A DNA stretch of 38,296 nt from a virus, in the IMG/VR virus record IMGVR_UViG_3300045136_000810, positions 1-38,296 of that record. The stretch is one strand, 5' to 3'. Under the pieces are notes generated by a model. It ran no database searches and was not told the DNA's origin. It saw only the letters and a program-made list of their open reading frames with translations. The position numbers were made by a program, and so were the translations under genes. The stretch's first letter is position 1; each line of letters begins with the position of its first letter. Of the stretch, positions 1-38,296 are shown one piece after another.

Positions 1-166
1 TCAGGCCGCTGGCATCCTCAACCGACTGCCGGATGTCGTTCCAGCAGCCGCGGCAGAACTGGACCTTGTCGAGGAGCAGCCCCTCGCGATTGGTCAACAC
101 AAGCTCGCGGTGGATCGGCTTCGCCTCATCGCACAGCGAGCATTCAATGTAAGGTTGTGCGGTCAT
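1..166 (-). CDS. Small CxxC/CxxC protein, 3' end outside window
   Basis: Fifty-five codons are visible on the minus strand, starting at the ATG at 166-164. The C-terminus lies beyond position 1. An AAGGAG Shine-Dalgarno sits 7-8 nt upstream of the ATG, which supports the start. The peptide has one pair CSLC near residues 9-12 and a second pair CRGC near residues 38-41, a layout typical of a small zinc ribbon or zinc-knuckle protein. The residues around the pairs do not identify a family. The gene follows the 82-aa minus-strand gene by ~20 nt, so the two probably form a short leftward operon pointing away from the packaging genes. The function is unknown, and binding of a metal is inferred from the cysteine spacing only. 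Confidence 0.6.
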   Translation of the reverse strand, partial: MTAQPYIECSLCDEAKPIHRELVLTNREGLLLDKVQFCRGCWNDIRQSVEDASGL

Positions 167-184
167 GGTGTGTCTCCTTGCTGG

Positions 185-433
185 TCAGTAGTCGAGGCCC
201 TTGGCGTCGACCGCGCTCGCATCGCCCAGGCCGGCCAGCACGTAGGCGAGCTGCTCGGTGATGCGGCCGAGGTCGCCCGCGTAGCCCCAGTCGGCGCTCC
301 GCGCGGCCTGCCGTTTCTGGTGCTCGGCGAGGCGCACGGCGATGCGGGCGAGCAGGTCCTGGGCTTCGGCATACCGCTCGGCGTACAGGCGGGCGGCGGT
401 TTGCGTGGTCGATTGCGCTTTGGCGTTCCTCAT
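185..433 (-). CDS. Small helical phage protein of unknown function
   Basis: This is an 82-aa protein starting at the ATG at 433-431. GGAG lies six bases upstream, a better placed ribosome site than that of the in-frame ATG at 448. It begins MRNAKAQSTTQTAARLY and ends SAVDAKGLDY. The sequence is rich in Ala, Arg, Glu and Leu, without Cys, and looks almost wholly alpha-helical. The frame stays open upstream to 943, but that part is the mirror of the terminase small subunit and carries no protein-like signal. The gene is divergent from the terminase genes, with ~70 bp between the starts. I do not recognise the family. Its place next to the packaging genes suggests a phage accessory or regulatory role, which is inference. 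Confidence 0.55.
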   Translation of the reverse strand: MRNAKAQSTTQTAARLYAERYAEAQDLLARIAVRLAEHQKRQAARSADWGYAGDLGRITEQLAYVLAGLGDASAVDAKGLDY

Positions 434-505
434 TGCGACTCCATTCATCGCTTCAGTTCCGGGTAGAAGCAAGCGAATTCCGCCATCGAATCGCGAGAAA
501 GTTCG
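434..505. other. Divergent intergenic region
   Basis: These 72 bases separate the leftward 82-aa gene from the terminase small subunit. Promoters for both directions would be expected here or inside the neighbouring genes. I see no convincing -35/-10 pair or operator. The only clear signal is a GAGAAAG ribosome site just before the ATG at 506. Confidence 0.4.
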
Positions 506-1003
506 ATGCCTTTGTTGAGCCTGCGCGCCTACGCCAAACATCGCGGCGTGAGCCTGGCGGCAGTGCAAAAGGCGATCCATTCCGGCCGGATTACGCCCGC
601 CGCCGACGGCCTGATCGACAGCGACCGCGCCGATGCCGAATGGAATGCGAAGACGAGGCCCGGGCAGCGGCGACCGAAAGCGGCGGCTGCCGTGCCAAGG
701 GAGCCAGCCGAGGCGCAGCCCAGCGGGCTCGATTACTTCCGCGCGCGGGCGATCCGCGAAAGCTACCTGGCGCGGCTGGCCAAGATCGAGTTCGAGGAGA
801 GGACGGCGAAGCTGGTAAGTCGTGATGAGGTGCAGGTAGCGGCCTTCACCAACGGGCGCACGGTCCGGGACAATCTTTTGAACATCCCTGACCGCCTGGC
901 GGCGACACTCGCTGCGGAGACCGACGTGGACCGGGTGCATCACATGTTGAGCACGGAGATCCGCAAGGCGCTCGAGGAGCTGGCGGGTGCAAACGGCGGC
1001 TGA
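506..1003 (+). CDS. Terminase small subunit (Nu1-like)
   Basis: This 165-aa protein is the DNA-recognition subunit of the packaging motor. It would bind the cos or pac region of the concatemer and recruit the large subunit. Residues ~3-45 form a winged-helix/MerR-like DNA-binding unit (YAKHRGVSLAAVQKAIHSGR followed by a GLIDSDRAD wing), as in lambda Nu1 and related packaging proteins. Residues ~46-75 are a basic Pro/Ala-rich linker. The rest is helical, with RARAIRESYLARLAKIEFEE typical of the assembly part of this family, which also has the NIPDRLAATLA segment. The start is the ATG at 506 with GAGAAAG upstream. The 3' end overlaps the large subunit gene by 17 nt, the usual arrangement. The family call is firm at the level of phage terminase small subunit, but cos versus headful packaging cannot be told from it. 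Confidence 0.85.
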   Translation: MPLLSLRAYAKHRGVSLAAVQKAIHSGRITPAADGLIDSDRADAEWNAKTRPGQRRPKAAAAVPREPAEAQPSGLDYFRARAIRESYLARLAKIEFEERTAKLVSRDEVQVAAFTNGRTVRDNLLNIPDRLAATLAAETDVDRVHHMLSTEIRKALEELAGANGG

Positions 1004-2879
1004 GGTTTATGCAGAGGCCTTCCGCGCGGGCCTCCGGCCAGACCCGGTTCTGACGGTGTCGGAGTGGGCTGACCGCTACCGGCGGCTCTCCGGCAAAGCG
1101 GCGGCCGAACCGGGCCCGTGGCGTACGGAGCGCACGCCGTACCTACGGGAGATCATGGACTCGCTTTCGCCGTCATCGCCGGTCGAACGCGTGGTCTTCA
1201 TGAAGGGCTCACAGATCGGTGGAACCGAGTGCGGCAACAACTGGGTGGGCTACGTGATCCACAAGTCGCCCGGGCCGATGATGGTCGTGCAGCCCACGGT
1301 CGAGCTGGCCAAGCGGAACTCGAAGCAGCGCATCGATCCGCTGATCGAAGAAAGCGATGTGCTGCGGGAACTCGTCAAGAGCCCGCGCTCGCGCGACTCG
1401 GGCAACACGGTTCTGTCGAAGGAGTTTCCCGGAGGCGTGCTGGTAATGACCGGCGCGAACTCGGCCGTGGGACTGCGTTCGATGGCCGTGCGGTATTTGT
1501 TCTTGGATGAGATTGACGCCTATCCGGGCGACGTCGATGGCGAGGGCGATCCGATCCACCTGGCCTTCGCGCGGACGCGGACGTTCTCGCGGCGCAAGGT
1601 CTTCCTGTGTTCCACGCCGCTCATTACGGGCCTGAGCCGGATCGAGGCGGCGTTTGCTGAAAGCGACCAGCGGCGCTACTGGGTGCCGTGCCCTCATTGC
1701 GGCGAATTTCAGGTGCTCAAGTTCGAGCGGCTGCGCTGGCCCAAGGGCGAGCCGCGCAAGGCGGCCTACCACTGCATTGCGTGCGAGCAGGCCATATTCA
1801 ACCACCAGAAGAACACGATGCTCGCGCGGGGCGAGTGGCGGCCCGAGGCGGCAGGCGATGGGCGCACGCGCGGCTATCACCTGTCTAGCCTCTATAGTCC
1901 CGTCGGCTGGTACTCGTGGGAGCGCGCGGCCGACGACTGGGAGAAGGCGCAGAAGGATGTCGAGCGGCTGAAGTCGTTCGTGAATCTCGTGCTCGGCGAA
2001 TCCTGGCAGGAGCGCGGCGACGCGCCTGACTGGCAGCCGCTCTATGACCGCCGCGAGGATTATCCGATTGGCACTGTGCCGCCGGGCGGGCTGTTTCTCA
2101 CTGCAGGAGCCGACGTGCAGCGGGACCGGATCGAAGTGGAAGTCGTGGCCTGGGGGCGAGCGAAGGAGTCCTGGTCGGTCGACTACCGCGTGCTCATGGG
2201 CGAGACGGCGCGGACCGATGTCTGGCGGCAGTTGGACGCCTTGCTCGATGAGGAGTTTCCCCATGCATGCGGCCTGCGGATGCCGATCCGCGTGCTGTGC
2301 GTCGACTCGGGATTCAATCCGCGCATCACTTACGACTGGGTCCGCCAGCATCCGCAGGCTTCCTGGGGCCCGGCCGGGGCACGGGCCGCGCATCCGAAGA
2401 CCGCCGTGGCGGTGAAAGGCACGGCGCGCACCGACCGGCTGATTCTGGGCGCTTCGCCGGTGGACGTAAGCAGACGGCGCGGCACGCGGCTGTGGACGCT
2501 CGGCACGCCGGTGGCCAAGTCGGAACTCTATAGCCGCCTGCGCCTCGTGCCGCCGGCAAAGGAAAGCGGCGAGCCGTTCCCGGCGGGCTACTGCCACTTC
2601 CCGCGCTACGAGGAAGAGTACTTCCGGCAGTTGACTGCGGAGAGCCTGGTCAAGGGCCACTGGGTGGTGGCGCCCAACCGGCGCAACGAAGCGCTCGACT
2701 GCCGGGTTTACGCGCGAGCCGCCGCGTCCATTTATGGCATGGACCGATTCACGGAGAAGCACTGGCGGGAACTCGAGCAACTCTTGCCCGCACGTGCCGT
2801 GCAGCCGGAACCGGCGGCGCCGTCGCAGCCGCGCCCGGTGCGCCGCGTGACCGTGCGATCGAACTGGATGAAGCGCTAA
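987..2879 (+). CDS. Terminase large subunit (GpA family)
   Basis: This 630-aa ATPase/nuclease pumps DNA into the prohead and cuts it. A Walker A-type loop KGSQIGGTE is at residues ~73-81 and Walker B LFLDEID at ~171-177. The coupling segment STPLITGLSRIE is at ~209-220. A zinc-binding pair CPHC (235-238) and CIAC (263-266) is typical of the lambda gpA family. The nuclease domain follows, with acidic residues in LTAGADVQRD (Asp376) and VLCVDSGFN (Asp440). The start is GTG at 987, preceded by GGAG and overlapping the small subunit by 17 nt. The length matches lambda gpA (about 640 aa). The Arg/Pro-rich C-terminus probably contacts the portal. All key motifs look intact. Confidence 0.95.
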   Translation: MQTAAEVYAEAFRAGLRPDPVLTVSEWADRYRRLSGKAAAEPGPWRTERTPYLREIMDSLSPSSPVERVVFMKGSQIGGTECGNNWVGYVIHKSPGPMMVVQPTVELAKRNSKQRIDPLIEESDVLRELVKSPRSRDSGNTVLSKEFPGGVLVMTGANSAVGLRSMAVRYLFLDEIDAYPGDVDGEGDPIHLAFARTRTFSRRKVFLCSTPLITGLSRIEAAFAESDQRRYWVPCPHCGEFQVLKFERLRWPKGEPRKAAYHCIACEQAIFNHQKNTMLARGEWRPEAAGDGRTRGYHLSSLYSPVGWYSWERAADDWEKAQKDVERLKSFVNLVLGESWQERGDAPDWQPLYDRREDYPIGTVPPGGLFLTAGADVQRDRIEVEVVAWGRAKESWSVDYRVLMGETARTDVWRQLDALLDEEFPHACGLRMPIRVLCVDSGFNPRITYDWVRQHPQASWGPAGARAAHPKTAVAVKGTARTDRLILGASPVDVSRRRGTRLWTLGTPVAKSELYSRLRLVPPAKESGEPFPAGYCHFPRYEEEYFRQLTAESLVKGHWVVAPNRRNEALDCRVYARAAASIYGMDRFTEKHWRELEQLLPARAVQPEPAAPSQPRPVRRVTVRSNWMKR

Positions 2880-2891
2880 CCGGGGTACCCC

Positions 2892-3101
2892 ATGGCCTAC
2901 TCGCAAACGCAACTCGAAGCGCTCGAGGCGGCGCTCGCGAGCGGTACCCTGCGCGTAACATTCGAAGGCCGCAGCCTCGAGTACCGCAGCGTGGATGAGC
3001 TCAAGAAAGCGATCGCCGAAGTGAAAGCCTCCCTGGCGGCGGCCGATCCAGTCCGGCCCCGCTCGCGCGTCGTCCGGACGTACACGACCAAAGGTTTCTG
3101 A
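2892..3101 (+). CDS. Head-tail joining protein, gpW-like
   Basis: This 69-aa protein lies between the terminase and portal genes, exactly where lambda has W. Its core, VTFEGRSLEYRSVDELKKAI, matches the gpW fold signature: a beta-hairpin carrying a Tyr/Arg patch, followed by an amphipathic helix. The C-terminal tail is basic and flexible (SRVVRTYTTKGF), as in gpW, where it is needed for activity. gpW-type proteins form a ring under the portal and prepare the filled head for tail joining. The stop codon overlaps the portal start (TGATG). The length equals that of the family (about 68 aa). Confidence 0.85.
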   Translation: MAYSQTQLEALEAALASGTLRVTFEGRSLEYRSVDELKKAIAEVKASLAAADPVRPRSRVVRTYTTKGF

Positions 3102-4591
3102 TGGGCTACTGGCGGAACTTGATGCGGGCGGCCTTCGGCCCGCCGCTGCGGGCGCTTGCGGGTTACGAGGCCGCCGCCACGACGCGCCGCACGCTGGGCT
3201 GGAGCCCATCGAACGAAGGCATCAACGCCCTCGTCACTGGTGGCGGCGATGCGCTGCGCTCGCGCTCGCGCGACATGGTGCGCCGCAACGCCTGGGCGAG
3301 CAACGCGGTCGAAAGTTTCGTCGGCAACGCCGTCGGCACGGGCATCAAGCCGCAGTCGAAACACCCCGACGCGACCGTGAAGCGGCGGCTTCAGGAACTC
3401 TGGCTGCGGTGGACGGACGAGGCCGACGCCGCGGGTCTGACGGATTTCTACGGACTCCAGGCGCTGGTCTGCCGCTCGACGATCGAGGGCGGCGAGTGCC
3501 TGGCGCGCCTGCGCGACCGCCGGCCCGAGGACGGCCTGACGGTCCCGCTTCAGCTCCAGCTTCTCGAGGCCGAGCACCTGCCCACGACGAAGAACGAGAA
3601 TCTGCCGAACGGCAATGTCATCCGCGCAGGAATCGAGTTCGACAAGCTCGGCCGCCGCGTAGCGTACCACCTCTATCGCGAGCACCCGGGCGAGAAGCTT
3701 CTCTTCTTCCATGCCGGCGAGACAACGCGCGTGCCGGCCGACACGGTCCTGCACATCTACAAGCCCCTGCGGCCTGGGCAGCATCGCGGCCAGCCGTGGC
3801 TGACACAAGTGCTCGTGAAGCTTCATGAGCTCGACCAGTACGACGACGCCGAACTGGTCCGAAAGAAGCTGGCGGCGATGTTTGCGGCGTTCATCACGGA
3901 GAACAACCCCGAGGATCCGGTGATCGGCTCAAAGCCCGGCGAGGGTGAGATGGACTCAAGCGGCGCGCCGCTGGCCGGCATCGAGCCGGGCTCCATGGTG
4001 AAACTGCTGCCGGGCGAGGATGTGAAATTTACCGAACCGGGCGACGTGGGCGGCATGTATACCGAGTTCATGCGCGTGCAGTTGCGCGCCATCGCCGCAG
4101 GCCTCGGCATCACCTATGAGCAATTGACGGGCGATCTCGAGCGCGTGAATTACTCCTCGATCCGCGCCGGATTGCTCGAGTTCCGCCGCCGCTGCGAGCA
4201 GTTCCAGCACCAGGTGATGGTCTACCAGTTCTGCCGCCCGGTGTGGCGCGCCTGGATCGAAGCAGCGGCCCTCAGCGGAGTGATCGACGCTCGCGACTAC
4301 GCCCGGAATCCTGAGACGTACCTCGACGTCGAGTGGCGGCCGCCGTCCTGGGCGTGGGTCGATCCGCTCAAGGACATGAACGCCGAGGTCACCGCCGTAC
4401 GCGCCGGCTTCAAGCCGCGCAGCGCCGTCATCAACGAGATGGGCTACGACGAGGAGGACGTCGACCGCCAGGCGGCCGCCGACAACGCACGGGCCGACTC
4501 ATACGGTCTGACGTATGACTCCGATCCGCGCAAGACCACCAGCAACGGGCAGCGGGTCACAGAGCCAGAGCCCGCCACGCAGATCCTATGA
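3101..4591 (+). CDS. Portal protein (lambda gpB family)
   Basis: This 496-aa protein forms the dodecameric ring at the unique capsid vertex, through which DNA enters and leaves. Lambda-portal features include the N-terminal segment with RDMVRRNAWASNAVESFVGN, then GTGIKPQSKHPD, the LLEAEHLPTTKNENLPNG region and GIEFDKLGRRVAYHLYREHP. The later core carries GLGITYEQLTGDLERVNYSS, the most typical stretch of this family. The C-terminal ~60 residues are acidic and polar and probably disordered. The start ATG overlaps the gpW-like stop, and the stop overlaps the protease start (ATGA at 4588). The length is close to lambda gpB (533 aa). The protein looks intact. Confidence 0.95.
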   Translation: MGYWRNLMRAAFGPPLRALAGYEAAATTRRTLGWSPSNEGINALVTGGGDALRSRSRDMVRRNAWASNAVESFVGNAVGTGIKPQSKHPDATVKRRLQELWLRWTDEADAAGLTDFYGLQALVCRSTIEGGECLARLRDRRPEDGLTVPLQLQLLEAEHLPTTKNENLPNGNVIRAGIEFDKLGRRVAYHLYREHPGEKLLFFHAGETTRVPADTVLHIYKPLRPGQHRGQPWLTQVLVKLHELDQYDDAELVRKKLAAMFAAFITENNPEDPVIGSKPGEGEMDSSGAPLAGIEPGSMVKLLPGEDVKFTEPGDVGGMYTEFMRVQLRAIAAGLGITYEQLTGDLERVNYSSIRAGLLEFRRRCEQFQHQVMVYQFCRPVWRAWIEAAALSGVIDARDYARNPETYLDVEWRPPSWAWVDPLKDMNAEVTAVRAGFKPRSAVINEMGYDEEDVDRQAAADNARADSYGLTYDSDPRKTTSNGQRVTEPEPATQIL

Positions 4592-5787
4592 CGAATCTCT
4601 CCCACATCGCTTCGCGCGTGTTCAACACGCCACTGATGATCGATTCGAAGAAGCTCGCGGCGATCCTGGCCGTGCTGGCTCCGCGGCTTGGTATCGATCC
4701 GCCTGCTGTGGACGCGGCGCTGCTCGCCGAGCAACGATCACGGAGGCCATATGCCGTCACCGACGCCGGTGTCGCCGTTATCGAAGTCTCGGGCAGCCTG
4801 GTCAACCGGGCTTCGGGCATGGAGGCGCAGTCGGGCCTCACCTCGTATGAGCAGTTGGGCAACGAGATCCTCGAAGCCGCCACGGACCCGCAGGTCCGGG
4901 GAGTTCTCCTGCGCCTGGATAGCTACGGCGGCGAAGCCAACGGCGCCTGGGATGTGGCGAGCTTGATTGAAGAGGCCACCCGGGTCAAACCTGTCTGGGC
5001 AGCGGTTGACGACTGGGCTCTCAGCGCCGGGTATCTGCTGGCCTCAGCCGCGGACCGCATCTGGGTCACGCGCACGGGCGGCGTCGGCTCGGTCGGCATC
5101 ATCGCCATGCACTTGGATCAAAGCGGCTGGGACGCGGCCAACGGGCTCCGCTACACCACGATCTTCGCCGGAGACCGCAAGAACGATTTCAATCCGCACG
5201 AGCCGCTCTCCGAGGGCGCACGGTCGGTGCTCGTGGCCGAGGTCGACCGGCTCTACGGCATGTTTGTCGATGCCGTGGCCCGCCGCCGCAGCCTGAGCGC
5301 CGCAGCCGTGCGCGCAACCCAAGCGGGCATCCTCTACGGCGAAGACAGCGTGGCCCAGGGCTTTGCCGACCTTGTCGGCACGTTCCGCGACGCCCTGGCC
5401 GCGATGACCGATTCGCTTTCAAAACCCAAGTTCACGAAAGGAGGCACACCAGTGTCTGAAACCACCCGGGCGGCCGTGAGTCCGCCCGTCCCCGATCTCG
5501 CCGCGATCGAGGCGCAAGCCCGCGAGCAGGGCTACGCCGAGGCAGCCGAGATCGTCGTGCTGTGCTCGATCGCCGGCCGCCCTTCTTTGGCCGGCGACTA
5601 CATCAGCCGCCATCTGTCGGCGGCCGAAGTCCGCAAGGAACTGCTCGCGCTGCGGGCCGAGGCCGACAGGGAAGAGATCCGGTCCCACGTTCTGCCGGAG
5701 GCGAGCACCGCAGCCAAGCAGAACATCGACGAGAACCCGGTCGTCAAGGCCTGCCTGGCCTTGTCCGGGGCGAAAGGAGCGAAATAA
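4588..5787 (+). CDS. Prohead protease, S49/SppA family (gpC-like), with scaffold C-terminus
   Basis: This 399-aa protein combines an S49 (ClpP-fold) serine protease, residues ~55-265, with a scaffold-like tail, residues ~289-399, as lambda gpC does. The nucleophile is probably Ser146 in DDWALSAGYLLAS and the base Lys198 in FAGDRKNDFNP. A Gly/Asp-rich LRLDSYGGEANGAWD loop forms the oxyanion region, and TGGVGSVGIIA follows the serine as usual. The C-terminal part is highly charged, helical and Ala/Glu rich. A second ribosome site inside the gene (5437-5444) would give a separate scaffold protein, annotated on its own. The gene overlaps the portal by ATGA. The expected role is assembly of the prohead and removal of scaffold and N-terminal pieces during maturation. 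Confidence 0.92.
   Translation: MTNLSHIASRVFNTPLMIDSKKLAAILAVLAPRLGIDPPAVDAALLAEQRSRRPYAVTDAGVAVIEVSGSLVNRASGMEAQSGLTSYEQLGNEILEAATDPQVRGVLLRLDSYGGEANGAWDVASLIEEATRVKPVWAAVDDWALSAGYLLASAADRIWVTRTGGVGSVGIIAMHLDQSGWDAANGLRYTTIFAGDRKNDFNPHEPLSEGARSVLVAEVDRLYGMFVDAVARRRSLSAAAVRATQAGILYGEDSVAQGFADLVGTFRDALAAMTDSLSKPKFTKGGTPVSETTRAAVSPPVPDLAAIEAQAREQGYAEAAEIVVLCSIAGRPSLAGDYISRHLSAAEVRKELLALRAEADREEIRSHVLPEASTAAKQNIDENPVVKACLALSGAKGAK
5452..5787 (+). CDS. Nested internal scaffold protein (Nu3-like)
   Basis: This is an in-frame internal gene of 111 codons inside the protease gene, sharing its stop. A near-perfect Shine-Dalgarno, AAAGGAGG at 5437-5444, is followed after seven bases by a GTG codon at 5452 in the protease frame (residue 289). 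The product begins VSETTRAAVSPP and is a charged, helical, Cys-poor chain apart from one CSIAG, as expected of a scaffolding core. Lambda makes Nu3 from the 3' end of gene C in the same way. The ribosome site is stronger than that of many neighbouring genes, which makes chance unlikely. Its use in vivo is inferred. Confidence 0.7.
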   Translation: MSETTRAAVSPPVPDLAAIEAQAREQGYAEAAEIVVLCSIAGRPSLAGDYISRHLSAAEVRKELLALRAEADREEIRSHVLPEASTAAKQNIDENPVVKACLALSGAKGAK

Positions 5788-5790
5788 CCC

Positions 5791-6165
5791 ATGCCCGTTC
5801 AATCCGAATCGAACTCCCTCGGCGACTGGCTGAAGTATGAGGAGGACAACCTCTACAGCCGCGACGAGGTCACCGTCGCGAGCGGCCAGAACCTCGCGAC
5901 CGGAACCGTCATCGGCGTCATCACCGCCAGCGGCAAGGTGACGCAGCTGGCGCCGGCCGCTTCCGATGGCTCCGAAACAGCCGCCGGTGTGTTGCTGAAT
6001 CCCGTGGACGCAAGCGCGGCCGACCAGCCGGGCGTCATCATCGCGCGCCACGCCATCTGCTCGGCCCATGGTCTCGTCTGGCCCGCCTCGATCACCGGCC
6101 CGCAAAAGGCGGCCGCCATCAGTCAACTGAAAGCCCTGGGCATTCTCGTCCGGGAAGGAGCCTGA
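5791..6165 (+). CDS. Head decoration protein (gpD-like)
   Basis: This 124-aa protein matches the lambda gpD family by size, place (between protease/scaffold and major capsid) and sequence. It has an N-terminal acidic arm, then EVTVASGQNLATGTVIGVIT, the usual start of the beta-rich core, and later GVLLNPVDAS and VIIARHAICSAHGLVWP. Such proteins sit as trimers on the expanded capsid and stabilise it against internal DNA pressure. AAAGGAG lies about ten bases before the ATG. Four bases separate it from the protease stop. Confidence 0.9.
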   Translation: MPVQSESNSLGDWLKYEEDNLYSRDEVTVASGQNLATGTVIGVITASGKVTQLAPAASDGSETAAGVLLNPVDASAADQPGVIIARHAICSAHGLVWPASITGPQKAAAISQLKALGILVREGA

Positions 6166-6171
6166 ACCACA

Positions 6172-7170
6172 ATGCCGATGCTCAATCCATTTGCCACCGA
6201 TGCCTTCAACATGGTCGCTCTCACGGCGGCCATCAACAAGATCCCCAACACCTACGGCCGGCTCGAGCAGCTGAACCTCATGCCCGCCACCGGCGTCCGC
6301 ACCCGCACCGTCATCATCGAGGAGATGAGCGGCGTGCTGAACCTGCTGCCCACGCAGCCTGTGGGCGCGCCCGGCACCGTGGGCACGCAGGGCAAGCGCA
6401 AGGTCATTCCGCACATTCCGCACGATGACGCCGTGCTGCCCGAGGAAGTCCAGGGCATCCGCGCCTTCGGGTCGGAGTCCGAGACCGAAGCGCTCGCCGA
6501 ACTGCTCGCCCTGAAGCTCCAGAACATGCGCAACAAGCACGCCATCACCCTCGAGCACCTGCGCATGGGCGCGCTCAAGGGCGTGATCCTCGACGCCGAC
6601 GGCTCGGTGCTCTACAACCTCTACACCGAGTTCGACATCACGCCCAAGACGGTAAACTTCGCGCTGGGCACGGCCTCGACCGAGGTGCTGCTCAAGGTGC
6701 TCGAGGTGAAGCGCCATATCGAGGACAACCTCAAGGGCGAGTTCATGACGGGCATCCTGTGCCTGTGTTCTTCGAGCTTCTACGACGCCTTCACAACGCA
6801 CGCGAAGGTGAAGGAGGCCTTCCAGTACTACCAGCGCAACCAGCAACTCGGCAACGACTACCGCACGGGGTTCACCTTCGGCGGCGTGACGTTTGAGGAG
6901 TACCGCGGCCAGGCGACCGACGCCTCAGGAGCCGTGCGGAAGTTCATCGCCGACGACGAGGCGCACTTCTTCCCGCTCGGCACGGCGAACACCTTCCGGA
7001 CGTTCTTCGCGCCGGCCGACTTCAACGAGACGGCGAACACGCTCGGCCTGCCGCTTTACGCCAAGCAGGAGCCGCGGAAGTTTGGCCGGGGCACGGACCT
7101 GCACACGCAGCAGAACCCGTTGCCGATCTGCCTGCGGCCCGAGGTGCTGGTCAAGGGGACGAAGTCCTGA
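6172..7170 (+). CDS. Major capsid protein (gpE family)
   Basis: This 332-aa HK97-fold shell protein is of the lambda gpE type. Recognisable stretches are the N-terminal NPFATDAFNMVALTAAINKI, the VIIEEMSGVLNLLPTQPVG region, HIPHDDAVLPEEVQGIRAFG, the long helix LAELLALKLQNMRNKHAITL and the C-terminal FFAPADFNETANTLGLPLYA. The length is close to lambda gpE (341 aa). The start follows an AAGGAG located inside the end of the decoration gene. It would be the most abundant virion protein and the substrate of the protease-driven maturation. It looks intact. Confidence 0.95.
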   Translation: MPMLNPFATDAFNMVALTAAINKIPNTYGRLEQLNLMPATGVRTRTVIIEEMSGVLNLLPTQPVGAPGTVGTQGKRKVIPHIPHDDAVLPEEVQGIRAFGSESETEALAELLALKLQNMRNKHAITLEHLRMGALKGVILDADGSVLYNLYTEFDITPKTVNFALGTASTEVLLKVLEVKRHIEDNLKGEFMTGILCLCSSSFYDAFTTHAKVKEAFQYYQRNQQLGNDYRTGFTFGGVTFEEYRGQATDASGAVRKFIADDEAHFFPLGTANTFRTFFAPADFNETANTLGLPLYAKQEPRKFGRGTDLHTQQNPLPICLRPEVLVKGTKS

Positions 7171-7172
7171 CC

Positions 7173-7478
7173 ATGAGTAGTTGGGAAGCGGCGGTGAGGG
7201 ACCTGAACGCCGCCGTCGTCCAAGCGTTCGGCCGCGAGGTCATCTACTTGCCCGAGGAGGGCAGCGCGGCGACGGTCCGCGCGGTGTTTCAGCCGGCGCG
7301 CGAGGCCGAGGATGCATCACCGGGCGTCTATGCCGCGCTGTTCGTGCGGCTGGCCGATCTGCCTGCCGCGCCAGTGCGCGGGGACGAGGTCGAGATTGAC
7401 GGCGTTCGCTACAAGGTCTTCGACATCGAGGCCGACGCCGAGGGCGCCGCTGTGCTCCGGCTCCGCCGGGTGAGCTGA
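7173..7478 (+). CDS. Head-tail connector protein (gpFII-like)
   Basis: This 101-aa, mostly beta-stranded protein comes directly after the major capsid gene. It has the layout of lambda gpFII: an N-terminal helix (WEAAVRDLNAAVVQAFG), then strands that include VRAVFQPAREAED, FVRLADLPAAPVRGDEVEID and GVRYKVFDIEADAEGAAVLRL. The RGDEVEIDGVRYKV turn is common in this family. It should form the ring to which the finished tail docks. The stop TGA at 7476-7478 is also the left edge of the palindrome array, so anything that inserted there did so immediately after this gene. Confidence 0.8.
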   Translation: MSSWEAAVRDLNAAVVQAFGREVIYLPEEGSAATVRAVFQPAREAEDASPGVYAALFVRLADLPAAPVRGDEVEIDGVRYKVFDIEADAEGAAVLRLRRVS

Positions 7479-7614
7479 CTTGTGGAAGATCTTCCACAGG
7501 TCGGCCCCGCCAAGAGCCACTTCCGGAAAATCTTCCAGAAGTCTGGGCTGTCGCGGCCATCCACTTGTGGGCAATTGCGCACAAGTTCGGATTTCCGCGC
7601 AATTGCGCGGAAGT
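7478..7614. repeat. Array of four related 24-bp palindromes
   Basis: Four imperfect palindromes, each 24 bp, lie at 7478-7501, 7519-7542, 7563-7586 and 7591-7614. The first has an 18-bp perfect core, TGTGGAAGATCTTCCACA. The second is closely similar (core GGAAAATCTTCC). The third and fourth share the core GCAATTGC. All begin ACTT or ATTT and end AAGT or AGGT, with at most one mismatch or wobble pair per arm. They fill the gap between the connector and tail completion genes. All six reading frames stay open from about 7479 to 7602. No function can be assigned. They may be binding sites, RNA hairpins or small dispersed palindromic repeats. Confidence 0.75.
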
Positions 7615-7628
7615 TCCTGGGGGGATTC

Positions 7629-8084
7629 ATGCCGAGTGTCCGGGTCTATCAGAAGAAGCAACTGCGGCTCGACCTGCTCAACTTCCGCCAGCGGCAGATG
7701 TATGAGCTGGGCGCGGCGGGCGTCGCGGCGGTCAAGGCGCGGCTCGCCGTGGCGCAGGGTCCAGAGGACTCGGCGGCCAAGCCGCTCACCAAGCGTTATG
7801 CGATCTGGAAGACGCGCAAAGGCAAGGGCAACCGCCGCAACCTGACCTTCTCGGGCGACCTGCTGCGCAACTTCCAGGTCCGCACGGTCAGCGAGAACCG
7901 GGCCAAGGCGAATGTCTCGACCCGCAAGGACCGGATCAAGGCCTGGGCCAATCAGAAGCGCGAGGCGTGGATGGTGTTTTCGCCGAAGAATGAGGCGGCG
8001 GTCGTGGAGGCAGCCCGGAAGATGCTCGAGGCGATGAAGCCAAGGCTGCTGGTCGAGCGCGTCCTGGGAGGGAAGCAGCGATGA
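7629..8084 (+). CDS. Tail completion / minor tail protein (gpZ-like)
   Basis: This is a 151-aa protein. I start it at the ATG at 7629 (MPSVRVYQKKQLRLDLLNF) because a G-rich ribosome site (GGGGGG) precedes it at the right distance. The same frame is open back to 7479, but those codons are the palindrome array. The family traits are an N-terminal helix, a SAAKPLTKRYAIWKTRKGKG basic loop, NLTFSGDLLRNFQVR and WMVFSPKNEAAVVEAARKML, as in phage proteins that complete the tail-head joint. Its position between the connector and tail terminator agrees. The sequence is very basic. It overlaps the next gene by ATGA. Confidence 0.7.
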   Translation: MPSVRVYQKKQLRLDLLNFRQRQMYELGAAGVAAVKARLAVAQGPEDSAAKPLTKRYAIWKTRKGKGNRRNLTFSGDLLRNFQVRTVSENRAKANVSTRKDRIKAWANQKREAWMVFSPKNEAAVVEAARKMLEAMKPRLLVERVLGGKQR

Positions 8085-8551
8085 TCAACCCGGCGGAACT
8101 GGTAGACAACCTGGTCGCTCTGCTGCGCGACATCCCGGAACTGGTCGCCGAAATGGGTGACCCGCAGCGGATCTTCGCCTACCACGACCAGTATCCGAAG
8201 CGCGCGAGCCTGGCGGCGGCGATCCACGACATGCCCGCGCCGGGGATCATGGCGGCCTGGCAGGGGACGAGCCCCGGGAGTTTCGGCGGCCTGGATGTCT
8301 GGCGGCACCAGGTGACTCTTTACCTGCGGGCGCGGGAGACATTTTCGGGCGACCCGCCCACCGCCTACTACTGGTTGTTCCGGCTCATTACCAAGGGCGT
8401 GCCGGCGTCGGCCGGAGTGCCGATGCTCAACGCCACCGTGCACCCGGCCTGCCACCCGATGGACCTGCCGCTCATCCAGCGGCAGACCGACGCCGAGGGG
8501 CTCGACTATTTCGAGGCGCCGCTCAGCTTTGCGGAGATGGGAGATGACTGA
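8081..8551 (+). CDS. Tail terminator protein (gpU-like)
   Basis: This 156-aa protein sits where lambda has U, between Z and the tail tube gene. It starts with an ATGA overlap and opens with a helix (NPAELVDNLVALLRDIPELV). An alpha/beta core follows, with RIFAYHDQYPKRASLAAAIH, VTLYLRARETF and YYWLFRLITKGVP. Tail terminators cap the finished tube and join it to the head. Sequence similarity to gpU itself is not obvious, so the call leans on size and gene order. Its last eight bases overlap the small gene that the RIT element has split. Confidence 0.65.
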   Translation: MINPAELVDNLVALLRDIPELVAEMGDPQRIFAYHDQYPKRASLAAAIHDMPAPGIMAAWQGTSPGSFGGLDVWRHQVTLYLRARETFSGDPPTAYYWLFRLITKGVPASAGVPMLNATVHPACHPMDLPLIQRQTDAEGLDYFEAPLSFAEMGDD

Positions 8552-8622
8552 GCAAGTGGTTCTAATCTCGCCTGATGGCGATGTGCGGCACGTCGAGGCG
8601 AGGCCGGAGGTCTTGGTCCCTC
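8544..8622 (+). pseudogene. 5' half of small phage gene split by the RIT-type element
   Basis: This begins at ATG 8544 with GGAG upstream, overlapping the tail terminator gene by 8 nt. It encodes MTEQVVLISPDGDVR and continues HVEARPEVLVPL before the element starts. In the present sequence the frame runs into the element's left end and stops at 8690, giving a useless 48-aa chimera. The 3' half lies at 12407-12511. Joined across the element, the gene would be about 59 codons. It resembles the 56-aa proteins encoded in both element ends (shared EVR.VEA.PEVL.PL pattern). The intact gene's role is unknown. It is one of the tiny genes often found just before the tail tube gene. Confidence 0.75.
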
Positions 8623-8623
8623 T

Positions 8624-8794
8624 TTATTCCGCATCCTTGATTATTCCGATCGCGGCCACGGGCTCACGACCCTCTGGAGCGGCTACTTGATGCCAGCCGG
8701 CGACTAAAAGCGGGATCAGGACCTCGGGATTGGCCTCGACTTCGCGAATCTCCCCGCCGTACGGAGCCTGCAAGAACACGCGATCAGTTGCCAT
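8624..8794 (-). CDS. 56-aa protein encoded in left inverted repeat, homologue of the split phage gene
   Basis: ATG at 8794-8792, TAA at 8626-8624. The product begins MATDRVFLQAPYGGEIREVE, goes on through PEVLIPLLVAGWHQV and ends GIIKDAE. It is the same length (56 aa) as the copy in the right repeat. Within its first half most of the 20 base differences from the right copy are silent or conservative, which is how a translated gene diverges. It is antisense to the late operon, so in the present orientation it is probably not expressed with the tail genes. AAGGA directly precedes the ATG. The function is unknown, but the family is that of the interrupted gene. Confidence 0.6.
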   Translation of the reverse strand: MATDRVFLQAPYGGEIREVEANPEVLIPLLVAGWHQVAAPEGREPVAAIGIIKDAE

Positions 8795-8887
8795 TCCTTG
8801 CCCTTCTCAACAGCAGCGGTCACCGGCAAACGCTCACTGAGAGTCCAAGCGGCGCAGCCTTCCGCTGTTGTCGCATTCGGAATAATC
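8624..8887. repeat. Left long inverted repeat of the RIT-type element
   Basis: Read on the minus strand, this segment matches the right end (12095-12379). The outer 84 bp (8624-8707) are identical to 12296-12379 inverted. The next 87 bp are about 77% identical. The innermost part is looser but still shows GCGCCGCTTGG, TTGCC and a perfect 14-bp end, CATTCGGAATAATC, at 8874-8887. The 8-mer TTATTCCG or its complement recurs several times and may be the recombinase core site. Confidence 0.8.
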
Positions 8888-8898
8888 CTGAGACCCTT

Positions 8899-8928
8899 CT
8901 CCTGTCAGCAGAAAGGAGCTGACTGGAG
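8899..8928 (+). promoter_or_regulatory. Hairpin covering the ribosome site of the first recombinase gene
   Basis: CTCCTGTCAGC (8899-8909) pairs with GCTGACTGGAG (8918-8928), ten pairs around one T-T mismatch, with the 8-base loop AGAAAGGA. The stem contains the GGAG nearest the ATG at 8931, and the loop and stem share the other candidate, AAAGGAG. Folding of the mRNA would hide the ribosome site, a common way to keep recombinase production low or to stop read-through expression from an outside promoter. The structure is seen in the sequence, and the regulatory effect is inferred. Confidence 0.5.
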
Positions 8929-8930
8929 AA

Positions 8931-10154
8931 ATGCTCGAAAACTACTTTCGCGATGAACTCGTTCTGTCACGCCTTCGCAATGGCCCGATGGCGCCGCACC
9001 TGCCGCACCTCATCCGTGCGATGGAGGAGCAGCAGTTCAAGCACCGCATCATTCGGCGTGCCATTCGCAGGGTGGATTCCCTTGGCTGTTGGCTCCAACA
9101 GCAGGGTGTCCCCTTGGCTGAGGCCGATGAATCTCACGTCAGGACGTTTGTGATGCAACGTTCCCGCACTTCCATAGGCCGCCTGGTCGCGTCCGGGATG
9201 ACTCGCATCGTCCCGATTCTGCAACAACAGGGAATCCTGATCGCACCGGAACCCCGCACGGAGGCGGATTGCTGGCTTCAGCGCTTCGATGAACATCTTG
9301 CTCGCGTGCATGGCGTCTGTGCAAAAGCTCGTTCCAACTACGTCAGATACGCGCGACGCTTCCTGGCCTTGCGCCCGGGAGGCGCACTGCCACCCTGGGC
9401 GAGCCTCGGCGCTGACGAGATTCAGGCATTCCTCCAGTCGGAGATGGAGAAGATGCAGCCCGGCCCGGGTCGTCGGCAACCAATGACAGCGATGCGCGCC
9501 ATGATCCGCTTCTTGGCGACGGAGGGCAGCCTCTCGCCCAATCTGGCCAAAGCGATTCCGGCCATGCGGGATTGGCAACATGCAACCTTGCCCAGGTACT
9601 TCACGCCGGAACAACTCGATGGCGTGCTCGCAGTTTGCCGGGCGCATGCCACCATCAGCCTGCGCGATCGCGCGATCGTGCTTCTGCTGGCGCGCCTCGG
9701 CATGCGGTCCGGCGAGGTGCGGCAGCTTCGACTGGAGGATGTCGACTGGACCGAAGGGGCGATTCACATCCGTTTGGGAAAAGCGCGCCACGAGCGTGTT
9801 CTGCCTCTGCCTGACGACGTGGGCGCCGCGCTGGTTGCCTATCTCCGCCGGGAGCGGCCGCCGAGTTCCTGCCGCACGATCTTCCTGCGTTCCTGCGCGC
9901 CCCACACGACCTTGAGCTCGATCGCCCGCATCGTTAAGCATGTCCTGCAACAGGCCGGCATTGCCGGTCCCGGCGTTGGGGCCCATCACCTCCGCCACAC
10001 CGTCGCCACGCACCTGGTCCGGCAAGGGGTTCCTTTCAAGGAGGTGGCCGACATCCTCGGGCACCGCAGCATCGAGACAACCGGCATCTACGCCAAACTC
10101 GACGTTCCGTCCCTTGCCGGCATCGCCTTGCCGTGGCCGGGAGGTGTGCAGTGA
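8931..10154 (+). CDS. ritA: Tyrosine recombinase, first of trio (RitA-like)
   Basis: This 407-aa site-specific recombinase has an N-terminal ~215 residues holding arm- and core-binding domains (SAM-like, with EADESHVRTFVMQRSRTSIG). The catalytic domain runs from ~220 to 400. The active site appears complete: Arg259 in ARLGMRSGEVRQL, Lys in LGKARHERVLPLP, His352-His356 box HHLRH with Arg355, His378 in DILGHRS, and nucleophile Tyr387 in TTGIYAKL. The start is the ATG at 8931, just after the hairpin. It overlaps the second recombinase by GTGA. The three proteins of RIT elements are thought to act together on the inverted repeats. The symbol is given by position in the trio. Confidence 0.88.
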   Translation: MLENYFRDELVLSRLRNGPMAPHLPHLIRAMEEQQFKHRIIRRAIRRVDSLGCWLQQQGVPLAEADESHVRTFVMQRSRTSIGRLVASGMTRIVPILQQQGILIAPEPRTEADCWLQRFDEHLARVHGVCAKARSNYVRYARRFLALRPGGALPPWASLGADEIQAFLQSEMEKMQPGPGRRQPMTAMRAMIRFLATEGSLSPNLAKAIPAMRDWQHATLPRYFTPEQLDGVLAVCRAHATISLRDRAIVLLLARLGMRSGEVRQLRLEDVDWTEGAIHIRLGKARHERVLPLPDDVGAALVAYLRRERPPSSCRTIFLRSCAPHTTLSSIARIVKHVLQQAGIAGPGVGAHHLRHTVATHLVRQGVPFKEVADILGHRSIETTGIYAKLDVPSLAGIALPWPGGVQ

Positions 10155-11098
10155 CGCCATCGCAATTGACTGCGCGGTTGGAATCCTATTTGTCGTTACG
10201 GCGTGCAATGGGCTTTCCCATGAAACTTGAGGAGTCCCAGTTGCGAGACTTCGTGGCATTCCTGACGGCCAACGCTGCCAACGGGCGCATCACGGCCCAA
10301 CTGGCCATCGAGTGGGCGTGTTCCTCGCCTTGTCGTGGGGCCTCCGCCCGTGCCGGGCGTCTCAATACGGCTCGCGGGCTGTTGCGGTATCTGAGCGCGT
10401 TCGCTCCCGATGTCGAGGTTCCGGAGGCCGGGCTGCTCGCCGGGGGGCGCCGGAACAAGCCGTACTTGTTTTCTCCGGCCGAGATCCAGCAGTTGCTGGA
10501 AGGCGCCTCCCGCTTGCATTCGCAGAGCGCGTTGTGGCCCCACACGGTCGCCACCGTGATTGGGCTCGTGGCCAGCACTGGACTACGTTCGAAGGAAGCG
10601 CTGAAACTGACCGTTGCCGATGTGCAACTGGATGTGGACCCGCCACGGCTGGTGATCCGCGGGGCGAAATTCCGCAAGTCCCGAATCGTACCGCTGCACG
10701 TCTCGACCGCCGCCAAGTTGCGTGAGTATGCCGATCAACGTTGCCGGTTGGGCTATGACGGGAGCGAAGCATTTTTCGTCTCCGAACACGGCAGGCAGGC
10801 GCGTTACGATCGCCTCCGGAAGTGCGTGCAGGAACTGGTGCGCGATCTGGGAATCCAGCCGCATCCGGGGAGCGGACGATATCCGGGACTGCACTGCCTA
10901 CGCCACACCTTTGCGGTTCAGCGCCTGCTTGCCTGGCAGGAACAGGGACTCGACGTGAAGGCGCTGCTCCCCCATTTGTCCGTCTACTTGGGCCACCACG
11001 ACCTTGTCGAAACCTACTGGTATTTGACGGCAACCCCAGCCCTGCTGACCGCTGCCGCGCAACGCTTCGCGAACTACGCCGGAACGGAGGTGCTGTGA
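10151..11098 (+). CDS. ritB: Tyrosine recombinase, second of trio (RitB-like)
   Basis: This is a 315-aa protein. I choose the GTG at 10151 (VTPSQLTARLESYLSLRRAM) because GGGAGG stands six bases before it and it gives a GTGA overlap with the first gene. An in-frame ATG 18 bases earlier lies inside that gene and has no ribosome site. Catalytic residues are Arg146 (STGLRSKEAL), His248 to His252 with Arg251 (HCLRH), His282 (LGHHDLVE) and Tyr291 in TYWYLT, nine residues after His282 as in its partners. Tyr289 lies close by, but the spacing favours 291. It belongs to a different subgroup from the other two, as usual for RIT trios. It overlaps the next gene by one base (TGATG). Confidence 0.87.
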   Translation: MTPSQLTARLESYLSLRRAMGFPMKLEESQLRDFVAFLTANAANGRITAQLAIEWACSSPCRGASARAGRLNTARGLLRYLSAFAPDVEVPEAGLLAGGRRNKPYLFSPAEIQQLLEGASRLHSQSALWPHTVATVIGLVASTGLRSKEALKLTVADVQLDVDPPRLVIRGAKFRKSRIVPLHVSTAAKLREYADQRCRLGYDGSEAFFVSEHGRQARYDRLRKCVQELVRDLGIQPHPGSGRYPGLHCLRHTFAVQRLLAWQEQGLDVKALLPHLSVYLGHHDLVETYWYLTATPALLTAAAQRFANYAGTEVL

Positions 11099-12096
11099 TG
11101 ACCGCATCCGCATCTCTCGCTCCCGTGTTGCAGTTCTTCTTTACCGAGCATTTGTCCTCGCATAAGCAGGCCAGTCCACGGACTGTTCTCGCTTACCGGG
11201 ATGCGTTCCGTCTTCTGCTTCAGTTTGTCCAGGCCAAGACCGGCAAACCGCCATCGAGCCTGTGCGTGCAAGATCTGGATGCTCCCGTCATCCTGGCGTT
11301 TCTGGATAGCCTTGAGCAGCATAGGAACAACACGGTCCTGTCGCGCAACGCCCGGCTGGCCGCGATCCGCTCCTTCTTCCGCGTGGTCGCCCTGCGCGAT
11401 CCCGCCAGCGTCGGTGTGGTGACGCGTGTGCTCGCCATTCCCATCAAGCGGACAGACAAGCGCCTGGTGGGCTATCTGACGCGCGAGGAGATGGACGCTG
11501 TGCTGGCCGCCCAGGACCAATCCCAATGGTTGGGCAGACGGGATTACGCCTTGCTGCTCACCATGTATAACAGCGGCGCGCGCCTCTCTGAAATCACTTC
11601 CCTCCGGCGGCACCACGTAATTTTTGGTCCGACCACGTATCTGCAACTGAAGGGCAAGGGACGCAAAGAAAGAGACGTTCCGCTGTGGACGAAGACAAGT
11701 CGTGTCCTCCAGCAATGGTTTCGCGGCCTGGAAAGCAGTCCAACGGATATCGCCTTTCCCACCATACGAGGAACACCACTCTCGGCAGACGCTGTGCACC
11801 ACCTCTTGAGTCAGGCGGTGAAACGGGCGGCCCCGGTATGCCCTACACTGGCCGCCAAACGAGTCACGCCTCATGTTCTCCGCCACACCACGGCCATGCA
11901 TCTCATGCAAGCCGGAATCGACATGGCGGTGATTGCTCTCTGGCTCGGACACGAAAGCATCGAGACCACACACAAGTACGTAGAGGCGGATCTTGCGATC
12001 AAGGAACGCGCCCTGGAGCGAATCGCACCCAAAGACCAGAAAGCCCGCCGATTCAAAGCCGACGACAAGCTGATGGCGTTCCTGTCGTCGATCTGA
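11098..12096 (+). CDS. ritC: Tyrosine recombinase, third of trio (RitC-like)
   Basis: This 332-aa recombinase starts at ATG 11098, overlapping the stop of the second gene, with GGAGG upstream. The N-terminal domain has FFTEHLSSHKQASPRTVLAY, typical of core-binding domains. The catalytic set is Arg162 (NSGARLSEI), Lys in LKGKGRKERDVPL, His259 to His263 with Arg262 (HVLRH), His285 (WLGHES) and Tyr294 (THKYVEAD). The stop codon merges with the inner edge of the right inverted repeat (GATTATTCCGAATG from 12095). It resembles the XerD-like recombinases that form the third member of RIT trios. All key residues are present, so the element may be active. Confidence 0.88.
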   Translation: MTASASLAPVLQFFFTEHLSSHKQASPRTVLAYRDAFRLLLQFVQAKTGKPPSSLCVQDLDAPVILAFLDSLEQHRNNTVLSRNARLAAIRSFFRVVALRDPASVGVVTRVLAIPIKRTDKRLVGYLTREEMDAVLAAQDQSQWLGRRDYALLLTMYNSGARLSEITSLRRHHVIFGPTTYLQLKGKGRKERDVPLWTKTSRVLQQWFRGLESSPTDIAFPTIRGTPLSADAVHHLLSQAVKRAAPVCPTLAAKRVTPHVLRHTTAMHLMQAGIDMAVIALWLGHESIETTHKYVEADLAIKERALERIAPKDQKARRFKADDKLMAFLSSI

Positions 12097-12122
12097 TTAT
12101 TCCGAATGTGCCAACTGCAGGA

Positions 12123-12156
12123 GGCAAGCGCCGCTTGGGCGTCCGCGGCGCTTGCC
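12123..12156 (+). terminator. Strong GC hairpin after the recombinase trio
   Basis: GGCAAGCGCCGC (12123-12134) and GCGGCGCTTGCC (12145-12156) form a perfect 12-bp stem with a 10-base loop. It lies 27 bases after the stop of the third recombinase. There is no T-run behind it, so it is a poor intrinsic terminator by itself. It could slow transcription, protect mRNA ends or take part in recombination. The left repeat has only a weaker counterpart. Confidence 0.35.
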
Positions 12157-12208
12157 ACAGGAGCGAGGCTGATCATATCTTTCGAACTCGAAATCGAAGG
12201 CAATGGAA

Positions 12209-12379
12209 ATGGCCGCTGATCGTGTGTATTTACAGGCTCCATACGAAGGAGAGGTCCGAGAGGTCGAAGCTACACCCGAGGTCCTGATCCCACTCTTAGT
12301 CGCCGGCTGGCATCAAGTAGCCGCTCCAGAGGGTCGTGAGCCCGTGGCCGCGATCGGAATAATCAAGGATGCGGAATAA
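12209..12379 (+). CDS. 56-aa protein encoded in right inverted repeat, homologue of the split phage gene
   Basis: ATG 12209, TAA 12377-12379. The product begins MAADRVYLQAPYEGEVREVE, followed by PEVLIPLLVAGWHQV and an acidic end. It lies in the late-operon direction, directly ahead of the tail tube gene, the very slot the split gene used to fill. It has the same length as its left counterpart and about three fewer residues than the rebuilt phage gene. GAAGG precedes the ATG by about ten bases. It could stand in for the lost product. The family's function is unknown to me, so complementation is an inference from homology, orientation and position. Confidence 0.65.
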   Translation: MAADRVYLQAPYEGEVREVEATPEVLIPLLVAGWHQVAAPEGREPVAAIGIIKDAE

Positions 12380-12380
12380 T

Positions 12381-12410
12381 GCGGCTTATTCCGAATGCGG
12401 AATAAACCGC
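12381..12410. repeat. Hairpin at right junction of the element
   Basis: GCGG and CCGC flank TTATTCCG (12386-12393) and CGGAATAA (12398-12405) around the 4-base loop AATG, with one mismatch. It repeats the element's end sequence in both orientations just outside the right inverted repeat. It may be the true terminal structure of the element or the remains of an older end. Confidence 0.5.
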
Positions 12411-12511
12411 TGATGGTCCGTGGCTACCGGCAACTGACAGAGCACGAGGAAGAGGAGGTAACGCCTGATGTCCGTCACGCGGATGCAGGAAATCCAGATC
12501 TGCTTCGGTAA
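12407..12511 (+). pseudogene. 3' half of small phage gene split by the RIT-type element
   Basis: Read from CCG at 12407, the frame gives PLMVRGYRQLTEHEEEEV and sixteen further residues before TAA at 12509-12511. PLMVRGYRQ lines up with PLLVAGWHQV in the element's own 56-aa proteins, and the left half at 8544-8622 ends at the same PL. The original gene therefore overlapped the tail tube gene by 44 nt. This fragment has no start of its own in a useful place. Confidence 0.65.
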
Positions 12512-13508
12512 GCAGAAGCAGGCCGACATCTCTACGCCCAACACTGGCGTCCAGATGTGGCAGTTGCGCAAACTCAATGCCGCGCTCGCCAATCCGAAGC
12601 TCAACACCGAAAACGACGCCGAAGAATTCGGCAAGGGCCACGAGTTCCCGACGCAGTCCTTCCAGACTTCCTGGGACGTGAACGGCACGCTCGAAAAGTA
12701 TCTGAGCGCGGAGATCGGCGCCTGGGCGATGGCTTTCGGCCTCGGAAAGGTCGTGAAGTCGGGCACGGCGCCCAACTTCACCTACACCTGTACGCCGCTG
12801 TTTCCGGCTTCTGGCGATGCGGCCGAGTTGCCCTACTTCTCCTTCGTCGAGCAGATCCGTCCGGGCGCAGGCGTCGTCGTCGACCGGATGGCCGTGGGCT
12901 GCGTGGTCGAAGGCTGGACCATCTCGATCGGCTCGGGACCAGGCCGCGCCAACTCGAAGATCGCGGTCGAACTCGTGGGCTCGGGCAAGTACGTTGAGCC
13001 GTCGGGCATCACCGTGCCCGCGGCGACAGTAGAGAAGCTTCTGCCTTCGGCGTCGCTCGCGCTCACGATCAACGGCGTCAACTACGTCTCGAACAAGAAC
13101 ATCGTTTCGCTCGAGACTTCGTGGAAGAACAACGTCCGCCTCGACGGCGGCTTCTATCCCGGCTCCGGCTTCCAGACTCCTGGCGACGGCGCAAGCGGCG
13201 CCATTCGCGGCCGGCTCGAGTTTGGCAACCGCCAGGGGACGCTCCGCTTTGTCGCCCGCTTCGAAAACGGCTCGACCGAACTCACGAAGCTCCGCCAGCA
13301 AACGACGGGCACGGCGGTGCTGGCGCTCACCTACGACACGAACAACTCGCTCGAGATTACCTGGCACAAGGTCTCCTTCGCCTCGGCCGAAGTCGGCGAG
13401 ACCGACGGAATCGTCACCGTTTCGGTCGACTGCCTGCCGATGTGGGATGACACGAACGGCATCGTCTCGGCCCTGGCCAAGTGCGGCGTGGACGGGATCT
13501 GCCAGTAG
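12468..13508 (+). CDS. Major tail tube protein
   Basis: This 346-aa protein forms the stacked rings of the non-contractile tail. It has the plan of the siphophage tube family: an N-terminal loop arm (SVTRMQEIQICFGKQKQADI), then a beta-rich core. NPKLNTENDAEEFGKGHEF is followed by WDVNGTLEKYLSAEIGAWAM. The second half repeats a similar beta fold (LALTINGVNYVSNKNIVSLE, then GGFYPGSGFQTPGDGASGAI). It ends in the immunoglobulin-like stretch LEITWHKVSFASAEVGE. AGAGGAGG stands about ten bases before the ATG. The RIT element ends only ~60 bp upstream, leaving this ribosome site intact. Confidence 0.85.
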   Translation: MSVTRMQEIQICFGKQKQADISTPNTGVQMWQLRKLNAALANPKLNTENDAEEFGKGHEFPTQSFQTSWDVNGTLEKYLSAEIGAWAMAFGLGKVVKSGTAPNFTYTCTPLFPASGDAAELPYFSFVEQIRPGAGVVVDRMAVGCVVEGWTISIGSGPGRANSKIAVELVGSGKYVEPSGITVPAATVEKLLPSASLALTINGVNYVSNKNIVSLETSWKNNVRLDGGFYPGSGFQTPGDGASGAIRGRLEFGNRQGTLRFVARFENGSTELTKLRQQTTGTAVLALTYDTNNSLEITWHKVSFASAEVGETDGIVTVSVDCLPMWDDTNGIVSALAKCGVDGICQ

Positions 13509-13519
13509 AGAGGATTCTC

Positions 13520-14122
13520 ATGTTTGACGCAAAGCAACCCATCACGATCCATCTGCGCACACCCGAGGGCGTGAAGCCTATTCGGGTTCGCTTCCCGACC
13601 GACGAGGAGTGGATCGACCGTCAAAAGAAACGCAAGGTCATCGTCAAGCAACTGGGGCGCGGGGTGTCGGAAACGACGATTCCCGACTCAGCAGAAGCCG
13701 ACGCCGCGCTGCTCACCAAGATCCGGGTGCCTGAGGAGAACGCGCCCGAGGTCGATGCCTTCGAGGCCAGCCGCATCATCGAGCAGTTGAGCCAGGCCGA
13801 TGTCGACGACGTGGTCCAGCAGGGTGACGCCTTCCGGGTGACGCTGCGCGTGCTCGGCGGCACCGTGAACCACACGCTGCGGATGCCCTCGGCCAAGGAC
13901 GTCTTCGAATACCGCCGCGGCTTCGCGCGCGTGCTCGACCTGCCCTACAACCGGCAAGAGCTGATCATCAATCTCGCCCCGGCGGGCGCGCTTTTTAAGA
14001 AGTTGATCGAATCCTCCGAGGGCTACGCGGGCGATGTGCCGATCATTCACCAGGCCGTCGCGGTGAAAGCCGCGATCGACGCACTGGACGGTGCGTTCCA
14101 GGAGACCGGGGACCCAAACTGA
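13520..14122 (+). CDS. Tail assembly chaperone (G-like)
   Basis: This 200-aa protein starts at the ATG at 13520 (MFDAKQPITIHLRTPEG). The in-frame codon at 13481 would overlap the tube gene and has no ribosome site. It lies between tail tube and tape measure, the fixed place of the G/T chaperones, and ends in a canonical slippery heptamer CCCAAAC (14113-14119) directly before TGA. Sequence traits are an N-terminal beta part with RVRFPTDEEWIDRQKKRK and a helical C-terminal half with VFEYRRGFARVLDLPYNRQE and INLAPAGALFKKLIESSEGY. Such proteins coat the tape measure while the tube polymerises and are absent from the virion. Confidence 0.8.
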   Translation: MFDAKQPITIHLRTPEGVKPIRVRFPTDEEWIDRQKKRKVIVKQLGRGVSETTIPDSAEADAALLTKIRVPEENAPEVDAFEASRIIEQLSQADVDDVVQQGDAFRVTLRVLGGTVNHTLRMPSAKDVFEYRRGFARVLDLPYNRQELIINLAPAGALFKKLIESSEGYAGDVPIIHQAVAVKAAIDALDGAFQETGDPN

Positions 14123-14451
14123 CACACGGGGAGTGGCCGGACCAGCCCTCCCTGCGGTTTCTCATACACTGGGCGCTCCGCCGCGACGAACTCTGCGACC
14201 CCGGCCTCTGCCCCGACGCGCCCGACGATGGCGGCCGCTGCGGCCACTGCCCGCTGGACAAGTTGGACGCGGCGCAATCCTCCGAGGCGGGCCTGTTGCT
14301 GCGGCGCGCGCTCGACCTTCGGGTGGCGCTGAAGCTGGGAGTCCGAGTAGATCTTGACGAAATCCGGGCGGACGAGTTCCGCGCCCTCATAATGCTGGAA
14401 GAAGAACGCGAAGCGTTGGACCGCGAGCAGATGAACGCGCATGGCCGATAA
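14119..14451 (+). CDS. T-like extension made by -1 frameshift (GT fusion)
   Basis: After the slip at C CCA AAC, translation moves to the -1 frame at CTG (14119) and runs 110 codons to TAA at 14449-14451. This gives a ~310-aa GT fusion. The extension starts LTHGEWPDQPSLRFLIHWAL and ends with a charged helix (ALIMLEEEREALDREQ). It has no start codon with a ribosome site near its beginning and fills the gap between G and the tape measure completely, as expected of a frameshift product. Four cysteines (CDPGLC, then CGHC) suggest a small metal site. In lambda the T part recruits tube subunits to the G-coated tape. Confidence 0.75.
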   Translation: MTHGEWPDQPSLRFLIHWALRRDELCDPGLCPDAPDDGGRCGHCPLDKLDAAQSSEAGLLLRRALDLRVALKLGVRVDLDEIRADEFRALIMLEEEREALDREQMNAHGR

Positions 14452-17400
14452 CAGGCTCGAGCTCGTCGTTGAAGTCGACACGAACAGGGCCAATGCGTCC
14501 ATCAAGAGCGTCAACGCCAGCCTGTCCAGCATGGAGGCTTCGGCGGTGAAGACCGCCCGGGGCGCGGCGCAGGGCATCGACGGCATGACCGCCGCCATGG
14601 TGAAAGGCGCGACAGCCGGGAACCTGCTCGCTGACGCCATCAAGAGCGCGCTCGCCTGGGCCAAGGAGTTTACCGTTGGCTCGGTCATGATGGCCGCCGA
14701 GAATGCCAAAGCCGAGGCTTCGCTCAAGGCGCTGGCCAACGCCCACGGCGTGGGAGCGGCTGCAGCGTCCAGGCAGGTCGCCGCGATTGAAGAGATTGGC
14801 TTCGAGTACACCGAAGCGGCGCACGCCGTGCAGCGGTTGATCGTGGCTGATCTGGAACTGTCGAAGGCGCAAGGCTTGGCGAAGCTCGCCAAGGATGCCG
14901 CCGCAGTCCAAAACATCACCGCCGGCGAGGCCCTCGAATCGATCGTCATGGCCATCGAGTCGGGCGCCTCGCGGGGCTTGCGCACGCTGGGCCTCTTCGT
15001 CGACTTCCAGCGGGAAGCTCAGATTGCCCAGCTTCAACTCGGACGCGCCCTGACCGAGACCGAGGAGAAGCAGATCCGCTACAACGCGGTGATGCGCGAA
15101 GGCGCGAAGATCCAGGGCGCGCATGCGGCGGCCTCGCAGACGGTCGAGGGGCAACTGGGCGCGTTGCGGCGGGAGTTCAACAACCTTCGCGAAGACATCG
15201 GCGCCAAGTTCCAGGATGACTTCAAGGCGCTGATCGGCAACCTGCGTGGCCTGGTCGGCTGGCTTCGCGAGAACACCGATCTGTTCAAGAAGTTCGGCGA
15301 GGTGGCGCTGTGGGTGTCGGGATTGCTCGCGACCTACGCCCTGGCCGACAAGATCATGGCGCTCGCCAAATCCATCGCGGCGCTGCAACTTGCGAGCATC
15401 AACCCATACGCGCTGCTCGCTGTAGGCGTCGTTGGCGCGGGCTTCGCCATCTACTCGCAGTGGAAAGACACCCAGGATCAGCTTCAGGCCCGTTTCGACG
15501 AGATGCAGCGGAAGGCGCTGCGCGACGACCTGCTGAGCGGCAAAACCAGCGTGGACACGCTGCGCAAGCAGGGCATGACCGATGATCAGATCCGTGGCCT
15601 ACTTGGAGAGAAGCGCTGGCTGCCCGGTGAGTGGGAGCCGCCCACCTACGAAGGTCCCAAACTCCACATCAAGTCGTCTCCGGAGCCGGACCTCGAAGCG
15701 CTGAAACGGGCGGCCGAGATCCGGAAGCGCCAGGTGGAAGTGGAGCGGGAGAGCGCACGCGCGCTCGAAGAAGCGCGGCGGCGCGGGCTGACAGGATTCG
15801 CGCGGGACATGGCCGAGGTACAGGAGCAGATTCGAAAGTGGACGACCTATGTTGACGAGCGCGGCAACGAGCAGCAAATCGCACTCACGCGCAAAGCTTG
15901 GGAGAACGTCATCGGCGAGCTGCGCGTGCGCCTGGCGAACTGGCAGAAAGAAGTCCAAGAGACCAACCGCAAGAATCTCGCCGAATACCTGGATGCGGAA
16001 GAGGACGCCGCGCGGCGGCGGCTGGAGATCGAGTCGCATCTCTTCGCGCAACGGCTGGCATACAACGAGGAGATTTCCAAGCGGAACCTGGATCACCTCG
16101 AGCAGATGCTCGGCATTGAGGAGCAGCGAGCTGGTCTAACGCGCGACGCGCAACTGCGCGCGGTCGAAGCCGCCGATGCCCAAACCCTTGAGCAGAAGGT
16201 CGCCGTCGAACAGCGCAAGGCAGCGATTGAGATCGAGTACATCACGCGGGTCCACGAGATCCGCATGCGGCTGTTTGATCTCGAGACCACGCGGATGGTG
16301 ATCGAAGAGGAGGCGCAGCTCAAGCGGCTCGGATATCGGGCCGACGAAATCCAGGCGCGCCTTGCTGAGCTCTCCGCACAGCGAGATGAGATCCGGCGGT
16401 TCCAGCAGGAGGCCACGGAGGCAGCGATCCAGGGTGCGCGAGAGAATGCAGCGATCCGCCAGGCGCAGCTCATCCGCGACCACAACCAGCGCATCTTCGA
16501 TTCCTTCAAGCGCCAGGCCGAGGGAGTCTTCGACGCGCTGCTCACCAAGTCGCAGTCCATCTGGTCGGCCATTGGGAATTCGCTCAAGACCGCTCTATTG
16601 ACCGCCATCAAGGACGTGGTCAGCTCGCGCGTGGCCGCGATGCTGATGCAGTTGTTCACCGGAACCCGAGTCTCGCTGGCCGGCGGAGGCGCCTCCGTGG
16701 GTGGGGCGCTCGGAAGGCTGGGTGGACTACTCGGCATCGGCGCTGTGCCCGTCTTCGGGCAAGGCGGCGGTGGTCCCATCCCCGGCGGCGCGGCCGGAGG
16801 GTGGGGCACTCCCCCCTTCATCCCTTCGAGTGGCGGCGGTGGCTGGGGCGGTCTGCTTGGCGGGTGGAAGGACTTCCTCGGGTTCGGCGGTGGCGTGCAG
16901 TACGCGCCAGGTAAGGCGGTGACCTGGGAAGCCGCCACCATGGGCCAGAAGCTGTCGGCTCTTGGCCGGTCGAATGCCGCTCTGCTCGGCGGCGCGACGC
17001 TTGCCCTGATGGGCCTCCAGCGCGGGGGCGTTTCGGGCCTGGCCATGACCACCGCCGGCGGGGCGATGATCGGCTTCAAGTATGGCGGCCCACTCGGCGC
17101 GGCGATCGGGGCCGGAATCGGAGCAGTCGCCGGGCTGGTGCGGTTGTTCGTGAAGAGCGCACAGGAGAAGGCGCGCGGGAAGATCAAGGCGACTTACGGC
17201 GTCGACATCCGTGAGAAGAACATCCTCGCCGAAGTCGTGAACATCGCCAAACAGGGCTTCGGCGGCAACCTCGACATGGCCATCCGCAGCCAGCAGATCC
17301 GCGACCTGGTGGAGTTGTACGCGCTGTCAACAGGCCAGACCACTTCAGGTCTCCCGGCCACCGTGCGTCCGGTGTCGCTTTTGCAGCAAGGCGGGAGCCT

Positions 17401-17650
17401 GTTCCAGTCGAATTCCGCAGGCCTGACGCAGGACCGAATCGGGAGCGGTGCCCCGTCGTCCGCGGCGGGGCCTACGGTGATCAACATCACCGTGCCCGGC
17501 GCGAAGGAGTTCTTCGAGAAGGAGACCGTGCGCGTGGTGGTGGAGAACCCGCGCGCGGTGCAGTCGGCGGCGATGACCGCGACCAAGGCCAGCGCCGGCC
17601 GCCGCGAGATGACCGGGCTGCAACTGAGTCCAGGGCTGATCATGGCATGA
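14441..17650 (+). CDS. Tail tape measure protein
   Basis: This 1069-aa protein sets tail length. It starts at ATG 14441, overlapping the T frame by 11 nt. The N-terminus (residues 1-280) is helical with Ala-rich stretches (SVNASLSSMEASAVKTARGA). A hydrophobic region at ~287-340 (VSGLLATYALADKIMALAKS and following) looks membrane-seeking, as in tape proteins that help DNA cross the inner membrane. Residues ~405-700 are a long charged coiled coil (RKRQVEVERESARALEEARR). A Gly-rich stretch at ~745-830 and a second hydrophobic, Gly/Ala-rich stretch at ~840-905 follow. The C-terminus is short and polar. No peptidase or transglycosylase domain is seen in it; the next gene supplies that. Confidence 0.92.
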   Translation: MADNRLELVVEVDTNRANASIKSVNASLSSMEASAVKTARGAAQGIDGMTAAMVKGATAGNLLADAIKSALAWAKEFTVGSVMMAAENAKAEASLKALANAHGVGAAAASRQVAAIEEIGFEYTEAAHAVQRLIVADLELSKAQGLAKLAKDAAAVQNITAGEALESIVMAIESGASRGLRTLGLFVDFQREAQIAQLQLGRALTETEEKQIRYNAVMREGAKIQGAHAAASQTVEGQLGALRREFNNLREDIGAKFQDDFKALIGNLRGLVGWLRENTDLFKKFGEVALWVSGLLATYALADKIMALAKSIAALQLASINPYALLAVGVVGAGFAIYSQWKDTQDQLQARFDEMQRKALRDDLLSGKTSVDTLRKQGMTDDQIRGLLGEKRWLPGEWEPPTYEGPKLHIKSSPEPDLEALKRAAEIRKRQVEVERESARALEEARRRGLTGFARDMAEVQEQIRKWTTYVDERGNEQQIALTRKAWENVIGELRVRLANWQKEVQETNRKNLAEYLDAEEDAARRRLEIESHLFAQRLAYNEEISKRNLDHLEQMLGIEEQRAGLTRDAQLRAVEAADAQTLEQKVAVEQRKAAIEIEYITRVHEIRMRLFDLETTRMVIEEEAQLKRLGYRADEIQARLAELSAQRDEIRRFQQEATEAAIQGARENAAIRQAQLIRDHNQRIFDSFKRQAEGVFDALLTKSQSIWSAIGNSLKTALLTAIKDVVSSRVAAMLMQLFTGTRVSLAGGGASVGGALGRLGGLLGIGAVPVFGQGGGGPIPGGAAGGWGTPPFIPSSGGGGWGGLLGGWKDFLGFGGGVQYAPGKAVTWEAATMGQKLSALGRSNAALLGGATLALMGLQRGGVSGLAMTTAGGAMIGFKYGGPLGAAIGAGIGAVAGLVRLFVKSAQEKARGKIKATYGVDIREKNILAEVVNIAKQGFGGNLDMAIRSQQIRDLVELYALSTGQTTSGLPATVRPVSLLQQGGSLFQSNSAGLTQDRIGSGAPSSAAGPTVINITVPGAKEFFEKETVRVVVENPRAVQSAAMTATKASAGRREMTGLQLSPGLIMA

Positions 17651-18093
17651 CACGAGAGCAACTGGTCGAAAAGATCGCGCGGGCGATCGCGGAGATGGAA
17701 GGCTTCTACGCCACCACCGTGAAGCCAACTCTTGCCCAGCGGAACGCGAATCCGGGAAACATCCGCCAGTGGCGCGACGCGCGCGGCAGACCGTATCCTA
17801 CTCATCGCGGTTATGTGGACTTCGTCGCGTGGGCGTCTGAGCGGTTTCCCGGAGCCTCCCGCGAAGTGATGAGCCGGCGGGCGATCGAGGAAGGCTGGCG
17901 CATCCTGCGCGTGCTGGTCGGGCAGTACCTCGATGGCAAGTATACGCAGGGCAAGTCGCCGACTGTGGAGGAGATGTTCCGGGTGTACGCGCCCTCGGCG
18001 GACGGCAATCATCCGGCGAACTATGCCCGTTTCGTCGCCAGCAAGATTGGCGCGCGGCTTGACCAGAGACTCCTCGACCTGGTGACCGCCTGA
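17647..18093 (+). CDS. Lysozyme-like tail-associated peptidoglycan enzyme
   Basis: This 148-aa protein starts within an ATGA overlap with the tape measure. It has the pattern of lysozyme-fold proteins found in tail gene clusters. An early helix with Glu (IAEMEGFYATTV) is followed by QRNANPGNIRQW, then a beta-turn with GYVDFVAWAS, EEGWRILRVLVGQYL, SPTVEEMFRVYAPSADGNHP and a final YARFVASKIGARL. Glu in EMEGF is the likely catalytic acid, as in SLT-type transglycosylases. It has no signal peptide, in keeping with a virion protein that opens a local hole in the cell wall during infection. Structural use without catalysis cannot be excluded. Confidence 0.65.
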   Translation: MTREQLVEKIARAIAEMEGFYATTVKPTLAQRNANPGNIRQWRDARGRPYPTHRGYVDFVAWASERFPGASREVMSRRAIEEGWRILRVLVGQYLDGKYTQGKSPTVEEMFRVYAPSADGNHPANYARFVASKIGARLDQRLLDLVTA

Positions 18094-18494
18094 TGCCGGG
18101 CTCGGTACAGAATGCTGCACCGCTCGCCGTGATGCCGGCCAGCCTTTCGCGCGCCTTCGTCCACGAGCGCGAGTATCCGGTCCTCGACAACGAGTACCGC
18201 AACGGCGAATCGCAGAGGTCTGTGCAGGCAATGAACAGCCGCAAACGCTGGCGGTTGGCGAAGCGGCTGACCGCAGCGCAACTCTCGGCCCTGCGCGGTT
18301 TCTATGACGCTCGCAAGGGCCCGACCGAGCCGTTCTGCTTCTACGACCCCTATGAGACCAGCCCGAAGTTTTCGCACGATCCGACCGGCCAGGCCGTCGC
18401 AGGCCGTTACACCGTTCGCTTCGGCGGTCCGTGGGAACAGAGTGCCACGCTTGCGCGCGCCGATCTCTCGCTGGAGCTGATTGAACTTGCCTGA
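18093..18494 (+). CDS. Minor tail tip protein (gpM-like)
   Basis: This 133-aa protein starts at the ATG that overlaps the previous stop (TGATG at 18091-18095). It contains KRWRLAKRLTAAQLSALRGF and YDARKGPTEPFCFYDPYE, the hallmark of small distal-tail proteins that join the tube end to the hub. A closely related sequence (LRNFWESKYGPYGAFNY) forms the start of the next gene product, so the two proteins share a domain. The gene order lysozyme-like, M-like, then L/J-like hub matches lambda-type tail tips. Confidence 0.7.
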   Translation: MPGSVQNAAPLAVMPASLSRAFVHEREYPVLDNEYRNGESQRSVQAMNSRKRWRLAKRLTAAQLSALRGFYDARKGPTEPFCFYDPYETSPKFSHDPTGQAVAGRYTVRFGGPWEQSATLARADLSLELIELA

Positions 18495-21400
18495 CTACAT
18501 CGGCAACATCGCGGTCCCGGAGATCGCGCCGAGCGGGGTGTTCCCGCTCGTGCCCGATTACCCGCTCGAAGTGCGCCGCGACCGTGCGGTCGCCGTGCAC
18601 CAGTTCGGCAGCGGCAATGCCAAGATCGAACAGCGCATGCTCGTCGGCACCGGCGCGCGGCGCTTCACCATTCGAAAGCAATGGCTCCGAGACGCCGAGC
18701 GCATCGCACTGCGCAACTTCTGGGAGTCGAAGTACGGGCCGTACGGTGCGTTCAACTACAACGCTCCGAACGAGAGTGGAAGCGGTACGACGCCTGTCAT
18801 CTGCCGCTTCGCCAACGAGCCGCTTTCCTGGGAGATGGTCGCCGACTGGGCCTGCTCTCTGGGCGTGACGCTCATCGAGATCCCCCAGACCAGCCCGTCT
18901 TATCCGCTGAACCAGACCGTCAACCGCTTTCCGCCCGCCGCGCTCCAGACCGCACTGCTCTCGCAGGTCCAGGAGATCATCCCGCTCGTCCGCATTCAAC
19001 CTCTTCAACCTGGTTATCCCGCCATCCATCTCAGTGATCGCCGGTGTACGATCGACGTCCAGCTTTACCAGGCGCGCCTGTTGGAGTTCGACGGAATCTC
19101 GCAGTCCATCGGCAACGAGTCGGACGAGGCCCAGTTCACCTTCGGCAACGCCGACCGCGTGATGCGCGACCTCTCGAACGACGTCGATCTCTTCCGCGCC
19201 GAGATCGCCTTCAGCCTGTTCCACGTTGGCGCCGGGATCAAGCTCGATCTCTGGAAAGGCAACATCGTGAACTGGACCTGCGACTCGGGGCCTGAGTTCC
19301 GCGTCACCGCCGCCGATGGGCTCTACGAGCTGAACCTGCCCTACCCCACGCGCAAGATCTCCCGCACCTGCTGGAAGCCGTTCAATTCCGCGTCGTGCCC
19401 GTTCACCACCCAAGGCACCCTCGATCTGGTCCACTTCCCCGAGGCCGACCCGACCCGCTGCGACAAGGGCTTCGACACTCCGAACGGCTGTCGCGCCCAC
19501 GGCATGAACGACTACTACGGCGGCATCATGGCCAAGCCGCAGGGCGTGCGCATCAAGGACAACTCGACCGGCGTGTGGGGATTCGGCCGCTCGACGCTCA
19601 CCTCCGTCTCGCTCGTCGCCGACTCGATCTACGATCAGGTCCTGCCCGAGATCTATACCGATTCGCCCATGCCCGTGAACTGCAAGATCGCCTCGGGCCG
19701 CGACGAGAGTGACTTCTACGCCGCCTTGGGGATCGTGGGCGAAGGGCCGTTGGGGGCCTATGGCACTGGCCACAAGCTCGACGGGCAGTATCATCACGGC
19801 TACCCGGGTTCGCTCGGCCTGATGACCAGTCTGGGCCCCGATCCGAATCCAACGACATTCGGCATGGACACCGACGCCGGCCCAGAGCGCGCGGCCGGCA
19901 CCGCGTTCCTCATGATCCGGCGCTCGGACGCCAAGGGATTACAACTCTCACGCCTGAGCGAGCACGCCATGGAGGCCGTCGTCGCCCAGGGGCTGAGCGG
20001 CTGGGTGTGGACCTCGCCCGGCGTGCGCGTCTACGGGCCGCCGTTGACGAACCCCATCTGGATCGCGGTCAACATGCTCCTGCGCGCCCGAGGGCTGCGC
20101 CTGGGCGCGGGCACCACCACCGAGCAACTCGATTTCGCAGAGACTCTGTTCGACGTGGAGGCGGCGGTCGCCGCCGCGGCGATCTGCGACGATCAGGTTT
20201 CGAAGCTGGTGGGCACGGGCACGGAGACTCAGTTCAAGTTCCGCGGCGTCCTCCAGGAGGAAAAACCGCTGCGCGACTGGCTCCAGGAAGTCTTGATGAA
20301 CTGCCTGGGCTATTACACCTTCGCCAACGGCAAGCTGAAACTCGGCGTGCGCGTGAACTCCTCGGCGGTCGAGGCCTTCACCGAAGGCAACATTCTGTTC
20401 CGCAGTCTGCAACTCGCGCCACTGAAACCTTCGTCCAATCACCTGACGGCCAACTTCGCCGACGAGGATTTCGAGTTCGTCGCCAACTCGACCTCGCTCT
20501 ACGACATCGACCACGCGACGCTCATCGGCGGCGGGGCGGGTCCGCTGTTCCTGAAGTCGACGGTGAATCTCTCCGGCTCGGCATCGAAGTCGCAAGCGGC
20601 GCGCATCATCACCGTGCGGTTGCGCGAGGAACTGGGCGGCATCACACCGGAGGAGTGGAAGAAGGCGCGTCAGATCAGTTTCCGCACAACGGTCCTGGCG
20701 CTCAACACCGAGCCCGGTATGGTCTGCTCGATGACCCACCCGGACATGCCGGGCGGCTCCGGCGAGTTCCGCGTGACCGGCTGGCGGCTGAACCGCGACT
20801 ACTCGATCGACATCCAGGGCCGCACGACGACGGACTCGATGTACGACCTGGTCGCAGGCCCGAAACCCGCAGACGTCGTCCCCGAGCCGCCTGCCGAGGA
20901 AGTGCTCATCGACACAGGCGTCCCCGGAGTGCTAAACGGCGTTCCCCGCTTGGGTGACTACAGCACGTTCGCCATCGACGACATGACCGTTGCGCCTGAC
21001 GCCTCCGGCAATGCCAACATCGTCGGCGCGCACGAGATCACGCTGGCGCTTTACTACGTGGACGAACTGACAACCGATCTCTGGGCGTCCATCGACACCG
21101 CCATCGACTCCGCGTCCGACCCCGTCACCGTGGTCTGCACCGTCAACCCCGATACGCAACGCGTCTTCCGGGTAGGCGATTTCGTTGTTTTCAATGACGA
21201 GTCCGCTGACCCAGCGAACCCGGGCCGGCGCTCATACGAGTGCGCCCAGATCATCGGCCCCGGCGCGCCCGGCGACGTTGTGCCGAGCGGGGAGTTTCAC
21301 CTGCAACGCGCCTACCCGGGCGTGCCCGAAGGGCAGGCGACCTTCGGCACCCTGCGCTGCGCGCATCTCGCCGGCATGCGCTTCTACAAGCTTGATCAGA

Positions 21401-22239
21401 AGACGTTCACCTTCAGCGTCCGCAAGGGATTTTTCCGCACGCCGGACTTACCAGCGAGGATCGAGGCAAAGCTGCCGAGCGCCTGCATTGTCGCGGCGCT
21501 GGCAGGTGTGGCGAACCATTTCGGCTATGGGCCATTCACCGTCTTCCCGCTCTCTCGGCACGACGAGCCCTACATGCCTGGCCTCCGCACCTGCAACGGC
21601 GGCGCCTACACCTTTCAGGTCCCAGGCCCGCTCGTGGTGCAAGAGAACGTCGTCATCCCGATGAAGGTGCAGGACGCCGCCTCCATCCGCTGCGTCTACG
21701 CCTATCTCCAGCGGGGCACGACCGACGGCCAATCGGCGTTCCTCGCCAAGATCAGCCGCGACGGCGGCGCGACGTGGGAACCGCTTGAGTACATGGGCAT
21801 CGCGCAGGCGTTGCCGGACGCCTACAAGACGACCTATGACTTCCTGGTAAACAACGAAGGCTACGGGCTACCCGCCACGCGCCGCCTGCCGTACGCCGAC
21901 TACGGCTTGGTGCTGATCTCGGCAGTAACCGCCGGGCCCGATCCCCAGACCTTGCAGACCGCCTCCTACGGCGCGAACCGGCTCGGCCTTGTAGCCGGCA
22001 GCTTCGTCTTCCTCGATCCCGGCGGCGCGAACGAAGAGTACGTCCGCGTAATCAGCATCGATCCGGAGAATCAGACGTTCCAGGCGATGGTGACCAAAGA
22101 CCACGCCACCGGTGAGCGCATCCGACCAACTATCTGGCCGACGCCGGTGCTCCGCGAGGGAGACGACTTGGCATTCGATATTCTGGCTGTCGCGTCGCCC
22201 GATCCGGGGTCCGACCTGACACTGGTGATCCAAACGTAA
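18481..22239 (+). CDS. Tail hub protein, fused gpL/gpJ type
   Basis: This 1252-aa tip protein has a TTG start at 18481 (MNLPDYIGNIAVPE) with GGAG four bases upstream, overlapping the gpM-like gene by 14 nt. Residues ~1-110 repeat the gpM-like domain. Residues ~190-345 look like gpL, with four cysteines (297, 306, 327, 337) near DKGFDTPNGC, the spacing style of the Fe-S site in lambda gpL. Residues ~480-820 are gpJ-like (LRDWLQEVLMNCLGYYTFAN, GSGEFRVTGWRLNRDYSIDI). The last ~400 residues are beta-rich and probably form an extended tip. In lambda L and J are separate genes. It should connect tube, fibres and receptor-binding proteins. Confidence 0.85.
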   Translation: MNLPDYIGNIAVPEIAPSGVFPLVPDYPLEVRRDRAVAVHQFGSGNAKIEQRMLVGTGARRFTIRKQWLRDAERIALRNFWESKYGPYGAFNYNAPNESGSGTTPVICRFANEPLSWEMVADWACSLGVTLIEIPQTSPSYPLNQTVNRFPPAALQTALLSQVQEIIPLVRIQPLQPGYPAIHLSDRRCTIDVQLYQARLLEFDGISQSIGNESDEAQFTFGNADRVMRDLSNDVDLFRAEIAFSLFHVGAGIKLDLWKGNIVNWTCDSGPEFRVTAADGLYELNLPYPTRKISRTCWKPFNSASCPFTTQGTLDLVHFPEADPTRCDKGFDTPNGCRAHGMNDYYGGIMAKPQGVRIKDNSTGVWGFGRSTLTSVSLVADSIYDQVLPEIYTDSPMPVNCKIASGRDESDFYAALGIVGEGPLGAYGTGHKLDGQYHHGYPGSLGLMTSLGPDPNPTTFGMDTDAGPERAAGTAFLMIRRSDAKGLQLSRLSEHAMEAVVAQGLSGWVWTSPGVRVYGPPLTNPIWIAVNMLLRARGLRLGAGTTTEQLDFAETLFDVEAAVAAAAICDDQVSKLVGTGTETQFKFRGVLQEEKPLRDWLQEVLMNCLGYYTFANGKLKLGVRVNSSAVEAFTEGNILFRSLQLAPLKPSSNHLTANFADEDFEFVANSTSLYDIDHATLIGGGAGPLFLKSTVNLSGSASKSQAARIITVRLREELGGITPEEWKKARQISFRTTVLALNTEPGMVCSMTHPDMPGGSGEFRVTGWRLNRDYSIDIQGRTTTDSMYDLVAGPKPADVVPEPPAEEVLIDTGVPGVLNGVPRLGDYSTFAIDDMTVAPDASGNANIVGAHEITLALYYVDELTTDLWASIDTAIDSASDPVTVVCTVNPDTQRVFRVGDFVVFNDESADPANPGRRSYECAQIIGPGAPGDVVPSGEFHLQRAYPGVPEGQATFGTLRCAHLAGMRFYKLDQKTFTFSVRKGFFRTPDLPARIEAKLPSACIVAALAGVANHFGYGPFTVFPLSRHDEPYMPGLRTCNGGAYTFQVPGPLVVQENVVIPMKVQDAASIRCVYAYLQRGTTDGQSAFLAKISRDGGATWEPLEYMGIAQALPDAYKTTYDFLVNNEGYGLPATRRLPYADYGLVLISAVTAGPDPQTLQTASYGANRLGLVAGSFVFLDPGGANEEYVRVISIDPENQTFQAMVTKDHATGERIRPTIWPTPVLREGDDLAFDILAVASPDPGSDLTLVIQT

Positions 22240-22503
22240 ACGAATTCGGCGGAACAGCCGAATTGGCAGATGATGGGCGACTCCTCATGGTTGGCGAGCA
22301 CTACGGAGGGATCGTGTCCAGCTAGCGACGATCCGCCCGGCAAGGGTGCTGGCCGGTTACCGGACGTGCACACACGGACCTCTATGAACGTGGAGCACAA
22401 TCGAATTTGCTCTGGTATGCTTTATTAATTAAGCAAGGGTCCCTCAGCACGACCGCGACCCCGGCGACGACTTCGATTCTCATCCAGTGAGGGGAGCATG
22501 CGC
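22240..22503. other. Intergenic region after the hub gene, with hairpin
   Basis: These 264 bases are poorer in GC than the phage genes. Right after the hub stop is a perfect 8-bp hairpin, AATTCGGC (22243-22250) with GCCGAATT (22257-22264), without a T-run. An AT-rich stretch near 22416-22434 (GCTTTATTAATTAAGC) could belong to a promoter or operator for the secreted protein downstream, but I see no clean -35/-10 pair. No gene is seen here. Confidence 0.4.
22243..22264 (+). terminator. Hairpin directly after the hub gene
   Basis: Eight perfect pairs (AATTCGGC / GCCGAATT) with the 6-base loop GGAACA start four bases after the hub stop codon. Lack of a T-run makes efficient intrinsic termination doubtful. 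It marks the point where the sequence character changes and may be the left edge of the inserted cargo. Confidence 0.4.
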
Positions 22504-23538
22504 ATGAGGCAATCAGGTTCAACGCTTTGTCGGACTCTCGTGATCGGGAGCACATTCTCTGCGTTCGCATTCGCTCAGTTGGAGTTGATTCGCCCAACCC
22601 CGTGTGAGCAACTGGTTGTGAGGCCTGAAGCTGGGGGGAACACGTGGGTGAGGGTTGATTTTGAGAACCGCAGCGATGCCACTCTACATCTTTTTCGACT
22701 GCTCCCGGACGGAACTAAGAATCCCTCGACTGTGCTCACGCCCCATTACGCAGAGCAGCGTTCGGGAAGACCTGGCGCAGTCTGGATCATAGAAGATGAT
22801 CAAGGAAAATGCCTGGCCGGATACACGGCGGGCTCGCGGGATGGGAGAGTGCAGATCGGTGATGGCGGGCTACGTGTCGAAATACAGCCGACTTGCCGGA
22901 TGAACTTCACTGCTGAAGTTTTTCCCGCTTATTCCCTGAGGACTGACGGTAGCGGTCCATATCGTCACGGTGACAGAGGCGTGGTCGGAGTCAGCAATCT
23001 GGGTATTATTCTTTGCACCGATCAGCGCACGTGCTCAACGCTGCCGGAGCGCGCGCCGACGGACGCGGCGAAACGTGCTCTTGTGCTTGACCTGGGGTCT
23101 CCGGTTTTGGACTCGGGCGCGAAGGACCTTGGTGTGATTCACGCCCACGGCGCGAGCTTTTGCGCGTTCTGGGGTCAAGATAAGACCCGACGGGTGGTCA
23201 ACAACGGACGTGAAGGGCCGATGATTCGGATAGTATCCGATATCGACGTTGGGGCCAACGTCGAAAGCCAGCGTATTGAAATCCGATTTTTTCTGAATGG
23301 CGCGCAACACATTTTGCAGTTCGGCCCTTGGACTGCTGGGCAGTACCAGCCAAGGCAGGGCGCTTTTAATGGTCAGGGCACCACAACAGGAACCATTTTC
23401 CGAGTTTCCGAAACGAAGTGGCGCGTACAAAGCGGACCCGACAGCGTTGGGCGGCTTTGGAATAACCGGGACCCAGCCCACCCAGTCGACCTGGGTCTGT
23501 ATCGATTTTCGTACCGTGTTGAGTTTGATCGCAATTGA
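22504..23538 (+). CDS. Secreted protein with VHL beta-like domain
   Basis: This is a 344-aa product. I prefer the second ATG (22504), which has GGGGAG seven bases upstream; for the ATG at 22498 the same site is too close. Residues 1-24 are a signal peptide ending FAFAQ. Residues ~44-112 resemble the beta domain of the VHL protein: WVRVDFENRSDATLHLFRLL, then DGTKNP, STVLTPHYAEQ, and GAVWIIEDDQGKCLAGY. The remaining ~230 residues are unrecognised, with several Cys and a beta-rich look (RIEIRFFLNGAQHILQFGPW). Codon use and GC are unlike the phage genes on both sides. The gene interrupts the hub-to-fibre order and so looks like lysogenic cargo. Its exported function is unknown. Confidence 0.7.
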   Translation: MRQSGSTLCRTLVIGSTFSAFAFAQLELIRPTPCEQLVVRPEAGGNTWVRVDFENRSDATLHLFRLLPDGTKNPSTVLTPHYAEQRSGRPGAVWIIEDDQGKCLAGYTAGSRDGRVQIGDGGLRVEIQPTCRMNFTAEVFPAYSLRTDGSGPYRHGDRGVVGVSNLGIILCTDQRTCSTLPERAPTDAAKRALVLDLGSPVLDSGAKDLGVIHAHGASFCAFWGQDKTRRVVNNGREGPMIRIVSDIDVGANVESQRIEIRFFLNGAQHILQFGPWTAGQYQPRQGAFNGQGTTTGTIFRVSETKWRVQSGPDSVGRLWNNRDPAHPVDLGLYRFSYRVEFDRN

Positions 23539-23833
23539 CTAGTACTCGTGGTTCACCCCGGGCCACGACTTGTAGCTGATCGATACGCGACACTGCCGAG
23601 GAGCATGATGTTGGGCCAAGGATCTGGGATGTAGAACAGCTTCATCGGAATGTGGCGAGGTTAGGCCCTTCCGCGCGGGCGGTTGACGCCACCCGGAAGC
23701 TGAGCGCGGAGGTGGGCGCCAGCACAGCGCTCTCGGTCTTTCCTCACACCGAAGGGCTGATTTATCAGCAAGGCCTGGGGCCGAGTCCTCGTCGCCTATT
23801 CGACCGCCTTGGCGTGTCGCCAATTCCCAGGCT
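23539..23833. other. Intergenic region between cargo gene and tail protein
   Basis: These 295 bases hold no gene I can support. Weak open frames exist on both strands but have no ribosome sites or family-like sequence. The right part returns to phage-like GC content. The tail gene that follows starts with only a weak ribosome site (CCAGG), as if its original upstream region had been replaced when the cargo arrived. Confidence 0.4.
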
Positions 23834-26800
23834 ATGTCATCAGAACCTCTCCAGATCTTCGACCCCCGCCGCACAGTCCAGCTTCAGGGCTTCTCCGGCC
23901 GGGCCGCTACGACCACCATCCACGACGCAACTGAGACCGGCTTCCAGATCTCCGGCATCTTCCAGGCGGCCGAGGACTTCGCTAACGTCCAACTCTTCTC
24001 GGCCTACGACTACTTCAATCACCTGCGCCTGAAGCCGCTCCCGGTGACGGATCTCTCCGGGCTGACGCTCCAGTACGACATGGAGATCCTGCCGGTCAAC
24101 GGCGAAGAGGGCAACGTCCGCCCCGATAGTGTGCGCTACGCCTCGGTCGGGTGGGACAAGCTCACCGTCACCACCGGCGCGGGTGACATCTACGAAGTCC
24201 CGCTGATGCACCACGCGGCAGTTGTCTCAGGAGACTGCGCTCCCGGCGGTTTCGGGTTCGCGCTTAATGATCGCGACAACGCGACGCTCGACGAACTGCT
24301 GGTCGGCAAGCCCACGCCGGCCCTCACCGACAAGGCCTACGTCTACTTCATGGGCACGCGCTGGTCCTGCACCTCGGCGGAGGCAATCGCCTTCTGCAAC
24401 CTCGAAACGCGGCTGCTCAACAACATCGGCGCTCCGGACGTTCCTTCCTGCGAGCAGGCCATCTGGTGGCAGGACGATCCGAACTTCTGGCACTACCTGC
24501 TGGTGAACAACGGCGGCGCGGGCATCCAGGAAGCCGGCGCGACCGATGCCGCTGACATAGCAACCCGCCTGGCCTCGATGGTGGGCATCTCCAGTTACCT
24601 GGTTGATTGCACCGCCTCGGGTAACGTCATCACCGTGACGCTTGAGCCGGGCGTGAACGGCCCGGTCGAGGTCTCGACCAATAGCGGCTCGGCGCCCGCC
24701 ACGCTGAGCCGGTCCGTTCCCGGCATCTACACCGCGCAAGTGGCCTCCTCGGCCGAGATCCACGTGGGCGACTTCGTTGGAGTCGACATCGGTAGCGCCA
24801 ACGACGAGGTCGTCAAGGTCCTGGCCGTTGGGCCGGGCACGTTCACGGCGTATTTCACGAAACCGCACTACGGCAGCGTCTGCGACATTCAGTGCCGCGT
24901 GCTGCCGCGGGCGCGGCATTTCGGGCGGGTGCTGAGGGATCGCATGGTGGACCACCCACTTCCCGACTACGGCGAACAACCCCGCAGCCTCGCTGCCGAG
25001 CAGTTCACCACCACGAACACTTCCTGCGAACTTAAAGTACGGCTCGTGGGGCAGTTGGGCGCGTATGGGCGCGACGCTAACGGCATGCCCGTGCGCGTCT
25101 CGGTTGATCCTGACAATGCAATCGTCACGCTCCCTGGCGATGCCACGGTGATGGCAACCACCGTGTCTGGCGCCGGCAACACGCGCGTCTACCGATTCAC
25201 GTTCCCGTTCGCTTCGCTCTCCGGCTACAAGAACGGCGACCGCAACGCGCTCGTGCCCGTGGCTGCCACGGACATCGTGAAGGTCCATCTCACCTTCGCG
25301 CCGCGATTCGAAGACGTGGAGGCAGGCCTCCGCGAAGGCGGGCGGGTGAAGGAGGCAGTCACCGCCACAACGCCCGGCATGGAGGAGGAATGGCATCTGA
25401 CGGACGCCGAGCAGATGCTCGCGGGCCGGAAGTACTACGTCGGCACGCCGTCCGTCGAGGAGCGAATCTCCTGCCTCTGCAACTTCGGCCTCGTGAAGCC
25501 TGATCCCGACGACTCAGCCACCTGGTACTACCGCATCCTCATCCGCCGCGGTGAGGACTCCTCGACGCCGCAGCCCTGGCCGCCCGGCACGCGCATTCAA
25601 CGGATCTCGACCATCACCGGAACGCGCTCGGACATCGAGTGGCAGGTGAAGATCTCGAACATCACTGTCACCGGTGACCGGGCGCTGAAGGTCGGCGGCG
25701 ATGCGCCGCGCATCGAAGAGTCCGATGGCCGCTGCCGCTACGAGGGCTTCTGGGAGAACTACGCCTACGGCGCGGGCTGGCCCACGCAGTGGTGGTCGCT
25801 CGGCTACGCCAAGCGCTGCGCGCCCAACGACGCCCAGGACAACCGGGCGGTCACCATCCGCTACTCCTACCCGCGCGAGCACGACGTCTATCTCGGCACA
25901 TGGCTCGGCCGCGATGCTGGCCAGATTCAGGTCACGATCGACGGTGGCGCGCCGGCCGTTCACGATCTGTATCTCAACGACTACAACGGCCTCGCCGCGA
26001 TGAAGAAACTCGCCCCTGCACTGCCTGGCGGGACGCACACGGTCGAGATCCGGGCGTTGTTTGACAAGCACCCGGCGAGCAACGGTTATTACTTCTACTT
26101 CGACTACCTGTGGCCCCTGGAACCCCAGGACCCGCCCGAACCGCCGAAGGTTTATCCCGATGTCTCCCTTGCCATCGACTTCGACACCGACCACGGCTAC
26201 AAGAAGCCGCCCGCCTGGCACGTCTGGCAGCTTGAGCGGCTCGGCTTCCGCGGCCATGCCGACGTCTACATGGGCGTCTTCTGGAACAACAAGCGCCGCC
26301 GCATCGAGGCCACCTACCCGAACTGCACTGTAAGCATCGGCGCCTGGCAGGTTGATCAGCCACTGTGGATCAACCTCTCAGGCACCACGCTCTACTTCTC
26401 GCCCGGCTCAGGTCTCGCCACCGAGGACATTGCCGCGCACCTTCGCGCGATGATCAACGTCACCTTCCCCGGCGTCTGGTGTACAAGCGACGGCGGCTCG
26501 ATCCATATTCGCTCTCGCGCACCGAGCTACGTGTTCACGATTTCGGCCAGCTCGCAACTGAGTATCTCGCAGGGCACGCCGGCGCTCGATCAAGCGGGCG
26601 CCGAGGGTGACTGGGAGATGATCGACACGATTTCGCCCGTGATGACCCACGGCGCGCGCAACTGGATTCGCGACCTGGCGCGCGAGTTCAAACAGGCTGG
26701 CATCGAGGCCAGCTTCGCCTTCTCGATGGAGTGCTACCGGCCGCCGATGGCGATGGCCGCGCGCTACTGGGACGGCGAGCCCGTCTTCCTGCCGATCCCG

Positions 26801-27658
26801 TCGCACCAGATGCACTTCGGCCCGCGCGTGCGGAACTACTTGAAGCAGATGTACAAGGAGTGCGCCGACGAGATCGCTGCCGCAGGCCTGCCCATCGTCC
26901 TCCAGTTCGGAGAGACGCAGTGGTGGTATTTCCCGAACGCCTCCGGCATGCCGTTCTACGACGACGAGACGAAGGCGGCGTTCCAGGCGCGCTTCGGACG
27001 TCCCTTGCACCGGTTCCTCGCGAACACCGAGTCGCCCAGCGACGATATCGAGAGCGCAGACTTTCTGCGGGACCGCATCTGGGAGTACTGCGCCGAAGTC
27101 ATCAGCTACGTCCGGCGGTTCCATCCCTCGGCGGTGTTCGAGTGCCTCTGGCCGCTCGACGCCAACCAGGGCAAGCCCGCCCCGGATCCCGCGTTCCGCG
27201 CGCTCAACTTCCACGTCAATCTGCCCAACGAGTGGAAGACTTCCGGCTACGGTGTGAAGTACTTCCGTGCGGAGGGCTTCGATTATGACGTTTGGCAGAA
27301 GAACGCGCGGCTCATGCGGCAGACGCTCGAGTTCCCGCTGAAGCTCGGCCGCCCGGCGTCCGAGTGCATGTACCTGGCGGGGATCTACGGACCGCCCGAC
27401 CCACCGATGCGCGAGGCCTACGGCATGTGGCGCAACCGCGGACTGTATTCGTTCTGCTTCTGGGCCTTCGATCAGTTCTGTTTGAACTCGCGGGCCGTGC
27501 CGCTGGAAGTGCCGGCGCAGTCCACGGCGACGCTTGTCTCGTATCGCCGACCACGAGCCGCGAGATCGCCCGAAGCGCCCGTTGCAGTGGCGCACGCGCC
27601 TGAGGCCAGCAGCCGCCTGAACACGTTCCGATTGAACGCGAGGAGGTTGAACGGATGA
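23834..27658 (+). CDS. Large tail protein with glycosidase-like C-terminal domain
   Basis: This 1274-aa protein has no signal peptide. The N-terminal ~560 residues are a beta-rich virion part (RRTVQLQGFSGRAATTTIHD, then GFQISGIFQAAEDFANVQLF). The middle (~620-770) has a carbohydrate-binding-like segment with RYEGFWENYAYGAGWP and VYLGTWLGRDAGQIQVTIDG. From ~775 to 1225 the sequence looks like a TIM-barrel glycoside hydrolase. It has LAIDFDTDHGYKKPPAWHVW, WIRDLAREFKQAGIEASFAF, the acidic motif QFGETQWWY (Glu1027) and VFECLWPLDAN (Glu1103), either of which could be catalytic. Order after the hub and before a fibre gene suggests receptor binding with surface polysaccharide cleavage. The exact family is not recognised. 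Confidence 0.65.
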   Translation: MSSEPLQIFDPRRTVQLQGFSGRAATTTIHDATETGFQISGIFQAAEDFANVQLFSAYDYFNHLRLKPLPVTDLSGLTLQYDMEILPVNGEEGNVRPDSVRYASVGWDKLTVTTGAGDIYEVPLMHHAAVVSGDCAPGGFGFALNDRDNATLDELLVGKPTPALTDKAYVYFMGTRWSCTSAEAIAFCNLETRLLNNIGAPDVPSCEQAIWWQDDPNFWHYLLVNNGGAGIQEAGATDAADIATRLASMVGISSYLVDCTASGNVITVTLEPGVNGPVEVSTNSGSAPATLSRSVPGIYTAQVASSAEIHVGDFVGVDIGSANDEVVKVLAVGPGTFTAYFTKPHYGSVCDIQCRVLPRARHFGRVLRDRMVDHPLPDYGEQPRSLAAEQFTTTNTSCELKVRLVGQLGAYGRDANGMPVRVSVDPDNAIVTLPGDATVMATTVSGAGNTRVYRFTFPFASLSGYKNGDRNALVPVAATDIVKVHLTFAPRFEDVEAGLREGGRVKEAVTATTPGMEEEWHLTDAEQMLAGRKYYVGTPSVEERISCLCNFGLVKPDPDDSATWYYRILIRRGEDSSTPQPWPPGTRIQRISTITGTRSDIEWQVKISNITVTGDRALKVGGDAPRIEESDGRCRYEGFWENYAYGAGWPTQWWSLGYAKRCAPNDAQDNRAVTIRYSYPREHDVYLGTWLGRDAGQIQVTIDGGAPAVHDLYLNDYNGLAAMKKLAPALPGGTHTVEIRALFDKHPASNGYYFYFDYLWPLEPQDPPEPPKVYPDVSLAIDFDTDHGYKKPPAWHVWQLERLGFRGHADVYMGVFWNNKRRRIEATYPNCTVSIGAWQVDQPLWINLSGTTLYFSPGSGLATEDIAAHLRAMINVTFPGVWCTSDGGSIHIRSRAPSYVFTISASSQLSISQGTPALDQAGAEGDWEMIDTISPVMTHGARNWIRDLAREFKQAGIEASFAFSMECYRPPMAMAARYWDGEPVFLPIPSHQMHFGPRVRNYLKQMYKECADEIAAAGLPIVLQFGETQWWYFPNASGMPFYDDETKAAFQARFGRPLHRFLANTESPSDDIESADFLRDRIWEYCAEVISYVRRFHPSAVFECLWPLDANQGKPAPDPAFRALNFHVNLPNEWKTSGYGVKYFRAEGFDYDVWQKNARLMRQTLEFPLKLGRPASECMYLAGIYGPPDPPMREAYGMWRNRGLYSFCFWAFDQFCLNSRAVPLEVPAQSTATLVSYRRPRAARSPEAPVAVAHAPEASSRLNTFRLNARRLNG

Positions 27659-29523
27659 GCAACTACCCGAACGCGATCGACGATGCATCGAGCCTCTACT
27701 CGCCCGCGGATGCCTTCTCGGCCAAGCCGCTCGAGACCATCACGACGATGCCGATCTACGCCGGCGACACCACCATCGGCGTCGAGTCGACCGGCGTGGG
27801 CTTCCCGGACGAGTACGGCATCCTCTCGATCGACGACGAGTTGATCGTCTACACCGGCAAGACAGCCACGCAGTTCACCGGCTGTCAGCGCGGAGCGTTC
27901 GGCACCGTTGCCGCCCAGCACACCGTCGGCGCAACCGTACGCGCCAACATGGTCTCGGCGTACATCAAGGCGCTTCAGGAAGCCGTCATCGCCATCGAGC
28001 AGGAACTCGGCACGGCGTCGAGCCGCAATTACATCCGCAAGGAAGGTCCGGTGACGATCACTGGCGCGAAGGCCTTCGTCGACGGCGCGGAATTCGGCTC
28101 GGGCAACAAGGCCGCCACAGGATTGGTCCGGCTGCCTAATACCGGCGCGGTGAAGTGGCGTAAGGCTGATGGCTCCGGCGATCTGGGCCTCGCGCTGAAC
28201 GCCAATGACCACCTGGTCGCGGACGCAGTCATCGATTTCGCGCCCGGGCAGACTTTCGGCGCGTTCTCCTACCCGGACGCGGGCTACAGCAACAAGGGCA
28301 TCGTGCAAGTAGACCCAGCCGGAGGCCTCGCCGTCGAATCGGGTGTGCTCTCGATGGCCGCCTCGGGCGCGTCGCCCGGCACGTATCCGAAGGTCACAGT
28401 CGACGCCAAGGGCCGCGTCACCGCTGGCGCGAACCTTGCGGCAGGCGACCTGCCGAGCCACACGCATACGGCCACCGATATCGTCAGTGGCGAGTTTCCT
28501 CACAAGGTCCAGAAGGACGGGACAGATGTTGGGACGCGCCGTGCGCTCAACCTGGTCCAAGGAACGCACGTCTCGCTTGCTGCTGCCGATGACCCCGCCA
28601 ACGACCGTGTCAGCGTGACCATCAGCGCCAGCCCGCCGGAAGCCGGCGAAATCACGAACGCCCTCGGCTACGTCCCGGCCAACCGCGCTGGCGAGCACTT
28701 CACCGGGCCCATCGACTGCGGCGCGCACCAGACCATCGGCGGCCCACTTGAGAACATGGCGAAGCACTCCGAGGACTTCGCCGCGACAGTCTGGGACAAG
28801 AACGGCGGCTCGTGCTCGGTCACCTCGAACGCCATCATCGCACCCGATGGCAACCAGACCGCCGACGTGATCACCGCCGTCACGGATACTCCCGTCATCC
28901 AGCAGCAGATCGCAGGCCTTGCCGACGGCGGCATATACAACTTCTACATTTGGGCCCGCGTAGCCTCCGGTACGCGCAAAGTGTCCATCGCCATCGTCGA
29001 CAACCCGTATGCGGCCTACTTGGCCGGACCCACGCAGGTGACACTGACGACCTCCTGGCAGCGATTCAAGATCACCGGGACGCTCGCGAGCGGCCAGACC
29101 GGCCTCTGGATCGTCATTCGCCAGTACGCCGCCAACGGCGACGATTGGACAACCGGCGACATCCACCTATGGGGCGCCTACCTCCAGCAGGGCGACGACC
29201 CGCAGAAAGCCTACGCCCGCACCTGGGCGTCGCAGATACCACGCATCTCCTCCGGCCTCGCCGCCGGCCCCACCGTCATCGCCGCGACGGACTCGACCAC
29301 CTCGCCCCTCAAGATCCACGGCCCCGGCTCCAACCTCGCCGACAGCACGCTGCTCGAGCTCACCCCCAACGGCGAACTCATCCTCGCCGGCGGCTCCGGC
29401 AACGGCTACCGCTTCGCCGAACTCGCCGCTGCGAACAACCCGTCCGGCTGGTCCGGCGTACTTAAGGTGAAAACGCCCGCTGGAGCCACCCTCGGCTATA
29501 TCCTGCTCTACTCGAACCCTTGA
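27655..29523 (+). CDS. Tail fibre protein
   Basis: This 622-aa protein overlaps the previous gene by ATGA. The N-terminal ~110 residues form an attachment domain (VGFPDEYGILSIDDELIVYT, FTGCQRGAFGTVAAQHTVG). The shaft carries fibre signatures: TGLVRLPNTGAVKWRK, YPKVTVDAKGRVTAGANLAA and DLPSHTHTATDI, motifs common in phage fibres. Residues ~365-520 look like a jelly-roll carbohydrate-binding domain (EDFAATVWDKNGGSC ... WQRFKITGTLASGQTGLWIV). The C-terminal ~80 residues are a small beta tip ending LGYILLYSNP. It should recognise the host surface. No chaperone or assembly gene follows directly. Confidence 0.8.
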   Translation: MSNYPNAIDDASSLYSPADAFSAKPLETITTMPIYAGDTTIGVESTGVGFPDEYGILSIDDELIVYTGKTATQFTGCQRGAFGTVAAQHTVGATVRANMVSAYIKALQEAVIAIEQELGTASSRNYIRKEGPVTITGAKAFVDGAEFGSGNKAATGLVRLPNTGAVKWRKADGSGDLGLALNANDHLVADAVIDFAPGQTFGAFSYPDAGYSNKGIVQVDPAGGLAVESGVLSMAASGASPGTYPKVTVDAKGRVTAGANLAAGDLPSHTHTATDIVSGEFPHKVQKDGTDVGTRRALNLVQGTHVSLAAADDPANDRVSVTISASPPEAGEITNALGYVPANRAGEHFTGPIDCGAHQTIGGPLENMAKHSEDFAATVWDKNGGSCSVTSNAIIAPDGNQTADVITAVTDTPVIQQQIAGLADGGIYNFYIWARVASGTRKVSIAIVDNPYAAYLAGPTQVTLTTSWQRFKITGTLASGQTGLWIVIRQYAANGDDWTTGDIHLWGAYLQQGDDPQKAYARTWASQIPRISSGLAAGPTVIAATDSTTSPLKIHGPGSNLADSTLLELTPNGELILAGGSGNGYRFAELAAANNPSGWSGVLKVKTPAGATLGYILLYSNP

Positions 29524-29751
29524 TAGGCCAATTCGATCCGCTCATTCTCCTGGCGCCTCACGCGCGGTCGGCTGGGGTCAAGAAAAGATGAGAGGATCTG
29601 ATGCGTCCGGCCACTAATACAAGGTGAGGATTCGGCGCACTCCTGCATCTGGGCGACCGCAATCCAGCTGTCCGAAGCCGGCACACTTCCCTCGTCCACC
29701 AGTCCGGTGGTATTCCCTGCTCACCAGGTCAATCCCGACGGAGCCCACAAT
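29524..29751. other. Intergenic region after the tail fibre gene
   Basis: These 228 bases separate the last recognised phage virion gene from the secreted-protein genes. I see no gene, no clear terminator and no convincing promoter. An att site would be plausible in or after this stretch if the prophage ends here, but no repeat of it was found in the window. Confidence 0.35.
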
Positions 29752-32367
29752 ATGACCAGGTTCTTATCAGCCCGGATCTGTTTGATTCTGCTGCTCGTGC
29801 TGTCATCGACAAGCCAGACAGCTTCCTTATACGCTCAGTCGCTGGAGCCCTCCACGCCGAGCAAGGAGTATGTTCGCGCAGGTGGCCGTACGGTTGCCGC
29901 AGAACTCCGGGCTTCCACCCCGTCCGGCCCTGTCTCTATCGCGGTTTTCCCGAGCACCGCCTCGTTGGGTCCGAGTCAGAGCCAACAGTTCTCGGCCACC
30001 GTTACCGGAAGCGCCAGTACTTCCGTCACATGGTCAGTCTCCCCATCTGTCGGGAGCATCAACTCGAACGGCCTGTACACGGCACCGGCGGTCATCGGCA
30101 CGGCCCAGTCCGTAACTGTTCGAGCCACGAGCCAGGCTGATCCAAGCAAAAGCGCCACCGCCACCGTCACCTTTTACAGCCCCGGCACTTCCGGATACTT
30201 CCCGGTTTTCGGGTCGTTCCTCAATTTCTATCGCAACATGCCGCAGGAGCTTTGGGCGAAGGAGTTCGACCTGATGCGGGAGGTCGATATGGACACGATC
30301 GTCGTCGTCTCCGTTGGCCGCCTGAGATCTTCGGCTTCTGACCCATTGGGCTACAGCCTCTCGCCGGAAGGGCTGCTCTACCCGAGTACATGGGTGCCTC
30401 CCGCCGAACGTCCTACCACCGACCGGCTGGAGATGATCCTCTCGCTTGCCGATCAGCGTGGGATGAAGGTCTATCTCGGTTCGCTCCAGACCGAAGCGGA
30501 CTGGTCGACCGGCCTGGAGTTCACCGCGCTCCGCGAATACAACAAAAGGGTCGCTACGGAGGTATTGCAACTCTACGGCGGCCACCCGTCTCTCCGGGGC
30601 TGGTACTTCACCCAAGAAGTCTGGATGAACTGGGTCAAGTATTACGGTCCGACGTATTACGGCACGGCCTTGATGCGCGATTTCGTCGCAGATATGAGGG
30701 TGATCGATCCCACCAAGCGCTGTACGGCGGCAGTTGTATTCAAGAAGACCGGCTACGGAGCGATGCCGGGCCTCACGCCTGCCGAGCTTCAGAGTGTTAC
30801 GACCGGTTTTCTCCAAACCACTGGTATCGACATCCTCATGCCGCAAGATGGCGCTGGCGCAGAGGAAGGCGCGGCGCCTTTGAACGAATTGGCCTCCTAC
30901 TTCGCGGCCATGGCCGCTGCACGCGATGCCGCTGCCACTGGCACGGCTTTGTGGTCGACGACAGAGACCTTCACAGCGAATCCTTACCTCTCCAATGACC
31001 GTTACCCGCCGGCGGACGTGTTCCGCATCGACCAGCAGGTGAACGCTATCCGCCCCTACGTCACCGGCTATGTGAGCTGGATCTTCGGCAATGACATGTC
31101 GCCTCAGGCGACCTACTATCCGGTCGAGGCAAGCGCCCTGAATCGCGAATACAGATCCCGATTTAAACCGCAGTACTTTCCTCGGTACGAGGTGTTTCCC
31201 CTCCAGAGCTATCAGGCGTCTCCCGCGCCGTCACCTTACTACCCGGACTCGCCTTACACTCCGAAGCTCTCAGACCGCACCGGAGGCGGCTACAACGGCT
31301 ACTCCCTCGCCCATTGGGTGGGATTCCGGATCGAGGAAACAGGTGGTGTTGTGCGCGTTAGCGCCGACCTTGGATCCGTCAGGGACATTCGCATGGTGCG
31401 CGCCCTGAGCCAGTCCTGGGTGGTCTCGGGCATCTATCGCCCACGGATGATGACTGTCGAGGTGTCGAGCGATGGGGTGAATTGGACCCTCTTCGGCTCG
31501 ACGAACAGCTTCCCGAACGACACGCTTGATTTCGCCGTCATGTGGGGCGAAGTGGGAGGCGCTGCCACCGCCCGCTACGTCCGGTGCACCTTTACTCACA
31601 TCGCGTGGCTTTTCCTATCCGAATTGGAGGTCTTGGGTGTTCCGTCTGCGCCCCCACCGCCTACGGTCAGTGTTACAGTGACGCCTACCTCCGTCGCGCT
31701 GACCGAGAATCAGTCTCAGCAGTTCACCGCCACCGTCACCGGCACGACAAACACAGCAGTCACCTGGAGCATGAGCCCGATCATCGGGAGTCTCATCAAT
31801 GGTTTTTTCACGGCCCCGTCATACATCCCCTCGCCTCAGACCGTCACGGTGCGGGCAACCAGCCAAGCCGATCCAACGAAATCCGGCGCTGGCACGGTAA
31901 ACCTGGTTCAGAGTACAGCGCCGCCGCCGCGCGTGGGCCCGATGAATCCGGACCAGGGCACCGGCCTGAGTCATCTGTTCAGCTTTGATACGGAAGCTGG
32001 ATCCGGCAGCATCCAGTGGATCCAGGTGCTTTTCTCCGCATCCGGTGTCACTCAGACCAACGGGTGCCTCATCTACTACAGCACAAGCGATGATATCGCC
32101 GCTGTCTCCGCCGATGCGGCCACGCCCGAGAACTACCAGTGGGCTGGATGGGCGGTGATCGGCACTCCCGGCGTCACTGTCTCGAACAGTCAGTGCACGC
32201 TGGATTACCAGAATTCTTGGGTCGTGAAGAACGGCTCCAGGGTAACGCTGAACCTGAGCCTCAGTTTCGCGTCTAGTTGGTCTGGAACTAAGGATGTCTT
32301 TATGGCGGCAGCCGATTCAGCGCAGACCGTCGCCTGGCCATATGTCGGCTACTGGACCATCCCCTAG
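29752..32367 (+). CDS. Secreted TIM-barrel-like protein with two Ig-like repeats and a discoidin-like domain
   Basis: This 871-aa product starts at ATG 29752, with GGAG eight bases upstream. Residues ~1-30 are a signal peptide ending SLYAQ. Residues ~55-145 and ~640-720 are two copies of an Ig-like domain sharing SQQF.ATVTG, AVTWS or SVTWS, and TVRATSQADP.KS. Between them, ~150-460, is a DUF4434/DUF5109-like barrel: YFPVFGSFLNFYRNMPQELW, REVDMDTIVVVSVGRL, LRGWYFTQEVWMNWV. It is followed by a discoidin-like domain (~470-635, VRVSADLGSVRDIRM, ARYVRCTFTHIAWLFLSELE). The C-terminal ~150 residues are another beta domain. It probably acts on polysaccharide outside the cell. It may belong to host or prophage cargo. 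Confidence 0.7.
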   Translation: MTRFLSARICLILLLVLSSTSQTASLYAQSLEPSTPSKEYVRAGGRTVAAELRASTPSGPVSIAVFPSTASLGPSQSQQFSATVTGSASTSVTWSVSPSVGSINSNGLYTAPAVIGTAQSVTVRATSQADPSKSATATVTFYSPGTSGYFPVFGSFLNFYRNMPQELWAKEFDLMREVDMDTIVVVSVGRLRSSASDPLGYSLSPEGLLYPSTWVPPAERPTTDRLEMILSLADQRGMKVYLGSLQTEADWSTGLEFTALREYNKRVATEVLQLYGGHPSLRGWYFTQEVWMNWVKYYGPTYYGTALMRDFVADMRVIDPTKRCTAAVVFKKTGYGAMPGLTPAELQSVTTGFLQTTGIDILMPQDGAGAEEGAAPLNELASYFAAMAAARDAAATGTALWSTTETFTANPYLSNDRYPPADVFRIDQQVNAIRPYVTGYVSWIFGNDMSPQATYYPVEASALNREYRSRFKPQYFPRYEVFPLQSYQASPAPSPYYPDSPYTPKLSDRTGGGYNGYSLAHWVGFRIEETGGVVRVSADLGSVRDIRMVRALSQSWVVSGIYRPRMMTVEVSSDGVNWTLFGSTNSFPNDTLDFAVMWGEVGGAATARYVRCTFTHIAWLFLSELEVLGVPSAPPPPTVSVTVTPTSVALTENQSQQFTATVTGTTNTAVTWSMSPIIGSLINGFFTAPSYIPSPQTVTVRATSQADPTKSGAGTVNLVQSTAPPPRVGPMNPDQGTGLSHLFSFDTEAGSGSIQWIQVLFSASGVTQTNGCLIYYSTSDDIAAVSADAATPENYQWAGWAVIGTPGVTVSNSQCTLDYQNSWVVKNGSRVTLNLSLSFASSWSGTKDVFMAAADSAQTVAWPYVGYWTIP

Positions 32368-32380
32368 CCATGAGGAAGCA

Positions 32381-33100
32381 ATGATGAGGACGGCAACCCT
32401 ACTTATAAACGTTCTACTGGCTGTGCCCGCCGCCAGTGCCCAAGGAACGAGTCCGGCCAATGGTACGGTTCGCGGAATCGTGCAGGACGAGTTGCGGCGC
32501 CCGCTGAGCAATGCAACCGTCTGGCTCCAGATCCGCCGCGCCAATGAGAAAGACCGGCCGCGTCCGTTTCATCAATGGACCAGGACAGGGCCAGGAGGCC
32601 AGTTTCAGTTCTCAGGAGTTCCGACCGGAAGATTCATCCTGTGCGCTCAACTCCCCGGCAGCGATCTGGTGGACTCTTGCCAATGGGATTCGCAGCCTCC
32701 ATCCGTTGTTGTGAGCGGATCGGCGGCAGTTAACGTACCCGCCATCACTTTACAGAAAGGCTATCCGCTTCGGGTCCGCATCGATGATCCACGCGGGGAT
32801 TTGAGCGTTCAGGAACTGCGCACGCAGGGAGCGGGCGTTCGTCTCGGAGTCTGGACACCGACAGGCCTGTTTGTGCCTCTGGCGCTGCGCTATAAGGAAC
32901 CGCGAGGTGAAGAGCACGAAGCCGTCGTGCCGTATCGCACTCCCTTGCGTCTGCTGGCGCAGGGGCAACGGTTCGTCTTGGCAGACGAGCGCGGAAACGC
33001 GATCGACAATCGCCAGGGGATCCGGCTCCCACTCGTAATTCAGCCGGGCAAGGAGCCGAAGCTGATCCGCTTTGAGGTCAAGGGAGTTGAAAAGCCATGA
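32381..33100 (+). CDS. Secreted carboxypeptidase-regulatory-like (CnaB-like) protein
   Basis: This is a 239-aa protein starting at ATG 32381 or 32384 (AGGA lies just upstream of both). The signal peptide is LLINVLLAVPAASAQ. Residues ~20-110 form one carboxypeptidase-regulatory-like beta-sandwich: NGTVRGIVQDELRRPLSNAT, GPGGQFQFSGVPTGRFILCA. The rest (PLRVRIDDPRGDLSVQELRT and following) is another beta domain of unknown type. The gene comes 13 bases after the previous one and overlaps the next by ATGA, so the three are probably transcribed together. Such domains usually serve as spacers or adhesive parts. No catalytic residues are seen. Confidence 0.6.
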   Translation: MMRTATLLINVLLAVPAASAQGTSPANGTVRGIVQDELRRPLSNATVWLQIRRANEKDRPRPFHQWTRTGPGGQFQFSGVPTGRFILCAQLPGSDLVDSCQWDSQPPSVVVSGSAAVNVPAITLQKGYPLRVRIDDPRGDLSVQELRTQGAGVRLGVWTPTGLFVPLALRYKEPRGEEHEAVVPYRTPLRLLAQGQRFVLADERGNAIDNRQGIRLPLVIQPGKEPKLIRFEVKGVEKP

Positions 33101-33888
33101 GCACCCAGCGCATTGGTCTTGGCCGCCGTCGCTTCCTACTTGGAGCCGTCCCTGCGATTTGCGCGGCTCAAAACCGGCCAGCCTCCCGGACAGAGTTTAT
33201 TGGGCGCGCCGGATTTCCCAGCGAGGTAAGAGCGCAGCTCGACCGGCTCGGCGACCGATTGGTGAAGCCCGGTAAGGAGCGAATGGTCTTGCAGGGAACT
33301 TTTGTCGATGCTACAAGCGCACAATCGCCCGTTCAGATGGTCTATCAGCTTCCTGACCGTTTCCGCTTCCAGGCAACCGGCCCGCTCAACAGGGTTGTGG
33401 TGTTTGATGGCGAAACGCCCCGCTCCACTCGAGCGCAGATAGATAGCGCAGAGGAAGACCTTTTGGAGAGCTTCCTTGCGGATTCGCCTGACGGCTTCTT
33501 CGATGACCTGCGCTCAGGGGCTGCCTTGCGCTTGCTGGGACGGCGATTCCGGCCCGGACCTTCCATCGCTCCGGATTACAAGGGACCGCTCTTCGATATC
33601 TACGAACTGGCAGGCGTCGTCCGCATTCGCCGCGACCGCCGCAGCCGTGTAAAGCGATTCTACTTCGACTCCGCGTCAGCCCTCCTACTTCGCGTTCGCT
33701 ACGAGGATGTCTCTCGGGGACCAAAGGTATCCATCGAGACTCGCTTTTCCGGGTGGCGTGATATTGCCGGAAGTCCGCTTCCAGGACAAGTCGAACGATG
33801 GGAGAACGGCAAGCTCATCTTTGCCTTTCGCCTCACATCGGCGAATCTGCTCCCGCGCGGCGACGAAAGCATTTTTCGCAATCCCTAA
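33097..33888 (+). CDS. Tat-exported LolA-like protein of unknown function
   Basis: This 263-aa protein begins MSTQRIGLGRRRFLLGAVPA, a twin-arginine signal (GRRRFLLGA) with cleavage near ICAAQ. The body alternates beta strands as in LolA/LolB-type half-barrels: MVYQLPDRFRFQATGPLNRV, VVFDGETPRS, KRFYFDSASALLLRVRYEDV and ETRFSGWRDIAGSPLPGQVE. This pattern is typical of periplasmic proteins that bind lipid or act as outer-membrane sorting-like factors, but none of it identifies a ligand. It overlaps the preceding gene by ATGA and precedes the RHS gene by 20 bases, so it may help export or fold one of its neighbours; that is inference. Confidence 0.5.
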   Translation: MSTQRIGLGRRRFLLGAVPAICAAQNRPASRTEFIGRAGFPSEVRAQLDRLGDRLVKPGKERMVLQGTFVDATSAQSPVQMVYQLPDRFRFQATGPLNRVVVFDGETPRSTRAQIDSAEEDLLESFLADSPDGFFDDLRSGAALRLLGRRFRPGPSIAPDYKGPLFDIYELAGVVRIRRDRRSRVKRFYFDSASALLLRVRYEDVSRGPKVSIETRFSGWRDIAGSPLPGQVERWENGKLIFAFRLTSANLLPRGDESIFRNP

Positions 33889-33908
33889 CCGAGCCAAGAG
33901 GGAAACTC

Positions 33909-36900
33909 ATGACGAAACTGATCCCGCTCTGTATCCTGTTCGCCGCAGTGGCCTCGGCACAGACCGCTCCCCTGGAGACCAGGCCGCAGCGAGGCTTCTT
34001 GCCGAGCGCGGTCTACTCGCTCTCCGAGTTGGATTCCGTAAACACGGTGAACGGGAATCTCAGCCTTCGTATTCCGCTGGCCTCACTGCCGCCCGGCCGC
34101 GCGGGCCACAGCTTCGACGTGGAACTGCTCTATCACTCCCAGATCTACGACATCAGCATCGGACGGCGGATGTCGCCCAGCAGCAACGAGGTCCTCACTC
34201 AGGAGTTGACCAACGGCAAGACGGGCGGCTGGCATTACAACTTCGCCAATATCGGTGTCGATTTTGAGATCCGGCAAACCCTCAGCGGCGGCTGGAGTTG
34301 CACCACCGACGGGCTGCCGGCGATGCGCCTCTATAGGCTGCGCATCGGGTTGGCCGACGGAAGCCAGCACATCCTCCATCTGCGAGGCTACGGAGACGAA
34401 CTCGGCGACGGCTATAACGGCGATGGTTACTATGCCATCGGCCCCGACGGCCGCCGGACCATCTGTGCCACGTTCTCCTCTCACTACCCGGCTGACGTGA
34501 CCGGCAGGCTCACCTACTACACCAGCGATGGGACGTTCATGAAACTGGAGATCGATGCCGACGGCTCTTCACCCTGGTGGCAAAAACAATGGACCCTGTA
34601 CTTCCCCGACGGCCGGCGCATTACTGGCTACAGCGACCGAGCCGACGCGATCTTCGATGCGAATGGCAACCGCATCGACATTCAGCAGCTCTGCCGTGAT
34701 CCGGAGTGCAACTCGCCGTATACGCAGATTAGCGATTCCTTCGGACGGGCAGTCACCATCGACTACAACGCCAGCGATCCCAATAACTCTTCCCAGGACG
34801 TCGTCACAGCGGCCGGTTTTTCGGGCAATGCGACTTGGACCATTCAATGGACCAGCATTCTGATTGGCGGCAGTTCCGTGATCGGCGGGGATGACCGCAC
34901 CTACGAATGCGGTCCTGAAAGCACCTACTGCCCGCTCGCGATTGGCCACCGGATTGTCTCCCGAATCGATGTGCCTTCTACGCCGCCATTGTTCTATCAG
35001 TTCGACTACAGCACCAACACGGACGTCGGCTACGGCGAACTGGATTACATGAAGACCCCTTACGGCGCCGAGATCACCTACCGATATTTCCAGGAGAATC
35101 TCTTCAAGACTCTGGCCACCCTACTGAAGAATCCCGTAAAGTCCAAGACGGTGACCCACGACGGCCAGACTGATCCCGCCTGGCAGTACCAATTCAACCA
35201 GGGCCAGAGCACGATCACGAACCCGGATGGCGGCGTGGTGACGACGTACTTCTATGATCCCGACATCCTCTCCGATTGGCGCCGCGGATTGGTCTACAAG
35301 GTCGTCCAGCCGGAAGGCGACGTGCTGGAACGCGTCTGGGAGCAAAACAAGACTTGGGGTTTGCGGAGCACCTCCCTGGCTGATCCGAACAATCCGTTTG
35401 TCAAGAAAGAACTCTCTTCGGTGGCCAGCAATGGCGCCCCCGTGAAGACCGCCATCACCGAGTTCGACCAGGACAAGAATGGAAATCTGCTGGAGCGGCG
35501 GGAATACGATTGGGTGCCTTACGGAACCACATCCGGCTCTGTGGTGCGGCGGCGGACGACACAAACCTATTACGTGACGTTGCCCGCCAGCAGCACACTT
35601 TCCGATGACGCCAGCGCTTATTGGCGGCCGCACAACGCTTCCCTCTGGCCGGATCCTCTGTCGGGGCGCCGCCTCAACGCGGTGCTGCGCCGCGAGATCA
35701 AGGACGGCAGCACCGTACAAGCGGCCAGTGAGTTCGAATACGATGACGCCTACCGGAAGGGCAACCCAACCAAAGACAAACAGTGGGATTCCACCAAGTC
35801 GGCGGTGTTGCCAGGGCCAGGCCAGTTCAGCACGGCCAACGCCGTCATCCTCACTCGCTCCTATGACAGTTTCGGAAATCTGACCGAGATCTTCGAGCCG
35901 GAAATCCGCACGAGCTTCAGCTATGGCTCCATCTGCGGCACACAAAGCTTGTACCCAACGCAGATTCAACAGGCGCCGGGGCTGTCCGAACAGCGTACTA
36001 CGACCTATTCCTGGCATTGCGCTACTGGGCTGATGGCCTCGCAAACCGACGTGGAGAACGGTTTCACCATCACCTACCTCTACGACCGCTTGGGGCGGCG
36101 AACCGAAACGAACGAAGGGAATCTGCGCGCCAGCGTCACGACCTACGATGACGGAGGCCGGAAAGTGACGGCCAAGGCCGATTTGCGCGCTTTCCGCGCC
36201 GGTGAACTCCAGACAGTGACTCACTACGACCAACTGGGCAGAGTGCGCTTGGTGCGGCGCTCCGACGGCGCGCCCTTGAGCGGTACCAGCGAAACAGACG
36301 GCATCAAGGTGCAGACTGTTCGCCGGGTGGCTTCCGGCGGCAACATCGAGATCGTCTCGAACCCGTACCGCACCGGAGCCGAGAGCACCATGGGATGGAC
36401 CTGCACGCAGCAGGACCGCAACGGGCGTGTACGCTGGGTGGGGAGTTTCGTCGGCCCCGTGGCTCCCAGTTCCTGCCTGGATCTTGCCAATCGCACTGCT
36501 CTAGCCGAGACCCGCTATCAGGGAGATGTGACGGTTTCGATCGATCCGGCAAACAAGCAGCGCGATCTTGCGCGGGACGCACTCGGCCGCCTGGCCGCGG
36601 TGACCGAGTACACGGGTGGTACGCCCGCGACTTATGTGACCACTTACGCCTACAACGCGCTGGACAACCTGGTAGTGGTGCAGCAGGGCAGCCAGAGCCG
36701 CAGCTTCGTCTATAGCTCCCTGGGCCGGTTGGTCTCCGCCTACAACCCGGAAAGCGGCGGCGTCTCCTACGCCTACTTCGACCACGGCGGACTGTCCACG
36801 CGGACCGACGGGCGTTCCGTGACCACCACGCACAGCTACGACGGCCTGCACCGCCTTCGCACGAAGAGCTACACTGATGGCACGCCGGGCGTGACGAACG

Positions 36901-38296
36901 AATACTACTTGGCCGGGAACGCGCCGCAGGTGGGGCGGCTGAAGTCGGTGACGAGCTCAGTTGCGTCGACTATGTACACCTATGATGCCCTCGGGCGCGT
37001 GACGGCGAGCACGCAGAGTGTCGCCGGCAGCCCTCACAGCTACGGCTTCCTCTACACCTGGCTCTTGAACGACGGACTGGCCACCATGCGCTACCCATCG
37101 GGCCGGACGATCACCTACACGCAGGACGATGCCGGGCGGCTGGTCCAGGTGCAGGATGGCTCGAAGCTTTACGCCCAGGGCATTGGCTATACCGCGCACG
37201 GAGCCATCACACAGATGCAGTTGGGCAACGGGCTGGTCGAGCAATGGCTCTACAACTCGCGGTTGCAGCCGACCTCGATCCGGCTGGGCGATGTGGCCGG
37301 CAGCGACAGCGCGTTCGGCGCCGCGTTGGATTACGGCGCAACCAACAACAACGGCAATCTCGTCTCGCAGCGGATCACGGGCATGGGCCTCGACCGCACG
37401 CAGACGTACCAATATGACGGCGTCAACCGGCTGATCGGCGCGGGCGAGTTGGCGGTGTGGTCGCGCAACTTCGCCTACGACCAGCAGGGCAATGGCTGGG
37501 TCTCCTCGGCATCGGGCCTGAGCACGTCGAGCTTCACGCCGGTGACGTCGAACTGGTTCAACGCTCAAAACCGGCTGACCGGCATGGGAGCCACCTACGA
37601 CGGCGCAGGCAACCAGACGGCAATCGGCGGCTTCACGTCCACCTACGACGCCGAAAATAGGCTGAAGACCAGCACGATTAACAACTACACGACGACGTAC
37701 TTCTACGATGGCGAGGGGCGGCGGGTGAAGAAACTGCTGGCGAGCGGCGAGCAGACGCTGTTCATCTATGACGCCCTGGGCCAGTTGGCGGCGGAGTACA
37801 CGACGGGGCAGTTCGCGCACTCCGGCACGCGGTACTTGACGGTGGACCACTTGGGCAGCATCCGGGCGGTGACGAGCCAGGAGAAGACCGTTCTCGCCCG
37901 GCGGGACTACCTGCCTTTCGGCGAGGAGATTCCGCCGCCGCTGGGCGGCCGCACGAGCGTCTGGGCCGCCGATGGGGGGCTGTTGCAGAAGTTTACGGGA
38001 AAGGAACGGGATGCCGAGACGGGTCTCGATTTCTTCGAGGCTCGGTACCTGAGTTCAACCCAAGGGCGCTTTACTTCCACTGACCCGCTAATTTCTGGTC
38101 CTCATAAGCTAAACGATCCGCAGAACTGGAACTTGTATGGGTATGCTCGGAACAACCCTCTGCGCTTCACGGACCCGAGCGGCGAGATCATCGAAGAGGA
38201 CATCGATGATGAGTACCGGAAGCGCTACGAGCGTTGGAAGAAGGACTATCTTTCCACCGTGGCAGGACGCAGACAGTGGGAAAGGTATGCCAACGA
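33909..38296 (+). CDS. Secreted RHS/YD-repeat protein, 3' end outside window
   Basis: 1462 codons are visible, open to the window edge. The start ATG 33909 follows GAGGGAAA. Residues 1-19 are a signal peptide (LCILFAAVASAQ). The N-terminal ~650 residues have the shell plug type sequence (SVNTVNGNLSLRIPLASLPP). YD repeats follow (YDRLGRRTETNEGN, YTYDALGRV, YDGVNRL and others). The RHS core ends with FTGKERDAETGLDFFEARYL (from ~1362), NLYGYARNNPLRFTDPSGE (to ~1426) and ~40 unique acidic/basic residues before the edge. In RHS proteins the part after this core is the variable, often toxic, C-terminus enclosed by the shell. Its nature and any immunity gene are beyond the window. Confidence 0.88.
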   Translation, partial: MTKLIPLCILFAAVASAQTAPLETRPQRGFLPSAVYSLSELDSVNTVNGNLSLRIPLASLPPGRAGHSFDVELLYHSQIYDISIGRRMSPSSNEVLTQELTNGKTGGWHYNFANIGVDFEIRQTLSGGWSCTTDGLPAMRLYRLRIGLADGSQHILHLRGYGDELGDGYNGDGYYAIGPDGRRTICATFSSHYPADVTGRLTYYTSDGTFMKLEIDADGSSPWWQKQWTLYFPDGRRITGYSDRADAIFDANGNRIDIQQLCRDPECNSPYTQISDSFGRAVTIDYNASDPNNSSQDVVTAAGFSGNATWTIQWTSILIGGSSVIGGDDRTYECGPESTYCPLAIGHRIVSRIDVPSTPPLFYQFDYSTNTDVGYGELDYMKTPYGAEITYRYFQENLFKTLATLLKNPVKSKTVTHDGQTDPAWQYQFNQGQSTITNPDGGVVTTYFYDPDILSDWRRGLVYKVVQPEGDVLERVWEQNKTWGLRSTSLADPNNPFVKKELSSVASNGAPVKTAITEFDQDKNGNLLERREYDWVPYGTTSGSVVRRRTTQTYYVTLPASSTLSDDASAYWRPHNASLWPDPLSGRRLNAVLRREIKDGSTVQAASEFEYDDAYRKGNPTKDKQWDSTKSAVLPGPGQFSTANAVILTRSYDSFGNLTEIFEPEIRTSFSYGSICGTQSLYPTQIQQAPGLSEQRTTTYSWHCATGLMASQTDVENGFTITYLYDRLGRRTETNEGNLRASVTTYDDGGRKVTAKADLRAFRAGELQTVTHYDQLGRVRLVRRSDGAPLSGTSETDGIKVQTVRRVASGGNIEIVSNPYRTGAESTMGWTCTQQDRNGRVRWVGSFVGPVAPSSCLDLANRTALAETRYQGDVTVSIDPANKQRDLARDALGRLAAVTEYTGGTPATYVTTYAYNALDNLVVVQQGSQSRSFVYSSLGRLVSAYNPESGGVSYAYFDHGGLSTRTDGRSVTTTHSYDGLHRLRTKSYTDGTPGVTNEYYLAGNAPQVGRLKSVTSSVASTMYTYDALGRVTASTQSVAGSPHSYGFLYTWLLNDGLATMRYPSGRTITYTQDDAGRLVQVQDGSKLYAQGIGYTAHGAITQMQLGNGLVEQWLYNSRLQPTSIRLGDVAGSDSAFGAALDYGATNNNGNLVSQRITGMGLDRTQTYQYDGVNRLIGAGELAVWSRNFAYDQQGNGWVSSASGLSTSSFTPVTSNWFNAQNRLTGMGATYDGAGNQTAIGGFTSTYDAENRLKTSTINNYTTTYFYDGEGRRVKKLLASGEQTLFIYDALGQLAAEYTTGQFAHSGTRYLTVDHLGSIRAVTSQEKTVLARRDYLPFGEEIPPPLGGRTSVWAADGGLLQKFTGKERDAETGLDFFEARYLSSTQGRFTSTDPLISGPHKLNDPQNWNLYGYARNNPLRFTDPSGEIIEEDIDDEYRKRYERWKKDYLSTVAGRRQWERYAN

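Follow-up and report, generated by a model that had tools for sequence, protein, structure and literature searches.

A RIT-type tyrosine recombinase element that splits a small phage tail-operon gene and carries a homologue of that gene in each of its ends

In IMG/VR virus record IMGVR_UViG_3300045136_000810, whose 38,296 nucleotides form the window analyzed here, a small gene between the tail terminator and tail tube genes is interrupted by a three-recombinase element of the RIT type, and both inverted-repeat arms of this element encode a homologue of the broken gene (Table 1). The explanation that we favor, with a probability of roughly 0.7, is a RIT that targets V-P-L codons and holds a replacement copy of its target in both ends. 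The element would integrate at the V-P-L codons of the small gene, cutting the protein within its helix, while each terminal inverted repeat would bring a complete, diverged, outward-reading copy. Because there is such a copy in each arm, a replacement would read along the late operon, just 5' of the tail tube gene, in either orientation. Judging from sequence, this operon-sense copy is probably expressed late and could complement the lost product, which would keep insertion cheap and allow the element to persist in phages.

Table 1. Features of the element and its surroundings in the window.
Feature	Position	Strand	Basis or remark
Tail-terminator-position gene, 156 aa, upstream neighbor	8081..8551	+	name from synteny
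Small gene, 5' part (MTEQVVLISPDGDVRHVEARPEVLVPL), including left 6-bp spacer CCCTCT (8618-8623)	8544..8623	+	intact homologues L010/L012/L022
Inverted-repeat arms, 177 nt, 88% complementary	8619-8795 / 12208-12384		
Main RIT element, 3756 bp, terminal motif TTATTCCGCATCC...GGATGCGGAATAA	8624..12379	.	junctions from comparison with phage 2 and its empty site
Left-arm ORF, 56 aa, outward-reading	8624..8794	-	
Inner inverted end motif (ATTCGGAATAAT), 5' of ritA	8875..8886	.	equivalent position in other RITs
RitA tyrosine recombinase, 407 aa	8931..10154	+	PF00589, E 2e-34
RitB tyrosine recombinase, ~315 aa (GTG start read from sequence)	10151..11098	+	PF00589, E 1e-16
RitC tyrosine recombinase, 332 aa	11098..12096	+	PF00589, E 2e-29; tree
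Inner inverted end motif (GATTATTCCGAAT) at ritC stop	12095..12107	.	
Right-arm ORF, 56 aa, outward-reading; this is the operon-sense copy in the window	12209..12379	+	
Internal 6-bp spacer TGCGGC (reverse complement GCCGCA)	12380..12385	.	
20-bp palindrome TTATTCCGAATGCGGAATAA, two end motifs back-to-back	12386..12405	.	equivalents beside other RITs
Small gene, 3' remnant, with right 6-bp spacer ACCGCT (12406-12411); overlaps tail tube start	12406..12511	+	
Tail tube gene, 346 aa, intact downstream neighbor	12468..13508	+	PF18906, E 2e-11

A first-pass annotation of this DNA had given the element as 8544-12511. That interval corresponds to the whole interrupted gene, while the main element is only the part from 8624 to 12379 and is followed in turn by a 6-bp spacer (12380-12385), the 20-bp palindrome, and a second 6-bp spacer (12406-12411). 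The three recombinase genes point the same way and, as read from the sequence, overlap briefly at about 10151-10154 and 11098. By tblastn, they match the trios of plasmid RITs in the same gene order (34-46% for RitA, 39-46% for RitB, and 40-61% for RitC), and the motif layout and palindrome are likewise those of plasmid RITs, with the repeats lengthened by the gene. In each arm ORF, the stop codon is the final 3 nt of the element, and the last codons together with the stop are formed by the element's own end sequence. Predicted promoters and terminators were no more numerous than in shuffled sequence.

The broken gene belongs to a conserved phage family of ~56-60 aa. As the first-pass annotation had proposed from the letters alone, the element splits a gene lying between tail terminator and tail tube: once rebuilt, this gene resembles the intact genes at the equivalent position in related phages. 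The upstream neighbor, whose product has no match in Pfam or PHROG, precedes the small gene in 77 related contigs as well, and a full-length member of the family is retained in 77/77 related contigs with both neighbors in view. The small protein has a predicted b-b-a-b fold in a confident model (pLDDT 83-95 for residues 1-40), and the element cuts between an invariant proline and the leucine that follows it, within the single helix. Searches with the family (40 members) against Pfam and PHROG gave no match, and comparison of the model with PDB and viral structures gave nothing significant (best E 1.1 and 0.03). Other insertions occur near this gene in related phages. At L019:3620-4280, a ~660-bp insert lies directly 5' of an intact small gene and contains an ORF that resembles an HNH endonuclease in sequence motif; this insertion and another in L067 are unrelated to the element and leave the small gene intact.

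The native small gene and the start of the tail tube gene share 44 nt, and in the window the ribosome-binding region of the tube gene survives along with the 3' remnant. An arm ORF might on these grounds act mainly in translation, its role being to deliver ribosomes to the start of the tail tube gene and not to provide a protein. We regard this as very improbable, as any ORF would serve such a role, yet the homology is conserved at the protein level together with the invariant residues, and the tube gene has a strong Shine-Dalgarno sequence of its own, read from sequence.

To evaluate this homology, we trained an HMM on the native genes of related phages only (16 sequences), leaving out the arm sequences. 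The right and left arm ORFs score 60.5 and 56.2 bits, respectively. The two halves of the split gene reach 41.5 (5') and 65.6 bits (3'), compared to 5.6 bits for the next ORF of the window and 13.7 bits for the best of 2000 shuffled arm peptides. The claim that each inverted repeat encodes a 56-aa protein of the same family is borne out by these scores, and the absence of profile similarity to the split gene that would have contradicted it is not observed; a chance resemblance is ruled out by the native-only HMM and the shuffles. All family-invariant residues are present in the arms (40-row alignment). A search of the INPHARED phages with the arm peptide gave matches at chance level only.

Identity between the arm protein and the small protein that it would replace is ~45%, and the arm protein has a C-terminal tail of its own. 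That a protein so diverged is nonetheless under selection, and that the broken gene is always the native one, is what would be expected if the arm ORFs served to modify or block the phage, with a diverged tail-operon protein altering tail assembly or excluding competitors and with the break in the native gene ensuring that the element's version alone is made. The arms, however, keep every invariant residue of the family, and one copy is always in the native operon position, as simple replacement expects, leaving this alternative unlikely in our estimation.

The reading we prefer, replacement by the arm copies, is supported by two further carriers. In phage 2 (IMGVR_UViG_3300045902_000776), whose backbone is 86-90% identical to that of the window, the same codons are occupied by an element 98.7% identical to the window's, which runs the other way with respect to the late operon. 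Three element-free contigs (L052/L054/L057) match the flanks of phage 2 at 100% over 2167 nt on one side and at 99.98% over up to 4372 nt on the other, and show a clean empty site, CTCGTGCCGCTTATGG, where the filled site of phage 2 reads GCCGCT-element-AGCGGC-palindrome-GCCGCT. Near-identical copies in both orientations in two phages, together with this near-isogenic empty site, are comparative evidence that the element is mobile. From the empty site, it is also seen that the 20-bp palindrome arrived together with the element. The third carrier, L130, is a contig of a Terriglobia (Acidobacteriota) genome with a RitC that is 84% identical and with both arm ORFs present; its element splits the same small gene in another phage, against the operon. 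Three carriers are known, two of which have nearly identical elements, and the carrier contigs could be dead phages or prophages. A search of IMG/VR for the IIKDAE-end pattern matched phage 2 only, ~400 class-level and 100 related genomes yielded L130 alone, and L130 was the sole match above 55% in a phylum-level RitC search.

In 3/3 cases, the insertion site is the V-P-L codons of the small gene. The L130 spacers are ACCGCT, AGCGGG, and ACCGCT, and all spacers, including the internal one when read backwards, match the target V-P-L codons or differ from them by one base. This fit suggests that the element has resided repeatedly in the small gene and that the main element may invert between its inverted spacers.

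With both arm ORFs reading outward and both orientations found among the carriers, the earlier proposal that one copy lies along the late operon whichever way the element is inserted holds, as does the proposal that the right copy lies where the lost gene was: insertion always leaves one copy in the native operon position. Besides the arm copies, we found no full-length member of the family when the window and the phage 2 contig were searched for an extra intact small gene. Retention of the gene in 77/77 contigs and its supply by the arms alone in the window and phage 2 are what rescue predicts, although they fall short of proving function.

Among the matches listed, we count 92 RITs with a whole trio, the window included, and the ORF is found in only three of these; ORF-bearing RITs inserted in other genes may lie beyond the listed matches. 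The remaining 89 lack it, and none of them is inserted in the small gene. In the three that carry it, both repeats have the ORF, and the same gene is occupied at the same codons, with both orientations represented; the ORF-less elements, which in unrelated genes might have spoken against the pairing of ORF and target, have RitC identities of 63% or less and so are more distant. In the RitC tree, the three ORF-bearing elements group as a single clade (100/99 support). Their nearest sister, L144 (RitC 63%), shares the TTATTCCG end motif with them, and its palindrome is the same as the one in phage 2; its left end is an ordinary one of 80 bp without the gene. The distance from the end to the recombinase gene is about 290-340 bp in the ORF-bearing elements, compared to mostly 80-150 bp in ordinary RITs. 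With the ORF confined to one clade and its sister lacking it, the gene was most simply gained once, within the element ends.

Several features of other RITs were observed in the course of this comparison. Many RITs (L086-L089, L144, and 12386-12405 of the window) have such a 20-bp palindrome of back-to-back motifs next to one end, with a 6-bp spacer in between, and the palindrome seems to travel with them. In the phage-like contig L104 (290-1350 and 4495-5980), the RIT is bordered on either side by the 5' part of a gene that we take to be of a DUF3489-like family, cut at GWQPHTVRG-type codons within an inverted duplication of 74-77% identity, and the final codons (SHYADVRIMPM) are provided by the RIT end. 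The internal spacer of the window (12380-12385), which reads GCCGCA when reversed, fits the DUF3489 site beside L104 and also fits the small-gene site with one base different; it may be a trace of an earlier host gene. Two Granulicella RITs, L143 (1364-2850 and 6151-7667) and L141, are enclosed by inverted duplications that measure about 1.3-1.4 kb and contain, on each side, an inward-reading ArdC-like gene (named from sequence), and in L143 the palindrome is present on both sides of the RIT.

Duplication at RIT ends therefore occurs without rescue, as the RITs of L104, L143, and L141 sit within long, gene-bearing inverted duplications. By extension, the small gene could have been captured by chance in an imprecise event, with the ORFs persisting because the arms are needed as recombination DNA and with the carriers being defective. 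Substitutions in the arms argue otherwise. The left and right arms of the window differ by 14 synonymous and 6 nonsynonymous changes, and the right arm differs from that of L130 by 23 and 16, respectively. Outside the end motif (codons 1-47), 15/20 changes between the window arms and 24/36 between the right arm and L130 are at third positions (Fisher p 7e-6 and 8e-8), and in the more diverged comparisons the arm ORF dN/dS is 0.11-0.2. By this measure, the arm ORFs are under strong purifying selection. The left and right arms are unrelated in their 60-90 nt of non-coding sequence, and this is so even for L130, whose two ORFs agree at 170/171 positions; consequently, the unit kept alike between the ends is the ORF plus the end. 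Moreover, repeats of ~30 bp suffice for other RITs, and the same gene is the target in three cases. Chance capture is thus a doubtful alternative.

A transposon in a phage structural gene is expected to be lethal to the phage and hence to itself, and the present element would be one escape from this, as its gene is carried in both terminal repeats and orientation is irrelevant. We lean toward regarding it as a self-rescuing transposable element, in which a RIT lineage has specialized on a conserved tail-operon gene; insertion would be near-neutral in either orientation, and the element, as a benign parasite that replaces the gene it breaks, could therefore spread in populations of phages. For RITs, previously without known cargo or use, it provides a clue to function, and it offers a route to testing whether an uncharacterized small gene retained in 77/77 of the phages examined is essential.

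Prophages and ICEs are known that restore the end of their target, including e14 in icd, SXT in prfC, and tRNA integrators. These likewise use a tyrosine recombinase and keep the target's function, but they rebuild one end of a gene, whereas here a separate whole gene is carried. In the synthetic rescue homing drives HomeR and ClvR, a gene is disrupted and a diverged rescue copy carried. They are engineered nuclease drives of animals rather than a natural phage recombinase element, and the analogy is functional only; the element described here would be a testable natural counterpart to them. RIT elements have been described as overlapping ritA-B-C tyrosine recombinase genes on one strand, ~3.5 kb in length, with end repeats and a palindrome (Van Houdt et al. 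2012, PMC3414803; PMC10214605), and have been defined as cargo-free with repeats of 28-34 bp (PMC3414803; PMC10214605); the 2012 survey table contains no phage-encoded RIT proteins and a few in prophages (PMC3414803). The present element has the same trio, size, repeats, and palindrome, but each of its arms is ~177 bp long and contains a gene. In Vibrio cholerae, a genomic island inserted in recA brings a divergent recA with it (Rapa et al. 2014, PMC4405046), and gene replacement via one carried copy is therefore already known. Like that island, the element occupies a fixed site inside a conserved gene and carries a full-length, diverged homologue. The island, however, is large and brings one replacement copy of a bacterial housekeeping gene, whereas the element is 3.8 kb with two outward-reading end copies and sits in a phage structural operon, where both orientations occur. 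In the open-access literature searched, we found neither a RIT with a gene in its repeats nor any element whose terminal repeats both contain a replacement gene, and relative to that literature, the copies in both ends, the predicted capacity to work in either orientation, and the setting in a phage structural operon are new.
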